Shown here piece after piece: positions 1-64,000 of a stretch of DNA of 64,000 bases. Within the stretch, counting starts at the first letter, position 1. Every line of letters begins with the position of its first letter. Origin of the DNA: Spirochaetaceae bacterium (lineage in GTDB: Bacteria; Spirochaetota; Leptospiria; Leptospirales; Leptonemataceae). The notes under the pieces are model-generated. The model saw only the letters and a program-made list of their open reading frames with translations, did no database searches and was not told the origin of the DNA. The position numbers and the translations under genes are program-made. The DNA is taken from contig PBUB01000004.1 in assembly GCA_002729885.1 (NCBI GenBank), positions 124,001-188,000 on the forward strand. Reading direction: 5' to 3'.

Positions 1-1658
1 ATATCATATCCCATCAAGGTTAGCACCGTGGCAGCAATATTGGAAAGTCCGCCGTCTGCGAGATTAGAAGACTGGAATTTATCAATGTCCTTGCCTGTAA
101 TAACAAAAGGCACCGGATTCAATGTATGACTGGTCTTGGCTGAAAAGCTGCCATCCTTTTTCTTTTTGGGCTCACCGGTCTTCTTGTCTGTTTCGATCAT
201 CTCTTCGCAGTTACCGTGATCGGCAGTGACAATCAACGTCGCTCCGGTTTCCTCACAGGCTTCAATTAGCTCTTTCAGGCATCCATCCACGGACTCGAGC
301 GAATCTATGGCTGCCTGGAGTACACCGGTATGCCCCACCATATCGCCGTTTGCATAGTTCACCCTGAGAAAGGAATATTCACCTGATTTCAGTGCCTTGA
401 TCAAAGCGTCCGTAATTTCCGGGGCTTTCATGGCTGGCTTCTGTTCGAAGGGGATGACATCGGAGGGGATTTCCTCCCATACTTCCAGTGTATCATCGAA
501 TTTCTGTGAATTGTTACCGTTCCAGAAATAGGTTACGTGACCAAATTTCTGTGTCTCGCTCAAGGCATATGTCTTGAGCCCGGTTTTTGCCATGTATTCG
601 GACATGGTCTGATCAATTTCTGGAGGAGGCACAAGATATAGCGGGGGAATTTTCAGGTCGCCATCGTATTCCATCATTCCGGCGAAGTGCACCTTCACAT
701 CTGGCTTTCGATCAAATTCGCTGAAATTCTCCTCTGAGAATGCTCGGCTCATTTCGATGGCTCTATCACCGCGAAAGTTAAAGAAGATCACTGCATCGCC
801 ACTCTGAATGGGGCCTACTGGCTTTCCATCTTCCTGAATGACAAAAGGAGGCAAATCCTGATCAATGATTCCAGGTTTATCGGCCCGGGCCTTTTCAATG
901 GCTTCGGTGGTAGAAGGAAATCCAGGTGCATCGCCGGCTACATGGGTTTTCCAGCCTTTCTCTACCATAGGCCAGTTGGCATCGTATCGATCCATGGTGA
1001 TGTTCATCCGACCGCCGCCAGAAGCAATTAGATAGTTCTTTCCAGAGGGATCCAGTTCCTTTAGAACCGTCTCCAGCTGATCCACGTAGGTGAGGGCGCT
1101 GACCTCATTTACATCCCGCCCATCCAGAAGAATATGGATTCGAACCTGTTCCACACCGGAGCTATGGCACTGGCGCACCATGGCCAACAAGTGATCTATA
1201 TGACTGTGCACATTTCCGTCCGAAAGAAGGCCCATAAAATGTACAACAGGCATAGAACCATCTTCTTTTGGCTTTAAGGCCAGGCCGGGGCTACTCTTAT
1301 CTCCGATAAAGCCCATCCATCGCTCATCCTTGAAAATGGCACCCGATTCCACTGCTTTGCCCACCAGTTTGGCACCCTGGTCAAAGATTCTTCCTGCACC
1401 GATGGCATTGTGACCTACCTCGGAGTTTCCCATATCGTCGTCGCTGGGCATTCCCACAGCGGTGCCATGAGCCTGGATTTGCAGACTGATTGGGGCGGAT
1501 GAAATCAAGGATTTGATTGTAGGAACATTGGCCAGGTCCAGAGCATTTCCAGGATATCCCTGGTCCTTTCCTTTGTACAGGCCAACGCCATCTAAAATTA
1601 CCAGCACCAGCGGTCCCTGGATGCCTTTTCCGTTGGATTTCAGGGCAGAAACAGTCAT
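1..1658 (-). CDS. gpmI: 2,3-bisphosphoglycerate-independent phosphoglycerate mutase (3' end missing)
   Basis: Interconverts 3- and 2-phosphoglycerate in glycolysis and gluconeogenesis in the cytoplasm. Translated from the ATG at 1658, the protein begins with a metal-binding LVILDGVG segment and then MGNSEVGHNAIGAGR, which holds the phosphoserine nucleophile of this alkaline-phosphatase-superfamily enzyme. The last visible residues (GGLSNIAATVLTLMGYD) match the usual C-terminal region, so the roughly 552 codons present are nearly the whole protein and only the extreme C-terminus lies outside the window. It is the last gene of a minus-strand run, 28 bases after the preceding stop codon, and is probably co-transcribed with the two unknown genes and the sugar symporter upstream. 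Identity is secure. Confidence 0.95.
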   Translation of the reverse strand, partial: MTVSALKSNGKGIQGPLVLVILDGVGLYKGKDQGYPGNALDLANVPTIKSLISSAPISLQIQAHGTAVGMPSDDDMGNSEVGHNAIGAGRIFDQGAKLVGKAVESGAIFKDERWMGFIGDKSSPGLALKPKEDGSMPVVHFMGLLSDGNVHSHIDHLLAMVRQCHSSGVEQVRIHILLDGRDVNEVSALTYVDQLETVLKELDPSGKNYLIASGGGRMNITMDRYDANWPMVEKGWKTHVAGDAPGFPSTTEAIEKARADKPGIIDQDLPPFVIQEDGKPVGPIQSGDAVIFFNFRGDRAIEMSRAFSEENFSEFDRKPDVKVHFAGMMEYDGDLKIPPLYLVPPPEIDQTMSEYMAKTGLKTYALSETQKFGHVTYFWNGNNSQKFDDTLEVWEEIPSDVIPFEQKPAMKAPEITDALIKALKSGEYSFLRVNYANGDMVGHTGVLQAAIDSLESVDGCLKELIEACEETGATLIVTADHGNCEEMIETDKKTGEPKKKKDGSFSAKTSHTLNPVPFVITGKDIDKFQSSNLADGGLSNIAATVLTLMGYD

Positions 1659-1686
1659 ACTTCTGGAATCTGCCGATGCGGTCTGC

Positions 1687-2748
1687 TTACAAGTGCTTTT
1701 TGGGACCTGCTATGTCCTGTAGTTGCTTTCGCTTTCGTTCCACGCGAATGGATAGATACCCCAGAAGCTCTGTACGGTTCATCCCCTGATCCAGAAGAAA
1801 GCTCACGGGAAGAAAGGCTCCTGGTGCGCGAATGTATCTGAGGATCCGTCTGAGGCCGATGTTGGCCCCTTCTTTAGCAGCTCGACCCAGCAATCGGTTG
1901 CCCAGCTCCTTCCAGTTTACAGTTTTTCCTCCATCCATCTCCGTGAGGATGACTCCAATCAAAGGAAAGCCCGGAACCAGTGAGGACAATACTTTCATCC
2001 AGGTGCTGTTCATCATCTTACTGATGGGTGCGCTTTCGGGAGGTTCTTCAAACCGGGCAATCATCTCTTTGAGCCGATTGCGAAGCGCCTCTTCTGTAAT
2101 TCCTGCCTCGAGTAGCTCCAGGCCTTTCTCGAAATAAGCCAGCACCTGCTCCCGTAGATCCAGATCCGGACTACCGTCAGAGTTAAGGATAACCGGTCCT
2201 TCCCTGGTTTTCCTCTTTCGCGGCCACTGACAGTTTTGGTCTGGCTCCAGATAAAGCGGCCCCAGTCTCCTGGATTGCTGTAAGATGTCGGTAAATCTCT
2301 GAGCATAGATTTCCATTCGCAAGGAAACATCCTGCTCTTCGAAGGCAATGAGCACAGCTTCTGTTAGAGGTCGATAGCGGCTTACCAGTGCTTCATCGTA
2401 GAGTCGATTCAATCCTGGCTTCAATCGCTTATAATTTTTTCTCCAGAATCGATTTCGAATGCCAAAGCGACGCTTTAGCTCCTGAAATGCATCCGTATCG
2501 TGGAAGTAATCCCTGGGATGTTCACTGCTGCCTGTGTCTGGCTGAAGAAGCGGATCGTTCACCGGGGATTTCCAGGAAAATGGAATCAGACCTGATGATC
2601 TCTTTTGAGTTGCTGGAAGCAGGGTAAACGGCTTATCGGGATCATCACCGCTCTGGCGCATGATCTCGTCCTGTAACTTCTGAGTCTCTTCTAGATTATG
2701 CCAGAAGGATTCATCTGGAGATTTTGGACCGTTTGTACTGGAATTCAT
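1687..2748 (-). CDS. Conserved-looking hypothetical protein, 353 aa
   Basis: I do not recognise this family. The protein is charged and mostly helical, rich in Arg, Glu and Leu, with no signal peptide. The only moderately hydrophobic stretch is near the C-terminus (about residues 260-275, PGFPLIGVIL, and again near 310-320), followed by a basic helix with several RxERKRKQ-type residues. It lies between a small membrane-anchored protein and gpmI in the same orientation with short gaps (37 and 28 bases), so it is probably co-transcribed with them. Coding nature is supported by the full-length frame and operon spacing. The C-terminal part could be an amphipathic or membrane-associated helix pair. 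No function can be assigned. Confidence 0.75.
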   Translation of the reverse strand: MNSSTNGPKSPDESFWHNLEETQKLQDEIMRQSGDDPDKPFTLLPATQKRSSGLIPFSWKSPVNDPLLQPDTGSSEHPRDYFHDTDAFQELKRRFGIRNRFWRKNYKRLKPGLNRLYDEALVSRYRPLTEAVLIAFEEQDVSLRMEIYAQRFTDILQQSRRLGPLYLEPDQNCQWPRKRKTREGPVILNSDGSPDLDLREQVLAYFEKGLELLEAGITEEALRNRLKEMIARFEEPPESAPISKMMNSTWMKVLSSLVPGFPLIGVILTEMDGGKTVNWKELGNRLLGRAAKEGANIGLRRILRYIRAPGAFLPVSFLLDQGMNRTELLGYLSIRVERKRKQLQDIAGPKKHL

Positions 2749-2785
2749 TCAAGGGCCTCAAAGTTGCTGGACCGCGCCTGTTAGC

Positions 2786-3229
2786 TCACTGGAAGATAGC
2801 CGCAAACAATGCACCCAGCGAAAGAAAAAATGCAAATATGGAAAGGATTCTGGCCACCTTTACATCCATGCGAATCTTTTCCTGGCCTTCCACTGTAAAG
2901 AAATCCGGATCCTTCTGACGCATTTCTTTGAGTCGACCTATCAGGTCCGCACTCAGGCGCGCCTCTTCCAGGCTGGACTGTCTTTTTTCCAGACCATCCA
3001 TTCTATCGTTTAAATGCAGTAGTATCTCGCCGTAGACTTCCGAATATTCCTGGATACGATCTTCCAGACTCTTGCCGGTAAGGCTTCCTGCCAGATTTCC
3101 CAGGCTATCGCCCACTGCACGGGCAGCCTCCGCAGTAAATGAAGCAAATCGATCAAAACCGGAAGCGGAGCCCGGATCCATTTCATCCGCAAACTCCTTT
3201 CCCAGTTGCCTGTCTTCTTCCCGGCTCAT
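2786..3229 (-). CDS. Small tail-anchored hypothetical protein, 147 aa
   Basis: An unrecognised protein with a soluble, helical N-terminal part (about residues 1-120, with a likely coiled coil around DRMDGLEKRQSSLEEARL) and one hydrophobic C-terminal helix (ILSIFAFFLSLGALFAAIFQ, roughly residues 127-147) ending at the stop. This predicts a tail-anchored inner-membrane protein with its bulk in the cytoplasm. It lies 34 bases after the sugar symporter and 37 bases before the 353-residue unknown protein, all in one minus-strand run. The coiled coil plus tail anchor suggests a partner-binding role, but nothing identifies the partner. Confidence 0.75.
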   Translation of the reverse strand: MSREEDRQLGKEFADEMDPGSASGFDRFASFTAEAARAVGDSLGNLAGSLTGKSLEDRIQEYSEVYGEILLHLNDRMDGLEKRQSSLEEARLSADLIGRLKEMRQKDPDFFTVEGQEKIRMDVKVARILSIFAFFLSLGALFAAIFQ

Positions 3230-3263
3230 GGTGCGATTCTGAGGCAGGGACTCCAGGATTCGA

Positions 3264-4658
3264 TCATTTTTTCTCTGCTTCCTGCAGTTCTCGAAGCACG
3301 GTCTTCTCGTCGTATCTCATGAAAAAGAGGACTGCCAGAATACATAAAACCATACCGGCCACTCCACTGTAGCGAATACCGATATCATCACCCGGATCTA
3401 TACCAAACACTGTGAGACCTGCGAAGATGAACAATCCTGCCGTCTGCCCGAATTTTTGCATAAACGTGCGAGCCCCGAAATACATTCCTTCCTGTTTGAT
3501 ACCAGTCTTATAGGCATCGTGCTCGGCAATGTCGGCCAGCACAGCGTTTTGAAGGATTCCCAGAAATGCATTTGGAACAGCTGCGCTTACAGCCAGGATC
3601 ATTCCCTGAGCTAGAGGCGGAATGGGTAGAGGTCCCATAAAGAATACATACAGAAATACAAATGCATAGAATCCGAAGGAAGACAGCACCAGGATGCGCT
3701 TACCAAATTTCCGCGCCAGGAGATTCACAAAAGGATACATTGCAAACGATGTTATAGTCATTACTACCATCAGTAGTCCGGCCAGCTGCTTCCCCTCCTG
3801 GGGATTCTCAGGATAGAGGAGTACTGTGGCATAGTAGAGCACCCCCGTAAGAATGATGGTCAATGCACAGAAATATACAAAGTCAGAGAAAACGAATGCG
3901 ATGAAGTTCCTGTTACGAAAGGACGTCTTAAGAGCTTCCATAACCGGCACCTGCGAAGGTTCGCTAACGCAGTAACGCTTTTCATCAATAATTAAAACAG
4001 GCACGAACATCAATATGATGGCAAAGAAAGCCAGAATGGCAGTGGCCACCTGAAAGCCCTGCACCGTATTAAGTCCGAATGCGGTTTCCAGAGCTCCTCC
4101 AATACCTGCTGTCTGAGCAGCCAGCATCAGTCCCAGTGCCCAGGTTATGGAGATCAGCGTAGATAGATTGAGCTTCTGTGTGGAATTGTGACCCAGCTCC
4201 GGCAGCAATGCGAAGAAGGGAGTCACATACATTGTTACAAACAAAAAGAATAGCAGCTGAATCACGACCAGGTATCCAAAGTTCATCCAGGACTGAGGCT
4301 CAAACACAGGTACAAACATCATTACACAGAGTACCGCAGCCGGAATGGCCCCAATGGCCATAAAGGGAATTCTGCGCCCTCTGGGATTCCTGGATCGATC
4401 GCTCATGTTGGCGATTAAAGGATCTGTTATCGCATCGAATAGTCGTCCACTTACGGTTAGAAGTACTACGGCGGTGATCACTACCAGAAATTCAAAGGAT
4501 GGCAGGAACTGTGGAATGCCGGCATCCCCTGGAGGATTATAGAAGAATACAAGTTGTACTCCAAGGATATTAACTATGATAGACCAACCAAACTGGCCCA
4601 CTGCATAGGCAATCTGTTTGGATAAAGGTAGATCCTCTACCTGAGCAAGCTTTTGCAT
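3264..4658 (-). CDS. GPH-family (MFS) sugar/cation symporter
   Basis: A polytopic inner-membrane transporter with about twelve hydrophobic segments. The loop after the second helix carries the glycoside-pentoside-hexuronide signature: GRLFDAITDPLIANMSDRSR followed by GRRIPF. Members usually import sugars or sugar conjugates with H+ or Na+; some homologues act on other solutes, so the substrate is unknown. I chose ATG 4658 because MQKLAQVEDLPLSKQIAYAVG gives the normal family N-terminus and an AGGAAA-type ribosome site precedes it. The frame stays open upstream to 4772, but that extension contains a perfect hairpin (4686-4706) and looks like an mRNA leader. It is the first gene of the run leading to gpmI. 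Confidence 0.88.
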   Translation of the reverse strand: MQKLAQVEDLPLSKQIAYAVGQFGWSIIVNILGVQLVFFYNPPGDAGIPQFLPSFEFLVVITAVVLLTVSGRLFDAITDPLIANMSDRSRNPRGRRIPFMAIGAIPAAVLCVMMFVPVFEPQSWMNFGYLVVIQLLFFLFVTMYVTPFFALLPELGHNSTQKLNLSTLISITWALGLMLAAQTAGIGGALETAFGLNTVQGFQVATAILAFFAIILMFVPVLIIDEKRYCVSEPSQVPVMEALKTSFRNRNFIAFVFSDFVYFCALTIILTGVLYYATVLLYPENPQEGKQLAGLLMVVMTITSFAMYPFVNLLARKFGKRILVLSSFGFYAFVFLYVFFMGPLPIPPLAQGMILAVSAAVPNAFLGILQNAVLADIAEHDAYKTGIKQEGMYFGARTFMQKFGQTAGLFIFAGLTVFGIDPGDDIGIRYSGVAGMVLCILAVLFFMRYDEKTVLRELQEAEKK

Positions 4659-4685
4659 GAAACGTTTCCTGTGTATTTGTCGAAC

Positions 4686-4706
4686 GTCCTGCCAGCCAGG
4701 CAGGAC
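4686..4706 (-). other. Leader hairpin upstream of the sugar symporter
   Basis: A perfect 8-bp inverted repeat, GTCCTGCC / GGCAGGAC, with a 5-base loop. It lies 28 bases upstream of the preferred symporter start (4658) on the minus strand. No T-run follows, so it is not a simple terminator. It may act in mRNA stability or initiation, or as a protein-binding palindrome. The function is inferred; the base pairing is plain in the sequence. Confidence 0.45.
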
Positions 4707-5005
4707 CCGTGCTACGTTCATTCGATGGAGTGAAAGCTGGCAAGCACTAATGAATACAGGAATAGCTTTCATTAAAAAAGGGTTACTGTAATGAACGTTC
4801 CAGGATCGTTAGCTTTACGAATGGACCTCTACCTGGTTTACTTATCTTAGAGCGACTGAGAAACAGGCGCTCTCATGGTATTCAAAGAATTCATGCAGAT
4901 AGGGCGAACCCTGTAGTCCACTGCCTCTTTCTGGAGCGCTGGCTTCTGAAAGCAGGCTTCTGGAAGGCTGCTGGCACACCGGAGCGCATCTACTCATGGA
5001 ATAGA

Positions 5006-5026
5006 TTGACTCAAAAGTCAACTTTT
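5006..5026. promoter_or_regulatory. Palindromic operator upstream of the acyl-CoA dehydrogenase
   Basis: TTGACT-CAAA-AGTCAA is a perfect 6+4+6 palindrome (5006-5021), running on into CTTTTT, 50 bases before the dehydrogenase start. The core reads TGAC-N6-GTCAACTTTT. The same fourteen fixed bases with the same spacing occur at 60649-60668 in front of a TetR-family gene. The size and symmetry fit a TetR-type operator. That the TetR protein at 60.7 kb binds here is inference. Confidence 0.6.
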
Positions 5027-5076
5027 TGACCATGGATTGGAAATCCCCGGGCAGGGGACCAAGGAGGACAAAATCC

Positions 5077-6855
5077 ATGATTCAAGGCAATTATTTCGAA
5101 GATAATGAGGACATTCGTCTGCATCTGGAAGAGATCACTGACTGGGAAGAAATCGTAAATGCATACGAAGACGATTTTTCCGATGCAAAAGAGTATCAGA
5201 AATCCGGAGACGAAAAGCTGGCCATGGCTCCGGGCACGGTAAAGGATGCAGTAGACTATTACAGAACCATCATGGAAAGCTCCGGCGAGATCGCAGGAAC
5301 CATTGTAAGCCAGGCCTCTCAGCCCATGGATCATGAAGGTCTAAAGTATGATAGCGGAAAGGTTACTTTCCCGGCACCCATGGTAGAGGCCTATGAAGCT
5401 GTGAAAGATGCAGGCATCATGCCCTATGCTACGAACCGACGCTACGGCGGTCTGGGCATCCCTCTCACTGTACAGACTCTTCTAATGGAGATGACAAGTC
5501 GTGCGGATGCAGCCTTTGCCATCGCCATCGGCTGTGTAAACCTGGCCGAAACCATCGAAAAGTTTGGAACCCAGGAGATGATCGATAAATGGGTCCCTGC
5601 CATGTCACGGGGAGAAATCGTAGGTGCCATGGCTCTTACCGAGCCCAACTATGGATCCGATCTACCTAACGTTCAAACGAGAGCCGAACAGGATGAAAAC
5701 GGCAACTGGAAGATCAACGGCACAAAGAGATTCATTACTCATGCATGCGGTTTCGACAAGTATCCTTCTGTGATTCTGACTCTGGCCCGGACCGGAAAGC
5801 CCGAAAGTGGTGCCAGGGGACTGTCATTCTTTCTCGTAGAGGGAAAGGACGTACATGTTGCTAAAATCGAGCATAAGATGGGTCTTCACTGCTCTCCAAC
5901 TTGCGAGGTTGTGTATGAAGATACTCCTGCACAGTTAATCGGTGAAACCGGACAGGGGCTGGTAAAATATGCCATGGAAATGATGAATACCGCTCGCCTG
6001 AGTATTGCCGGTCAATCCATGGGCATTGCAGAAGCGGCCTACCAGGAAGCGAAGAAGTATGCTGGTGAGCGAGAGCAGTTTGGCAAGCTGATTCAAGAAA
6101 TTCCTGCCGTAAAAAAGATGCTGAACCGAATGGAGCGAGAAGTCATCGCCATGCGGGCCCTTCTGCAGGAAGCAGCCAGAACCATCGATAACTATCTATG
6201 GAGAAAAGAAAGACTTCTACATGAAGGCATGTCGGATCGCGATGTGCGAAAGGATGAAACGGTAAAAAGCTGGGAGAAGCTGGCCAACTTCTTTACTCCT
6301 CTTACCAAGTATTACATCTCCGAAACCTGTAATACACTGGCATTCGATGCTCTGCAAATTCATGGAGGCTCGGGTTACACAGAAGAATACGACGTTGCCC
6401 GAATCTATCGAGATGCTCGTATTACCAATATCTATGAAGGCACCACGCAGCTTCAGGTTGTGGCGGCCATCGGCGGAATTGTATCCGGTATGACTCCCAA
6501 CGGAAACCTCAGAGCCTATATCGAACAGGAAATGACTCGGTTTCAGCCTTCTCAGGAACTGCTGCAGGTTAAAGCCAGCTTCGAAGAGATTGTTTCCATC
6601 TACAAAGAAGTGAAGGGTGACTTGCGAGATGAACTTGCATTTGAAATCGTGCAATCCGCTGCCCGATTCATGATGGGACTTCTGGTAGAGCGCTCCAACT
6701 CTCGCGTAAACGCAGAAGCTGCGGCCAGACGTAACAAGCTTGTAAATGCCTTTAACCTGGAGAGCAAAGCGATTCTACAGGGCAATATCATTCGAATTCA
6801 GAATGCCATTGCTTCTGCCGATAGTTCAGCGACCAGGGAACCAGCGGCGGTTTAA
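5077..6855 (+). CDS. Acyl-CoA dehydrogenase, FAD-dependent, long form (592 aa)
   Basis: Introduces the alpha-beta double bond into a fatty acyl-CoA, the first step of beta-oxidation, passing electrons to ETF. The sequence shows the flavin/substrate motif [14 protein letters not shown], then GTKRFITHA, and the C-terminal [19 protein letters not shown] followed by [11 protein letters not shown], where the Glu is the usual catalytic base. About 100 extra C-terminal residues place it among the roughly 600-residue acyl-CoA dehydrogenases. ATG 5077 has an ideal AAGGAGG site nine bases upstream; an in-frame ATG at 5026 has none. The stop overlaps the phospholipase start (TAATG), so the two are translationally coupled. 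The operator at 5006-5021 suggests control by a lipid-sensing TetR regulator. Chain-length specificity cannot be read. Confidence 0.93.
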
Positions 6856-7796
6856 TGCATTTAGAGATTGGTCCTCTCAGAGTAGGAAAACCCAGGGTTG
6901 GATTGGCCCTGGGTTCTGGCTCGGCGCGAGGCTGGTCTCACATAGGTGTATTGAAGGAGCTGGAAGCTTCCGGCATTGAAATCGACATTGTTACAGGCAC
7001 TTCGGCAGGAGGAGTGATCGGCTCCTTCTACGCGGCTGATGCCCTGGAGCATGCAGAGGAATTCGCATCCAGGTATAAAAGCCCCCGTGTCACGCTTTCC
7101 TATATGGATTTCTCCGTGGGAACAGGTGGGCTCATCGGCGGAAAGCGATTCGTTGGGTTTCTCGAAGAGTATTTGCCGGTACGCAAATTCTCGGAACTAA
7201 AGCGACAGTTCGGTGTGGTGGCTACAGATCTGTCCTCCATGCAGGAGGTGCATATATCGGACGGAGCGCTGATTCCCGCAGTACGAGCTACAGTTGCGGT
7301 GCCCGGCTTTCTTTCTCCAGAGGTATTCGGGGATTACCAGCTGGTGGATGGAGGTTTGCTAAATCCGGTTCCTGTAAGCCTTGCCCGTAAACTGGGTGCA
7401 GATCTGGTCATTGCGGTGGACCTGGATGCCCATGCAGTTAGAGAAAAGGCTGAGGGAGTCACCGGTATCATGTATCGCACTATCGATACCATGATGAATC
7501 GAATTCGACTGGAAAACTATAAATCCCATCCTCCGGACATCACCATAGAACCGGTGCTGCAGGATTATGGATTCCTGGATTTCCATAGATCTCCAGAGGC
7601 CATCGAAGAAGGTCGACGGGCGGCCCGGAGCAAGATTCCCGAGATCAAACGAATGATCCATCGCCCATTAAGCCGTTCCAGCAGACTTCTGTTTAATCCG
7701 GGATCTATTCCAGATGCACTCCGCAGTCTGACCCTTCGCCAGGAAGCAGAGAAAAAGGGCGAAAAGTCAGAAAAGAAGGAAGGGAGTCAGCCTTGA
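6855..7796 (+). CDS. Patatin-like phospholipase (RssA/NTE type)
   Basis: A predicted lipid acyl hydrolase with a Ser-Asp dyad. The oxyanion-hole loop is GSGSARGWSHIGVL (residues 20-33), the nucleophile elbow is GTSAGG with Ser50, and the dyad Asp165 lies in VDGG. At 313 residues it is the size of single-domain bacterial patatins of the RssA/YlbK group. There is no signal peptide, so it probably acts on the inner face of the membrane. The C-terminus is rich in Lys and Glu. The start overlaps the acyl-CoA dehydrogenase stop by one base, which implies a shared mRNA and a joint role: releasing fatty acids from membrane lipid, then oxidising them. A tubulin-like cassette follows 172 bases downstream on the same strand. 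Confidence 0.9.
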   Translation: MHLEIGPLRVGKPRVGLALGSGSARGWSHIGVLKELEASGIEIDIVTGTSAGGVIGSFYAADALEHAEEFASRYKSPRVTLSYMDFSVGTGGLIGGKRFVGFLEEYLPVRKFSELKRQFGVVATDLSSMQEVHISDGALIPAVRATVAVPGFLSPEVFGDYQLVDGGLLNPVPVSLARKLGADLVIAVDLDAHAVREKAEGVTGIMYRTIDTMMNRIRLENYKSHPPDITIEPVLQDYGFLDFHRSPEAIEEGRRAARSKIPEIKRMIHRPLSRSSRLLFNPGSIPDALRSLTLRQEAEKKGEKSEKKEGSQP

Positions 7797-7968
7797 AGAC
7801 ATAGTGCTTTCTTTTCGGAAGCTATCTCATGTCACAATCTGAATCCGGGCCGATACGCGCACAATCCATGCCCCGCCATATCACGGACCCGCTACTCATC
7901 CAAAGACAGACCTCCTGCTTAATTCAAAATGCCTTGCCAGGGGCATCAGGGATGCTAGAAACCGTATC

Positions 7969-8235
7969 ATGTCGGAGAATCCTTACCTGCGTTCCATCCG
8001 CATCTTTGATCCTGCCGTGGATCTAAGTGAAGATAAAAGAAAAAGACCGGCTCGCAACGTAGAAACCGGTGGCGATCTGTTTGAAGAACTGCAGCAGGAG
8101 CCGGCGGGGGATACGGCAAAAGCTCCTGTAGCGAATCAAAAAAGCGCTGATGCCAGTAGCTCTTCCAGTGCGGGAAAATCGTCGGACGGATTGGAAGTGG
8201 TAGAAGACGAATCCATGGAAATCATCGATCTCTGA
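7969..8235 (+). CDS. Small acidic low-complexity protein, 88 aa, first gene of the tubulin-like cassette
   Basis: I recognise no family. The first 45 residues contain an arginine/lysine patch (DKRKRPARN). The rest is disordered in appearance: Ala/Gly/Ser-rich, with a run of serines (ASSSSSAGKSS), and it ends in the acidic tail EVVEDESMEIIDL. The stop is two bases before the start of the FHA-like membrane protein, so the two genes are almost certainly co-translated. A short protein with an acidic tail next to a polymer-forming GTPase homologue could be an adaptor, as acidic tails often serve as binding peptides, but this is inference. The ribosome site is weak (AGGGATG, distant). Confidence 0.6.
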   Translation: MSENPYLRSIRIFDPAVDLSEDKRKRPARNVETGGDLFEELQQEPAGDTAKAPVANQKSADASSSSSAGKSSDGLEVVEDESMEIIDL

Positions 8236-8237
8236 TT

Positions 8238-9134
8238 ATGGCAAACAAGACATACATTTCTGTACAGTCCTTTGTAGTGGTTCTGTTTCTTCTGGTGGCA
8301 GGACTTATTCCATTTTTAATTGGCGGTCAGTCTCTCTATCACCAGGTAATTGTAATTTCTCTGGGCCTGGGTTTCATGGCCGCTCTGGCCGCCGTATTTG
8401 TTCTTACATTGAAAGTGCATAAACTGAGACAGGGACCGCAGCCAGCAAAGAAGAAGGCTCCTCCTGCCAGATCAAAACCTGCTGCACAACCGGCACCGAA
8501 GACCATGGCGGCGGTCACTCCAAAGGAGTTACTGGATCCAGGGCTGGTGTATAGATTTCGCCTGGGCAAAGACAAGTCTCTGGAAAGCCAGTCCAAGCGA
8601 GTTATCATTGGCAGACATGAAGGTCATATCAAGACCCATAGCACTGAAATCATTGAAAACCATCTGGAAATTGAGTTTCGCATTCGTCAGGATCCAGATC
8701 GTGATATCTATAACACAGACAAAACACTCATCCAGAAATACTCTATTGATCTGAGACGTGCTGGAAAGGCTCTGATATACTTCCCCAACCAGGATGATAA
8801 AACCTTTCGAGAAATGAATTCCCGACAGAGGCTATTAATCCAATCGGAGGAAGATCCAGAAGGAGATCCTCATTTCAACAGCATACCCTCGGGCAAGCCG
8901 CTAAGAATCCAGCTCGGCGATCGATTGCGTCATGACGGGAAGTTTGTGGCCGGGTATTTTGAGTTTCATCTTTTCACAAAAGCTGTGGAGGTTGAGGCAG
9001 GAAATTACACTCGCATGGACCAGGATTTCTATCTTCGCCTGTATCGCATTTTCCCGGGCTACGATACCTCTCATCCATCCCAGGATGGCGCTTACCCCAT
9101 GATTGACCCCTTTCTTTCCAGGGAGGGTGGCTGA
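8238..9134 (+). CDS. Two-helix membrane protein with an FHA-like cytoplasmic domain
   Basis: Two hydrophobic helices lie near the N-terminus (about residues 10-30 and 38-60), followed by a Lys/Pro/Ala linker and then a beta-rich domain (about residues 100-255). That domain opens with RVIIGRHEGHI, resembling the IGR strand of forkhead-associated domains, and closes with IQLGDRLRHDGKFVAGYFEFHLF, like the last FHA strands. The phosphothreonine-binding Ser and His of true FHA domains are not clear, so the domain may be a relative that binds something else. The helices place it in the inner membrane with the domain in the cytoplasm. It sits two bases after the small acidic gene and 62 bases before the tubulin-like gene and probably anchors that protein. 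The FHA assignment is by eye. Confidence 0.72.
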   Translation: MANKTYISVQSFVVVLFLLVAGLIPFLIGGQSLYHQVIVISLGLGFMAALAAVFVLTLKVHKLRQGPQPAKKKAPPARSKPAAQPAPKTMAAVTPKELLDPGLVYRFRLGKDKSLESQSKRVIIGRHEGHIKTHSTEIIENHLEIEFRIRQDPDRDIYNTDKTLIQKYSIDLRRAGKALIYFPNQDDKTFREMNSRQRLLIQSEEDPEGDPHFNSIPSGKPLRIQLGDRLRHDGKFVAGYFEFHLFTKAVEVEAGNYTRMDQDFYLRLYRIFPGYDTSHPSQDGAYPMIDPFLSREGG

Positions 9135-9196
9135 TCTGGCAATCCTGCCAGCTCGAATGGCTGGCCGTTTGATTCGTTACTTTTAAAAGGTTCTGC

Positions 9197-12100
9197 ATGA
9201 GTGATTCCACTTTCTTTCAATCCGCCACCAGAGTCCTGAAGGAAAACCTGCCCATGGCGCGCAAATCCCTGATCATAGGGATGGGCGGATCGGGTATGAA
9301 GGGTATACTTTCGGCTCGCTCTCAAATTGAGCGCGAGATGCCATCAGAGGCCCGCACCTATATGCGATGGATTGGTATAGATACCACAGATATAGGGACC
9401 AGCATTGAAGGGAAGGGAGAGTCCTATCGCTTTCCTGGAAATGAGCAGCATTTCCAGGAAGACCGGCGAATGCTCTACATCGGGGCGCCCACTCCATCCG
9501 AACTCAGTCTGAGCTATCTAAAAGGGCTGAGGGAAAATGATCCTGCCTATAAATGGCTGCCGGATCCCGATATTTACAGGATCTCCACCAGGTCAGGCCA
9601 GGGCGCGAATCAGACCAGAGCGCTGGGTAGACTTGCATTCTTCCATAATTACGAAAAGATTCGCTCAGCCCTGGTAGCCGAAAAGGAAAGGCTGGAAGCC
9701 ATGAGCAATGATCCAGCTTATTTTCGCCTGATGGATGTGCAGGAAAAGTCCGCCGTAGAAGTGCTTGATCTGGATGTTGAGCTCAAACCAGGAAAGGTTC
9801 GCTATCACTTTTCTGACTATGTGCCCGGTCACAACGATATCCTGGACCTGGAGCTGGATGAAGAAACAAGGACCATTCTCTGTCCCCATATCCCCCTGGA
9901 AAAGATAAGTCCCGAGATCTTTCCCCGGGATGACAAAGGATACTATTTCGAGATTAATCCTGAACGAACCAGCATGAAGCATCTGGGATTTCAGATCAAG
10001 CATGCTCCCCGGGAAGGACAGATCAGCATTTTCCTCACGGCTTCGGTGGTGGGCGGTACCGGAAACGGTATGCTGCTGGATATGGCAGCCATGATTCATG
10101 ATATCTTCAAAGATACCTGGCCTGCACCCAAGCTATATGGAATCATCGTACTTCCATCTGCTTTTAAACGTGTGGTCTACAATCAAAACGCAAGAGCCAA
10201 TGCATACGCCGCCCTCAAGGAATTGGATTATTTTCAGAGCGGAAATGCCTTCGAAGCAACCTATCCCAATGGCCGTCACGTTAAGCTGGAGGACAGACTC
10301 TTTAAAGATGGCATGCTCTATCTTCTGGATGTAGAAAACCTTTCCGGTAATATCCTCCAGGACCGGGACCAGGTTCAGGAATTAACGGGTCAGTTCATTC
10401 ACACGTTTGTAAGCTCCACGGTGGGCGGCGCCATCGAAGAGAGAATGGTGAATGATTCCACCCGGGCCAGTATCTATTTTCCGGAGGATGGATCCGAGCC
10501 AGCCAGAAGAGCCAGTTATAATTCCTTTGGTATTTCTCGTGTAATGTATCCGGTGCCCATCCTGCGCGAGGTGGGCTTCAAGCTGGCAGCCCTTAGAATT
10601 ATTAAGCGATTCCATGAAAAAGTAGATCAGAAGCTTCTGAACGAAACCTTCGGTGATCTCAATCGAGGACTGGTTCGAGCCCTGAGACTGAACTGTGCTT
10701 TGATCTTTGAACGAATGTATCCGGATTATCGCCTGGACTGGAAAGCGGAGTTCAATGGATATCGAGACCGAATCCAGAGAAGTATGCGGAGCGGCGATCG
10801 TAGCGGTGTGGTATCTATCCTGGAGCTCATGCGACGGGACTATGGCCGGGGCGAAATGGAGCATCATAAAGACCGGCTTCTACGTCGTATGGAAAGCCGA
10901 TGGCGCCTGGAGCTGGAAAAGGTTCAGCAGGTTATGGAAGAGGCTGTGGCGGAAATCACGGCAGATCCTTCCAGGGGCTTTCTGTTTACTCGCGCCTTGC
11001 TGGACCGGGTAATGGAACGCCTGGAATTCTTCCAGGGACTCTGCTACGAAAGCAGGGTAGGGCTGAACTATTACGCGGATTCAGAAATCGAAGAACAACT
11101 ACGTGCACTGGATACCGGGGACTTCAATGCGAAGCGCGTAGAAGCTGTATATACAATGATTCGTCTGAATCATCTGCAGCTAATCCATGAATCCATGCTG
11201 CAGGCCACAGAAGAGTTTTTGCGAGAATTCAAAGGATCACTCTATCAGCTCAGAAATGAAACCCTGGCTCCTCTGGAGGATCGGCTACAGACCCTGGCTC
11301 ATAGCCTGCATGATGAGATTCAAAAAAGCCACTTTGAATTACTGCAAAAGAAGAACCCTTTGTTCTTCTATCTGGTGAATAAGCCAGAGATCAAAGGTTT
11401 CATAAATCGGCACTTTGGCGCCAGACTCAGTCTGGACGATCTATGCAATGAAGTGGATTTTCTGGGCATGGACCGGGGTGATGATACGACTCAGATTGTG
11501 CAGACGTATTTGATGGGCCGCTTTGGCCTGGAAGTGCTGGAACGTAGTCAATCCGAGATGGAAGAATTGATCCATCAGGAGCTGGGACTGGAGATTCTAC
11601 AGAAAAGCCCGGAGGAAGCCCGCGAGATTCTATACGGCCAGCAAGGCGATGACCGTCAGTGGAAAATCGATGAGGCCACCATGAACCGAATCGAGGTAGA
11701 TCGTCTGCGAGCCGGTCTATTCCAGGTCATTCAAAAGAGATTTGCAGGATTTTCCTTTGAGAATCTCTCCATTCAGGATGTTCTCAGAGAGAAAAAAATT
11801 GAGCTCAAAAGCCTTCTTACCAAGCTGGATACATATTCCCGGCCCTATACATCCGCAAACTTCAACGGGCTGCGGTCCATGGAGTATTTTCGAGCGGTAA
11901 CTCAATTTCCATTGAATGTGTTCGAAGAAGGAGACAGCGCACCGGAGCGAGCTCAGAATGATCTGCCCCCCAGAATGGATCATTATACCAAACGATCAAC
12001 GGTCAGTCCCAATATCTCTGTAGAGTGCTTTGAGGTGCCTAATCTGGTTAAGCCCTATGAAATTATTTCCATGGGCATCGTTCTGGGTTTTCCGCTTTTC

Positions 12101-13024
12101 CGTGTGAATGGGCTGAACGATTGCGTAAATGATTACCATGATTTAATGCACCGTCGAGAACATCCTCTGCATCTTTTCAACAATCCTTCTTTTGATGCGA
12201 AATACTTTCCGGATCCCTATCGCACCAGAAACTATCTTAATCCAAAACAGCTCTGGAACGGTCTTCTGGAGTTTCAACTGCTTGAAAAGAAAGCCGGTGG
12301 TTACGAATACGCAGAAAGCATACACGATGGCATGCGGCAAATCCTGGCCGGGGAAACCTATTCATCCGGAATTCGCAAGCTGATGGATGAGGTTCAGGCT
12401 GGCGGCGGACTGGAGAAGATCAGTCCAGAACTCTTTGCGCGATGCCTGGCAGGCCCGGGCATACTCAAAAAGAACAAAGATGGGCAGATCTACTTTCGCA
12501 AAGAATACGATCTTATTATTCGAGATATTCTCGATGGAGATGGAACCGGACAGAGAGCCAGCGAAGCGAACCTGACTAAAGAGCAGTATCTGGAGCAAAA
12601 AACCAGAGCCGTATATTTCAAGGGAATGGGCGATCTGGTGAAGTTTGTCTTCTCCAACGCGAAAGTGAAGTCCTTTTTGCTGACAGATCTGCAGCGTATT
12701 TTTCAGGATACCAGAGGAAGCCAGATCAGCGGCGCGGCGGTTCAAATACCTCGGTCAAAACTGGCATCTATTAAGCTGCATTCCTTCAAAGACGAGTTTC
12801 AGTTCTACGATTACTTCCAGACCAACGGTTCTCTGGCCTGGCAGGATTTTCTCAAAAATGAGATTGTGCAGAAAGTGGATTCAGTACTGAGAACTTACAG
12901 ACATCCCCAGGATCCAACCCTGCCGGACCGGGCAAGGATGGAAGCCTATCTCGAGGAACGCAAGGATTCCATCCCATTCGTAGCTTTATGGGAACTAAAG
13001 GTGAAGCATGGAGTAATCCGCTAA
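9197..13024 (+). CDS. Large tubulin/FtsZ-superfamily-like protein (1275 aa)
   Basis: The N-terminal third resembles the tubulin-like family of bacteria (Pfam Tubulin_2 type). The glycine loop LIIGMGGSGMKG lies at residues 25-36, QTRALGRLAFF near 140, and the nucleotide-binding signature VVGGTGNGM covers residues 284-292, with GGTGNG at 286-291 matching the GGTGSG loop of tubulin and FtsZ. NQNARANAYAALKELDYF follows. The remaining roughly 800 residues are long, charged and helical and I recognise nothing in them. There is no signal peptide or membrane helix, so it is cytoplasmic, probably held at the membrane by the two-helix protein just upstream. It is far larger than FtsZ (about 400 aa), so it is not the division protein. 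A bidirectional terminator ends the unit at 13050-13073. Polymerisation and GTPase activity are inferred. Confidence 0.85.
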   Translation: MSDSTFFQSATRVLKENLPMARKSLIIGMGGSGMKGILSARSQIEREMPSEARTYMRWIGIDTTDIGTSIEGKGESYRFPGNEQHFQEDRRMLYIGAPTPSELSLSYLKGLRENDPAYKWLPDPDIYRISTRSGQGANQTRALGRLAFFHNYEKIRSALVAEKERLEAMSNDPAYFRLMDVQEKSAVEVLDLDVELKPGKVRYHFSDYVPGHNDILDLELDEETRTILCPHIPLEKISPEIFPRDDKGYYFEINPERTSMKHLGFQIKHAPREGQISIFLTASVVGGTGNGMLLDMAAMIHDIFKDTWPAPKLYGIIVLPSAFKRVVYNQNARANAYAALKELDYFQSGNAFEATYPNGRHVKLEDRLFKDGMLYLLDVENLSGNILQDRDQVQELTGQFIHTFVSSTVGGAIEERMVNDSTRASIYFPEDGSEPARRASYNSFGISRVMYPVPILREVGFKLAALRIIKRFHEKVDQKLLNETFGDLNRGLVRALRLNCALIFERMYPDYRLDWKAEFNGYRDRIQRSMRSGDRSGVVSILELMRRDYGRGEMEHHKDRLLRRMESRWRLELEKVQQVMEEAVAEITADPSRGFLFTRALLDRVMERLEFFQGLCYESRVGLNYYADSEIEEQLRALDTGDFNAKRVEAVYTMIRLNHLQLIHESMLQATEEFLREFKGSLYQLRNETLAPLEDRLQTLAHSLHDEIQKSHFELLQKKNPLFFYLVNKPEIKGFINRHFGARLSLDDLCNEVDFLGMDRGDDTTQIVQTYLMGRFGLEVLERSQSEMEELIHQELGLEILQKSPEEAREILYGQQGDDRQWKIDEATMNRIEVDRLRAGLFQVIQKRFAGFSFENLSIQDVLREKKIELKSLLTKLDTYSRPYTSANFNGLRSMEYFRAVTQFPLNVFEEGDSAPERAQNDLPPRMDHYTKRSTVSPNISVECFEVPNLVKPYEIISMGIVLGFPLFRVNGLNDCVNDYHDLMHRREHPLHLFNNPSFDAKYFPDPYRTRNYLNPKQLWNGLLEFQLLEKKAGGYEYAESIHDGMRQILAGETYSSGIRKLMDEVQAGGGLEKISPELFARCLAGPGILKKNKDGQIYFRKEYDLIIRDILDGDGTGQRASEANLTKEQYLEQKTRAVYFKGMGDLVKFVFSNAKVKSFLLTDLQRIFQDTRGSQISGAAVQIPRSKLASIKLHSFKDEFQFYDYFQTNGSLAWQDFLKNEIVQKVDSVLRTYRHPQDPTLPDRARMEAYLEERKDSIPFVALWELKVKHGVIR

Positions 13025-13049
13025 CCCCAGAACCTGTCTGTGAATAAAA

Positions 13050-13073
13050 AAAGGGCCGCGATTGCGACCCTTT
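13050..13073. terminator. Bidirectional rho-independent terminator
   Basis: AAAGGGCCGC-GATT-GCGACCCTTT forms a 10-bp stem with one G-T pair. It is flanked by an A-run on the left and TTTATT on the right, so it can end both the tubulin-like transcript (plus, stop at 13024) and the tRNA transcript (minus, 3' end at 13076), with T-rich tails on both strands. Confidence 0.88.
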
Positions 13074-13075
13074 AT

Positions 13076-13147
13076 TCGGGATGACTGGATTTGAACCAGC
13101 GACCACTCGCCCCCCAGACGAGTGCGCTACCACTGCGCCACATCCCG
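13076..13147 (-). tRNA. tRNA-Pro (anticodon GGG)
   Basis: A complete cloverleaf on the minus strand: 7-bp acceptor stem CGGGATG/CATCCCG, D stem GCGC/GCGC with loop AGTGGTA, anticodon stem CTCGT/GCGAG with loop CTGGGGG (anticodon GGG, reading CCC and CCU), and T arm GCTGG-TTCAAAT-CCAGT. The first base is C and pairs with G, as usual for bacterial tRNA-Pro. The discriminator base is A. CCA is not encoded. Only two bases separate its 3' end from the terminator stem, so the primary transcript is very short on that side. Confidence 0.95.
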
Positions 13148-13204
13148 TTGCCTTCCAGAAATGATTCAGTGGCTACGGTGTCAAGGCCAACTACAATTAC
13201 AGCG

Positions 13205-14050
13205 CTACTGGATAAGATTCAGGACCTCCCGAAGCCTGCCATCTCGGGTAGCTTCCCGGAGGAGCTCGAACAACTCCTCCACATCTGCATCCGCTTCAAT
13301 CCGTAGCCTTAAATCCAGATAACCGGCCTCCAGATGATCCGGAATTAGGTAGGTCAATTTTTTATGCCCCGGAAGATTTTTCTGAAGTTTAAATACCTTC
13401 TCCTGGAGTCCGCTGATCTCCGGATATCTGTGGCGATAGAGCTGATCGCGAATCTGCTCTGCGGGAAAGGATCCACTGCGGGCCTTCCAGTTGCCAGAGA
13501 ATTCCAGAGCCTGCTTCAGGGCTTCCTCTTGCTGCTCTGGAGCTAGATCGTGATAGTACTGGATAATTTCCTTTACCAGGTTCTTCTTGAATCCCCGGCC
13601 AAGCCATAATTCCATCCATTGCCCGCGACTGCTCGGATCGACGCGATCCCACAGCCGCAGCACATTGAGAGGAAACTCATAAAGCATATATAGCTCTTCG
13701 CTGGCTGCGCTGAGAGCTGCCCATTGTTTCCATTCATCCCGGCTGCGATAATGGGCTTTCCAGCCCAGGGCCTGGATCAATCCATCCGGGATCATATCCC
13801 GGGCTTCCGTAAACCGGGCCAGAGCAGGGATGTTTCGCTCAATGAACCTCAGCAAATATGCCCAAACAGGTGCCTGCTCAAGATCCTCGGTCTCCAGAAT
13901 TAGAACAGGATAGTTCTTTACTGGAAAAGCCTCCTGGTCTGCTTCTGGAAATGCAATCCACTGATCCGGAAGCTTGACCAGTATTCCCTGGGACTTCAGT
14001 ACGGGATGATCTGGCTTTTGGGGACGGTGTTCGAGCAAGGCCCATTGCAT
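13205..14050 (-). CDS. Hypothetical protein, 281 aa
   Basis: No family recognised. The protein is soluble and rich in Trp, Leu and Glu. It has a beta-like N-terminal part (GILVKLPDQWIAF, YPVLILETED) followed by helical regions and a C-terminus LRLRIEADADVEELFELLREAT that could be a small ligand- or protein-binding segment. The segment FKKNLVKEIIQYYHDL and the one around IRDQLYRHRYPE recall helical DNA-binding proteins, but there is no clear helix-turn-helix. It is transcribed toward the tRNA-Pro gene and diverges from an epimerase-like gene 55 bases away, so both promoters lie between 14051 and 14105. Start at ATG 14050. Confidence 0.7.
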   Translation of the reverse strand: MQWALLEHRPQKPDHPVLKSQGILVKLPDQWIAFPEADQEAFPVKNYPVLILETEDLEQAPVWAYLLRFIERNIPALARFTEARDMIPDGLIQALGWKAHYRSRDEWKQWAALSAASEELYMLYEFPLNVLRLWDRVDPSSRGQWMELWLGRGFKKNLVKEIIQYYHDLAPEQQEEALKQALEFSGNWKARSGSFPAEQIRDQLYRHRYPEISGLQEKVFKLQKNLPGHKKLTYLIPDHLEAGYLDLRLRIEADADVEELFELLREATRDGRLREVLNLIQ

Positions 14051-14105
14051 GGTGTCAGACTGAAAAAAGCCTGTGCATCAACAACCCACTTCTTTTGCTG
14101 CTTGT

Positions 14106-14933
14106 ATGTCCATTCGCCGAATTCTCTGCCTGGGTAGGAGCTTTACCGGAGGCTATCTTGCCAGCGAATTTCCGGTGAAAGTCCGATTCCTGAGTCGTAG
14201 TGATTCCGATTCGCTGGATGGCTTCGAACCGGATATGATTCTTGATACAGTGCCAGCTGTAGAGGAAGAAGGAAAGCTTCAGAACCCACTGTATCGCACT
14301 GAAATCGCATCATTTCAAGTTCCGTACGTCCATATCTCCAGCACTTCCGTGTATCCAGGTTCTGAAAAAGGATTACTGGAAGTGGACGAACTTTCTGCCA
14401 CTGGAAATTCAGAAAAGTGTATGCGAAGGCTGCTGGTTGAGCAGGCCATTCTGGAGCATCGACCGGATGCATTGATTGTTCGCGCAGGCGGACTCTATGG
14501 ACCAGGCCGCAGTCTCCCTCTATTTCTGGCCCAGGGGCGAGGGAGGTTCTTTGAGCGAGGCGATGAAATCATATCCAGGATCCATGTCCATGATCTGTGT
14601 AGAATCGTTCTGGCTGCAGGGGCAAGGGTAATGGATGGAGAGGGCTCCTTTCCCGGTTTCCAGCGAGAACAATTGATCAATGCTGTGGATCCGAATCCTT
14701 CGTCCGTAGAAGAAACCAGAGCCTACCTTCAGGAGTTCTATCAGAAGCGAGAGATTCGCGAAGCGCTACAGAAAGAAGGATTGCAGGCTCCCGCAGAAAT
14801 GCCAGCACCTGCGAAAGTGCCAGGACAGAGGCTCGTCAAAAGCCGATACGCGGAACAATTGATTGGTAGGTTTCGCTTTCCTGACTTTAAGGCTGGCTTT
14901 TGGGATTCTATGCTTCGGCAGCGGGTCGGGTAA
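14106..14933 (+). CDS. Atypical NAD(P)-binding epimerase/dehydratase-like SDR (YeeZ-like)
   Basis: A Rossmann-fold protein of the extended/atypical short-chain dehydrogenase group. From ATG 14106 it starts MSIRRILCLGRSFTGGYLA, a GxxxTG-type nucleotide loop close to the N-terminus, then has ISSTSVYPG and AGGLYGPGR, the two most typical later motifs of this group. The usual active-site YxxxK is absent; the corresponding region reads KCMRRLLVEQAI, so it may not be an oxidoreductase and could be a regulatory or sugar-nucleotide-binding member. The C-terminal 60 residues contain an Ala/Pro-rich linker. An in-frame ATG at 14073 is possible but would add eleven residues before the fold. It diverges from the 281-residue unknown gene. 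Confidence 0.78.
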   Translation: MSIRRILCLGRSFTGGYLASEFPVKVRFLSRSDSDSLDGFEPDMILDTVPAVEEEGKLQNPLYRTEIASFQVPYVHISSTSVYPGSEKGLLEVDELSATGNSEKCMRRLLVEQAILEHRPDALIVRAGGLYGPGRSLPLFLAQGRGRFFERGDEIISRIHVHDLCRIVLAAGARVMDGEGSFPGFQREQLINAVDPNPSSVEETRAYLQEFYQKREIREALQKEGLQAPAEMPAPAKVPGQRLVKSRYAEQLIGRFRFPDFKAGFWDSMLRQRVG

Positions 14934-15120
14934 CATTCAGGAAAATTCCAAATTTTCCAATTGAGACGGCGATGGCTGATAAGCTCGTACTACAGAGGGC
15001 CTGATTCCAGTTAAAAAAAGCCTCCGGTTCAGCCCCCCTGGACAGCTCGCTCAGTCTCTACTGAGTGCGGCGCTGACCAATGCATTGAACATACGGGGGA
15101 TGGATTCCGTCAGAATTAAT

Positions 15121-15684
15121 ATGCTCAAGCAACCTCTGCTTTTAATGCTGACGATAGCCATGGCCGGTCCCCTGACTGCGGAGAATCCAGAAAGAGACCT
15201 GCAGGCCTGCGCCCATCATTACGATAACATTTCGCGGCTCGCAGAAGAGACCTTCGGTACCGAAAGCCGGCAAGCAGTGAAGCAAATGGGATTAACTGAA
15301 CCGGACGGATGCGCGGTTTATGCGGAATTCGAAGATCAAGGTCTTCTTATTTTTGTATCGGAACATCAGGATCGTAAGGGGGCAGAGAAGACATGGCGCG
15401 AACTCGTTGCAGAGTATCAGAAAAAGATGCGGAGGGAACGAGACACCGATGGTGGAAAGCAGGTAAGCATGAAGCTCGAAAGCCAGGAATTCCTGATGCG
15501 CGCGCTTACCCCGGGACTCGTTGACGCTGGAGGTTACATCGGAAATATTAAATGTCGATGGGTTAACCTTACTGTAGCCTGCGCGGCCTCCTTTACGGTA
15601 GCAGCATCAAAAATCGAAGTTCGCGAGGATTCAGCCGAATACTGGCCATTTCCGAAATGGCCTGAATACGTGGACAATCTTTAG
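15121..15684 (+). CDS. Secreted hypothetical protein
   Basis: No family recognised. From ATG 15121 the product starts with a signal peptide (MLKQPLLLMLTIAMAGPLTA, cleavage likely after TAE or LTA), so it is predicted periplasmic or surface-exposed. The mature part, about 165 residues, holds four or five cysteines (ACAHHY, GCAVY, IKCRW, VACAA), which could form disulfides outside the cytoplasm. The frame is open from 15085 and a start at the intervening ATG 15100 (MDSVRIN) is also possible because it follows a GGGG run. It stands alone between the epimerase-like gene and the converging queF gene. Confidence 0.65.
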   Translation: MLKQPLLLMLTIAMAGPLTAENPERDLQACAHHYDNISRLAEETFGTESRQAVKQMGLTEPDGCAVYAEFEDQGLLIFVSEHQDRKGAEKTWRELVAEYQKKMRRERDTDGGKQVSMKLESQEFLMRALTPGLVDAGGYIGNIKCRWVNLTVACAASFTVAASKIEVREDSAEYWPFPKWPEYVDNL

Positions 15685-15860
15685 TAACGGACCTGAGCCT
15701 ACCCTCTTTGTAGCTTTTAGTATTGGAACCGGGCCCGGGCTTTGCCAGCTCAGCCGGAATTTTCGCTTCGGCCTGGTCGCTTCAGTTCAGAAACGGAGAA
15801 ACTCTTCTCATCTGGTACGGAGCTATGGGCCGAAATGGCAGCCGGCACTTTTTTCCGATA

Positions 15861-16277
15861 CTATTCATTTGGTGCAGAATATGTAGCGGTGACCCGGGTT
15901 TTGATGCCCCCTCTGACATTGTAATCGCCATGCAGACGCATCCATCTGGGCTTGCATGCCTTTACAAGATCATCGAGCATTCGGTTTACAACATTCTCAT
16001 GGAAAATGCCGACGTTGCGGTAGGCCGTAACATACTCTTTCAGGCTCTTGAGCTCCAGACAGAACTCCGCTGGCTTATAGGCCAGATATAGAATGCCAAA
16101 GTCCGGCAGACCTGTCTTGGGACAAATTGCGGTGAATTCCGGAATCTCCATATCGATGCGATAGGATTTGCCCGGATAGATATTGGCGAAGACCTCGATT
16201 TCAGGAAACTTCAGATCGCGGACATGATCCTGACGGCCTTCATAGGCTCCGGTATGGATGTTCGTATCTTCGCTCAT
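15861..16277 (-). CDS. queF: NADPH-dependent 7-cyano-7-deazaguanine reductase (QueF, short form)
   Basis: Reduces preQ0 to preQ1 in queuosine synthesis. At 138 residues it is the unimodular YkvM-type enzyme. EFTAICPKTGLPDFG holds the nucleophilic Cys52, which forms the thioimide with preQ0, and the acid Asp59. ELKSLKEY (from residue 75) is the second family signature, contributing to substrate and NADPH binding. An AAGGGA ribosome site lies eight bases before ATG 16277. No other queuosine gene is nearby, so it appears to be a single-gene unit. Identity is secure. Confidence 0.96.
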   Translation of the reverse strand: MSEDTNIHTGAYEGRQDHVRDLKFPEIEVFANIYPGKSYRIDMEIPEFTAICPKTGLPDFGILYLAYKPAEFCLELKSLKEYVTAYRNVGIFHENVVNRMLDDLVKACKPRWMRLHGDYNVRGGIKTRVTATYSAPNE

Positions 16278-16473
16278 CTGGAATATCCCTTGAGAACCAT
16301 TGCCGCAAAGAGGGCTTTCCAGGAAAGCAAAACTGATATTGCCAGAGCAGGTAATTGGTTCAATTGACCGGGCAAGAAATCTGTTAAATTGGAACGGTGA
16401 GGTTTCGCCGCCAGCGTAGCATTAATCCAGGGGTTCGGGAATCATTCGAAAACAGGAATCTGAAAAATAAAAA

Positions 16474-16500
16474 GCCCGACTCCCCAGAAGAGAGCCGGGC
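16474..16500 (-). terminator. Rho-independent terminator after the phasin-like gene
   Basis: Read on the minus strand, GCCCGGCTC pairs with GAGTCGGGC (one G-T pair) around a 9-base loop and is followed by TTTTTATTTTT. It lies 34 bases after the stop of the phasin-like gene at 16534. Confidence 0.88.
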
Positions 16501-16533
16501 CTGTGCACTGCACGAGGCAGCTGCATTGGATCC

Positions 16534-16953
16534 TTACGCTCCAGTGGAGGTGCTGGATCCGCCGGAAGTAGAAGCTCCACCACCGCGCAGCTCATTTACT
16601 TTGCTGTTGATCACGTTGGTAAGCTCTTCGATCTTATCTTTGATTTCATTTACTCGTTCTTCAGGAACGATTTTTTCGATCTCAACGGTTGCTTTGTTGT
16701 ACAGGTCCTGCAGCTGAGTCAGAGCCTGATTGTAAGCATCGCCAGTTTTCTGGTTCAGATCGTTAGCTTGAGCTACGATGTCATCCAGTACTTTGCGCAG
16801 TTGAACTGCAGGCTCGCTATTGTCAGCGGCACCTTTTGATTTTAGCTCATCAAATGTTCTTTGAACTTCTTTGATGGCATTGTTTACGCTATCTTCACCT
16901 GCGCGAAACAGAGCGATACCAGCGTTGAGAACGTCGTGCAGAATCTTTTCCAT
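16534..16953 (-). CDS. Phasin-like granule- or membrane-associated protein
   Basis: A 139-residue helical protein with an amphipathic, coiled-coil-like middle (heptad pattern from about residue 5 to 120) and a flexible Gly/Ser/Thr/Ala C-terminal tail (GGGASTSGGSSTSTGA). Length, helix content and the tail fit phasin-superfamily proteins, which coat polyhydroxyalkanoate granules, although related proteins in spirochaetes are of unknown role and no PHA synthase is in this window. It is a single-gene unit with its own well-defined promoter, palindrome, ribosome site (AAGGTAGGA) and terminator, which suggests an abundant, regulated product. Confidence 0.78.
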   Translation of the reverse strand: MEKILHDVLNAGIALFRAGEDSVNNAIKEVQRTFDELKSKGAADNSEPAVQLRKVLDDIVAQANDLNQKTGDAYNQALTQLQDLYNKATVEIEKIVPEERVNEIKDKIEELTNVINSKVNELRGGGASTSGGSSTSTGA

Positions 16954-16991
16954 GACTATCCTACCTTATTGAGTTTTTTTTGCCTGCGTTT

Positions 16992-17039
16992 TTGTGCAAC
17001 GCACAAGTCAGTATTGTGCAGTGCGTCATTGCTTGTCAA
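16992..17039 (-). promoter_or_regulatory. Promoter and overlapping palindromic operator of the phasin-like gene
   Basis: On the minus strand a perfect -35 TTGACA (17034-17039) is followed 18 bases later by AATACT (17010-17015) as -10. Just downstream, where +1 should fall, is the perfect palindrome TTGTGC-GTT-GCACAA (16992-17006), whose core is TGC-N3-GCA; a related half site lies inside the spacer (17015-17025). PhaR repressors of phasin genes are known to bind TGC-rich TGC-N3/4-GCA sites, so this could be the operator of a PhaR-like protein. That link is inference. Confidence 0.65.
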
Positions 17040-17079
17040 ATTTTTTTTTACTGCGATCCCCATTTTTTGGCAAGCGGAA

Positions 17080-17928
17080 TCAATGTTTTGCCAGCCAGTT
17101 TCTCAAATCTTCCAGTGGCTCCCGACGGATTTCATTGAAAATCTCGTGATAGAGACCTTCATAGATCTGAAGGGAGCGGTCCACGGAGGAAATTCGTTCA
17201 TAGAATTCCATAGAGCCATCCACACTGGCAATTTCATCATCGGAGCCATGACCGATCCATACCGGAAGTCGCACCTTGCTGGCCCGGCGAAGAACTTCAT
17301 CTCCAGCCTCCAGGAGACTTAATGCCATGCGCACGCTGACCTTTCCATGGACCAGAGGGTCTGAATGATAGGCCTTCTTCACCGCCTCATCATGACTGAT
17401 GAAATTCTCGTCCAGCCCGGCCTCCATTATCAAATCGTCCTTCACAAAGGATAGAAATTGACCGGCGGCTTTCTTGAACTGCATGGCCGGGGTTAACTTT
17501 ACCTTCAATCCCGGTGCGCTCAGTAATAGTCCTGCGATTTCCCATTGATTGAGCTGAGTAGTGGCAAAGGAGGCGGCCACAAGACCACCCATGGAATGGC
17601 CCAGCAGAAATGGTTTTCGGATTCCCCATTTCTCTTTCAAATGCAACAGAAATTGCTCCAGGTCCCGAACATATCGGAAGATTCCGGGGCTATCTCCTTT
17701 CTTTCCCTGGCTGCGACCATGGCCTCGCGCATCAAAGGAGTATACTGCGATCTTTTGAGCATCCAGCACATCCAGGACATTTCCATAGCGATCGCTATGC
17801 TCACCGAATCCATGATGAATGATCAGGTGTTTCTGTGGCCTGGGAGGCACCCAGCTCTGGGTGAAGAGCCGAAGCCCGTCGTCTGTTATGATTTTGTCTC
17901 TGTGATTTTGATACGTAGAGGAGACCAT
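17080..17928 (-). CDS. Alpha/beta hydrolase, monoacylglycerol-lipase/lysophospholipase-like
   Basis: A serine hydrolase of the Hydrolase_4 (serine aminopeptidase S33) family, which includes monoacylglycerol lipases. Counted from ATG 17928, the oxyanion segment HHGFGEHSDRY is at about residues 38-48, DARGHGRS near 66-73, and the nucleophile motif GHSMGG puts Ser112 at the elbow. The remaining triad members are the Asp in HGSDDEIA and the His in YHEIFNE. No signal peptide is visible, so it is probably cytoplasmic. The frame extends 13 codons further to a TTG, but ATG 17928 gives the normal family N-terminus. It faces a divergent lipoprotein gene 90 bases away. Confidence 0.9.
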   Translation of the reverse strand: MVSSTYQNHRDKIITDDGLRLFTQSWVPPRPQKHLIIHHGFGEHSDRYGNVLDVLDAQKIAVYSFDARGHGRSQGKKGDSPGIFRYVRDLEQFLLHLKEKWGIRKPFLLGHSMGGLVAASFATTQLNQWEIAGLLLSAPGLKVKLTPAMQFKKAAGQFLSFVKDDLIMEAGLDENFISHDEAVKKAYHSDPLVHGKVSVRMALSLLEAGDEVLRRASKVRLPVWIGHGSDDEIASVDGSMEFYERISSVDRSLQIYEGLYHEIFNEIRREPLEDLRNWLAKH

Positions 17929-18018
17929 GGTCAGGGGAATAGAACCGAAACAGCGCCAGTTAATCAATCAAAACTCGATTATGCTTTTCATGGTCGGGTG
18001 CCCGGCCATGCTGTCAGC

Positions 18019-18969
18019 ATGAAGCAACTGGCTGCGGCACTTCTGGCTACACTGATTCTATTTTCCCTTTCCTGCAAAACTCAGCTAAGAGGGCCTTCAG
18101 GGGCTCCTGATTTTGAACTGTCGGGTCTGTACACTCAAAGGGATGGAGACACCTGGCGAATTCTTTCCATTGCCTGTGGAGGCATCCGTCACTCAGTGGA
18201 TCCGGATCAAACTCAATGTCTATTTCTTCATCAGGTTCGGGTCCCCAGGGACCTCACCTTTTCCGGCAAAAGATTCGAAATCACAGAACGATGGGGAGTC
18301 ATCGACACAGATCCAGACGAGGCTCTGTTTACAAGAACTGTATTCGTGCGATATCACCAGGAAATCAAGGACGGGGATGCATGGAAGGTAGAGAATTTCA
18401 GTCGCCCCCAGGTGGACCGAGAGCTCAAAGGAGACGATGTATTCCTGCTACTTAGATTTGAAGAAGGATGTCTGCGCGACGATGAAGGATGCTGGAATCG
18501 AGTTCCAGGCAATCTCACCCTCCAGGATTCCCGGAGTTCGCCGGATACAGACTCCGATGATATTCAGTTAATATTCCAGCAATTTTCCGGTCAGAAGGGA
18601 TTGGCATTCTCTCCGGCTCTGGAGTTTTTCCTTCGAAATGGCATGGCTCGATCTGGACAGAAATTTCAGCTAAAGAATGACCGGTGTAGCCTCCAGGCCA
18701 GCACCACCCGGTTTGGCGCAGGCTTCATTGTGCTGGACTCGGCACCGGAAGCTAAATGCGGCACTCAATTTACGGTGATTCCAGAAACCAAACAGAACTG
18801 GAACCTGGCAGAACTGTATTCACTGCGCGCCGGCCTGGGCACGCCCATGAAAACCGACGACCAAAAGGAACTCACTGAAAAAGAAAAACGCAGAGAGGAG
18901 ATTCGAGAGCGTATTCGTAGAGGCGAAGAAGTAAGTCAGGAAGAGCTACTGGAAGTGCTGGAAAACTAA
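18019..18969 (+). CDS. Putative lipoprotein, 316 aa
   Basis: From ATG 18019 the product begins with a lysine and a hydrophobic stretch ending in the lipobox-like LFSLSC, so it should be lipid-modified at that cysteine and anchored to a membrane. The body is beta-rich with many acidic residues and about six further cysteines. The C-terminus is a charged helix (TEKEKRREEIRERIRRG). I recognise no family. The frame remains open well upstream, across the divergent hydrolase gene, but only this start (or GTG 17998) places the signal peptide at the N-terminus. It converges with pyrB, with 38 bases between stop codons. Confidence 0.75.
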   Translation: MKQLAAALLATLILFSLSCKTQLRGPSGAPDFELSGLYTQRDGDTWRILSIACGGIRHSVDPDQTQCLFLHQVRVPRDLTFSGKRFEITERWGVIDTDPDEALFTRTVFVRYHQEIKDGDAWKVENFSRPQVDRELKGDDVFLLLRFEEGCLRDDEGCWNRVPGNLTLQDSRSSPDTDSDDIQLIFQQFSGQKGLAFSPALEFFLRNGMARSGQKFQLKNDRCSLQASTTRFGAGFIVLDSAPEAKCGTQFTVIPETKQNWNLAELYSLRAGLGTPMKTDDQKELTEKEKRREEIRERIRRGEEVSQEELLEVLEN

Positions 18970-19007
18970 GTTTCGGAAATCGCTCTTCCGGCCAGCGACG
19001 CTTTCGC

Positions 19008-19934
19008 TCAGGGCATGGGCTTGCCCATGCAAATGCAAAGCAGTGCCATTCGAACAATAACTCCGTAGGCAGCCTGACGGAAATAGGCTGCATTGGGTAA
19101 ATCATCTACATCTGTGGAAAGCTCAGAAACCCGGGGAAGTGGATGCATGATTAGAGTGGGCTTTCTGGAAGCCAGTACAAAAGCCCGATTGATACTGTAG
19201 GAATCCTTCAGGCGCTGGTATTCGCTTCGGTCCACAAATCTCTCTTCCTGGATTCGTGTAATGTAGGCCACATCGCAATCCCATAGGGCTTTGATGTCCT
19301 CCTCTTCTTCGAAGGTCACTCCATGATTTCGCAAATCCTTGCGGTAGGATTCGGGGAGGGCCAGGTCCACGGGAGAAATAAAGATCATTTCCACATCATA
19401 GTGAGCCAGAAGCTTTACCAGGCTGTGAATGGTCCTTCCGAATTTCAGGTCGCCCACGAAAGCGATCTTAAGTCCTTCCAGGGTTCCCTTTTCTTTGAAA
19501 ATAGTATAAAGATCCAGGAGAGCCTGGGTCGGATGCTGGCCGGCGCCGTCCCCGGCGTTGATCACAGGAACGCTAACAGCCGCAGCAGCAATTCTTGAAC
19601 TTCCCTCAACGGGATGCCGAATCACCGCGATATCTGCATAAGCCTCGATCATCTTCATGGTGTCATACAGGGTTTCCCCTTTGCTGATGGACGAAAACTG
19701 GAAACCTACCGTGGAAACCACCCGGCCGCCCAGTCGATTCATGGCTGTTTCGAAGCTCAGCCTGGTTCTGGTGGATGATTCAAAGAAAAGCGAGGCCAGA
19801 ACATTCCCTTCCAGCAGACCGAACACATCCTTGCCCATTTCCTCGATGCGTCTGGTATAGCGCATGATATAATCCAGATCCTCATGAGAAAACTGATCCG
19901 AGTCGAGAATATGAACGTGGGGAAATTCGTACAT
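19008..19934 (-). CDS. pyrB: Aspartate carbamoyltransferase, catalytic chain
   Basis: Joins carbamoyl phosphate and aspartate in the committed step of pyrimidine synthesis. The carbamoyl-phosphate motif [12 protein letters not shown], the second binding motif [12 protein letters not shown], and [15 protein letters not shown] in the aspartate-binding domain are all present and intact. It is about 308 residues from ATG 19934; a GTG at 19958 behind a GGGGTAGG run would add eight residues. No regulatory chain (pyrI) is adjacent. CTP synthase (pyrG) of the same pathway is elsewhere in the window. The 5' end overlaps the start of a small gene on the opposite strand. Confidence 0.95.
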
Positions 19935-20339
19935 CCAGTCTACACAACGGCCACGCACCTACCCCGTAAACAAAAAGCCGGATGGGCCGGCCGGTCAATC
20001 TCCGTTTTTCTGATTGCTGCCAGCCTTGGATTGCATCTATTTTCCGATGCCACCGTGGCCGAGGATTTCGCAGAGCTGCCTGCAATGCCAGAAACACCCT
20101 CTCTGGACTTTGATTCCGAGGAAGCTCCCATTTCAGAAAGCTGGAAGGAAAACGACTCCATTGTGCAGGCCTACGAAATCTGGGACGCTCATTATTGCAC
20201 CCTGACTCCCAAACCGTTCCTTTGCAGGCAATGCATTCGAAGTGACCAGCAATTTGTAAGAATTATCCAGTTTGAATCCGGCAGACCACCTGTGCGAAGT
20301 TATGAGTGCCGGCCATTCAAGAAGCCCTATCTCTATTAG
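19911..20339 (+). CDS. Small secreted Cys-containing hypothetical protein
   Basis: No family recognised. The hydrophobic segment [22 protein letters not shown] looks like a signal peptide, followed by an acidic linker and a C-terminal part with four cysteines (HYCTLTP, LCRQCIR, YECRPF) that suggest disulfides or a metal site. The start is uncertain. ATG 19911 overlaps the first bases of pyrB on the other strand and would give a long, basic region before the hydrophobic core; a non-ATG start nearer the signal peptide is possible. It sits between divergent pyrB and the converging repeat-protein gene. Coding status rests on the signal-peptide-like layout only. Confidence 0.5.
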
Positions 20340-20462
20340 ACAGAATTCAGATTGCTTTCGAACGAACTGTCCCTTCGATTGCGCATCCCTGGGGCTTTAG
20401 GGTTGGGCAGAGCAGGGATCCAGGATGCATGGTTTCCCTGCCATAATCTTCAAAGATCCAGG

Positions 20463-21263
20463 CTAGAAATCGTTACTCCACTTACCTTCCATGGATGGGG
20501 GCACATCTTTGCTTCCTTCCATGGAATCCAGCAGATCCGCAGGATCCTGAGTATTGGAGGCAGGAGTGGTATCGTTACTCAAACCTGAAATTCGAGGAGC
20601 CGAGGGAGAGGAAAAGCTTTCGGTGCCACAGGGACCACCTGGCTGAATACAAATCTTCCAGGGACCGGTCCTCTTTTCCGCATTGTACTGTCCGGATTGA
20701 TAGAGCTGACCGCCTTTGTAATAGTAAGTCCATTGGCCGTGGGCAATGTCTCGAACGTACTCACCTTTGAAGAAGATGTTTCCACCAGGATAGTACTCTG
20801 TCCAGGTACCGTGTTTGTATCCCGCAGAATAGTTGCCTTCGCCGGTTTTCTGTCCTTTGGAATCATAAACAACCCAGTGCCCCTCTTTGTGGTTGTTTTC
20901 ATAGGGTCCCTCGGACTCTTTCTTACCGTTGGAATGGTACATGGTCCATTTACCGGACATTCTTCCGTCCTTGTAAGTGCCTTCAGCCTGTTTTGTACCG
21001 TCAGTATAGAAGTAGGTCCAGCTGCCCTGGCGATTTCCGTCTTTATAGGGACCTCTGGCCTTCAGTTGACCATTTTCATACCAGACGGAGCGTACTCCGT
21101 TGGCCGTTAGAAACCAGACCTTCGTTTTGGTAAAGTAGGTAGCTCTGGAATCTACTCCTCCCGGCCGCTGAGGAGCTGCCGCCAATGGCAGAGCGAGAAA
21201 AATTATAAGGGCTGCCAGGATGGAGCCGGATTGCAAGCTTTTCGCAGTGTTTCTGAATAACAT
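20463..21263 (-). CDS. Exported MORN-like repeat protein
   Basis: From ATG 21263 the protein starts with a signal peptide (ILAALIIFLALPLAAA) and then carries about seven tandem repeats of some 23 residues of the type GxWxxYxxxGxKxxxGxYxxG. Examples are GSWTYFYTDGTKQAEGTYKD, GKWTMYHSNGKKESEGPYEN and GTWTEYYPGGNIFFKGEYVR. These match the MORN_2 / YwqK-type repeat. After the repeats comes a Ser/Pro-rich tail. Such proteins are often labelled YwqK-family antitoxins, but no toxin is adjacent and this one is exported, so a surface or envelope role is more likely. The frame continues upstream of 21263, but only this start exposes the signal peptide and it has an AGAGG ribosome site. Confidence 0.82.
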   Translation of the reverse strand: MLFRNTAKSLQSGSILAALIIFLALPLAAAPQRPGGVDSRATYFTKTKVWFLTANGVRSVWYENGQLKARGPYKDGNRQGSWTYFYTDGTKQAEGTYKDGRMSGKWTMYHSNGKKESEGPYENNHKEGHWVVYDSKGQKTGEGNYSAGYKHGTWTEYYPGGNIFFKGEYVRDIAHGQWTYYYKGGQLYQSGQYNAEKRTGPWKICIQPGGPCGTESFSSPSAPRISGLSNDTTPASNTQDPADLLDSMEGSKDVPPSMEGKWSNDF

Positions 21264-21410
21264 AAGAGCCTCTAGAGGATATTCGGTTTTATTTTCGGCA
21301 ACTTGACAGTTTCCGAGAATTCCCGAAGGACCTTTCGGTAGCATTCTCTCCCTTTTTCCAGTATAACAGGGATTCAATAAACATCCACTCACTTGCAGGA
21401 AGAAATGGAG

Positions 21411-22745
21411 CTAGAATTTACGGATTTCCGCTTCCAGGGAGGCGGCCTGTTTCTTTAGAAAGAGATCCTGAGAGAATAGACTCTCCGTTCTGCGAATTCC
21501 ATAAAGCACGGCAGAATGGTCCTTTCGACCCAGAATTCCGGCTATGGCGCCGAGCTTCATGCCAGCCAGATGATACAGAAAATAAGCACTTAGATGTCTG
21601 GCGCGCACCACAGACTGATCCCGAGCGCTGGATTTCAGCAAATCTGGATGAACATTGTAGAATCTGCACACTACCTGTAGCACCTTATCCGGCTCTGCGG
21701 AACTACCGGACTCCATCAAATCCTGAAACTCTGTTTCGGTCCATCGTGGATCCGCCGGGATTACCGACATCATGGACAACCGGTGAATGGCATTTTGCAG
21801 TTTCCGATGATCGCCCTGGATCCTCTCTGCCAGAAAGGAGGAATAGGCTTCCGGAAGATCGACATCGCATCGACGGGCCATCTGCAAAAGAAGAGTCTTG
21901 CGAAGCTCTGAATCCAGATACCCCAGCTCCACAGGCCTGGCCTCCAATAACCTGGAACGCAGGTCAGCGCCACCGTCAATCTGGCCTGCAGATTGATCGG
22001 CTACAAGTATCAGACGAATTTTGCCCTGAAGAGCCGCATCCATAAGGGCTCGTAGCTGCTCTCGGGTGCGAACGGCCTTCTGTCTCAGAAACTGAAGATC
22101 ATCCAGAACAACAAGCTCCTGACTGTGTAAATCCTTCTTCCATTCCAGAAGTGTGCCTTCCCTGGATGCAGTAGCAAATCCCACCATGAATTCCTCCATG
22201 CTGAAGCTCTGGGACCGGCATCCACTGGCTATGGCCCGGGCCAGATGACTTTTGCCGGTTCCGGATGGACCATAGATGTAAAGGATTCCTTTCCAGGAAA
22301 GATCCAGCATCTTCTGAATGCGAGATTCCTGGTTACTGTCGCAGATAAAAGAATTCTCCGATGTGTCTTTGCGTGCATGGGGTAATTCGTGCGCCGACAA
22401 CGGTGATTCCAGGTCATCGGTGGCCTTCGCGGAGGAAGGGCTAGAATTCCCGGGATTGCGAAAACCCAACTCTTTTTGACTTATGATCTGCACATTAAAG
22501 CCGGAAGGCAGAATAGGAGCCAGACTTTCACGAATCAGCCGGCCATATTTCATTTCTATATGTGCGATTCGCTTTTCATCTGAGGCGATAAGGTACAGAT
22601 TACCGGTCTCGGAATCAAAATCGTGATCCAGAGGCTTTATGAAATGCTCAAAGAAGAGCCCTGGCAAATGGCTGGAAAGTGCCTGGCATGCCTGGGCCCA
22701 CAATTGGCCATTCGTTTCGTTTTTTTCTGCCAGCACCACTGCCAT
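21411..22745 (-). CDS. dnaA: DnaA-like replication initiator, divergent
   Basis: All four DnaA domains can be followed. Domain I (LWAQACQALSSHLPG, about residues 15-80) is followed by a low-complexity domain II (SSPSSAKATDD) and an AAA+ domain. The AAA+ domain has Walker A GPSGTGKSH, Walker B LVVLDDLQFL and a sensor-2-like GDHRKLQNAIHRL. Domain IV ends in GRKDHSAVLYGIRR, the equivalent of the DHTTV DNA-binding signature. It binds oriC and opens it, or is a paralogue with another task. Both the Walker A loop (normally GGVGLGKTH) and the domain IV signature depart from consensus. At 444 residues its length is normal. It is not next to dnaN, recF or gyrB, and I see no DnaA boxes around it. Starts at ATG 22745. 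Confidence 0.78.
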   Translation of the reverse strand: MAVVLAEKNETNGQLWAQACQALSSHLPGLFFEHFIKPLDHDFDSETGNLYLIASDEKRIAHIEMKYGRLIRESLAPILPSGFNVQIISQKELGFRNPGNSSPSSAKATDDLESPLSAHELPHARKDTSENSFICDSNQESRIQKMLDLSWKGILYIYGPSGTGKSHLARAIASGCRSQSFSMEEFMVGFATASREGTLLEWKKDLHSQELVVLDDLQFLRQKAVRTREQLRALMDAALQGKIRLILVADQSAGQIDGGADLRSRLLEARPVELGYLDSELRKTLLLQMARRCDVDLPEAYSSFLAERIQGDHRKLQNAIHRLSMMSVIPADPRWTETEFQDLMESGSSAEPDKVLQVVCRFYNVHPDLLKSSARDQSVVRARHLSAYFLYHLAGMKLGAIAGILGRKDHSAVLYGIRRTESLFSQDLFLKKQAASLEAEIRKF

Positions 22746-23087
22746 TGTTTATTCCATCTTGTATACAGATTACTGAGGTTTCGCCTGCGAATAGAATAAG
22801 CGCTTGCGAAGGTCATTGAATTGCGACAGTGCTTCCCGATTCCTCGGAATTATTATGTCGCATATCAAATCTGTAAGGACCAGACTGTGGGGGTTCGCTT
22901 CAAATGGCAACGATCACCGAAAAAGAGCAGCGCAATTTGTGGTGGAAGAACGGTGGAAAGTACCGTGGACAATTTCCTGGCATATCCGACCATTCTCCTG
23001 GCATCTGCGAGTTAGATGGATGCGCCGCATTTAAGTTTCAATATAATAATATTGGCAACAGGATGCGCTGTAGAATCCTGGAGCGAC
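22746..23087. other. Divergent intergenic region between dnaA-like and SDR genes
   Basis: 342 bases without a supported gene. Near the right end is an A/T-rich inverted repeat, CAATAT-AATA-ATATTG (23039-23054), containing a perfect TATAAT (23042-23047) that could be the -10 of the SDR gene 41 bases downstream; no good -35 precedes it. I looked for TTATCCACA-like DnaA boxes and found none, so there is no support for an origin here. Confidence 0.5.
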
Positions 23088-23873
23088 ATGGCGAAGAAAA
23101 AACCCGAAGAAAAGATTCAAACCAAGTCAAGCAGGTTGCAGAAGAAGCAGGCTCTGATAATCGGAGCGTCCTCCGATATGGCCATTGCAATGTCAGAGCT
23201 TCTGGCATCCAGAGGCTGGAACCTGGTTCTGGCAGGACGAAATATCAAGGATCTGAGGGATCAGTGCTCTGATCTGGGGATTCGTCATCAGATTGTGGCC
23301 GAACCAATTACGCTGGATTTGATGGACGGTAAAGGGATTCGAAAGAAGATCCAATCCCTGGATGGAGTTCCGGAACTAACCGTATGCTTCGCAGGCATCA
23401 TGCTGAACGAAGATGAGGCCAGAAAGGATTATGAAACTGCCGAGAAAATTCTGTCCACGAACTTCAATGGAGTGGTGCAGGCCATCAATCCCATTGCAGA
23501 ACAGTTAAAAGAAGAAGGACAGGGGACTATTGCCGTGGTGAGCTCCGTGGCCGGTGACCGTGGTCGGCAGAGTAACTATCATTATGGCGCCGCGAAGGCC
23601 GGGCTTACGGCCTATCTATCCGGTCTTAGAAATTATCTCTTTCCCTATGGTGTGCACGTTGTTACGATCAAGCCTGGTTTCGTTCGCACATCCATGACAG
23701 AAGGAATGCCTCTTCCGGGTCCCATAACAGGTTCTCCTGAAAAGGTGGCGCGCGATATCTTCAAAGCAATTCGCAAAAAGAAGAATGTAATATACACACT
23801 CTGGATGTGGAAATACATCATGACGATTATCCGAAGCATTCCAGAATTTGTGTTCAAGCGATTGAAGCTCTGA
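23088..23873 (+). CDS. Short-chain dehydrogenase/reductase (SDR)
   Basis: A classical-type SDR of about 261 residues. After a short Lys-rich leader the nucleotide loop is GASSDMAIAMSELLA (a variant of TGxxxGxG), then CFAG in place of NNAG, the catalytic Ser in VSSVAGDRG, and the YxxxK element as YGAAK. KPGFVRTSM follows, typical of NAD(P)-dependent oxidoreductases. The C-terminus is hydrophobic and basic (YTLWMWKYIMTIIRSI), which may tether it to the membrane. Some members with this layout act on polyprenyl-linked sugars (DprE2-like), but the substrate cannot be read here. Start ATG 23088 has GGAG five bases upstream. Confidence 0.87.
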   Translation: MAKKKPEEKIQTKSSRLQKKQALIIGASSDMAIAMSELLASRGWNLVLAGRNIKDLRDQCSDLGIRHQIVAEPITLDLMDGKGIRKKIQSLDGVPELTVCFAGIMLNEDEARKDYETAEKILSTNFNGVVQAINPIAEQLKEEGQGTIAVVSSVAGDRGRQSNYHYGAAKAGLTAYLSGLRNYLFPYGVHVVTIKPGFVRTSMTEGMPLPGPITGSPEKVARDIFKAIRKKKNVIYTLWMWKYIMTIIRSIPEFVFKRLKL

Positions 23874-24138
23874 TATACCGGAACGGGATTCTGTAGGTAA
23901 TAACGCCGTTCAGGCAGGTGCTCAAAAGCAATTATGAATTCAGGAAATGGGTAGCCCCGAACCAGGATTAACTCTTACACTGAGTCAAACGGTCTGTGCC
24001 AGGGGCAGACGAAGGTCCGAAGAGCAGAGGTAGATTCACTGAGACTACAGTATTCATGGAGGACAAAAAGGTTACCGCATACAAGAAGGTTGATCCTTCC
24101 CTGAATACCAGGTTGGTAAAAGCAGAATGAGGTTAAAA

Positions 24139-24837
24139 ATGGGATATTCCAGAAACAATGAAAAGGCATCGAAGCAAACAGGCAGCGTTCCGGGTCGATT
24201 CCTTACTTTTGCTGCCCTAATTGGACTGCTTTTTGCAGTTCATTGTCGTCCGGGGGTGCATACAAGTCCGGAGATCCTATCTCTAGAAGGCAGAACTCTG
24301 GAGGGCCAGGATCTGCCTCTTAAATCAGTCCAATCTCGCGGAATCGTCCTGAATTTCTACAGTCCTACATGCATCCCATGCATTGAAGAACTTCCAGCTC
24401 TGCATATGCTATACAACCAGGCGCAGTCCCTGGGCATTGAAATGTATCTTGCCGTTACCCCGGATCTGGAATCTAACGGAGTGGATATTCTCAAGGCCTC
24501 CAGCAAGCCAGACTTTCAAGAGATGTATCCTTTGCTCAAGCAGAGGCTCGAGCAGGATATCCAGCGATACAACATTCGCATACCTATGATGGTGCTGAAG
24601 CCACCCTTTGAAATCAAAGAGCAGGGGCCCGTAACCGGCACACCGGAGACGATCTTTTTAATGACCGATCCGCTGCGACTGCATTACAATCTGGTAGGCC
24701 CGGTAACCACCGGTCAGAGCGACGAGGAAGTGCTGTCCAGTAGTCGATTTCAGTTTGCCCTGGATTTACTGACGGAACTGGCCGCCGGAAGTGGAAACGC
24801 AGACTCCGATAAAGACCAGAGTCCGTCTTACATGTAG
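24139..24837 (+). CDS. TlpA/thioredoxin-like lipoprotein
   Basis: A predicted membrane-anchored thiol-disulfide protein. From ATG 24139 (TGAGG ribosome site six bases upstream) there is a basic N-region, a hydrophobic core and the relaxed lipobox LLFAVHC with Cys36. The thioredoxin-like domain then shows NFYSPTCIPCIEELP with the redox pair Cys78/Cys81, and a late GTPETIFLMTD that corresponds to the cis-Pro segment of TlpA/ResA proteins. Such proteins reduce or maturate cysteines outside the cytoplasm, for example in cytochrome c biogenesis; no cytochrome gene is adjacent. It ends before two hairpins that separate it from the converging glpD gene. Confidence 0.83.
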   Translation: MGYSRNNEKASKQTGSVPGRFLTFAALIGLLFAVHCRPGVHTSPEILSLEGRTLEGQDLPLKSVQSRGIVLNFYSPTCIPCIEELPALHMLYNQAQSLGIEMYLAVTPDLESNGVDILKASSKPDFQEMYPLLKQRLEQDIQRYNIRIPMMVLKPPFEIKEQGPVTGTPETIFLMTDPLRLHYNLVGPVTTGQSDEEVLSSSRFQFALDLLTELAAGSGNADSDKDQSPSYM

Positions 24838-24870
24838 GGACATTTAAAGGTAAGAATTCGGAAACTTACC

Positions 24871-24889
24871 GGGCCTCTAGCAGAGGCCC
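24871..24889 (+). terminator. Probable terminator hairpin after the TlpA-like gene
   Basis: GGGCCTCT-AGC-AGAGGCCC is a perfect 8-bp GC-rich stem with a 3-base loop, followed by TTGAATTGCTT rather than a clean T-run. It lies 34 bases after the stop at 24837, preceded by a weaker GGTAAG/CTTACC stem. Confidence 0.6.
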
Positions 24890-24938
24890 TTGAATTGCTT
24901 GCGATTGAGCCCAATTCTCTGAATAGAATTTGTGGGAT

Positions 24939-24985
24939 CTTTAACCAGTATCCGGAGCATTCGCTGCTACGGATACTGGTTAAAG
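24939..24985. other. Perfect 16-bp stem-loop between converging genes
   Basis: CTTTAACCAGTATCCG (24939-24954) and its exact reverse complement (24970-24985) enclose a 15-base loop, eight bases from the glpD stop. There is no T-run after either arm, so ordinary intrinsic termination is doubtful. It could be an mRNA 3' end stabiliser, a rho-linked terminator or a protein-binding site. Confidence 0.6.
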
Positions 24986-24992
24986 TAAATGA

Positions 24993-26963
24993 CTATCGTT
25001 TCTTACGAGAGGATTTCTTGGAGCCTTTTCCCGTGGCCTTCTTCTTTCCAGAGGCTGGCCTCGACTTTTTAGAGACCTTCTTTTTTGACGCCTTCTTCGC
25101 AGAGGGCTTTTTCTTTGCCGAAGTTTTCTTCTTCGTAGCAGTTTTCTTTTTGGCCGTGGGCCGTTTCTTCGAGCTGGATTTGCCAGATTTCCCGGAACCG
25201 GACTTGCTGGATGAGGAAGTTGCCCGGGAACCGGAAGATTTCTTAGCTTTTCCCAGCAATTCCACAGCCGGTCGCCCGGAAGCTGTATGGATATGTTCCA
25301 GTGGATACTGCTTCAGATACTCTTTTATTTCCTTTTGCTGTCTGGCCGTGGACCACTTTAGATGCTTGCCCGCCAGTTTTGCCACTGCCTCAAGGGCTGA
25401 CTTTTCAATGGGACCATAGGAGCCCACCGCCAGGCGTCGAACCAGGATGTCCTCCAGAGTGCGGGCGCCTTCGTTTTGAACGGCATACACAACCTGGGCC
25501 ATAACATCCAATTCTGGGCGATCCTTGCTTACCGGTGCTCCCAGGGATCGATCCCTTTCCAGCAGCTGTAGAACTGGAACATGTTCCGTTCCATACATAG
25601 TAATTAGATGCAGATGATTGGATTGGGCTACTCCGGCCATACCATATTCTTTGAGAGCAAAATCTCTATAGATATCCGCCGGATTTCCATAACCTGGAGA
25701 ACCAAATAGAGGAAGAACGGAGGTGTCTGCACGATTGGTCAGCACATCCTTGAGCTCAGGTTTCTTGAGAGCACCCAGTACCACATCTTCGCCCAGCTGC
25801 CTGGAGGTAGTCCATTTACCGCCCGCTACCGAAATCAAACCATCGATGGTTTCTTCCGCATGATCATAGATTTCATACTTTCTGGATGCTTTGTAGGTGC
25901 CGCTCTTTTCTCCGTCGCCTGCACCGATCAAAGGACGAATGCCTATAGGCACATGTAGAATATCTTCTTTGTTCAGAGGAGCGCCTGGAACGGTGTCATT
26001 TACATCATTTACCAGTTCATCGATATCACGTTCCGTGGGTCGGAGCTTATCTGGATGGTCCTCGAAGGGACGATCCGTAGGACCGATAAGACTATATCCT
26101 TCCCAGGGAATTACAAAGAAATGACGACCGGTTCTTGTGCGAAACAGAACCGAATGTTTTCCCATGATGGACTTTGTAAGTAGATGAATTCCTTTGGATC
26201 TTTGAAGCTTTTGCCTGGGCTTGTCTTCAAAAAGCCCAAGAACCAGGTCCATCCATGGACCGGTTGCATTGATGGTGAGCGAGGCCCGGATGGTTGCTGT
26301 CTTTCCGGTTATCTTGTCCCGAACATTGGCTCCGCTGATTTGAGTTCGTCCGCCGGACTTTTCTACCAGGAATTCCACCGCTTCGGTATGGTTATAGGCA
26401 ACCGCACCTTTTTCCACAGCAGATTTTAGAAAGGCCAGTGATAGTCTTTCCGGACGAAGGCTCTGGTAATCATAGTATTCAAAACCGCATTTTACATCCG
26501 GGCTATCCAGGGTCGGATCCAGCTGCGCGATTTCTTTTTTGCTTAGATAGCGGGATCCGGGCACATGCTTGTCATCCGGAACATCCTGATTACGATCAAA
26601 GGAAAGCGCATCATAGGTAAGCAGTCCGGCTCGCATCACCACACGGCCGGGATGACTCCAGGGAAAGATGGGAATCAGAAAGGAAAGGGGCCGAACCAGG
26701 TGACCGGCTGCCAGGCCCATGATTCGACGCTCTCTGAGACTTTCTCTTACAAGGCCAAACTCATAGTTTTCCAGATACCGTAACCCGCCATGAATCAGCT
26801 TGGACGTGGCTCCGGATGTAGACCAGCCATAGTCATTCTTTTCCACGAGACAGGCTCGCAGGCCGCGTTCGCTGGCTTCCCGAAGGATAGCCAGGCCGGT
26901 AATGCCGCCTCCAATAATCAGGAGGTCAAATTTATCTGATTCCAGGTTACGGTGTAAATTCAT
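24993..26963 (-). CDS. glpD: FAD-dependent glycerol-3-phosphate dehydrogenase with a histone-H1-like C-terminal tail
   Basis: Oxidises sn-glycerol-3-phosphate to dihydroxyacetone phosphate at the inner membrane and feeds the quinone pool. The FAD loop [17 protein letters not shown] (residues 14-30), the segments [18 protein letters not shown] and [16 protein letters not shown], and [10 protein letters not shown] are typical of GlpD, and the enzyme portion is complete. About 85 extra residues follow (from roughly residue 570): first Ser/Gly/Lys-rich, then almost only Lys, Ser, Ala and Thr in runs such as [20 protein letters not shown], like the tail of histone H1. The frame is uninterrupted, so the fusion is real in this sequence. 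It overlaps the MaoC-like gene by four bases (ATGA) and is translationally coupled to it. Confidence 0.93.
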
Positions 26964-28129
26964 GAAGGCCTTTTCTTGATGAGTATCTTGCGTTCGATTT
27001 CAAAGATCTTGGAGTCGATCTTTTCTTTTCCAAGGTTTTTCTTTTCGTTTTCTTTGATGAATAGATCTTCCCCATGCTCGTCCAGGACTTCCGCAGGTCT
27101 TTTGTTTTTCACCCCGATAAACTGGGCATGAAGCACTCCAGTGCCGGACATGGGGCCGTCTTCCAGCGCCAGAACACGGGTAATGGCACCCACAGTATCT
27201 CCGCTGATGGCCGGCTGGGTATGATACCCTTCGGTGTAGCCCAGATCCCACAGCATGTTTTCGGTGGTATCTCGACTGGCCATTCCTGCCAGCCATCCAA
27301 ATACCAGACCGCCATACACAATGGGCTCACCACTCATGGGGCCGGACAGGGATTGAGAATAGATCTTATCGTAATGCAGTGGATGGGTATTTCCCATGCG
27401 ATAGGTCCAGGGAACATGCTCATCTGTGATAGTTCGCATATTCTTGTGCACAAGAATATCGCCTGCCTGGAAATCTTCGAAATAAGTATTTGAGCCAGTA
27501 TGGGCGATCATTTCCGCATTTAGTTTTTTGAGATCCGGCAATTCCACTTCCGGATTGCTTACTTCCGGGAAAGGAGCGGATGGATCTCCGCCCTGAGAAG
27601 GTCCGTCCCCTTTGCGAGGAGGAATCATGATCTTTCTTTCGTACTGAATAATGACTTCGCCATTTTGATTCAGACCCAGGGTCTTAACGTGCACAATGCC
27701 AGGTTTGCCTTCGCCACGTTCCCTGCGATCCAGCACCCTGGATCGTGCAGTTATGGTATCTCCAGGATACACAGGCTTTAGAAACTGCACATTGTAATAG
27801 CCCAGATTTGCAATGGCCTTCTCCGAGTTGTTTTGAACACCCAGGGAAAGCACAACATTAAACACCTGCAGCGGATGCACTACAAGATCTTTGAAACCAT
27901 GGGCCTGAGCGTATGGAGCGCTGAGAAAAAGCGGGCATGCATCATGAAATACGGTGGCGTACTCCTGCGCGAAAGTGCGATCAATGGTGAAGGCCCGCGG
28001 ATGAATGAAAATGTCACCCTGGTTGAAATCCTGCAAATATCGTCCATACTGGCGTTCCTGCTTTCTGGACAGATCTACGGAAACGCTGGAGGACTTTTCT
28101 TCTATGATAGGTGCTTTGAACTTTGCCAT
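26960..28129 (-). CDS. Double-hotdog MaoC-like enoyl-CoA hydratase/dehydratase
   Basis: Two hotdog domains in tandem: residues about 30-170 ([30 protein letters not shown], read in parts) and about 215-350 ([20 protein letters not shown], then [13 protein letters not shown]). The second domain keeps a MaoC-type catalytic His near [13 protein letters not shown]. Such proteins hydrate enoyl-CoA thioesters; two-domain members include mesaconyl-CoA hydratase-like enzymes. A Lys/Glu-rich segment ends the protein. Start ATG 28129, one codon inside an in-frame TTG. The stop overlaps the glpD start (ATGA), so lipid acyl and glycerol-phosphate metabolism are coupled here. The substrate is not readable. 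Confidence 0.88.
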
Positions 28130-28285
28130 CAATCCTTGATTTTTTTACTCGGGTCAGGACGCAACCGTTTTGAACCAGACTCCAGGAAGCCATTTCAGGA
28201 AAAAAAGGCCTGTTTCCAGAAAGATGCTCTCATCGCCCAAGCCTTTGCCACAGAAACTCGGACCAGAATCGAATCGCACCGGTAT

Positions 28286-28876
28286 TTACATCGTACCGTA
28301 GTAATCCGCCGAGGAGTAGTCGTCTGGAAGATCCTCCAGATTCGTTCGAATGAGTTCAAGCCCCTGACGGTTTTCATTCGGGACCACGGTACCGTCGGTG
28401 CTGCAATCAGCAAAATCGGAATCTACAAACCTGGTTCCATGAAACCTTGATCGATCCAGCTGACAATCAATGAAATGGCAGGCTTCAATTTCAGAGAGGA
28501 TGAGCGACGATTTGGTAAAATCGCAGCCCTGGAACTTGATGCTTTCCAGATCGGTTTTCATAAATGAAGTTTCACTCATGCCTACAGAATGGCAGGAGCA
28601 ATTCTTTAGATGGGCCGCATGAAAGATGGAGCCTTTCATATCTGCACCGTCGAAGGTTACGAATTCCAGGTCACAACCAGAAAAGCATACTCCGCGAAGT
28701 CCACTGCCGGAAAAATTGGCTCCAGACAGTTCGCTGCCCCCAAAGTCGCTACCGGAGAGATCCAATCCAGAAAGATCAATTCCTCGCAGATCCAGATGCT
28801 TTAACTTCAATCCATCAGGGAATTTGAGCAGTAGTCGGTGGATCTCTTCTCTGGTGGATGGGAACCCGCCGGTCAT
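28286..28876 (-). CDS. Pentapeptide-repeat protein
   Basis: 196 residues, of which about residues 28-155 consist of A(D/N)LxX-type five-residue repeats: LDLRGIDLSGLDLSGSDFGG, then GANFSGSGLRGVCFSGCDL and so on. They predict a right-handed quadrilateral beta-helix. An N-terminal helix (TREEIHRLLLKFPDG) precedes it. Members of this group include DNA mimics that protect gyrase, but most have no known role and nothing here decides it. Several cysteines occur at stacked positions. It reads in the same direction as the maoC-glpD pair, 156 bases upstream of it. Confidence 0.9.
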   Translation of the reverse strand: MTGGFPSTREEIHRLLLKFPDGLKLKHLDLRGIDLSGLDLSGSDFGGSELSGANFSGSGLRGVCFSGCDLEFVTFDGADMKGSIFHAAHLKNCSCHSVGMSETSFMKTDLESIKFQGCDFTKSSLILSEIEACHFIDCQLDRSRFHGTRFVDSDFADCSTDGTVVPNENRQGLELIRTNLEDLPDDYSSADYYGTM

Positions 28877-28989
28877 ATGCTATGATAAAGATTAAAACTG
28901 CACCGGACCACAAGAGGTCTCAAATTTTTCGTGGTAGAAAGGACACACCCGGATACCTCTAGCATCCGGATCAATTCAATTGGCTGCAA

Positions 28990-31146
28990 TCAAGGATCCT
29001 GCCACATTCCATGCTCTCGGATCAAATCAATGAGTTCCTGGTCCGCATCTGCGCTGGGAATGTTCTTTCGAACTACTTCCTTACCCCGGTAAAGATTGAT
29101 TTTTCCAGGAGCCGATCCTACATAACCGAAGTCTGCATCCGCCATTTCTCCCGGACCGTTTACAATACATCCCATAACGGCGATTTTTACACCTTTTAAA
29201 TGGCCGGTCTTGGACTTAATGCGCGCCGTAGTCTCCTGAAGATCGAACAGGGTTCGTCCACAGGATGGGCAGCTAATGTATTCTGTGCGATACAGTCGAA
29301 TACGAGTGGTCTGCAATAGATCCAGAGCCATGGAGGCGGCGGAACTGGCATCCGAAGACTCTACCAGGATTCCATCACCGATTCCTTCCAGAAGCAAGCC
29401 GCCGCTATGAATAGATGTTCGGTATAGTGATGCATTCTCTTCCAGCTCCTGGCTGGCATGTGCATCTACGGCGCGGGCCAGATCCTTTCGCTTTCCTGGC
29501 CTTGAATAGAGCACCAGAGGGATTCTACTTCCTGCCGACTCCAGAAGCTCTGCCACCAGACGATAGGCCAATGTAGCAGACACAGGATCCTGGCAGTCCA
29601 CCGCTAACCAGGCAGGATTGCGTTTTGCAATTGATGCCAGCGCAACTTTAAGATCCTTTAAATCATCCGGTGCGGAAATGATAAGACAGTAAGCCTGGTC
29701 GGGTAAGCTATCCGGAAGATCATCGACCTTTGAAGGGCTAACGAAATACATCCTTTTCGAACGACCGGAAAGATTATCGGAACCGGGAGTATCCAAATCC
29801 GAACCTGAATAAATGGCCAGGAATCCGGTTACAGAATCGGGCAGCCTGGCCAGAGTTTCCGGATTATCCGAAACCACAAAGTCAATGCCTTCGCAAGAAT
29901 TGGGCAAGCCCTGGCCGGCTACAGAAAAGATGCCGGCCCGCACTGGATAGAGCGCCCCCAGGGGAAGCTGATCATTTGCGAAAGCATTGTCCGATGCATC
30001 GCTGGCACCGGCGTTGTCGTTGGCGTTGGATGCTGATTTCGAATCGGCCGATTCCGCTGCGTCTGTTTTTCTTCTCAGGGTTCTATAAGGATTCGAAATA
30101 GATTTGCATCGAATATCCTGGATTCCTGCAGCAAGGCCTTCGCTTTCTAGATTCTGGATACTGGATTTCCAGGCCGCCGCAAAGGAAGAGGCATCGCCGG
30201 AGAATCGATTGTACAGATCTGCCAGGGCTCGTGCCACAGGCACTTCATACACTGCATCCTCTGTAAGCGAAACCCGAATTGTATCTCCCAGGCCATCCTC
30301 CAGCAAAGCTCCAATACCACATGCGGATTTCATTCTGCCATCTTTACCATCGCCTGCTTCGGTCACTCCCAGGTGCAGAGGATAGTCCATATATTCCAGC
30401 CTGAACCTTTCCACAAGCATCCGATAGGCCTGTATCATCACCTGAGGATTGCTGGCTTTCATGGAAACAATGATATCGCGATAATCGTACATTTCTGCGA
30501 TCTTGATAAATTCGATGGCCGATTCTACCATACCTCTGGGGGTATCGCCATAGCGATTCATGATTCGATCGGACAGAGATCCATGATTTACTCCAATGCG
30601 CATGGCCCGACCCAATTCTCTTGCCCGAAGCACAAGAGGTTTGAAGGAGTCATGAATACGACCCAGCTCTTCGGCGTACTCAGCATCGGTATATTCCCGG
30701 ACAGCAAACATCTTTGTATCTGCGAAGTTGCCTGGATTGATTCGAACTTTCTCTACGTATTCCACAGCAGTCATGGCAGCCCGGGGAGAGAAATGGATAT
30801 CTGCAACCAGTGGACCATGATATCCTCGATTATTTAGTTCTTTTCGAATGGCTTCCAGGTTCTTTGCCTCTTTAGGACCCTGAGCTGTAATTCTTACGAT
30901 CTCACATCCGGCATCGAAAAGTTGCATCGCTTCGGCCACCGTGGCATCGGTATCCAGAGTAGGCGAAACAGTCATGGATTGAATGCGGATGGGATTGCTT
31001 CCGCCCACACCTACGGAGCCAACCATTACTTCTCGGGTCTTACGCCTTTCGTAGGAGAAGGGGCTGCGGATATAGTCCCCTTTTGGATCAAATTCTATGC
31101 TCTGAAAAAGGGGTGCGGATTGTTCCGTATTGACGGCTGAGTTCAC
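28990..31146 (-). CDS. ispG: 4-hydroxy-3-methylbut-2-en-1-yl diphosphate synthase, long insert-bearing form
   Basis: Penultimate enzyme of the MEP isoprenoid pathway, a [4Fe-4S] enzyme that reductively opens MEcPP. The TIM-barrel half starts near residue 35 (SNPIRIQSMTVSPTLDTDAT, EIVRITAQGPKEA) and the C-terminal half keeps the cluster cysteines in SCPSCGRTLFDLQE and VMGCIVNGPGEMADADFGYVG (read in parts). At 718 residues it is the large form with an extra middle domain, as known from plants, Chlamydia and some spirochaetes. The middle domain begins with a low-complexity Asn/Ala/Asp/Ser segment (DSKSASNANDNAGASDASDN). The start is GTG 31146, the only plausible one. Dxs of the same pathway is at 48.4 kb. 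It diverges from the second acyl-CoA dehydrogenase. Confidence 0.95.
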   Translation of the reverse strand: MNSAVNTEQSAPLFQSIEFDPKGDYIRSPFSYERRKTREVMVGSVGVGGSNPIRIQSMTVSPTLDTDATVAEAMQLFDAGCEIVRITAQGPKEAKNLEAIRKELNNRGYHGPLVADIHFSPRAAMTAVEYVEKVRINPGNFADTKMFAVREYTDAEYAEELGRIHDSFKPLVLRARELGRAMRIGVNHGSLSDRIMNRYGDTPRGMVESAIEFIKIAEMYDYRDIIVSMKASNPQVMIQAYRMLVERFRLEYMDYPLHLGVTEAGDGKDGRMKSACGIGALLEDGLGDTIRVSLTEDAVYEVPVARALADLYNRFSGDASSFAAAWKSSIQNLESEGLAAGIQDIRCKSISNPYRTLRRKTDAAESADSKSASNANDNAGASDASDNAFANDQLPLGALYPVRAGIFSVAGQGLPNSCEGIDFVVSDNPETLARLPDSVTGFLAIYSGSDLDTPGSDNLSGRSKRMYFVSPSKVDDLPDSLPDQAYCLIISAPDDLKDLKVALASIAKRNPAWLAVDCQDPVSATLAYRLVAELLESAGSRIPLVLYSRPGKRKDLARAVDAHASQELEENASLYRTSIHSGGLLLEGIGDGILVESSDASSAASMALDLLQTTRIRLYRTEYISCPSCGRTLFDLQETTARIKSKTGHLKGVKIAVMGCIVNGPGEMADADFGYVGSAPGKINLYRGKEVVRKNIPSADADQELIDLIREHGMWQDP

Positions 31147-31187
31147 AATTCAAAATTGAAACGAAACCCTTCGGGAGCAACAGAAAA

Positions 31188-32996
31188 ATGGCCAATCCAG
31201 GATTACAGCCTTTCGACATTTCGGACTATGAAGGCCTTCGTGGTCTCAATTTCTTCGAGGAGGACCGGGTACTCCAGAGAATCATACTGCAGCATGCCAG
31301 CGGCCTGGAAAAGGACCATGCAAAGGATATGGTTGATCATATCCATGGCTATGGAGAACTCACCGGCGGTATCCTGGATGAGCTCACTGTAGCTTCCCAC
31401 AGAGAGGGAAAATACGGTGAAATTCGGGCCTTTGATCGGTCAGGGAATCGAATCGATGAAATTGAATACTGTGCCGAGCAACTGGAGTCCAGAAGGATCT
31501 CCTATGACTATGGAATTGTGAACCTGGACTTCCATCCAGAATGGAAGCATCCTTTTACAACGTTACACAGGATGGCCCTGGCCTATCTCTGCAATGAAGT
31601 GGGAGAGGGGGGCGTGGCCTGTCCTCTGGCCATGACCGACGGAATGATTCTGGCCCTGAAAGAGCTGGGAACGGAAGAACAAAAGGAACTATATCTACCT
31701 CTGGTGGCCGGCCCTGGAAGCCATAGCCATTTCATGTGCGGTCAGTATGTTACAGAGCGCGTGGGCGGCTCCAACGTAGGTGCGAATCGCACGGTGGCCA
31801 GACCAACAGAAGACGGCAAATGGATCCTCACCGGTGAAAAATGGTTCTGTTCCAATCCAGGGGATCTATGGGTAACCACAGCCAGGATCGAAAATTCGGA
31901 ACGAATCGGGATGTTTCTGGTTCCCAGGCTTAAAGAAGACGGAAGCAAGAACGGGTATCAACTACTGCGAAAAAAGGACATCATCGGTTCTAAAGGAAAG
32001 CTTACAGCTGAATGTATCTATGAGGATCTGGTGGCTGAGCCTCTGGGACGAGTATCCCACGGATTGGCCAACATCATCCGTTATGTAATCAAAACCAGCC
32101 GAATGCATGTGGCTGCTGGGGCTGCAGGTATGGGCCGGCGGGGACTAAGAGAGGCCATCGCCTATACATCCGTGCGCACCGCCTACGGAAAGCGCATTAT
32201 CGATATTCCGGTAACCACTCTACTTCTGGCCAGGATGAGTATTCTCCAGACTGCTGTGGAGCTGGCCATCTTCCGGGCCTTTCGTATGGAAGAAGAAAAT
32301 GATGTACTCACAGCGCTGCTGACTCCACTAATGAAATATTGTTCCAGTGTGCATTCCACCTGGCTGATTCGAAAAGCGATGATGCTGCATGGGGGAAATG
32401 GAATCCTGGGGGATTTTTCTGTGCTTCCCAGATTGCTCAATGACTCAATCATCAACGAAACCTGGGAAGGGGCCCATCCCTTGATTCAGGAACATGCATT
32501 GAAAGCCTATCATCGTCCCAAAGTCAAACGAGCCCTGGGAGAATGGATTGAAAGAACGGTGCAGAATGCTTCCGGCGGATCTGCTGCAGCTACGGCAAAG
32601 GCTTTGCAGAAGGAATGGCAGGATTTTTCCAGCTACATGAATGAGAACTCCCATGACTTTCTGGAGTTGAATCGGGAGGCTGTATGCGATCGTCTTTATG
32701 GAATCATTTCCGTTGTCCTATTACTGGAACAATCCCTGTACACCCCGGAGCCATCCCCGGTATTTGAAACCCTGAACTCGGAAACCCTGCCGGATGGTGG
32801 AGACGGTGCGAAATCAGGATTCGATTACTGGAGCAAGCGAGTGGAAGGCGAAAACCAGGTTTTTGCTGCGATGGCCAGTGGTATGATGGAAATGCAGATT
32901 CACGGCCGAGAAACAGCGGCCCGTGCGGATGGTGTATTTGCCAGCATGGATCAAATGAAGTCAATCATAGGACTTCAGGGACTGATCAATCCCTGA
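31188..32996 (+). CDS. Acyl-CoA dehydrogenase, AidB-like group (602 aa)
   Basis: A second flavin-dependent acyl-CoA dehydrogenase, unlike the one at 5 kb. It has a long N-terminal domain (about 150 residues), GQYVTERVGGSNVGANRTVA as the substrate/flavin segment, GEKWFCSN, and a C-terminal MLHGGNGILGDFSVLPRLLND followed by NETWEGAHPLIQEH, where the Glu in TWEG sits at the catalytic-base position. This layout recalls AidB and other large members. The substrate may be a bulky or branched acyl-CoA. Its 3' end overlaps the 3' end of the converging signal-peptidase-like gene by 22 bases. Start ATG 31188 with GGGAG upstream. Confidence 0.9.
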   Translation: MANPGLQPFDISDYEGLRGLNFFEEDRVLQRIILQHASGLEKDHAKDMVDHIHGYGELTGGILDELTVASHREGKYGEIRAFDRSGNRIDEIEYCAEQLESRRISYDYGIVNLDFHPEWKHPFTTLHRMALAYLCNEVGEGGVACPLAMTDGMILALKELGTEEQKELYLPLVAGPGSHSHFMCGQYVTERVGGSNVGANRTVARPTEDGKWILTGEKWFCSNPGDLWVTTARIENSERIGMFLVPRLKEDGSKNGYQLLRKKDIIGSKGKLTAECIYEDLVAEPLGRVSHGLANIIRYVIKTSRMHVAAGAAGMGRRGLREAIAYTSVRTAYGKRIIDIPVTTLLLARMSILQTAVELAIFRAFRMEEENDVLTALLTPLMKYCSSVHSTWLIRKAMMLHGGNGILGDFSVLPRLLNDSIINETWEGAHPLIQEHALKAYHRPKVKRALGEWIERTVQNASGGSAAATAKALQKEWQDFSSYMNENSHDFLELNREAVCDRLYGIISVVLLLEQSLYTPEPSPVFETLNSETLPDGGDGAKSGFDYWSKRVEGENQVFAAMASGMMEMQIHGRETAARADGVFASMDQMKSIIGLQGLINP

Positions 32997-33547
32997 ATCC
33001 TGGAGGCGGGCACCGGGCCAAAGAAGCGGCTATCCAGCCCGGAGTAGCGGTTATCCGCCAGAAGAAAGTATTCTCCATCACCCAGCCTTAGAGGAGGCAT
33101 CTGATCCCAGGCGCTATCTGCCAGGATCGGGCGCTTCTCGGTAAGGGCCTGATAGGCCACCTCCTGGAAGGTTTCCTGAATGAGATTTCCGTTTACGTAT
33201 AGTCGCCCATCCCGGATCTCCACGGTCTGGCCTGGAGTAGCAGCAATTCGACGAATCATCCTGGTATCCTCCAGATCCGGATGCCTGAATACCACCACCG
33301 CTCCCGGCTTCAGATCTTCAGAAGCAATCATTCGGCTCACATACACTACTTCACCGGTCTTTAGATTCATGTCCGATGCTGGTGCCATGGCCTCATCCGG
33401 AATCTCCAGCGGATAGATAAACCATCCATGAATAATCCATCGTACCAGTAGCCCCAGTAAAACAGCCAGCACCAGACCTGTGGCCAGACCGGCTCCTTTG
33501 ATTTTGCGCTCTCGATTGGGCACCAGGTCCCGATGGCGAAGATTCAT
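32975..33547 (-). CDS. Signal peptidase I-like protein lacking the catalytic Ser and Lys
   Basis: The fold signatures of peptidase family S26 are present: one membrane helix (LATGLVLAVLLGLLVRWII, residues 21-39), the box B segment IYPLEIPDEAMAP, the box D segment MIRRIAATPGQTVEIRDG, and box E LADNRYSGLDSRFFGPV. However, the nucleophile position immediately before the Met in box B is Ala53, not Ser, and the general-base Lys in box D is Arg99. Both catalytic residues are therefore missing, while the rest of the scaffold is intact, so the protein is probably an inactive homologue that binds signal sequences or acts as a chaperone. It is 190 residues, oriented toward the acyl-CoA dehydrogenase and overlapping its end. 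Start ATG 33547. Confidence 0.85.
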   Translation of the reverse strand: MNLRHRDLVPNRERKIKGAGLATGLVLAVLLGLLVRWIIHGWFIYPLEIPDEAMAPASDMNLKTGEVVYVSRMIASEDLKPGAVVVFRHPDLEDTRMIRRIAATPGQTVEIRDGRLYVNGNLIQETFQEVAYQALTEKRPILADSAWDQMPPLRLGDGEYFLLADNRYSGLDSRFFGPVPASRIQGLISP

Positions 33548-33635
33548 GAAAAACAGGGAGAGCAGAGCTCGCCGAGGGTCAACCGGAATCTAAAATCGCT
33601 GGCCAATGAGATCCCGGCTTTGAGTCTGGAATTCC

Positions 33636-34769
33636 GTGGCGGACTACGTCTACATAGATACCCAGGAAGCTCTGGACAGTGCCATGGACCGGATTGAATC
33701 CTCTCCCTATCTTGCTCTGGATACAGAAAGCTCCAGCTTCTATACATATTTCAATGAACTCTGCCTTCTGCAATTCAGCTGTAAGGGCATGCATGGAATT
33801 GTGGATCCCCTGGCCGGACTGAACCTGGACCGCATGGGAAAGGCCATGGAGAATCCAGACATTGAAAAGATTTTCCATGCCGCCGCCTCAGATATTGTAG
33901 AGCTTAAACGCGATCTTGGATGGAAATTCCAGAATGTTTTCGATACCTTCCTGGCCTGCAAATACATGGGCTTTGAAGCCTGTTCTCTATCTGCTCTGGC
34001 TCACCATTATTGTGGTGTAACCCTGGAGAAGGGAGAGCAGAAATCCAACTGGAAGCAAAGACCACTTACCAGATCTCAGCTGGATTATGCCCATCTGGAT
34101 ACCCGGTACCTTGCTGAAATTCGAGATCATATGCATCCAGAGCTAAAACGAATGGGACTGGAAAGCGAATACTACCAGGAAATTGAATTCCAGGTGGCCA
34201 CTCTATCTGCAGATGTAAAAGAAAAGGATCCCAATGCATTTGCGAAAGTAAATGGGGTTCAGAAGCTGAGTGCGCCGGAGCGAGGCCGTTTCAAAGCAAT
34301 CTATGAAATCCGCGAAGAAGAAGCGGCCGCACAGAACATTGCTCCCTTTCGATTGATCAATAACCATGAAATGATCCGAATGGCGCGAAACGTTCCCACC
34401 AGTGCAGGGGACTTTAAGCGGTTTAAAGGTCATCCCAGATTCTTTGCCAGAAGAAGCGAAGATCTACTCCAGGCTTTGAAAGATGCCCAACCCATTGAGA
34501 AAAATCGCCTGCCTGCACCGCCGGTATTCGAGCCGGGCACGGAGGAACTGTTCAAATCTCTGAAAGGCTGGAGAACGACGGTGTCGGATCAAAGACAGCT
34601 GGAAAGCGGCATGATCCTGAATAACCGGGTACTGAAAGAGATTGCCCGCCAGAGGCCCACTTCCATTGATCAACTGAAATCAATGGAACTGATGACAGAC
34701 TGGAAAGCAGAAAACTATGGACCTGCAATACTAAAAACAATTCAGGCCGCGGAGAATAGCTCGGATTAA
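33636..34769 (+). CDS. rnd: Ribonuclease D
   Basis: A 3'-5' exonuclease that trims tRNA precursors and other small RNAs. The DEDDy exonuclease domain (about residues 1-180) shows LALDTESSSFYTY with Asp and Glu, HAAASDIVELKRDLG, and YAHLDTRYL with the Tyr and Asp of motif III. A C-terminal HRDC-type nucleic-acid-binding domain follows (RFKAIYEIREEEAAAQNIAP, residues about 225-300). The start is GTG 33636 with a GGA-containing site just upstream; no ATG nearer fits the domain. It is the first of a plus-strand group with htrA, 35 bases apart. Confidence 0.9.
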   Translation: MADYVYIDTQEALDSAMDRIESSPYLALDTESSSFYTYFNELCLLQFSCKGMHGIVDPLAGLNLDRMGKAMENPDIEKIFHAAASDIVELKRDLGWKFQNVFDTFLACKYMGFEACSLSALAHHYCGVTLEKGEQKSNWKQRPLTRSQLDYAHLDTRYLAEIRDHMHPELKRMGLESEYYQEIEFQVATLSADVKEKDPNAFAKVNGVQKLSAPERGRFKAIYEIREEEAAAQNIAPFRLINNHEMIRMARNVPTSAGDFKRFKGHPRFFARRSEDLLQALKDAQPIEKNRLPAPPVFEPGTEELFKSLKGWRTTVSDQRQLESGMILNNRVLKEIARQRPTSIDQLKSMELMTDWKAENYGPAILKTIQAAENSSD

Positions 34770-34804
34770 GATAGAGCGCCGGTCCCGGACCACAGGAGAT
34801 ACAG

Positions 34805-35929
34805 ATGTCCTCAAATAAACCATCCAGATTTACCATTGCCACGCTAGTTTTTCTGGGAATTCTTGTGGGGACTTTTCTAAGTCCTTTAATCTACAGCGGT
34901 TTTCGCAACTCCGTAAATTATCAGTTTTCCGATGCGAAGCCTCTGAGTTCCGACGATCAAAAGGTAGCTCTTGCGCTGCAGGAAAACTACATGAATGTTT
35001 TTCGCAAGGCACAGCCTTCGGTGGTTTACATTCGCACAAACGTAGTTATTCAGCCCAGGAATTTCTTCGAGTATTATCGCCAGGTAGAGGGCGCCGGGGC
35101 CGGTTTCGTAATAGATAAAGAGGGATACATTGTTACCAACAATCACGTGGTGGCTGGCGCCCGACGCATTGAGGTGATTTTCAGCGATAGTCGCACAGTT
35201 GAGGCTACACTTGTAGGCCGCGATGAAGCATCGGATATTGCGCTTATCAAAGTGCCTGCCTCGGATGATCTCGTGCCAGCTGTGCTGGGCGATTCGGACA
35301 AGGTTGAGCCAGGTCAAATGGCATTTGCTCTGGGAAGTCCGTTTGGTCTGGAAAGTACATTTACAATGGGTATCATTTCTGCGAAAGCACGAAAGGTGGA
35401 CAACTCTCGCTATTCAAGAATTCAGACAGATGCTTCCATTAATCCGGGAAACTCCGGAGGACCGCTTCTTAATATCTTTGGAGAAGTGGTGGGGATAAAT
35501 CAGTCTATCATCTCTCCGAATGGTCAGGGCGGATCCGTAGGTATTGGTTTTGCTATTCCCATCAATGAAGCCAAAGCCATTATCCAGCAGCTGAAAACCG
35601 AAAAGCGAGTAATAGGAAAACCGGCTCTGGGAGTTTCTCTGACTCAGCCAGGACAATCCTTTCGTAACTATTTGAACCTGGGAAATGAGCCGGGGGTGCT
35701 GGTGCGATTTGTAGTTCCAGGATCTGCGGCCGAAGAAGCAGGTATTCAACAAAATGATTTCATTACAAAGGCCAACGGCGAAGTCATCGAGGAGCCAGAA
35801 GATCTGATAGCACAGGTCCAGGAAGTAGGCGTGGGCAACAAGATGGAGATGGAGATTATTCGCAACGGCAAGAGGATCAAGATCACTGCCGTTATCGGTG
35901 AAGATCTGCAAACCGGAAGCCCCATGTAG
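34805..35929 (+). CDS. HtrA/DegP-type serine protease with one PDZ domain
   Basis: An envelope quality-control protease. An N-terminal membrane helix (FTIATLVFLGILVGTFLSPLI, residues 9-29) anchors it or acts as a signal peptide, with the protease in the periplasm. The trypsin-like domain has the triad His114 (TNNHVV), Asp144 (ASDIALIKV) and Ser217 (NPGNSGGPL). A single PDZ domain occupies about residues 270-365 (PALGVSLTQPG, GVLVRFVVPGSAAEEAGI). At 374 residues it resembles DegS/HtrA of the one-PDZ type. A strong AGGAGAT ribosome site precedes ATG 34805. It may be co-transcribed with rnd. Confidence 0.95.
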   Translation: MSSNKPSRFTIATLVFLGILVGTFLSPLIYSGFRNSVNYQFSDAKPLSSDDQKVALALQENYMNVFRKAQPSVVYIRTNVVIQPRNFFEYYRQVEGAGAGFVIDKEGYIVTNNHVVAGARRIEVIFSDSRTVEATLVGRDEASDIALIKVPASDDLVPAVLGDSDKVEPGQMAFALGSPFGLESTFTMGIISAKARKVDNSRYSRIQTDASINPGNSGGPLLNIFGEVVGINQSIISPNGQGGSVGIGFAIPINEAKAIIQQLKTEKRVIGKPALGVSLTQPGQSFRNYLNLGNEPGVLVRFVVPGSAAEEAGIQQNDFITKANGEVIEEPEDLIAQVQEVGVGNKMEMEIIRNGKRIKITAVIGEDLQTGSPM

Positions 35930-35986
35930 AGCAGGCTGTCAGTAATGCAGACCAGGATTTCGATCTTTCCAGGACTCTATTAAATA

Positions 35987-36763
35987 GTGGTGGAACCTAC
36001 TGCATACCTTGAACTGGATCAATGGATTCAGCTGGAAGAAACGGGGTCCACAAATGACTATCTGATGTCTTCCTCGTATCCTCCTGGAACAATAGTTACT
36101 ACGAAGCAACAGACGGCCGGTAAAGGTCGGTCCGGTCGCTTATGGCGGTCAGAACAAAGCGCTCTATATTTCTCTGGTAGTTTTGGCTGGTCGAAACCTC
36201 CTGGACCTCTTTTCTCGCTGGCCATGGGCCTGGGTGTTTTGCATGCTTTGGAGGCATGGCCGGCTCTGGCGGGACACAGACAGGGGTTATGGCTTAAATG
36301 GCCCAACGATCTTGTGCGAAAAGAAACTGGTAGCCTCAAAAAGCTTGGAGGAATACTGATTGAAGGAAAGGCCAGCTCCTCAGGCTGGCAGACGGTGGTG
36401 GGCATCGGAATCAACTGGTTTTCAGCTCCCTATGCAGCCGGTGAGGATCCTTTGCCCCCGGGAGCACTCTTAGAATCCCGCCGCGAAGAGATGGATCAGG
36501 GCGGCACGGGTGAAGAAGCGAGCATTGGGCCGCTCGAATTCGTTCCTGTCCTCATTAAGCATTTGAACCGAATGGCTGTATATTTCCAGAATCCTGCATT
36601 TCCAGGTGAATACCGCAGCCGGGAGATTATGCAAAATCGAGAAGTTTCATTACGGGACCAGGGAATTCGCGCTGTAGTCACAGGAATCAATGACCAGGGT
36701 TCCCTGATTCTGGACAACGGTACCGTTATTGAGGACAGTGCCAGAAACCTGGAGTTGCTTTGA
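35987..36763 (+). CDS. birA: Biotin--[acetyl-CoA carboxylase] ligase
   Basis: Attaches biotin to carboxylase subunits through biotinyl-AMP. The catalytic loop is AGKGRSGRLWRS (from about residue 44), and the biotin-binding lysine lies in WLKWPNDLVRK, followed by KLGGILIEGK and VVGIGINW. The N-terminal DNA-binding domain of E. coli BirA is missing, so it is the monofunctional short form and not a repressor. It starts at GTG 35987 (a second GTG follows directly). The coaX gene follows 89 bases later, a common pairing of the two small cofactor genes. Confidence 0.94.
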   Translation: MVEPTAYLELDQWIQLEETGSTNDYLMSSSYPPGTIVTTKQQTAGKGRSGRLWRSEQSALYFSGSFGWSKPPGPLFSLAMGLGVLHALEAWPALAGHRQGLWLKWPNDLVRKETGSLKKLGGILIEGKASSSGWQTVVGIGINWFSAPYAAGEDPLPPGALLESRREEMDQGGTGEEASIGPLEFVPVLIKHLNRMAVYFQNPAFPGEYRSREIMQNREVSLRDQGIRAVVTGINDQGSLILDNGTVIEDSARNLELL

Positions 36764-36852
36764 TAATGAATGCCCGAAATCTCAAGCCTGGAAAGGAGCG
36801 ATAGAATCTCCGTTCAGGCTCCATCGCTTAAAATGAATACTCGGATAAGCCC

Positions 36853-37641
36853 ATGAAATACGGACTGGCAGTAGATATCGGAAATACAAATACAGTGTTT
36901 GGACTCTATCAGGAATCCGGCGGTGAGATCCTCAAATCCTGGAGAACGGTAACTCACCGGGATCGCACTTCCGATGAACTGGGAATCTTCTTAAAGGGCT
37001 TTCTGCAATCCGGTGATGTGGATGCGAAGGATATAAAGCATTTCATTTACAGCTCGGTGGTGCCCAGCTTCAATCCTATCGTAGAGAAGATGGTGCGGGA
37101 TTATTATCATACAGAACCTCTGAGGGTTCATTATGAATTACCTCTTCCCATGCGGTTTGTATATCCCAGACCATACGAGATTGGCCCTGATCGCATAGTA
37201 AATGCAATTGCTGCCAGCAGAATCTATGGAGGAGATCTCATTGTCATCGACCTGGGCACTGCCACAACATTCTGTCTTGTGCATGGACAGGATTATATGG
37301 GGGGCAGCATAGCTCCTGGACTGAAGCTTTCCATGGAAGCACTTTCTCGCAGAGCAGCCATGCTTCCTCCGATCGAATTCGCCTGTCCTCCCAGTGGAGT
37401 TCTGGGAGATTCCACCATGCATTCCATTCAATCCGGATTCTTCTTTGGATGGATTGGACTTTTGAGAGAAATCATACAACAGTTTCGTAACAGGGATAGC
37501 GGTCGTAACTATAAAGTGATTGCTACAGGAGGCCTGGCCTCTTTGATTCATGAAGAATCACCGGATCTATTCGATGAGGTTGATGGACTGTTAACCCTTC
37601 GAGGCTTGCAAATCATTCATGAGCATCTCGCATCCCTTTGA
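36853..37641 (+). CDS. coaX: Type III pantothenate kinase
   Basis: Phosphorylates pantothenate in the first step of coenzyme A synthesis. It has the acetate/sugar kinase (ASKHA) fold motifs of CoaX: DIGNTNTVFGLY at residues 8-19, the pantothenate-binding GPDRIVNAIA, and DLGTATTFCLV with the catalytic Asp. At 262 residues its length is normal. It follows birA and its 3' end overlaps the start of the GH42 gene by 23 bases, so the three are likely on one mRNA. The CoA produced serves the acyl-CoA enzymes found elsewhere in the window. Confidence 0.95.
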   Translation: MKYGLAVDIGNTNTVFGLYQESGGEILKSWRTVTHRDRTSDELGIFLKGFLQSGDVDAKDIKHFIYSSVVPSFNPIVEKMVRDYYHTEPLRVHYELPLPMRFVYPRPYEIGPDRIVNAIAASRIYGGDLIVIDLGTATTFCLVHGQDYMGGSIAPGLKLSMEALSRRAAMLPPIEFACPPSGVLGDSTMHSIQSGFFFGWIGLLREIIQQFRNRDSGRNYKVIATGGLASLIHEESPDLFDEVDGLLTLRGLQIIHEHLASL

Positions 37642-39031
37642 TATGGAACTAGGGGTTTCCTATTACCCCGATTACGTTTCTGACTTTCTGGCTGCAGAGA
37701 TTCCCCCGTTTACATCCTCTGAAAGCCAGACATCGAAAAAGATCTTTCGCGCACCTGAAATTCAGCAAAAAGACATTCATAGCAGGATTCGCGCTGACCT
37801 GGATGCGATGAAGGAACTGGGACTCACCATTATTCGGATGGGAGAATTCAGCTGGTCTTCTGTAGAGCCCGAGCCAGGGAAATATCTTCCGGAACTCTTT
37901 CTATTTACCCTGGATGAAGCTCTCCGTCGTTCCATCAAAGTAATTTTCTGCACTCCTACGGCCACGCCTCCTCGCTGGCTTATTCAAAAGCATCCAGAAA
38001 TACTTCCCGTAGATAGAGAAGGAAGGATCATCGGCTCCGGTAGTAGAAGGCAATACAACCTGGCCAGCGCGGTGTACAGGGAGCATGCCATGCGAATCGC
38101 ACAGTACTACGGCCGGACTTTTGGGAAACATGATGCCGTGGTGGGATTTCAAATCGACAATGAATTTGGATGTCATGGTTCTGCCTTTCAGTTCAACTCC
38201 GAGATTCGCCTTGAGTTTCAGGCCTGGTTAAGAAAGCGCTACCATAGCATTGAAGATCTGAATCAACTCTGGTTTAATTCCTTCTGGTCCGCCAGATTCA
38301 AGGATTTCGATGAAATCAATCTGCCGGATCATACCTACACAGATAACAATCCGCATCTGGAGCTGGAGTATCGAAGATTCATTTCTCAATTAACTGCTGA
38401 TTTTCAAAGAATGCAGATTCTGGAAATACAGAAAAGCTGCGGTAAGTGGTGCACTCATAATTTCATGTCTCTATTTACAGACCTGGACCACTGGAAGTTA
38501 AGCCAGGAACTGGATTACGCTGGATTCGATCATTATCAGATGAAGTCCTTTCCGGATGCTGCAGACAGTCTATGGCAATTCTATCTGATGAGGTGCCTTC
38601 GTCCGGAACGCTCCTTTTTGTTGCTGGAACAGCAACCGTTGCAGGTGAACTGGCAGAGCATCAACCGCAGATTGCCATATCCATGGCTCTTTCTGTGGAC
38701 CATGCAGGCCTTTTTTCAAGGGGCAGGGGCGGTGCTGTACTTTAGCTGGCAACGCTTTCGCGGCGGCGCCGAAAGGATGCATGATGGAATCATCTCTCAT
38801 GAAGGACTGGATTTCGATAACTGGCAAAGAAAGGTCATTCGTTCAATCAATTCAATCAAATCGGATCTAAAAGCACGCTATCTGGCGTTGGGTTCCGGAG
38901 CCGATGCAAATATCCACGGAAATGCCGCTGGAAATGCCGCTGGAAATGCCGCTGGAAACGCCGAGGTAAACGCCGCTGGATACGACGACGAAAATGGCCT
39001 ATCTGCTGACTCAAGCGAAAAGGCCTCTTAA
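37619..39031 (+). CDS. GH42 beta-galactosidase, N-terminal catalytic part (ended by an in-frame TAA)
   Basis: A glycoside hydrolase family 42 (alpha/beta)8 barrel. The normal N-terminus MELGVSYYPDYV, IRMGEFSWSSVEPEPGKY, the acid/base Glu in FQIDNEFGCHGS and the nucleophile Glu in LLLEQQPLQVNW are all present, so the catalytic domain is complete. After it comes an Asn/Ala/Gly repeat linker and a TAA stop (39029-39031). The reading frame continues without a shift on the far side of the stop with the remaining GH42 domains, so a single substitution would restore one protein of about 887 residues. The first ATG (37619) overlaps coaX; ATG 37643 is the alternative. Confidence 0.88.
   Translation: MSISHPFDMELGVSYYPDYVSDFLAAEIPPFTSSESQTSKKIFRAPEIQQKDIHSRIRADLDAMKELGLTIIRMGEFSWSSVEPEPGKYLPELFLFTLDEALRRSIKVIFCTPTATPPRWLIQKHPEILPVDREGRIIGSGSRRQYNLASAVYREHAMRIAQYYGRTFGKHDAVVGFQIDNEFGCHGSAFQFNSEIRLEFQAWLRKRYHSIEDLNQLWFNSFWSARFKDFDEINLPDHTYTDNNPHLELEYRRFISQLTADFQRMQILEIQKSCGKWCTHNFMSLFTDLDHWKLSQELDYAGFDHYQMKSFPDAADSLWQFYLMRCLRPERSFLLLEQQPLQVNWQSINRRLPYPWLFLWTMQAFFQGAGAVLYFSWQRFRGGAERMHDGIISHEGLDFDNWQRKVIRSINSIKSDLKARYLALGSGADANIHGNAAGNAAGNAAGNAEVNAAGYDDENGLSADSSEKAS
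38918..38977 (+). repeat. Five-unit 12-bp tandem repeat inside the GH42 linker
   Basis: Three exact copies of GGAAATGCCGCT (38918-38953) are followed by two degenerate ones (38954-38977). They encode GNAA-GNAA-GNAA-GNAE-VNAA. As the unit is a multiple of three, copy number can change without breaking the frame. The repeat ends 51 bases before the in-frame TAA. Confidence 0.9.
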
Positions 39032-39121
39032 AATCCAGATGCTATCATCTTTCTGGATTATAACTCCCTGTGGGCTCATGAGATCTGCGCTCAAAGCCAG
39101 GACTATAAGCTTCTGGAAGTT

Positions 39122-40279
39122 GTGCGAAGGATCGGTTTGCTGCTGAATGAGATGGGACTGAACTTTGCATTCTGTAACGATCCCGATTCGGTGCCATCAA
39201 GCTTTGAGTCATCGCTGTGGATTTTTCCAGGTACGAATTTTATCGATGATGTTTCTTCCGTTGCCTGCCAGAATTTCCAGCAACAGGGAGGAATCATCAT
39301 CAGTCTGCCCACCACCGGTAGTATGGATCGTCTGGGTAGAATGATGCCGGCCCCTTTGCGCGTCATGGATCCCGGTTTAAGAATGGCAGACTTTGGAGCC
39401 CTGGGACCGGAGGAAAGAGAGAGTATCCAGGCAGGAGATCTGACCCTTCACGGAAATCTCTGGGCCGAATCTATAGAAACTGCGGCATCCAAATCTCTGT
39501 CGTCCGATTCTTCGCGCTCCGGGAAAGCAGAGGAAATTTCAGAATCCGGTGCAGTCGGAGTAGCCCGGTATCAAAACACAGGGACCGGGAATTCAGCCAG
39601 TGACAGTGCCGGAACCAATGACCGTGTAGAAAAAGATCCACTCGTACTGGGACATTTTCGGGGAGGACTCTACGACGGCAGTCCGGCAATCCTGGGCAAG
39701 CAAAATGGCAGCGGCGGATGGATCCATCTGGCTACTGTACCAGAGCTAATAGATCAAGATTCGTTGAGGCAATGGTCTCAGGTCCTGGTTCGAGCCCTGG
39801 AAAATTTGCGCTGGTCTGGATGGGAGCAAATATCTCAAAAAGTGCAAGCACCGTCCGTTTCGTCAGAGCCAGCCCATTCGGAGAAAGAGCAAGTGCCGGG
39901 TAGCAGGGTTCCTTCCAGGACAACCAATGATACGTCTCTCAATCCAGCACAAAGGGCAGCCCCGAAGCCCTCAGAGGATCCAGGTTCTAGAACACATGAG
40001 GTCGGCCTGCTGGTAATTCCCGATATTTTGCCCTTTCCGGGATGTACCGCTTACCTGAATCCCACAGACCAGGCGATTCGTATTCTGGACTTCGGGCCGA
40101 ATACTTTTTCTTATGCCGTAAGATACTCGCTAAATCATTTGCAACCAGAGATAGAGGAGATACGAATCCCTGTAGCTGGTTCCAGGGAGCCGCTTGATCT
40201 TTTGCCCGGAGCAATGTTGATTCTTTTTCCTAAAGCGAATTTAAAAGTGCCGGAAAAGCCAGAACAGGATACCGCATGA
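39122..40279 (+). CDS. GH42 beta-galactosidase, C-terminal part (same frame, after the stop codon)
   Basis: Continues the GH42 protein in the same frame. Homologous sequence already begins right after the TAA at 39032: AIIFLDYNSLWAHE matches the family's start of the trimerisation domain, and FPGTNFIDD and GGIIISLPTTG follow. GTG 39122 is the first usable start codon for separate translation, but it would cut off the beginning of the domain. Two further Ser/Thr/Gly-rich insertions (around residues 120-165 and 240-285) are unlike typical GH42 proteins. The gene ends overlapping the ABC ATPase start (ATGA, 40276-40279). Either the whole is a recent nonsense mutant, or the stop is read through or a sequencing error. 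Confidence 0.72.
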   Translation: MRRIGLLLNEMGLNFAFCNDPDSVPSSFESSLWIFPGTNFIDDVSSVACQNFQQQGGIIISLPTTGSMDRLGRMMPAPLRVMDPGLRMADFGALGPEERESIQAGDLTLHGNLWAESIETAASKSLSSDSSRSGKAEEISESGAVGVARYQNTGTGNSASDSAGTNDRVEKDPLVLGHFRGGLYDGSPAILGKQNGSGGWIHLATVPELIDQDSLRQWSQVLVRALENLRWSGWEQISQKVQAPSVSSEPAHSEKEQVPGSRVPSRTTNDTSLNPAQRAAPKPSEDPGSRTHEVGLLVIPDILPFPGCTAYLNPTDQAIRILDFGPNTFSYAVRYSLNHLQPEIEEIRIPVAGSREPLDLLPGAMLILFPKANLKVPEKPEQDTA

Positions 40280-41232
40280 GTCTAAAAGTAACCAATCTGA
40301 AGAAAGTCTATCAAAAGAGATTCACCACAAAGCCTCCGCTTACCGCCGTAGACGATATAAGCTTTGAAATCAAGCCCGGCGAAATCTATTCCCTGCTGGG
40401 ACCCAACGGCGCCGGGAAGTCCACCACCATCAAGATGATTGCGGGGTTGGTACTTCCCACTTCAGGAACCATCCAGATTGCCGGCAAAACCGGAAGCAGT
40501 CCCAGTTATCAAAAGCTCAGCGCTATCCTGGAAGGGACCAGAAACGTATACTGGAGACTTACTCCTCTTGAGAACTTACATTACTTCGCCAATTTACGGG
40601 GAGTGCCTTCCAGCCGGGTGAAAGAAAGGGCCCCGCGTCTTTTAGAAGAGCTTAATATCGATGCGAAAAAGAAGAATCAGTCCCAGCATCTTTCCCGAGG
40701 AATGCTTCAAAAACTGGCCCTGGCCGCGGCACTGATTACGGACCCGGAGGTACTTCTTCTGGATGAGCCCACGCTGGGACTGGATGTTGAAAGCGGACGC
40801 AGGATCAAAGATATGATTCTGCGCATGGCCCGGGATGAAGGTCGCACAATTTTGCTTACAACCCATCAGATGGATCTTGTGGAGGAGATCTCGGATCGAG
40901 TGGGTATTATAAATCATGGTCAGCTAATCCAGGAAGGAACCCTGCCAGAACTGAGAGCAATCTTCAAAAGTCACATCTATCGACTGCGAATCAAAGGTGA
41001 GCTTCAATGGGAAGAACGCTGGCAAAATCAGGGTCTGCGACTGATTCAAAAACAAAACGATGTGTATCTGTATGAACTGGACCTGAAAGACAGTGCGGGC
41101 GTTTCCCATCTACTGTCCTTTCTGTCCACCAAGCAGGAGCAGGATCCGCAGCTTGAGATTCTTTCCTGTCACAGGGTCACAGATGAGCTGGAAGAAATAT
41201 TTCTTCGAGTCCTGCGTCCAAACGAGAATTGA
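40276..41232 (+). CDS. ABC transporter ATP-binding protein
   Basis: The nucleotide-binding subunit of an ABC-2-type exporter. Walker A is GPNGAGKSTT (from about residue 42), Walker B VLLLDEPTLGLD, and the switch His lies in LLTTHQMDLVEEISD. The ABC signature reads LSRGM instead of LSGGQ, as in a number of exporters of this subfamily. About 80 extra C-terminal residues follow the core ATPase, also usual for the group. The start overlaps the GH42 stop (ATGA), and the permease begins 13 bases downstream. The cargo is unknown; nothing ties it to beta-galactosides beyond the gene order. Confidence 0.93.
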   Translation: MSLKVTNLKKVYQKRFTTKPPLTAVDDISFEIKPGEIYSLLGPNGAGKSTTIKMIAGLVLPTSGTIQIAGKTGSSPSYQKLSAILEGTRNVYWRLTPLENLHYFANLRGVPSSRVKERAPRLLEELNIDAKKKNQSQHLSRGMLQKLALAAALITDPEVLLLDEPTLGLDVESGRRIKDMILRMARDEGRTILLTTHQMDLVEEISDRVGIINHGQLIQEGTLPELRAIFKSHIYRLRIKGELQWEERWQNQGLRLIQKQNDVYLYELDLKDSAGVSHLLSFLSTKQEQDPQLEILSCHRVTDELEEIFLRVLRPNEN

Positions 41233-41245
41233 TCGGAAAAGCACC

Positions 41246-42070
41246 ATGAAAATGATACAGGAATTTCTATTAATCGTGAAAGCAGAGTTCAAACGGGATC
41301 TGCTGTTTATGTACAGATACCCTCTGGAGATACTTTCTTTTCTGTTTTTTATGTATCTCATCTTAATGGCCATTTTGCTGGGATTGTCCGAGTTGATGCC
41401 CAGTGGCCAGGGACTTTCAGGGAAAGACAGCCCCATAGATCGAGAAACCATGATCCTGGGTTACTGCCTCATGCAATTCGTGCTGGCTACCCAGATGGGC
41501 TGGTCCGGCCAGATTCAAAACGAAAGTCAAACAGGAACCCTGGAGCAGCTCAGTATTTCCGGCCATTCCCTGGCCGGTGTCCTTCTGGCCAGGGGTATTT
41601 CGCAACAGCCCAGACAGATTCTGAGCTTTTTTCTACTCCTGGGAGCATATTTTCTGAGTATCCCCGATACCGGTATAGAGCCGGGCCGGGCACCTCTGGT
41701 AATTCTTGTATTGAGCATTACCGCATTCGGAGTATATGGCGTTGCCTATCTATTTGCGGGTTTAACTTTGATATTTAAAAGGGTAGGATTCTTTTTTCAG
41801 ATCATCAACTTCGCATTCCTGGGGCTTTTCTGGCAGGATCGGTCGGGAATGGCAGAAGGAAGCTGGTCTGCCTTTCTTTACGATGCATTTCCACTTACGC
41901 GGGGAATGACGCTATTGCGGCAGGCCGTCATTCCGGAGCATTCCCGACTGGGACTGGAAGCTTTACTGGGATTTGCAGCAATCTGTATTGCATTTACCTT
42001 TGTGGGATACTGGACGTTTCGATGGATGGAAAAAAAAGCCAGGATGCAGGCACTCCTTTCGCAGTATTGA
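41246..42070 (+). CDS. ABC-2 type transporter permease
   Basis: An integral membrane partner of the preceding ATPase. It has six predicted helices (for example LSFLFFMYLILMAILLGL, ILSFFLLLGAYFLSI, ITAFGVYGVAYLFAGLTL, ALLGFAAICIAFTFVGYW) and begins with an amphipathic N-terminal segment before helix 1, as in ABC-2 permeases. It is 274 residues from ATG 41246; the frame is open further upstream but lies inside the ATPase gene. The pair forms a minimal half-exporter that would work as a 2+2 assembly. Confidence 0.88.
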   Translation: MKMIQEFLLIVKAEFKRDLLFMYRYPLEILSFLFFMYLILMAILLGLSELMPSGQGLSGKDSPIDRETMILGYCLMQFVLATQMGWSGQIQNESQTGTLEQLSISGHSLAGVLLARGISQQPRQILSFFLLLGAYFLSIPDTGIEPGRAPLVILVLSITAFGVYGVAYLFAGLTLIFKRVGFFFQIINFAFLGLFWQDRSGMAEGSWSAFLYDAFPLTRGMTLLRQAVIPEHSRLGLEALLGFAAICIAFTFVGYWTFRWMEKKARMQALLSQY

Positions 42071-42302
42071 TTTTTCCTCCAGAATCATTATGATGATTAT
42101 TTGAATCTGCGGACGATCAATAAATCAGCTAGCCGCGTGTCAGAGTCGGAGGTTAAGACAGGTTTTCCTGTATCCTGGACAGAGAACACTCTAGTATATC
42201 GTTTTAATCAGTCCTTCGCATTTTTCTTCTCTCATTTGATGCAATAGATATTTTTTCCTTTCTTCCGGAGAATGAAGCCGTCCAATATAATCGAGAACGG
42301 AA

Positions 42303-43649
42303 ATGTCAGAATTAAGCAAAAGAAAGATCGGTAAGTATGCCGAACAAATACTCATCGTTGAAGATGACCCGGTAACTTCCCGCGTACTGGAGTCCATTCT
42401 GGACAGTTCACCCTATGCTTCCCGAATTGTATCCACGGCCGAAGATGCTCTGGAAGCATTTGATGAATCCTTCTACCCGGTCGTGGTAGTGGATTTGCAT
42501 CTTCCCCACAGCAGCGGCGATGAGCTTATACAGCGACTTAATGACAGAACCCTGGCTCCCATTATCCTGGTCCATACGGTAGAACAGGATACAGAAAAAG
42601 TCATCGAAACAATGAAGCTGGGCGTCTACGATTACCTGGTCAAGCCGGTGAGCGAAAGGGATCTTTTCAATCGATTGGAAAAGGCTCTGGAGGTATTTGA
42701 GCTCAGACAGATGCAAAGAGACCTGGAAAAAGAAAGGGAGATTCGAGTTCGCAAACAGCTTAGCTGGAACCTCTGGAAGGAAACCCTGATCTTTAGAAAT
42801 GGCGATCGCTTTGACCAGTCACTTTTTGGTAATCTTCATACTATTGTTTCCCAGGGAAAAGGATTCGGGATGCTGGTCTCCATGGTAAGGGATATGAAGC
42901 TGATGGGCAAGCATACCGATGCCGGACTGGTAATACCGGACAGCCTGGTAGATCTCCTGGCTCAAAACGCCCACAGTGCGGACCAGGCCATTCAGAGATT
43001 TCAATCTATCAACAAGGTACTCAAGGCACCGCCGGAGTTACATCCTTACTCGGTTTCACAGTTCTACGAAGAAGTGGAAGCATCGCTGGAGGAGCTAAAG
43101 GACCTGGCCGAGATCAAGAATCAAAGCCTTATACTGAGCTCCGGTGGAAAAGATGAAAAGGACCGATTTGTTCTTCTGGAAAAGGCTGTGCTGAAAGAAG
43201 CAATCCATGAATTGCTCATAAATGCCATGAAGTTTTCGAAGCCTTCCAGCTCCGTCCTCATACTGTTCAAGCCCCTGGTAGAAACCCTGGAGTTCTCCAT
43301 TGTATCAGAGCCACTAGAAATGGAAGGAGTCCTTGGAGTACCGGAATCCCATGAAACAGCTGTATTTGAACCCTTTTACAGAGTGGGCAAAACCGTGGAT
43401 GAGCGATACGGCACCCTGGACTATGGCCTGGGAATGACCTTTGTCGATAAAATTGTACGCAAGCATGGCGGACGAATCCGGGCCTTCAATGTAAGGGATC
43501 ACCTGAATCTGGAAAAAAGTGGCCAGATCCGGGTAAATGTGCAGACCGAACTTCCGCTGGTTCATGAAAGGGATCTGGATCAAATCAATCTGCAGAATCC
43601 AGGTCAAACCGTGCTGGAGCGTGAGACCGCGGCGGCGGGAAAGAGCTAA
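42303..43649 (+). CDS. Response regulator fused to a histidine-kinase-like ATPase domain
   Basis: A two-part signalling protein. Residues about 14-135 form a receiver domain with the acidic pocket Glu20-Asp21-Asp22, phospho-acceptor Asp64 (VVVVDLHLPHSSG) and the Lys in YLVKPVS. After a coiled linker the C-terminal half is a GHKL ATPase with N box EAIHELLINAMKFS and a glycine-rich lid YGLGMTFVDKIVRKHGGR. Between them no standard H-box is visible; the only candidate His is in FGNLHTIVSQGKG. No membrane segment is present. It converges with an HPt gene, its stop being one base away. A near-perfect -10 (TATAAT) lies 12 bases before the ATG. Confidence 0.88.
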   Translation: MSELSKRKIGKYAEQILIVEDDPVTSRVLESILDSSPYASRIVSTAEDALEAFDESFYPVVVVDLHLPHSSGDELIQRLNDRTLAPIILVHTVEQDTEKVIETMKLGVYDYLVKPVSERDLFNRLEKALEVFELRQMQRDLEKEREIRVRKQLSWNLWKETLIFRNGDRFDQSLFGNLHTIVSQGKGFGMLVSMVRDMKLMGKHTDAGLVIPDSLVDLLAQNAHSADQAIQRFQSINKVLKAPPELHPYSVSQFYEEVEASLEELKDLAEIKNQSLILSSGGKDEKDRFVLLEKAVLKEAIHELLINAMKFSKPSSSVLILFKPLVETLEFSIVSEPLEMEGVLGVPESHETAVFEPFYRVGKTVDERYGTLDYGLGMTFVDKIVRKHGGRIRAFNVRDHLNLEKSGQIRVNVQTELPLVHERDLDQINLQNPGQTVLERETAAAGKS

Positions 43650-43650
43650 A

Positions 43651-44016
43651 TTAGCCGCCGGACGTTTCGGATTTCAAGGCCTGAGCCAGGCGATCGTAAG
43701 CTGGCTTCAGGTCCTGCATTTCTGAGGACAATGCGTTTTCATCCTCTGCCTTCGCAGAAGCCATGATTTTCTGGCACAGCTCCCCGAGCTGGGCTCCTCC
43801 GATGTAGAGCGCACTACCTTTCAGTCGGTGTATTGCCTTATATAGACCGTCATAATCCTGGCTTTCCAGGCAACCCTGGGCTGTATCCAGCAGGGCAGGT
43901 GAATCGCTAAAGAAAAGCTCGCTGAGCTCCTCTACCAGATCCTTCTTGCCGGGCCTGTTCAGCGCGCGAAGCTTTCCAATGGTATCAGAATCCAGCACAG
44001 GTGAGGTCTCTGCCAT
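43651..44016 (-). CDS. HPt phosphotransfer protein
   Basis: A stand-alone histidine phosphotransfer domain of 121 residues. The helical bundle carries AIHRLKGSALYIGGAQL with the phosphorylated His63, followed by LGELCQKI, the usual pattern after the active site. Such proteins shuttle phosphate between a hybrid kinase's receiver and a second receiver. Its tail-to-tail position with the receiver/ATPase hybrid at 42.3-43.6 kb makes that protein the most likely partner, an inference from location. Start ATG 44016. Confidence 0.92.
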   Translation of the reverse strand: MAETSPVLDSDTIGKLRALNRPGKKDLVEELSELFFSDSPALLDTAQGCLESQDYDGLYKAIHRLKGSALYIGGAQLGELCQKIMASAKAEDENALSSEMQDLKPAYDRLAQALKSETSGG

Positions 44017-44143
44017 ATTCCAAATATGTAGAGACTTTCTTCAGGCGCAATTATGTTTTCCAGTAGCGCCATTCGTGTTTGTAAGTGCACGGTTTCTCCA
44101 ATAATGGGTTGTCCAAATGGTGCCCGGATTGAAGCCTGGACCT

Positions 44144-44542
44144 ATGTCTACCATCTTCTCCAGAATTATCGCAGGCGAAATCCCCAGTTACAAAGTGGCA
44201 GAAGATGAGAAGCATCTGGCATTTCTGGATGTGCGGCCAGTGAAGAAGGGGCATGTTCTGGCCATTCCCAAAAAGCCGGTGGACTATCTATTCGACATGC
44301 CCGAGCAAGATTTCCTGGCTCTGCACAGTTTCGCGCGAAAAGTAGGTATAGGACTCAAAGCAGCGATACCCTGCAAAAGAATCGGTACTGCGGTAGTAGG
44401 TCTGGAAGTGCCCCATGTGCATATTCATTTGATTCCTCTGGATCGAATCGAAGATATCTCTTTCAGCTTGCCTCGACTGGAGTTTACTGCCCAGGAATTT
44501 CAGGAAATCGCTGCCAGCATTCAAAAGGAAATCCAGCTTTGA
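44144..44542 (+). CDS. HIT-family nucleotide hydrolase
   Basis: A histidine-triad protein of the HinT/Fhit-like group that cleaves adenosine phosphoramidates or similar nucleotide conjugates. The catalytic motif is PHVHIHLIP and the N-terminal part reads MSTIFSRIIAGEIPSYKV, the standard HIT beginning, which supports ATG 44144 over the in-frame upstream start at 44117. At 132 residues its size is typical. Its stop overlaps the TTG start of trpA by four bases, so the two are translationally coupled, although no functional link is known. Confidence 0.93.
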   Translation: MSTIFSRIIAGEIPSYKVAEDEKHLAFLDVRPVKKGHVLAIPKKPVDYLFDMPEQDFLALHSFARKVGIGLKAAIPCKRIGTAVVGLEVPHVHIHLIPLDRIEDISFSLPRLEFTAQEFQEIAASIQKEIQL

Positions 44543-45423
44543 AATTACAGAACTACATAGAAAATCGAATCAAAAGCGAGAATCGGCCGCTTTACATGCC
44601 CTACATTACTTCAGGGGATCCGGATTTTCAGCATACTGTGGATTACGCTGTAGCCATGATCGATGGAGGAGCCGATGTGCTGGAACTGGGAATTCCTTTT
44701 TCGGATCCCACCGCCGATGGACCGGTGGTTCAGCAGGCCATGGTTCGAGCCATGGCACGTTCGGATTTCAGCATAGATCATGTGTTGCAGACAGCCTACG
44801 ATATTCATCAGCAAAGACCAGAAGTGCCCATCGTACTTCTGGGATACCTGAATCCAATCCTCAGCCACTTCTTTGCCGAACTGGATCCAGAGAATGAAAG
44901 AAAAGCGGACCCGGTGCTGGATGAAGACAGCGGATGCCATAAGAGCATAGACCGATTCCTGAATCGTGCTCTGGAATGCGGCGTGCTGGGAGTGGTAATC
45001 CCGGATCTGCCATTCGACAGTCCTGAAGCAGAACTGTTTCGAAACCATCCCTCGCAGATTTCTTTGATTAACATGATTGCTCCCAACACCACACCATCCA
45101 GGGAGAAAGCCATCTGCAAGCAGGCCCAGGGATTCATCTATTACGTCAGTAGTCTGGGAACCACCGGTGAAAGGAAGGATCTGCCTGAAGAGACAGCCGA
45201 AAAGGTTGCCCGACTCAAGAAGGATTCTGGAGTGCCGCTCTTCGTTGGATTTGGTATCAGCCGACCGGACCAGGCCCGGCAACTGGCTTCCCATGTGGAT
45301 GGAGTCATTGTGGGCAGCCTGAATCAGAGAATCATCGAAGAGAACTCGGAGAACGCGGCCGGCAAGTTAAAGGAAACCACTGAATCCTTTGTAGAGTCGC
45401 TGAAGCCTGCCCTGGCCACCTGA
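44539..45423 (+). CDS. trpA: Tryptophan synthase alpha chain
   Basis: Cleaves indole-3-glycerol phosphate to indole and glyceraldehyde-3-phosphate. The catalytic Glu in DVLELGIPFSDP and the Asp in SDPTADGPVVQQA are both kept, and the phosphate-binding GFGISRPDQA and later VDGVIVGS are typical. An insert of about 20 residues (AELDPENERKADPVLDEDSG) lies between YLNPILSHFF and the conserved VLGVVIPDLPFDSPE. The start codon is TTG 44539 overlapping the HIT stop. No trpB is adjacent, so the beta chain must be encoded elsewhere. Confidence 0.94.
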   Translation: MKLQNYIENRIKSENRPLYMPYITSGDPDFQHTVDYAVAMIDGGADVLELGIPFSDPTADGPVVQQAMVRAMARSDFSIDHVLQTAYDIHQQRPEVPIVLLGYLNPILSHFFAELDPENERKADPVLDEDSGCHKSIDRFLNRALECGVLGVVIPDLPFDSPEAELFRNHPSQISLINMIAPNTTPSREKAICKQAQGFIYYVSSLGTTGERKDLPEETAEKVARLKKDSGVPLFVGFGISRPDQARQLASHVDGVIVGSLNQRIIEENSENAAGKLKETTESFVESLKPALAT

Positions 45424-45730
45424 TCCCGGCAGTTCCAGTGAAATCCCCTCCCGAGCGGATCTACGGATGAGACAGGGCCATCTGCATCCCTTTTTGCAGA
45501 GGCATTTCCGGGTCGAAAAGGGCCGGCAGTCTGATGTACCGTTGGAGTCACCTGGAATCCATTGCAGAGCTAGAGTGTTTCAGTCGTTATAGAGCTGCTC
45601 CGGGACAAACTGTACACTGAGATTTCTGATTTCCTGTGCACATTACCAGGAAGCTCATTCTTTGGCCCGAAACAGCGATTCGCCTCGAAAAACACTTGTA
45701 AGTCCGGGGCATTCCGGCATTCACTTTCCC
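45424..45730. other. Intergenic region between trpA and the adenylate cyclase
   Basis: 307 bases. The cyclase frame is open in its last 69 bases (TTG 45662), but that extension is hydrophilic and has no ribosome site. I see no gene, clear promoter or terminator here. Confidence 0.5.
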
Positions 45731-48445
45731 ATGCGCAAATTCGGTCTCATTCTACTAATTGCAGCGGCCGCTCTCTTTATTGTTCTGCCCATCGCACTGG
45801 GCTCCGCCCTTCTGTTTGAATGGGACTCCATGGTGATTTTCCTGCGACTTTTCCGGGAGTTGTTCTTCACCCTGGTTCCAGGACTGCTCACTGCCGGCTT
45901 AATGCTATATTTCTTTGACCGACTGATAGCCTATTCTGAATCCCACAGCTGGACTGTATATTTCTGGCTGGGGGTTTTGATTCTGGGATCAATCTGGTAC
46001 TTTATGGCCTACACTGCCGCTCCGGACTCGGTTTTTCTCAGCGTGGAGAATATCGTTCCCGGTGATGAGCTGTTCTCCCCGGATCTGCAGGTATTCTCTC
46101 TATATTTCTCATTTACCGTTATTATTATCGCAGGCATTTTCTTACTTCGCTCTGTTCAGGATCTCAAATGGGATACTCTGAAATCCGGGGCCTTGCTTCT
46201 GGGATTTTTGATTTCTCTTGGATTTAGCTTTCTTCTTCATCGAGTACCTCTGATTACACAGATGGAAGACCAGGCCATCGGTATGCGGTATTCCTGGATG
46301 AGGGATCCTCATTCTCAGTTCTATGGAGATACGGGAGAGCGCTACTGTCAGCCACCTCTGACAAAAGAAGAACAGGCCCAGGAAGATATGGAGCGTTCTT
46401 CAGAGCAGGGAACCAGATCCCTGACCCCTCCACCGGATGGCATCCGAAGCGATATTGTAATTCTTGGATTGGATAATACTACAATTGAACGATTAAAAGG
46501 TAAGTGGCCCCTGAACTGGGAGGTTTATGGTAACCTGATCAATCTTTCCGACAATGCTAACGAAGCCATCCTGCTCTTTGACATTAGCTTCATCGATGAA
46601 AAAGGAGTCTTTGGAGGAGAAGATTGCGGAACAAAACTGAAGTGTGAGCCCATCGGCGGCAATCGCATGGTGCCTCAATCCCAGGCTCTGGCCCAGGCAG
46701 TAGAAAACTCCAAAATCGATATCCTTACTGACTTTCCGTTCGAAGTGGCGGCGAAGACTATGGATGATATTCCACAGATCCAGGAAAGGACAGATATCAT
46801 AAGTAGCAAGTTTCGCATAGAGAATGTAGAAAACCTGGAGCATGGAATGCCCTGGGGAAAACTGATGCATCCTCCTTACCCGGATCTGCTGCGTAACCTG
46901 GATGGGGCGGGATATGCAAACATTCTCAAGCATTCCTCGGGAATGAACTATCAGATGCCCATTGTGGCCATCTACGATAATCCTTTCAACAAGCGCAAAG
47001 AAGTGTATCCAGGTATTGACCTCATCGCGGCAGCCGAATACTACGGAGTGGATATTCGAAAGGATGTAAGCGTAGACTTCTTGAAAGGGGAAGTTAAGAT
47101 TTCCAACATCCCGGAAGGGGATTCCGCCATGGTTAATATGGAAACCTTTGAAGCGGTTCCCAAAATGGCGCGGCCCAACCCGGAACGCACGGTAACCATT
47201 CCCATCGATCGCACCGGACAGATGCTTATCAACTTTCGCGGCGGTAGATACTGCTTTAAGAGTTACAGCCTGCTGGACTTTATGGACCGGGCCGAAGCCA
47301 ACGAAAACTTTATCCAGAACTTCGATAAGAATATCATGCTGGTGGCGATGTACTATGCCACCGGTGTAGGAACAGCCAAGGATATTCACCTGTCGCCCTA
47401 CGGCGATATGGCCGGTATCGAGCACCACGCACATGCATTGAATACGATTTTGAACCAGGACTTTGCACGTAAGGTATCACCTGCAGTGGATCTACTGATT
47501 CTGGTGGCTCTGGGGCTTTTGATGGGTCTGTACCAGCCACGGGTTCCCACCTGGGCCAGTTTTGCAGCGGCCATCGCACTTTCTGCACTGTTTACCCTGG
47601 TTACATTGATCTATACATTCGGAGAGCTGTCTTTAATTCACGTATTTCCCACAGCCTTGATACAGGTCTTTACTGTTCTCGTAGGCTTTATTGGATTCCG
47701 GGCCCTGTCCGAAGAAGAAAACGTAAAATTCATTCGAAGTACCTTCTCCAAGTTCGTTTCCCAGGACGTTGTAGAGGAACTCCTGGCCAACCCGGATACA
47801 ATTACTCTGGGTGGATCCAAAAAGGAACTCACAGTATTCTTTTCCGATGTTCGAGGATTTACCACCATCTCGGAAAAACTGGGACCGGAAGAGCTTGTTC
47901 AGCTTCTGAACGAATACCTGTCAGAGATGACTGAGCTCATCATTGACTACCGAGGCACCATCGACAAATACATGGGTGATGCCATTATGGCCTTCTGGGG
48001 AGCGCCTGCCAGAAACGACGATCATGCCTACTATGCCTGTGTGGCCGCCCTATCTCAGGTACAGGCGCTGCGTCGATTGCAGGAGATGTGGTCGGACAGA
48101 AATATTCCTGTTCTCGACATCGGAATTGGTATCAATACCGGTGCAGCTGTTGTAGGAAATATGGGCTCCAGCCGCCGTATGGATTATACTCTAATGGGGG
48201 ACACAGTAAACCTGGGCTCTCGATTGGAAGGAATTACAAAAACCTACGGCGTGCGTACCTGTATTTCCGAATTCACCTACGAACGAGTGAAGGATCGAGT
48301 CTATGCAAGGGAGCTTGACCTGGTAAGGGTGAAGGGAAAACTGGAACCAGTGCGGATTTACGAGCTCATGGGGCTGGTAAATCCCGAAGACATCGAGAAC
48401 TTCAAAGTATCTCGTCAGGCCCAGGCGAAGTCGAAAAATGAGTAA
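45731..48445 (+). CDS. CHASE2-domain class III adenylate cyclase
   Basis: A membrane sensor that makes cAMP. From ATG 45731 there are about five N-terminal membrane helices, an extracytoplasmic CHASE2 domain (about residues 240-600, opening with IVILGLDNTTIERLKGKWPL), three more helices (VDLLILVALGLLMGLY and following), and a cytoplasmic cyclase domain (about residues 690-890). In the last, FFSDVRGFT and YMGDAIMAFWG hold the metal-binding Asp residues, the Lys in IDKYMGD and the Asp in MDYTLMGDT specify adenine, and NLGSRLEG gives the transition-state Asn/Arg. The catalytic set is complete. Five N-terminal helices before CHASE2 are more than usual. The stop overlaps the dxs start by eight bases. 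Confidence 0.93.
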   Translation: MRKFGLILLIAAAALFIVLPIALGSALLFEWDSMVIFLRLFRELFFTLVPGLLTAGLMLYFFDRLIAYSESHSWTVYFWLGVLILGSIWYFMAYTAAPDSVFLSVENIVPGDELFSPDLQVFSLYFSFTVIIIAGIFLLRSVQDLKWDTLKSGALLLGFLISLGFSFLLHRVPLITQMEDQAIGMRYSWMRDPHSQFYGDTGERYCQPPLTKEEQAQEDMERSSEQGTRSLTPPPDGIRSDIVILGLDNTTIERLKGKWPLNWEVYGNLINLSDNANEAILLFDISFIDEKGVFGGEDCGTKLKCEPIGGNRMVPQSQALAQAVENSKIDILTDFPFEVAAKTMDDIPQIQERTDIISSKFRIENVENLEHGMPWGKLMHPPYPDLLRNLDGAGYANILKHSSGMNYQMPIVAIYDNPFNKRKEVYPGIDLIAAAEYYGVDIRKDVSVDFLKGEVKISNIPEGDSAMVNMETFEAVPKMARPNPERTVTIPIDRTGQMLINFRGGRYCFKSYSLLDFMDRAEANENFIQNFDKNIMLVAMYYATGVGTAKDIHLSPYGDMAGIEHHAHALNTILNQDFARKVSPAVDLLILVALGLLMGLYQPRVPTWASFAAAIALSALFTLVTLIYTFGELSLIHVFPTALIQVFTVLVGFIGFRALSEEENVKFIRSTFSKFVSQDVVEELLANPDTITLGGSKKELTVFFSDVRGFTTISEKLGPEELVQLLNEYLSEMTELIIDYRGTIDKYMGDAIMAFWGAPARNDDHAYYACVAALSQVQALRRLQEMWSDRNIPVLDIGIGINTGAAVVGNMGSSRRMDYTLMGDTVNLGSRLEGITKTYGVRTCISEFTYERVKDRVYARELDLVRVKGKLEPVRIYELMGLVNPEDIENFKVSRQAQAKSKNE

Positions 48446-50363
48446 TTACCCGCTACTGGATCAGATCAACCTACCGGCAGATCTGCGTAAATTTGGCGAA
48501 AAAGATCTGTCCGGGGTGTGTCAGGACGTCAGAGAATACATTATCGACACTCTTTCCGAGGTTGGGGGGCATTTCGCATCCAACCTCGGTGTGGTGGAAC
48601 TCACCGTTGCGCTCCATTACGTACTGAACACTCCTCAGGATAAACTGATCTGGGACGTAGGTCATCAAATCTATCCTCATAAAGTACTTACAGGTCGCAA
48701 GGATCGGCTGCGCACCGTACGCAAAAGGCATGGGCTTTCTGGATTTCCCAAGCGTGAGGAATCCGAATACGATCTCTACAATACCGGTCATGCAGGCACA
48801 TCCATCAGTCAGGTGCTGGGAGAAGCAGTAGCCCGGGACATCCAGGGCAAATCCCATCGATGCGTCGCCGTCATCGGAGATGCATCGATTGCTTCCGGTA
48901 TGGCTTTTGAGGCCCTGAACCATGGCGGCCATGTAAAGAATGATTGCGTTGTAATTTTAAACGATAACGATATGAGCATCTCCCGCAACGTAGGTGCTCT
49001 GAACCAGTATTTGAATCGAATGCTGATCAGCTCTCTCTACAATCGATGGCGACGACTGTGGTATCGATTCCTGGTCTGGCTTCCCGTACTGGGTCCTGCT
49101 TTCAGGCTCTTCTCTCGCAGAATTGAGCGATCTATCAAGGACCTGCTCACTCCAGGCTCTTTATTCGAGGACTTTGGCTTTCGCTATATTGGTCCCATCG
49201 ACGGCCATGATGTAAATGAGCTGGTGCGGGTGCTTCAAAGGACCCTGAAGATGAAGGGCCCGATTCTCATTCATGCTCTGACTCAGAAAGGGAAGGGATA
49301 CCGTCCCGCTGAGGAGAATCCCATTCGCTATCATAGTGTTACTCTGTTCGATCGAAAAGATGGAACATTCAAGAAGGCGCCCAGCAAGAAGATTGGCTTC
49401 AGTGATGTGGTTGGAAATACACTACTGGAGATATTCGAAAAGAATAACCGTGCAGTGGCCGTAACCCCGGCTATGATTGAAGGTAGTGGACTGCGCAAGT
49501 TGTCTGAAACCTACCCCGATCGAGTGCATGATGTAGGCATCGCCGAGCAGCATTCCGTGGCCTATGCAGGAGCCCTGGCTTCCGGTGGTGCCATCCCCTA
49601 CATGTGTATCTACTCTACGTTTCTGAACCGTGCTCTGGATCAGCTTATCCAGGATGTAGCTTTGATGAACCTGCCGGTGCGATTTGTTATTGATCGAGGC
49701 GGATGTGTGGGACCGGACGGAGAAACCCATCAGGGACTCTACGACACAGGTATCCTGTACACCATGCCCAACATGGCGCTTTATGCCCCGGCCACCGGTG
49801 CAGAACTGAAGACGTTTCTTAAATATGCAGAGACCTACGATGAAGGTCCTATCGCTGTTCGATTTCCCAAAGCAGCCTGCGATCCAGAATCAGTAGATGA
49901 GCCGGTAAATATTCAGGATAAAGCACCTGTGGTACACGGCCATGGAAAGGATGTAGCCATGGTGGCCGTAGGAGTCATGTGGGAGCAAGCCCTGGAAGCA
50001 GAAAAGATTCTGAGAAACGATCATGGCATTCTTTCCACAGTGCTGGGACTGCGATGGGTTCGCCCTCTGGATATGCGAGCTCTGGTAGAAAGCCTGGAAG
50101 ACGTAGATCACTTTGTATTCATTGAAGATGCTTACATTCATTGTAGCGCTAGCACCAGCATCCTGGAACAACTTCCGCCAGACATAAAGGCTAAACATTT
50201 GCGTACCTTCGCATTCCCTTCTGAGTCCATAGATCATGGAACCAGAGAAGAGATCATGGAGCAATATGATCTGAGCGGAACCCGAATTGCCGATGCAATC
50301 CGTCAGATTCGCTTCCCGGAAGGAAAAATCATATCGAGGGTTGCAGGAAGTTCCGAAGCATAA
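48438..50363 (+). CDS. dxs: 1-deoxy-D-xylulose-5-phosphate synthase
   Basis: First enzyme of the MEP isoprenoid pathway, joining pyruvate and glyceraldehyde-3-phosphate with thiamine diphosphate. LIWDVGHQIYPHKVLTGR, the ThDP/Mg site AVIGDASIASGMAFEALNH with ILNDNDMSIS, and the catalytic Glu in VGIAEQHSVAYAGAL are all present, and the protein is full length (641 residues). The GDG of the ThDP motif is GDA here, a variant I believe occurs in other phyla too. It begins inside the last codons of the cyclase gene and ends at a hairpin that reaches the start codon of the TPR gene. IspG (31 kb) belongs to the same pathway. Confidence 0.96.
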   Translation: MSNYPLLDQINLPADLRKFGEKDLSGVCQDVREYIIDTLSEVGGHFASNLGVVELTVALHYVLNTPQDKLIWDVGHQIYPHKVLTGRKDRLRTVRKRHGLSGFPKREESEYDLYNTGHAGTSISQVLGEAVARDIQGKSHRCVAVIGDASIASGMAFEALNHGGHVKNDCVVILNDNDMSISRNVGALNQYLNRMLISSLYNRWRRLWYRFLVWLPVLGPAFRLFSRRIERSIKDLLTPGSLFEDFGFRYIGPIDGHDVNELVRVLQRTLKMKGPILIHALTQKGKGYRPAEENPIRYHSVTLFDRKDGTFKKAPSKKIGFSDVVGNTLLEIFEKNNRAVAVTPAMIEGSGLRKLSETYPDRVHDVGIAEQHSVAYAGALASGGAIPYMCIYSTFLNRALDQLIQDVALMNLPVRFVIDRGGCVGPDGETHQGLYDTGILYTMPNMALYAPATGAELKTFLKYAETYDEGPIAVRFPKAACDPESVDEPVNIQDKAPVVHGHGKDVAMVAVGVMWEQALEAEKILRNDHGILSTVLGLRWVRPLDMRALVESLEDVDHFVFIEDAYIHCSASTSILEQLPPDIKAKHLRTFAFPSESIDHGTREEIMEQYDLSGTRIADAIRQIRFPEGKIISRVAGSSEA

Positions 50364-50382
50364 AGCAAGAATTTGCTTTATG
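50359..50382 (+). promoter_or_regulatory. Hairpin joining the dxs stop codon and the next start codon
   Basis: CATAAAGCAA (50359-50368), a GAAT loop, then its exact reverse complement TTGCTTTATG (50373-50382). The left arm contains the dxs stop TAA (50361-50363) and the right arm contains the ATG (50380-50382) of the TPR gene, which lacks a ribosome site of its own. A ribosome ending dxs would open the stem and expose the start, so translational coupling is the natural reading (inference). Confidence 0.7.
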
Positions 50383-50910
50383 AAAACAGTACACCCAGCA
50401 TCATTAGAAACAATACAACAGGCCATGGACCTGGCGGCTCAAGGAAAGATGGAGCCCGCCGAATATTTTTTGTTAAGAGCCCATGAGATTGATCCGTCCT
50501 CATCAGTAGGATGCGTCCTCGGATGGTTCTACGCGCAACAAATGAAAGACCAGGCAAAAGGCGATAGATATCTTTATAAGGCGGTGCTCCAGGATCGAAG
50601 AAATGCTACTTCAACCCTGGAACTTGCTGTATATTTATATGAAACCCATCGATTGGATCGGGCCTGCGCCTGGTTCTATCGGTGTCTGCGCTGCCCGGAC
50701 AAAAAGGTGCATCCAGTGGCCCTGTATTTTCTGGCCCGCATCTATCAGCAGTGGAATCGTCCAGAGCGTTCACTGAGATATCTGCACCTGGCCTTGCGCA
50801 TGAAGCCAGATTTTGAAGCGGCAAATCGTTTTTTGAATCGATTGAAAAAGAGCGGCCTTGCAGAAAACTACACCTCGAATGACAGCAATCCCGGACAAAT
50901 CCGGTTCTGA
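50380..50910 (+). CDS. Small TPR-like protein, 176 aa
   Basis: A helical repeat protein with about four TPR-like units: QAMDLAAQGKMEPAEYFLLRAHEIDP, then YLYKAVLQDRRNATSTLELAVYLYE, RACAWFYRCLRCPDKKVHPVALYFLARIYQ and RSLRYLHLALRMKPDFEAANR (each read in parts). TPRs serve as protein-protein docking surfaces; the partner is unknown. There is no signal peptide. It sits 16 bases after dxs, with the start codon inside a perfect hairpin, and its 3' end overlaps the helicase gene by 32 bases. The frame extends upstream into dxs, but that part is not TPR-like. Confidence 0.83.
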   Translation: MKTVHPASLETIQQAMDLAAQGKMEPAEYFLLRAHEIDPSSSVGCVLGWFYAQQMKDQAKGDRYLYKAVLQDRRNATSTLELAVYLYETHRLDRACAWFYRCLRCPDKKVHPVALYFLARIYQQWNRPERSLRYLHLALRMKPDFEAANRFLNRLKKSGLAENYTSNDSNPGQIRF

Positions 50911-53164
50911 CAACGGCCGAACTGAAAAGATTCCTTCGGCCTTGAAGCAGGCCTTTTCCTCACTTTCCGAGCACATTTCCGGATTTCAGCTGCGAGATAA
51001 GCAGCTGGAATTTGCCAGTGCCTGCAATAGTACTCTTACTCATTCAAGTACGCTCTTAATTGAGGCAGGCACGGGAATCGGCAAAACCCTGGGATATCTT
51101 ATTCCTCTAATTGCATATGCTCGCAGAAACCAGGTGCGAGTGGCCATAAGCACAGAAACCAGAAACCTGCAGCATCAAATCCTACAGAAGGATCTTCCTC
51201 TGGCATTAAAGGCCCTGGGCCTTTCCGGCGAGGAGTTCCGGGCCGAAGTGTGCATGGGGGCTTCCAACTATCTTTGCATTCGCAGAATGCATCGCACTGG
51301 AAAGGAAATACCACCGGACCGGGCCGAGGAATATGAGAAGCTCCTGGCCTTCCATTCCGAAAACTCCATCGCCATGCGAACCGAGGCACCGGTAAGTCCT
51401 CAGCTATGGGCCCGAGTAGGGAGGGATCCAGAGGATTGCCTGGGTCGTAAGTGTATGTATTACGATCATTCGCCCTATTTTCTGGCCAGGGAGCGATGGA
51501 GACAGGCCCATCTCTTAATTATGAATCACAGCCTGCTGGCCGCTCATATGGAAAGCAAAGGTCAGCTACTGCCTGAATTCCATGCAATAGTGGTGGATGA
51601 AGCCCATGGAGTTGCAGAAACCATAAATCGCAGTCGAGTAATGCGGATGGGACCGGCAGAACTGGATCAGCTGGCCAAATCTGGCCTGGTTCAGAATCCG
51701 GAACTGCTTCAGGCCACAGAAGGTCTGAAAAAGGAACTGCAACATGTATTTCGTCTGGAACCAGGATACAGAGTCCGAATTCGCAAAGGTCTGAAGCTCA
51801 GTCTTTTATCCGGCTTTATGGAAGCATGTCGCCATACACTTTCCATGGTGGATGAGCGAATGGAGCAGGAAGAGGATCTCTTTAGCGGCGAAGAAGATCG
51901 AATGCAAACCGAAAACATGCTCGAGCTTCAGTTTCAAAAGAATCGGCTGAACGATGCCATTCAGTTCTTTGATGGAATCTCGGTAGACGAAAGCGAAAAT
52001 CATGTGCGCTGGGCTGAAGGAAACAAAGCCGGCATTGATCTATTCGCAGGACCCGTTCAATCAGGACCTTTTATTCGAGAAAGACTGATTCAATCCATGG
52101 ATGCAACAATTCTATGTTCTGCAACCCTCAAGACCGGTGCCGATTTCAGTTTCATTCGCCAGGGCCTGGGCCTGGAAACATCGAAAAAGCAATCTTCCAG
52201 AAGAGATGAGCCCCGATATCAGGAAGTCCAGAAAAACCAGCCGGGCCAGTCTTCAACTTCAGGCCATGATGGGAATATGCACGGCCGCCCGAAGGCAGAA
52301 TCCGAAGGTTCGATACCGCCTGACCAGGAGCCCTATTACCCGGAGCTGGAAGATGATTTCTCCACGGATGTACACCCACCAGAACCCTCCGTCGACCAGA
52401 TCAACGGTGAGATCGAATCAGAAGAGACTGAAGATGCATTTGATGATTCGGACAATGGAGTTCCGGCGGTGCAGGAACTGAGTTTGCCGTCTCCTTTTGA
52501 TTATCCCAACCAGGCCATTCTTTATTTGCCGGCCAGCATTCCGGATCCTGCTCAGAACGAACAACTCTACAATGAGAGATGTGCCGCAGAAATCCAGCAT
52601 ATGCTCGGACTTACCGGTGGAGGATGCTTCGTTCTATTTACCTCGCGAAAGAGTCTCAAGCAGATTCATGATCTTCTAAGAAACTATCTGGAGGAGGCGG
52701 ATTTTCCTGTGATTTCGCAGCTCGATATGGATGCGGGTCGTGCCATTCGAGAGTTTAGAAAAGATCCATCATCCGTGCTCTTTGGGCTGGCCAGTTTCTG
52801 GCAAGGTGTGGATGTTTCTGGAGATGATTTGCGAAGCGTCATACTCTGTAGAATTCCCTTTCAGGTGCCGGATGATCCTCTGGTAGAAGCGCGGATAGAA
52901 AGCGAAAAGCAACTGGGTAGAACTCCGTTCATGACCATTCAATTGCCCCATGCCATTCTGAGGCTGAAGCAGGGGGCTGGCCGATTGATTCGAGGGGAAA
53001 GAGACCGCGGTATCATCGCCATACTGGATCCAAGAATAAGAACCAGAAGATACGGAAAGACCATTCTGGATTCCCTCCCTCCGGCCAGACCGGTGAGCAG
53101 TCGCAGGGAACTGGAAGAGGCATATGCAGAACTGTGGGAATCCGTAATTACTGCCGATACCTGA
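50879..53164 (+). CDS. DinG/XPD-like superfamily 2 helicase with an acidic insert
   Basis: A 5'-3' DNA helicase of the iron-sulfur XPD/DinG family, acting in repair and replication-conflict resolution. Walker A is EAGTGIGKTLGYL, the cluster cysteines are in VCMGASNYLC and EDCLGRKC, the DEAH box is VVDEAHGVAE, motif III gives LCSATL, and motif VI reads QGAGRLIRGERDRG. Between motif III and the second RecA domain is an insert of about 110 residues, rich in Ser, Gln, Glu, Asp and Pro, with no regular structure. The preferred start is ATG 50879 (an in-frame TTG lies seven codons before). It overlaps the TPR gene and is followed three bases later by the LPP20-like gene. Confidence 0.92.
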   Translation: MTAIPDKSGSDNGRTEKIPSALKQAFSSLSEHISGFQLRDKQLEFASACNSTLTHSSTLLIEAGTGIGKTLGYLIPLIAYARRNQVRVAISTETRNLQHQILQKDLPLALKALGLSGEEFRAEVCMGASNYLCIRRMHRTGKEIPPDRAEEYEKLLAFHSENSIAMRTEAPVSPQLWARVGRDPEDCLGRKCMYYDHSPYFLARERWRQAHLLIMNHSLLAAHMESKGQLLPEFHAIVVDEAHGVAETINRSRVMRMGPAELDQLAKSGLVQNPELLQATEGLKKELQHVFRLEPGYRVRIRKGLKLSLLSGFMEACRHTLSMVDERMEQEEDLFSGEEDRMQTENMLELQFQKNRLNDAIQFFDGISVDESENHVRWAEGNKAGIDLFAGPVQSGPFIRERLIQSMDATILCSATLKTGADFSFIRQGLGLETSKKQSSRRDEPRYQEVQKNQPGQSSTSGHDGNMHGRPKAESEGSIPPDQEPYYPELEDDFSTDVHPPEPSVDQINGEIESEETEDAFDDSDNGVPAVQELSLPSPFDYPNQAILYLPASIPDPAQNEQLYNERCAAEIQHMLGLTGGGCFVLFTSRKSLKQIHDLLRNYLEEADFPVISQLDMDAGRAIREFRKDPSSVLFGLASFWQGVDVSGDDLRSVILCRIPFQVPDDPLVEARIESEKQLGRTPFMTIQLPHAILRLKQGAGRLIRGERDRGIIAILDPRIRTRRYGKTILDSLPPARPVSSRRELEEAYAELWESVITADT

Positions 53165-53167
53165 ATT

Positions 53168-54052
53168 ATGTCCGTTCGAACATTTCTGGCACCGGTGGCC
53201 ATTGCTTCCCTGATTCTGATTCAGCCGGCCATCCAGGCCATAGGCCCGGAACCCGGCGCACCGTTTGCTATCCGTTCCTTTCATTTTGTACAGCAGGTGG
53301 ATGATTCCACTTTCATTAACTGGACAGGTGGATTCATCTATACATCCATCAAGGTGCCACTCAAAAGAGTTAATAGCAAAGATGCTCCTTCAGCGGATAC
53401 TCCCGGTTCTCTCACCGAGGCAAGGGCCATGGCTCGTCAGGAGGCGGAACGACTGGCCATGGGTAAGCTCTTTTCGGCCATGAAGCATTTTCCAGTGGAA
53501 TCCAATAAGTCGGTCATGGATCTTCTTCAGGACAATGAACGATTCCGGATGCAATTCGGTCGACTTCAGGATCGAGTGAAAATCAAGTCCAGACGGACTG
53601 GAGAAGGATATGTGGCTCTGGAACTCGGGCTGTATCTGTACGGCAGGAACGGACTTCTGGGAATTTTGCCGGATCGATCCGGAGAATATATTCCTTCCAT
53701 GAGTCCGGAAGGACCAGAAGATGAGGTTACTGGAATCATTGTCATGATCGACGAAGGATTAAAATTCAATCCTGTGCTCAGGCCTGCGCTGTATATGAGT
53801 AATGGTCGCAGGATTTACGGGCCTGGTACCCTGCAGCCGGGTTTGAGCAGACCACCGGTGCTGTACTTTAAGAATCTTTCCGAGGCCCGGGACCGGGGAA
53901 ATGCCGGATTACGACCTGCCATCATTTATGCCACGGAAATCATCAATAACGGAGATGCGGTGATTGACTCCTCGGATGCTCGAAGGATTCTGGGAAGCCG
54001 TAGCGGCCGACAGGCACTGCGAGAATCCAGAATAATCTTTGTAATGCCATGA
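53168..54052 (+). CDS. Exported LPP20-like protein
   Basis: A signal peptide (VRTFLAPVAIASLILIQPAIQA) is followed by a domain resembling the LPP20/FlgT-like fold. A segment EARAMARQEAERLAMGKLFSAM leads into the strand pair RVKIKSRRTGEGYVALELGLYLYG, the typical repeat of a long helix followed by modification strands. It should be periplasmic or envelope-associated. Some relatives belong to flagellar or outer-membrane assemblies. C-terminally about 120 more residues (VTGIIVMIDEGLKFNPV) are unrecognised. It starts three bases after the helicase stop, and its stop overlaps the kinase start (ATGA). Confidence 0.72.
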   Translation: MSVRTFLAPVAIASLILIQPAIQAIGPEPGAPFAIRSFHFVQQVDDSTFINWTGGFIYTSIKVPLKRVNSKDAPSADTPGSLTEARAMARQEAERLAMGKLFSAMKHFPVESNKSVMDLLQDNERFRMQFGRLQDRVKIKSRRTGEGYVALELGLYLYGRNGLLGILPDRSGEYIPSMSPEGPEDEVTGIIVMIDEGLKFNPVLRPALYMSNGRRIYGPGTLQPGLSRPPVLYFKNLSEARDRGNAGLRPAIIYATEIINNGDAVIDSSDARRILGSRSGRQALRESRIIFVMP

Positions 54053-55029
54053 GGCCAGATCGCATAGAGCAAATCATTTCCGAATTCGGTCGGCGGCCAA
54101 TCATCGTTCTCGGTGATTTCATGATCGATGAGTACATCTTCGGTTCTGTAGAAAGAATCTCTCCGGAAGCACCGGTTCCCGTAGTGGAGCAAAAACGAGT
54201 GGAGCGAATTCCTGGAGGAGCCGGGAATGTGGTCTGCAATCTTCGAGCTCTGGGTGTGCCGGTTATCGCTTCCGGAATTTGTGGCTTCGATGATCGCGGC
54301 CAGGAACTGGAAAGAGATCTAATCGATCTTGGAGTGGATCAGGGCAGAATTCTATTCGAGAAACTGGAACGACCTACTACACGAAAGACCAGGATTTTTG
54401 CAGCCAATCAGCAGGTTTGTCGCCTGGATCTGGAAGATCGTAGTCCAATTTCAGAAAAAACTGTAACCTCTCTTATGAATCGGCTTGATGAAGCGCTGGC
54501 CAATTCGGCTGCCATCATTCTTTCCGATTACGATAAGGGAGTCATTGTTCCGGAGTTGATCAACCGCATTGTTGAGCGAGCAGCGAAACAGAGTACCTAT
54601 GTGGCAGTGGATCCCCAGGTAACTCACTTCAGCCAGTATCGAAACGTAGATATACTGACGCCCAATCATCATGAAGCCGGGCGTTTCCTTCTGCGAGAAC
54701 TCAAGACCGATGAGGCGGTGGAAGCAGGGGGCAAAGAAATCCTGGAAAGGCTCAATTGCAAAAGTTTGCTCATCACTCGCGGCGAAAAAGGAATGAGTCT
54801 CATTGAGCCAGATCGCACTCGTCACTTTCCTACCGTAGCTACCGAAGTCTTCGATGTAACCGGTGCAGGAGATACCGTCATTTCAGTTTTTACTCTTGTA
54901 ATGTCCAGTGGCGGCACCCTTGAAGAAGCTGTCCATTTAAGCAACTATGCAGCAGGTCTCGTAATTCGAAGAATCGGCGCAGCTACAGTGGAAGCAAATG
55001 AATTGCTTGGGGCAGCCACCGAAGGATAA
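54049..55029 (+). CDS. rfaE1: D-glycero-beta-D-manno-heptose-7-phosphate kinase (RfaE domain I)
   Basis: Phosphorylates heptose-7-phosphate at C1 for ADP-heptose, a lipopolysaccharide core sugar. It is a PfkB-family kinase: GGAGNVVCNLRALG near residue 60 and the ATP/catalytic motif DVTGAGDTVIS near residue 270 are present, and the N-terminus (VLGDFMIDEYIFGSVERISPE, read in parts) is diagnostic of the RfaE/HldE kinase half. In E. coli this domain is fused to the adenylyltransferase; here that part is a separate gene 234 bases downstream. The start ATG overlaps the LPP20-like stop. It supports an LPS-bearing outer membrane. Confidence 0.93.
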   Translation: MRPDRIEQIISEFGRRPIIVLGDFMIDEYIFGSVERISPEAPVPVVEQKRVERIPGGAGNVVCNLRALGVPVIASGICGFDDRGQELERDLIDLGVDQGRILFEKLERPTTRKTRIFAANQQVCRLDLEDRSPISEKTVTSLMNRLDEALANSAAIILSDYDKGVIVPELINRIVERAAKQSTYVAVDPQVTHFSQYRNVDILTPNHHEAGRFLLRELKTDEAVEAGGKEILERLNCKSLLITRGEKGMSLIEPDRTRHFPTVATEVFDVTGAGDTVISVFTLVMSSGGTLEEAVHLSNYAAGLVIRRIGAATVEANELLGAATEG

Positions 55030-55263
55030 AACTCTGTGGGCGCAGGAATTTAGATAGATCCGGGCGCGGCGCCTGGTACCGGCAGACTCAGGAAAGTAGA
55101 CGTGGCCAGGGAGACGCAGGGATGGAAGCGCGGCAAGGCAAAGGCAGGAAAGCAGACGTGGGGCAGCAAGCGTTCAACCTGCAGAGCCTTAATTTCCAGA
55201 GCCTATGGAGGTTCCACGACATGGACGCAATACCCAGAGAGACTCGCGCAGCCCGAGAAAGAA

Positions 55264-55785
55264 ATGAATGAATCATCCAACATAGATCAACTGGAATCCA
55301 AGATATTCTGGGATGGTGCGGCCCTTCGACAACAGCTTGCTGATCTTCAACAAAGGGGTCAGAAAATAGTATTTACCAACGGATGCTTTGATATTCTACA
55401 TCGAGGCCATGTCGAATATCTATGCCGGGCCAGAGATCTGGGAGACTTTCTTGTTCTGGGACTCAATTCGGATGATTCTGTGCGAGAGCTTAAAGGCCCG
55501 GGCCGCCCCATTCAGCCCATGGAGGATCGTATTCGCATACTGGCCGGTTTATTCTGTCTGGATTTTCTTATCCCTTTCTCTGAGTCGACGCCAGAAGCGT
55601 TACTTTCCATTCTAAAGCCAGATATTCATACAAAGGGTGGAGATTATAAACCGGAAGCTCTGCCGGAGGCTGCGGTAGTTCAAAGTTACGGTGGCCAGGT
55701 CATTATACTGCCCTTTCTGGAAGGCAGATCCAGTTCAAAGATTATTGAGCGAAGCAGACTTAAACCTGAATCGGAACGCAATTAG
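55264..55785 (+). CDS. rfaE2: D-glycero-beta-D-manno-heptose-1-phosphate adenylyltransferase (RfaE domain II)
   Basis: Transfers AMP from ATP to heptose-1-phosphate. It is a nucleotidyltransferase of the HxGH group: FTNGCFDILHRGHVEYL near residue 40 holds the two catalytic histidines, followed by LGLNSDDSVRELKGPGRP, PMEDRIRILAGL and GGDYKPEALPE, all typical of the RfaE C-terminal half. Start ATG 55264 gives the standard N-terminus; the frame stays open to GTG 55102, but that extension is Arg/Lys-rich and unlike the family. It works directly after the kinase encoded upstream. Confidence 0.93.
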   Translation: MNESSNIDQLESKIFWDGAALRQQLADLQQRGQKIVFTNGCFDILHRGHVEYLCRARDLGDFLVLGLNSDDSVRELKGPGRPIQPMEDRIRILAGLFCLDFLIPFSESTPEALLSILKPDIHTKGGDYKPEALPEAAVVQSYGGQVIILPFLEGRSSSKIIERSRLKPESERN

Positions 55786-55949
55786 ACACCATCTGCGGGG
55801 AGCCGTGAGAAATCCTTTCCCGGAGGCCGGGACCTCAAGAACAGCCTTCCGCGCATGGTTCGCAAGCCGCCTAAAAACATCCGCCGTGTGGCTATGCAGC
55901 CGTTTTCGCCGACCTGATTCGGGACGCCCAAAATAGTTTCCCCACCATA

Positions 55950-57005
55950 TCAGGCCATTTCCTGGATAAACACACCCATATCAGAGATCAGTTCCCGGGC
56001 TTCCGGTACGCTGCGAGCCAGATTCGTGGCGCCATGGATCAGACCTTCGTAGATTCGTGTCTGCACGCTCGCGCCAGCGTCCTGCATCAGATTTCCCAGG
56101 CGCAGGCCCTGATCGCGCAGGGGATCAAAGCCGCAAACCTGAATGAATGTAGGCGGCAATGCCTTGAGATCCGACTTCTTCGCATGACAGGGGCTTACAA
56201 TGTAGCTTTCAAAATCCGTATCATGGGAAAATGCATGCCTGCGAAAATAGTCCAGTAATGTACCGGTGAGCCCGTAGCCTTCTGCCAGTTCGATCATGGA
56301 GCTATCCGCTATGGCCGAGTTTCCCAGATCCACCCAGGGATAAATGAGGGACTGAAAGGCTGGCTTCTGAATTCTCTTTTTCTTTGCATTAAAGGAAACG
56401 TTCAAACAGAGATTTCCGCCTGCACTATCTCCGCCAAGCCCCAGTCGGCTAGAATCGATTCCCAGGTTATGTCCATGCTCCAGAACCCAGCGATACGAAG
56501 CCAGGGCATCTTCGGCCCCGGCCGGATATGGATGCTCCGGCGCCAGGCGATAGTCCACAGAGATAATAATTAGACCGCTTTGAATCGCAAGAGCGCGAAG
56601 CATGGAATCGTTCGTATTAAGATCTCCAATGACAAAGCCGCCTCCATGGAAATAGAGCATGGCCGGCTGCAGTCCTGCTTCGCAGGTGGCCGAATAGAGC
56701 CGGAGCTTTATTCGGCGGTTGTTGGGGCCGGGTATTGACAGGTTTTCAATGCGCGCCACTGGCTGAGGTAATAGCTCAAAGTGGCCCAGCAGATTGGAAA
56801 GCTGCTTTCTGGCTTCTACCGGTGACAGATTCTCTGCAGCTTCATGAATGCGCGAAAGCATCAGGCCCATTTGAATACGGGCATCCAGAATATTTCCAGC
56901 ATCATTGCGCGTAGCTCCGCCAGAAAAAAATCTCAATACAGGTTCAGGTAAAGAAAGGATAGCTCTTCCTGTTTTACCTTCCAGTCTCTGGATCCAGCCA
57001 GCCAT
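55950..57005 (-). CDS. Alpha/beta hydrolase, hormone-sensitive-lipase family
   Basis: An esterase or lipase of the HSL (bacterial family IV) group. The oxyanion motif is YFHGGGFVIGD, the nucleophile elbow GGDSAGGNLCLN, the triad Asp lies in CGFDPLRDQG and the His in YEGLIHGATN. ISVDYRLAPEHPYPAG between them is a strong family signature. An N-terminal cap of about 95 residues precedes the catalytic core. No signal peptide is evident. Start ATG 57005. It diverges from the GMC oxidoreductase gene, 135 bases apart, and may work in the same lipid or alcohol breakdown region. Confidence 0.93.
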   Translation of the reverse strand: MAGWIQRLEGKTGRAILSLPEPVLRFFSGGATRNDAGNILDARIQMGLMLSRIHEAAENLSPVEARKQLSNLLGHFELLPQPVARIENLSIPGPNNRRIKLRLYSATCEAGLQPAMLYFHGGGFVIGDLNTNDSMLRALAIQSGLIIISVDYRLAPEHPYPAGAEDALASYRWVLEHGHNLGIDSSRLGLGGDSAGGNLCLNVSFNAKKKRIQKPAFQSLIYPWVDLGNSAIADSSMIELAEGYGLTGTLLDYFRRHAFSHDTDFESYIVSPCHAKKSDLKALPPTFIQVCGFDPLRDQGLRLGNLMQDAGASVQTRIYEGLIHGATNLARSVPEARELISDMGVFIQEMA

Positions 57006-57140
57006 AGTTGAGGATTTGCAGACTGCGCTGTGGAATCAAGTAAATCCCTGTCCGTAGTTTTTCTAAAGATAATTGGCCGCGGGACTTTCAAAAACGAAAA
57101 TGTGTAGACCACTTCCGATCTCGGTGCGATACAAGAATGT

Positions 57141-58931
57141 ATGCATTCACATCCTTTCGATTACGATTACATCATTGTCGGCAGCGGTTTTGGAGGAAGC
57201 GTATCGGCGCTGAGGCTGGCACAGAAAGGATATTCAGTGGCGGTGCTGGAATCCGGCAAACGCTGGCATCCGGAGGAATATCCCCGATCCAACTGGAATC
57301 TTAAGAAGTATCTATGGATGCCTCGCCTGGGATTTTATGGGATTCAGAGAATCAACATCCTGAAGGATTTTTTACTGGTAAGCGGAGCCGGCGTCGGTGG
57401 CGGAAGCCTGGTTTACGCAAACACTCTATATGTGCCACCGGATTCCGTATTGAAGAAGCCTGTATTTTCCAAACTGGGAGGCCCTTCTGGCCTGCATCCA
57501 TTCTATAAAATTGCATCCTACATGCTCGGTGTGACCACCAATCCCAGGCTCTTCGAACCGGATCGAGTTCTAAAAGAAGTGGCCGCAGATATGGGCAAAG
57601 AGGACACCTTTCGCCCCACACCGGTGGGTGTATTCTTTGGCGAAGGTCCGGGAAAAGAAGCGAAGGATCCATTCTTTGGTGGAGAAGGACCGGATCGCAT
57701 TGGCTGTAACTATTGTGGCGGCTGTATGGTGGGCTGCAGATTTCATTCTAAGAATACCCTGGATCAGAACTATCTCTTCCTGGCAGAAAAGCTGGGTGTT
57801 AAGATCATTCCAGAAACCAAAGCAGTGGATCTTCTGCCGCTCAATTCCACCGGTCAGCCAGATCGTACCGCAGATGGAAGTTATGGATACGAAATCCGGA
57901 CCAGAAGCACCACTGGCTGGGCTGGATTTCCTCGAAAGAGAATGCGGGCTGCCAGCGTAGTTTTATCTGCCGGAGTGATGGGCACCGTTGGACTACTTCT
58001 GGAAATGAAGAAGAAAGGGCGATTGCCGGCTCTGAGTCCAAGACTCGGGAGTCGAGTTCGCACAAATAGCGAAACGGTCCTGGTGGCCACAAAGTATGGA
58101 AAAACCGATTCAGGTCAAAAGCCAGATTACTCAAGAGGCGTGGCCATTACCTCAAGCATTCATGTAGATGATCATACGCATGTCGAGCCTGTGCGATATC
58201 CTGCTGGTTCGGATTTCTTTGGTCTTCTGGCCAGTCCCATGCCTTCGGACTCAGGCAGAATTCCCAGGCCATTGCGATATCTGGGACTTCTGTTTACGCA
58301 TCCTGTTTACTTTTTCAAGGCTTCCAACCCGTTTGGATTCGCAAAGAATTCTGTGATCCTTCTGGTGATGCAAACCCTGGATAATTCGGTTCAGCTGATT
58401 CGCCGCAGACGGTGGGCCTGGCCTTTTCAGAGATCCACCACTTCGCATCTGGAGGAAGGCAGTGAACCTACTCCGGCCACCATTCCGGTGGGAAATGAAG
58501 TTACCCGCCGAGTGGCTCAAAAGATCGGGGGTATTCCGCGTAGCTCGGTGAACGAGGTATTGCTCAATGCGCCGGTTACCGGGCATATCATGGGCGGATG
58601 CATCATGGGAGAGAGCAAGGGAGAGGCCGTCCTGGATCTGCAGAACCGGGTATTTGGCTATGAAAATCTACGGGTTTGCGATGGCTCCATGCTTACGGAA
58701 AACCTGGGTGTAAATCCCAGCCTTACTATCACAGCTCTAAGCGAGCGAGCCATGTCGTTTATCCCTCCCAGGGACTCCAAACAACAATCCTTTGATTTTG
58801 AAAAGAAAGCTAAATTCACTTCCACGCTGCTTGCTCCACCTCCAGGCTCCTCGCAAAAAGGGAGCACCGGAAAAAATGGCCGATTGAAGAAGTCAGCGGG
58901 ACAGAAGCCCCGCCGAAAAACTCGAGCGTAG
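57141..58931 (+). CDS. GMC-family oxidoreductase, cholesterol-oxidase-like, with basic tail
   Basis: An FAD enzyme oxidising an alcohol group on a hydrophobic substrate. The dinucleotide loop [18 protein letters not shown] begins at residue 10, [14 protein letters not shown] is the GMC flavin-covering signature, and [16 protein letters not shown] is typical of cholesterol-oxidase-like and long-chain alcohol members. The C-terminal active-site region reads [19 protein letters not shown], then [19 protein letters not shown]. After the fold come about 35 residues rich in Lys, Arg, Ser and Gly ([20 protein letters not shown]). Whether the natural substrate is a sterol is not known. Confidence 0.92.
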
Positions 58932-58939
58932 ATATCAGG

Positions 58940-58965
58940 CCCACCATCAATTAGATAATGGTGGG
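58940..58965. terminator. Hairpin between converging GMC and FMO genes
   Basis: CCCACCAT and ATGGTGGG pair perfectly around a 10-base loop, nine bases after the GMC stop. No T-run follows on the plus strand, so it is a probable but imperfect terminator. Confidence 0.5.
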
Positions 58966-59055
58966 GGAGAAATCATGAGGGAATGCAATTTCGCAGTTAG
59001 CCCACCGGTTCTGACATCCGGCGTCTAAAGCATTCCGTCCGGCAACATTATTCAA

Positions 59056-60582
59056 TCAGCGACCTCGACCCGCGCCGGTAAGGGAACGTTGCCTGGATGC
59101 TGACTTTCCGTTTTTAGAGCCCTTTGTACCGGATTTTCGTTCCGGATAGTTGTGGGCCAGAGGACGAATCTGAACGCCGCCCTTATCAGGGGATCGTTTA
59201 CTTCCTCTCTTGCTTTCCTTTTCCAGCTCGGACAGGAATAGCTCAAAATCTACCTGCATGGTATGACGCGCGGATTGAACATAACGTTTGGCCATAGCCT
59301 TCTGCTCCCGATCCATATAACTGTACATTTCCTTTGCCGGTGGAAGTGTATAGTCGCCTTTGAGATACCGGGCATACCATTTACTCTGGGCCTCGGAAAG
59401 AGGCATCACGGGTCCTAGAGGTTGTAACAATCCTACAAAGCAGATACCTGGCCTTTCTGGTTCGATGGCGCGATGAAACAGAGGTAGATAATTATTTGGT
59501 GCAGAAATGAAGTCTCTGTCAAAAAAGGGAAACTCTACATTATAACCGGTGCACCACACAATTACATCCACTTCTTCCGAAGATCCATCGGCAAAATAGA
59601 CTTTCCTGGCATCCATTCGGTCGATGCCCCCTCGAAACTTCAAATCTCCACTGCCAAATCGCCCCAGGATTTCATTGGATATCGTAGGATGGGCCTGACC
59701 GATGCCGAAGTCAGGTTCCGGCAGACCAAAGCTGGACATCTTGCCCACAGCCAGGCGAAAAATAATAGAAGCCACAAACTCTTTGAACCAGAAAGGAACC
59801 CATACTGGAAATGCTTCCGTGAGTTTGTCGAATGGCTTTCCGAAGAGATACTTGGGAAATACGTAAGCGCCGCGACGACCGGACAGATATACGTTTTTCG
59901 CAAGTCCTGGCCTGGAAATCTCGGTGGCAATGTCCATGGCGCTGTTTCCCATGCCCACCACCAGGACATTCTTTCCAACCAGGTTATGAGGTTTCTCTGG
60001 ATCCACATAATGATGAGCATGGAATTGAATGCCCTTGAATTGTTTCTGGCCAGGGTACTCTGGATCCGGCCATCGCTCGGACCAGTGATGACCGTTGGCT
60101 ACCATTACCGCATCATAATGGATCTGCCTTCCATCGGAGAGGGTGACTTCGTAGGTTCCATCCGCTTCAGGCTCTACATGCTTGACGGCAGTCTTGAACT
60201 GAATATGATCATAAAGACCAAAGTGGCGCGCATAGTCCTGAAAATAAGAGTAGATTAGACTGTGGGATGGATAATCCGGATAATCGTCTGGCATGGGATA
60301 GTCTCTGTACTCCATACGATCCCGGTGGGTATTAATATGCAGCGATTTATAAACGCTACTCATTCCATTATCGTTTCCGAATCGCCACAGGCCGCCGATG
60401 TCCGACCCTTTCTCATAGCAATCGAAGGGGATTCCTTCATCCTTCAATGCTTTCGCCGCCGTCATGCCACTGCATCCGGCCCCGATAATACATACTCTTG
60501 GCAGCCTGCCTTCGTTACCCTGATTGGCGCGATGAGCTCTGGATGAGCTTCTTGCCGCCCTGGTTTCGCTTTTTCGCTTCAT
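59056..60582 (-). CDS. Flavin-containing monooxygenase with basic tails
   Basis: A class B flavoprotein monooxygenase (FMO/Baeyer-Villiger type) oxidising a heteroatom or ketone with NADPH and O2. The FAD loop VCIIGAGCSGMTAAKAL is at residues 30-46, the fingerprint FKGIQFHAHHY matches the FxGxxxHxxxY/W family motif, and the NADPH loop VLVVGMGNSAMDIA follows. The first 28 residues are Arg/Ser-rich (KRKSETRAARSSSRAHR), and the last 55 are Lys/Arg/Ser/Gly-rich (SKRGSKRSPDKGG, GSKNGKSASRQR); both are extra to the family. The operator 60649-60662 lies 67 bases before its start, so it is probably regulated by the divergent TetR gene. Confidence 0.92.
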   Translation of the reverse strand: MKRKSETRAARSSSRAHRANQGNEGRLPRVCIIGAGCSGMTAAKALKDEGIPFDCYEKGSDIGGLWRFGNDNGMSSVYKSLHINTHRDRMEYRDYPMPDDYPDYPSHSLIYSYFQDYARHFGLYDHIQFKTAVKHVEPEADGTYEVTLSDGRQIHYDAVMVANGHHWSERWPDPEYPGQKQFKGIQFHAHHYVDPEKPHNLVGKNVLVVGMGNSAMDIATEISRPGLAKNVYLSGRRGAYVFPKYLFGKPFDKLTEAFPVWVPFWFKEFVASIIFRLAVGKMSSFGLPEPDFGIGQAHPTISNEILGRFGSGDLKFRGGIDRMDARKVYFADGSSEEVDVIVWCTGYNVEFPFFDRDFISAPNNYLPLFHRAIEPERPGICFVGLLQPLGPVMPLSEAQSKWYARYLKGDYTLPPAKEMYSYMDREQKAMAKRYVQSARHTMQVDFELFLSELEKESKRGSKRSPDKGGVQIRPLAHNYPERKSGTKGSKNGKSASRQRSLTGAGRGR

Positions 60583-60648
60583 TTTTCCCCCCAGGCCATA
60601 CAGCCTGACCAGGATTTACCACCCGGCCATGCAACTGTCAAGAAAAAG

Positions 60649-60668
60649 TGACGCTAGCGTCAACTTTT
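60649..60668. promoter_or_regulatory. TetR-type operator between the FMO and TetR genes
   Basis: TGACGCT/AGCGTCA (60649-60662) is a perfect 14-base palindrome continuing into ACTTTT. It sits 36 bases before the TetR start, in the 122-base divergent region. On the minus strand a TTGACA (60636-60641) could be the -35 of the FMO promoter. It has the same fixed bases, TGAC-N6-GTCAACTTTT, as the site at 5007-5026. Confidence 0.72.
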
Positions 60669-60704
60669 GCTTGCATTCCAGCTTCCCGGAATCAAATTCA
60701 TTGT

Positions 60705-61106
60705 ATGTCCGGTCCCGGTCTTAGAGAGCATCGAAAAGCCGCCAATCGTGCCGCTATTGTTAAGGGAGCCACCCGGGTCTTTTCGGAGATGGGATTCGAA
60801 TCCTGCACGGTGCGAGATATTGTGCGCGCCAGCGGCCTGGCAGCCGGAACCTTTTACAACTATTTCCAGAGCAAAGAAGAGGTACTGGAATCCATTATCC
60901 AGGAGGTAAGTTCCGAGGTGCGTGCGGTGGTGAGACGGGCCCGGCGGGATGCTGCCAGTGGAAAAGCCTTCGTGGAGGAGGGCTATCTTGGTTTTTTCAG
61001 GTCCTCAGTTCCGATCCAGGTTTGCTTCTTATGCTGGCACGGAATCAAAGCATATTCAGATCCATGGTCTTTGGTGCCAGCAGCGAAATGCCCGGGATTT
61101 CGGTAG
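60705..61106 (+). CDS. TetR-family regulator, N-terminal frame (frameshifted)
   Basis: The first 95 codons encode a normal TetR DNA-binding domain and the start of the ligand domain: GATRVFSEMGFESCTVRDIV, then SGLAAGTFYNYFQSKEEVL, the helix-turn-helix of the family. At codons GGT TTT TTC (60990-60998) the family pattern leaves this frame and continues in the -1 frame; the 0 frame then runs 36 unrelated codons to a stop at 61106. The junction is a perfect slippery heptamer T TTT TTC, so the full protein may be made by -1 frameshifting, or the gene lost one T from a run of seven. A HTH-only product of 133 residues is the third possibility. Start ATG 60705. Confidence 0.78.
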   Translation: MSGPGLREHRKAANRAAIVKGATRVFSEMGFESCTVRDIVRASGLAAGTFYNYFQSKEEVLESIIQEVSSEVRAVVRRARRDAASGKAFVEEGYLGFFRSSVPIQVCFLCWHGIKAYSDPWSLVPAAKCPGFR

Positions 61107-61363
61107 TGTCGGGGGAAAAGTCCAGCAGAAGCAAGGCCAGTGCCGTAGAGGGAATCCTCGAGGATTTGAAAGAAGACCTTCGTTGGGCCATAAAGAAAGG
61201 CTATTTTCGCAACCAGAATCCGGATCTTCTGGCCAGAGCCATCATCGGAGCCGGCTTTGAAATACTCCTAACCATGGGCACCGATCCATCTATGACACCG
61301 GAGAAGGCGGCTTTTTTTCTCTCGGAGCTGTTTCTCCAGGGTATGCAACCAGACCGAGCTTAA
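61022..61363 (+). CDS. TetR-family regulator, C-terminal ligand-domain frame
   Basis: The rest of the TetR protein, in the -1 frame relative to the N-terminal part. Joined at 60998 it continues CAG GTC CTC AGT TCC GAT (QVLSSD), then PGLLLMLARNQSIFRSMVFG, a typical effector-domain helix, and ends DLLARAIIGAGFEILLTM, the usual dimerisation helices. It could start alone at a codon near 61022-61036, but lacks a ribosome site, so a spliced or repaired reading is more likely. The stop (61361-61363) is followed by no obvious terminator. Confidence 0.7.
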   Translation: MLLMLARNQSIFRSMVFGASSEMPGISVVSGEKSSRSKASAVEGILEDLKEDLRWAIKKGYFRNQNPDLLARAIIGAGFEILLTMGTDPSMTPEKAAFFLSELFLQGMQPDRA

Positions 61364-61496
61364 TGCTTCTGAGCCGGGCAACCTTTTCCGGGGACTCACG
61401 CTTGCCAGATGCCTCCTTCGGTTGCACCTTTTTCCTTGCCGGAAACATTCTGGGCCATCCGCCTTTTTCGGGACCGATTTCTGTCGGGAAATCTAA

Positions 61497-63173
<1,677 letters not shown>

Positions 63174-63274
63174 AACGATTTCGAAAGCTTGCGGGTAATT
63201 GCAGTGCATTTGTGCAGCGAATTCAGCCCTGAAAAAAGAATGGCCTGTCCATCCGCAGTGCTTAGCCTGTCCCT

Positions 63275-64000
63275 ATGCAGGCCAGCAAGCGCCCTTTTTT
63301 GAACAATTCTACCATTGGTGGGGATGAGCCATTCTTTCTCATCGCAGGCCCCTGCGTCATCGAAAGCAGGGATATGCTGAGCGAGGTATGCGAGACCATG
63401 CTGGAAATCACCGGCCGTCTGGGTATTCCCTACGTATTCAAATCCAGCTTCGATAAGGCCAACCGTAGCTCGGCGGACAGCAAGCGTGGACCGGGCATAG
63501 ACGAAGGCCTGCGAGATCTACAGTATATTAAAGAGACCTACGGTGTGCCCGTCCTCACCGATGTGCACGATGCCTCCCAGGTAGATGCGGTGGCCCAGGT
63601 AGTGGACATTCTACAGATCCCGGCATTTCTATGCAGACAAACGGATCTGGTTTTTGCCTGCGCAGATACCGGCCGCTGGGTAAACGTCAAGAAAGGTCAG
63701 TTCATGGCGCCGGCGGATGCAAACAGCATTACAGAGAAGATCAAATCCAGAGGTAATGATAAGTATCTGATCACCGAAAGAGGCGTTAGCTTTGGTTACA
63801 ACAACCTGGTGTTCGATCCCAGAAGCCCCGAAATCATGCACCAGAGCGACATCCCCGTTGTCTTTGATGGAACCCATTCTACTCAATTGCCCGGCGGAGG
63901 CAAACAGAGCGGAGGCGACCGGGCCATGGCTCCTGTGCTTATGCGAGCGGCCGCTGCAGTAGGCATTGAAGGCTTCTTTATGGAAGTACATCCGGATCCG
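63275..64000 (+). CDS. kdsA: 3-deoxy-D-manno-octulosonate-8-phosphate synthase (3' end missing)
   Basis: Condenses phosphoenolpyruvate and arabinose-5-phosphate to KDO-8-phosphate, a lipopolysaccharide inner-core and lipid A precursor. From ATG 63275 the visible 242 residues include FLIAGPCVIES, KSSFDKANRSS, VLTDVHDASQ and QIPAFLCRQTD, all diagnostic. Cys27 of AGPC is the metal ligand that marks the metal-dependent class (E. coli has Asn there). The frame runs off the right edge at GGFFMEVHPDP-like sequence, about 30-40 residues short of the normal end. It lies 101 bases after pyrG and may be co-transcribed with it, as happens in other bacteria. Confidence 0.96.
   Translation, partial: MQASKRPFLNNSTIGGDEPFFLIAGPCVIESRDMLSEVCETMLEITGRLGIPYVFKSSFDKANRSSADSKRGPGIDEGLRDLQYIKETYGVPVLTDVHDASQVDAVAQVVDILQIPAFLCRQTDLVFACADTGRWVNVKKGQFMAPADANSITEKIKSRGNDKYLITERGVSFGYNNLVFDPRSPEIMHQSDIPVVFDGTHSTQLPGGGKQSGGDRAMAPVLMRAAAAVGIEGFFMEVHPDP

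What the first reader, a model, noticed from the sequence alone, without database searches (positions are those of the whole stretch)
7969..13024. Three-gene cassette built around a 1275-residue tubulin/FtsZ-superfamily protein
Seen: GGTGNG nucleotide signature at residues 286-291, an N-terminal GMGGSGMKG loop, an extra ~800-residue helical C-terminal region, and two tightly linked upstream genes (88-aa acidic protein, two-helix membrane protein). Known: large tubulin-like families distinct from FtsZ have been described in bacteria and have been proposed to act in membrane remodelling; their biochemistry is little known. Inference: the membrane protein anchors a cytoplasmic polymer, and the small acidic protein is an adaptor. 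The combination in a spirochaete-like genome may be a distinct system.
Basis: partly seen in the sequence, partly recalled or inferred. Interest (0 to 1): 0.75.

Follow-up and report, generated by a model that had tools for sequence, protein, structure and literature searches.

The report
Membrane-anchored giant tubulin of spirochaetes
A giant tubulin-like gene sits with a membrane-protein gene and a small partner gene in the same order in scattered spirochaetes, among them a genome that is most likely Leptonema illini, a bacterium with unexplained tubules inside its cells that this gene set would likely build.

Summary
In detail: three tandem genes encode an 88-aa acidic protein, a 298-aa membrane protein and a 1275-aa Tubulin_2 (PF13809) protein. 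The set is conserved: of 296 Spirochaetota genomes, 20 carry the long tubulin type; 19 of these, and no others, carry a strong match to the membrane protein, next to the tubulin in the same order. Three amendments. (1) The 88-aa protein is the propeller-less short form of a ~400-aa beta-propeller protein; only a ~22-aa N-terminal motif is shared. (2) The membrane protein has one or two TM helices and a cytoplasmic domain whose model resembles FHA domains, without the canonical phosphothreonine-binding serine. (3) The C-terminal region is not simply extra: the model matches CetZ/tubulin nearly end to end, as if ~400 helical residues interrupted the tubulin fold. Best reading: a GTP-dependent tubulin polymer held under the membrane by the FHA-like anchor. 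Boldest: one carrier has a contig exactly as long as the main scaffold of Leptonema illini, whose cytoplasmic tubules lie under the membrane; the cassette would build them. Polymerisation, GTPase activity and binding are untested. A new variant of the known FtsZl1/Tubulin_2 kind.

The parts
7969..8235 (+). 88-aa acidic protein: propeller-less short form of the cassette's first gene
   Evidence: no Pfam family; 69-79% identical among three congeners
7969..8034 (+). N-terminal motif (residues 1-22) shared with the ~400-aa propeller proteins
8188..8232 (+). acidic C-terminal tail (residues 74-88), nearly identical in the three congeners
8238..9134 (+). 298-aa membrane protein (anchor candidate)
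8241..8429 (+). two predicted transmembrane helices (residues 2-28 and 33-64)
8532..8999 (+). predicted FHA-like cytoplasmic domain (residues ~99-254)
9197..13024 (+). 1275-aa Tubulin_2 protein
9257..10609 (+). tubulin GTPase part in the model (residues ~21-471), insert included
9278..9304 (+). T1-type loop GMGGSGMKG (residues 28-36)
9737..10018 (+). beta-rich insert before the T4 loop (residues ~181-274), typical of the long type
   Evidence: Tubulin_2 match split in two at this place; shorter T1-T4 distance in outgroup proteins
10052..10069 (+). T4-type loop GGTGNG (residues 286-291)
10628..11836 (+). helical stretch (residues ~478-880) that appears to interrupt the tubulin fold
   Evidence: boundaries inferred
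11864..12226 (+). presumed second tubulin subdomain (residues ~890-1010)
   Evidence: inferred

Best explanation
This is a three-gene cassette conserved in scattered spirochaetes, whose giant Tubulin_2 protein is predicted to fold as an interrupted tubulin and likely forms a GTP-dependent polymer on the inner face of the cell membrane, where the neighbouring FHA-like membrane protein would anchor it. Shown here: the three ORFs, the gene order, the co-inheritance, the Tubulin_2 match and the relation between the stub and the propeller protein. Predicted: the transmembrane helices, the tubulin-like and FHA-like folds and the interrupted architecture. Inferred: GTP binding through the kept T1 and T4 loops, polymerisation, and anchoring. 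In most lineages the third partner is a beta-propeller protein that starts with a ~22-residue motif; in the window's family the propeller is gone and only the motif with an acidic tail remains, so the motif is probably the part that docks onto the tubulin or the anchor. The likely product is a filament or tubule bundle along the membrane with a structural role; in Leptonema illini it is a candidate for the cytoplasmic tubules.
Confidence: 0.5

Rival explanations
1. The tubulin-like protein is a non-polymerising nucleotide switch: a membrane-bound scaffold in which GTP state, the FHA-like domain and the propeller control assembly of another complex.
For: No canonical hydrolysis loop was identified; PMC2875224 (parts 1-2 read) says T6-H7 could not be identified in FtsZl1 and that the proteins might, less likely, not form filaments. 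The ~400-residue helical stretch and the propeller are common in scaffolds (general knowledge).
Against: The model keeps both tubulin subdomains, which build the protofilament contact in tubulins (inference).
Confidence: 0.25
2. It is an ordinary FtsZl1 membrane-remodelling system of the published vWA type, only with poorly annotated neighbours.
For: Same Pfam family; membrane partners are typical of FtsZl1 operons (PMC2875224).
Against: None of the four window neighbours scanned carries vWA, GTPase, kinase or OmpA domains, nor do the anchor and propeller proteins scanned. The relative G184 carries a second Tubulin_2 gene of the vWA type beside its cassette. Neighbours beyond the cassette in the other 18 loci were not scanned with Pfam.
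Confidence: 0.12
3. The Leptonema cytoplasmic tubules are made by another protein, such as a CfpA-like filament protein, and the cassette has an unrelated role.
For: Treponema cytoplasmic filaments are attributed to CfpA and also run beneath the membrane (recalled; only a search listing seen). Nothing but position and presence links the cassette to tubules, in one species.
Against: In G137 a Tubulin-family search gave two matches, one of them FtsZ-like in score and this protein, so if the tubules are of the tubulin family this is the only non-FtsZ candidate found. A CfpA search was not possible: no sequence or family accession was at hand.
Confidence: 0.6

Closest known systems
FtsZl1 / Tubulin_2 family (PF13809; Makarova and Koonin 2010, PMC2875224, parts 1-2 of 5 read)
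   Same: Tubulin_2 domain over the cut-off, large size, helical region and C-terminal domain after the GTPase part, membrane-protein partners.
   Different: Own subfamily with a sharp boundary (76 proteins at E 0, then 2.3e-24); a beta-rich insert before T4; fixed anchor and propeller/stub partners instead of vWA, GTPase, kinase or OmpA.
CetZ (archaea) and tubulins (BtubAB, gamma-tubulin, alpha/beta)
   Different: No sequence relative among solved structures; about 400 helical residues appear inserted in the fold; 9-17% identity.
FtsZ
   Same: Same superfamily and loop signatures.
   Different: A separate FtsZ-type gene is present in the three genomes checked.
FHA-domain proteins
   Different: Fused to TM helices; no serine three residues before the conserved histidine in any of 68 sequences, and Q instead of R after the conserved G in 59 of 68.
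BamB/PQQ-type beta-propellers (PF13360, PF13570)
   Same: Three of the ~400-aa partner proteins were scanned and match PF13360 at 79.9-88.9 bits, cut-off 27.6.
   Different: Carries an N-terminal docking-like motif; absent from the window's family, where only motif and tail remain.

Membership tests
FtsZl1 / Tubulin_2 | PF13809 match over the curated cut-off | tested here: met
   146.9 bits, cut-off 27
FtsZl1 / Tubulin_2 | T1 and T4 glycine loops of the superfamily | tested here: met
   here GGTGNG in place of GGGTG(S/T)G
FtsZl1 / Tubulin_2 | extended helical region followed by a further C-terminal domain | tested here: met
   model; a coiled-coil predictor was not run
FtsZl1 / Tubulin_2 | operon with vWA, GTPase, kinase or OmpA proteins (typical, not obligatory) | tested here: not met
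   window neighbours and partner proteins scanned; neighbours of the other loci not scanned
FtsZ | match to PF00091 over cut-off with the FtsZ C-terminal domain | tested here: not met
   21.7 bits against 33, no FtsZ C-terminal family listed
Tubulin superfamily | tubulin fold with both subdomains | tested here: met
Tubulin superfamily | GTP-dependent polymerisation | not testable with these tools
   needs purified protein
FHA domain (membrane protein) | FHA fold | tested here: inconclusive
FHA domain (membrane protein) | Pfam FHA match | tested here: inconclusive
   none for the window protein; not among the 25 of 58 families shown for 68 members
FHA domain (membrane protein) | phosphothreonine-binding R, S and H (motif recalled) | tested here: not met
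   H in 68 of 68, R in 8 of 68, S in 0 of 68 at the aligned places
BamB/PQQ propeller (window's 88-aa protein) | propeller repeats | tested here: not met
   no Pfam family; relatives in other families have them

The most novel reading that the evidence does not exclude
The cassette builds the cytoplasmic tubules by which Leptonema was separated from Leptospira in 1979: membrane-anchored tubules of a tubulin whose fold is interrupted by a ~400-residue helical arm, a kind of bacterial tubulin structure apart from BtubAB mini-microtubules and TubZ filaments.
Probability: 0.25. Interest if true: 0.9.

Novelty: new variant of a known kind. Interest (0 to 1): 0.7.

Why it matters
Tubulin_2 proteins were described in 2010, and none of the papers whose text I saw reports biochemistry for them. 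Here one subfamily has fixed partners, a predicted membrane anchor, a possible explanation for its puzzling C-terminal region, and a cultured carrier (most likely Leptonema illini) with tubules in the expected place. If the reading is right, the make-up of spirochaete cytoplasmic tubules can be tested by removing one gene, and the interrupted fold would change how the whole Tubulin_2 family is read.

Tried and rejected
Plain FtsZ: rejected, a separate FtsZ-type gene exists. Defence system: no PADLOC family at E<=1. Phage protein: only weak PHROG matches; the best, E 5e-4 for the membrane protein, is a family of unknown function. NCBIfam: none for the tubulin; weak matches over the TM region of the anchor (PspM, SCO2097), far below cut-off. 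Independent small-protein family: dropped once the N-terminal motif was found in the propeller proteins. Propeller moved elsewhere: not found at E<=1e-20 in the five family-f1 carriers. Operon signals: promoter- and terminator-like sites no more frequent than in shuffles (4 against a mean of 7.1; 8 against 6.8). Sequence relatives among solved structures: none at E<=1 for the tubulin; four hits at E 0.4-3.2 for the anchor, all in its first ~100 positions. The genome-contig scan gave just two congeners. Literature: no held paper has 'tubulin-like doman-containing'; none has spirochete, cytoplasmic tubules and tubulin together; none has 5 of 6 terms; of the 5 papers, seen as listing, none links a tubulin to Leptonema in title or abstract start; one search found 710 papers, 20 listed, not followed beyond PMC3746420, PMC8533607 and PMC13067680 (no 'tubul' in its text).

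Full report
What is there. Three genes stand in tandem on the + strand: 7969-8235 (88 aa), 8238-9134 (298 aa) and 9197-13024 (1275 aa). The largest matches Tubulin_2 (PF13809, E 1.2e-42) and only weakly PF00091. It is the only PF13809 gene found in its genome, and a separate FtsZ-type gene lies on another contig. Upstream are an acyl-CoA dehydrogenase and a patatin-like phospholipase; downstream is a gene on the other strand with no Pfam family over its cut-off.

Conservation. A PF13809 search of 296 Spirochaetota genomes found 23 carriers. I read 20 of them as the long type: genes of about 1270-1300 aa, or cut or broken pieces of such genes. The other three (G028, G086, G197) have only other Tubulin_2 types; G184 has both. 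The membrane protein has strong matches (E 5.6e-113 or better) in 19 of 296 genomes, all among the 20, and only weak matches (E 1e-4 to 7e-4) in 4 more genomes. The propeller protein has strong matches (E 1.6e-85 or better) in 15 of 296, all among the 20; in G183 it is in two pieces; other propeller hits reach at most 114 bits. The other 5 of the 20 are the family-f1 genomes, which have the short stub. In all 19 loci with both genes, the window included, the order is stub or propeller, membrane protein, tubulin, on one strand; in L041 and L042 the stub was found by a motif scan, not by the automatic caller.

Exceptions. G160 has a tubulin cut by its contig end and a propeller on another contig with no membrane protein beside it. 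G192 has a second, unlinked copy of the membrane protein. G178 and G183 have broken tubulin frames, G219 is cut by its contig end, and the membrane protein of G195 has an early stop in frame. No gene cluster other than the three is present in all loci (simple ORF calls). Within the order, 6 of 30 genomes have the tubulin and the same 6 the membrane protein; 1 of the 6 has the propeller.

Subfamily boundary. Against about 5.8 billion proteins, the profile of 16 long types gave 76 proteins with E printed as 0, then a drop to 2.3e-24 with 18% query coverage (the 7992 best candidates were scored, and 120 of 125 hits listed). Names seen include Leptospira sp. GIMC2001, Leptospira ryugenii, other Leptospira sp. 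and a Spirochaetes bacterium, and a bin labelled Candidatus Hydrogenedentota that is identical to the G160 contig's protein. The membrane protein gave 159 hits, the 120 listed all at E 1.4e-101 or better, including L. ryugenii, L. ognonensis and Leptospira sp. 96542. In L. ryugenii the two genes bear the consecutive tags LPTSP4_15060 and LPTSP4_15070.

The small protein. Its first ~22 residues align with the start of ~400-aa proteins in the same place in other families. Three of these were scanned and match PF13570 and PF13360. Among three congeners the stub is 69-79% identical, dN 0.20-0.26; dS is saturated in two of three pairs and 3.35 in the third, which speaks for a translated, constrained gene. 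Loss of the propeller goes with a change in the anchor: 17 of 68 anchors have two hydrophobic segments and 51 have one; 15 of the 17 closest to the window have two.

The Leptonema link. G137 is a family-f1 carrier (tubulin 60.5% identical to the window's). Its contig C1 has 4,325,094 bp, and the genome about 4.5 Mb in 3 contigs. The L. illini type strain genome has three scaffolds, the largest 4,325,094 bp, 4,522,760 bp in all (PMC3746420, passages read). The same paper (section 6 read; [quoted passage not shown] its introduction says that the tubules were among the grounds for separating Leptonema from Leptospira. It names no protein for them in the passages read. G137 has two matches to the Tubulin family, one strong (FtsZ-type) and this protein. 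A table in PMC8533607 lists cytoplasmic tubules as absent in Lyme Borrelia (passages read). Against: Leptospira species that carry the cassette have not, as far as I saw, been examined for tubules, and one species with both features is a correlation.

Verdict. The finding is real and more than ordinary: a spirochaete subfamily of Tubulin_2 with two fixed partners. The mechanism is inferred; the tubule reading is the boldest that the evidence does not exclude.

Noticed in passing
window 6855-7796; L040, L041, L042, L057: A patatin-like phospholipase gene lies just upstream of the cassette in four family-f1 loci (window, L040, L041, L042) and a member of the same cluster just downstream in L057, which might hint at a membrane-lipid link.
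   Followed up: no
L061 4216-4866, L062 3902-4552, L063 4174-4821, L064 4141-4701: Shorter relatives of the membrane protein (weak matches), in three loci beside a gene that reads by eye like threonine synthase; no Pfam family over cut-off.
   Followed up: partly
L060 5259-6110: A second copy of the membrane protein in G192, apart from the cassette (E 1.6e-81).
   Followed up: partly
L058 1063-13033: G184 also has a second Tubulin_2 gene with a vWA protein and a DEAD-box protein beside it, closer to the published FtsZl1 context.
   Followed up: partly
L059 3095-12501: In G197 another Tubulin_2 type stands with a vWA protein and an Hsp70-like protein.
   Followed up: no
L051, L052: The tubulin gene is broken into several frames in G178 and G183, by decay or by assembly error.
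   Followed up: no
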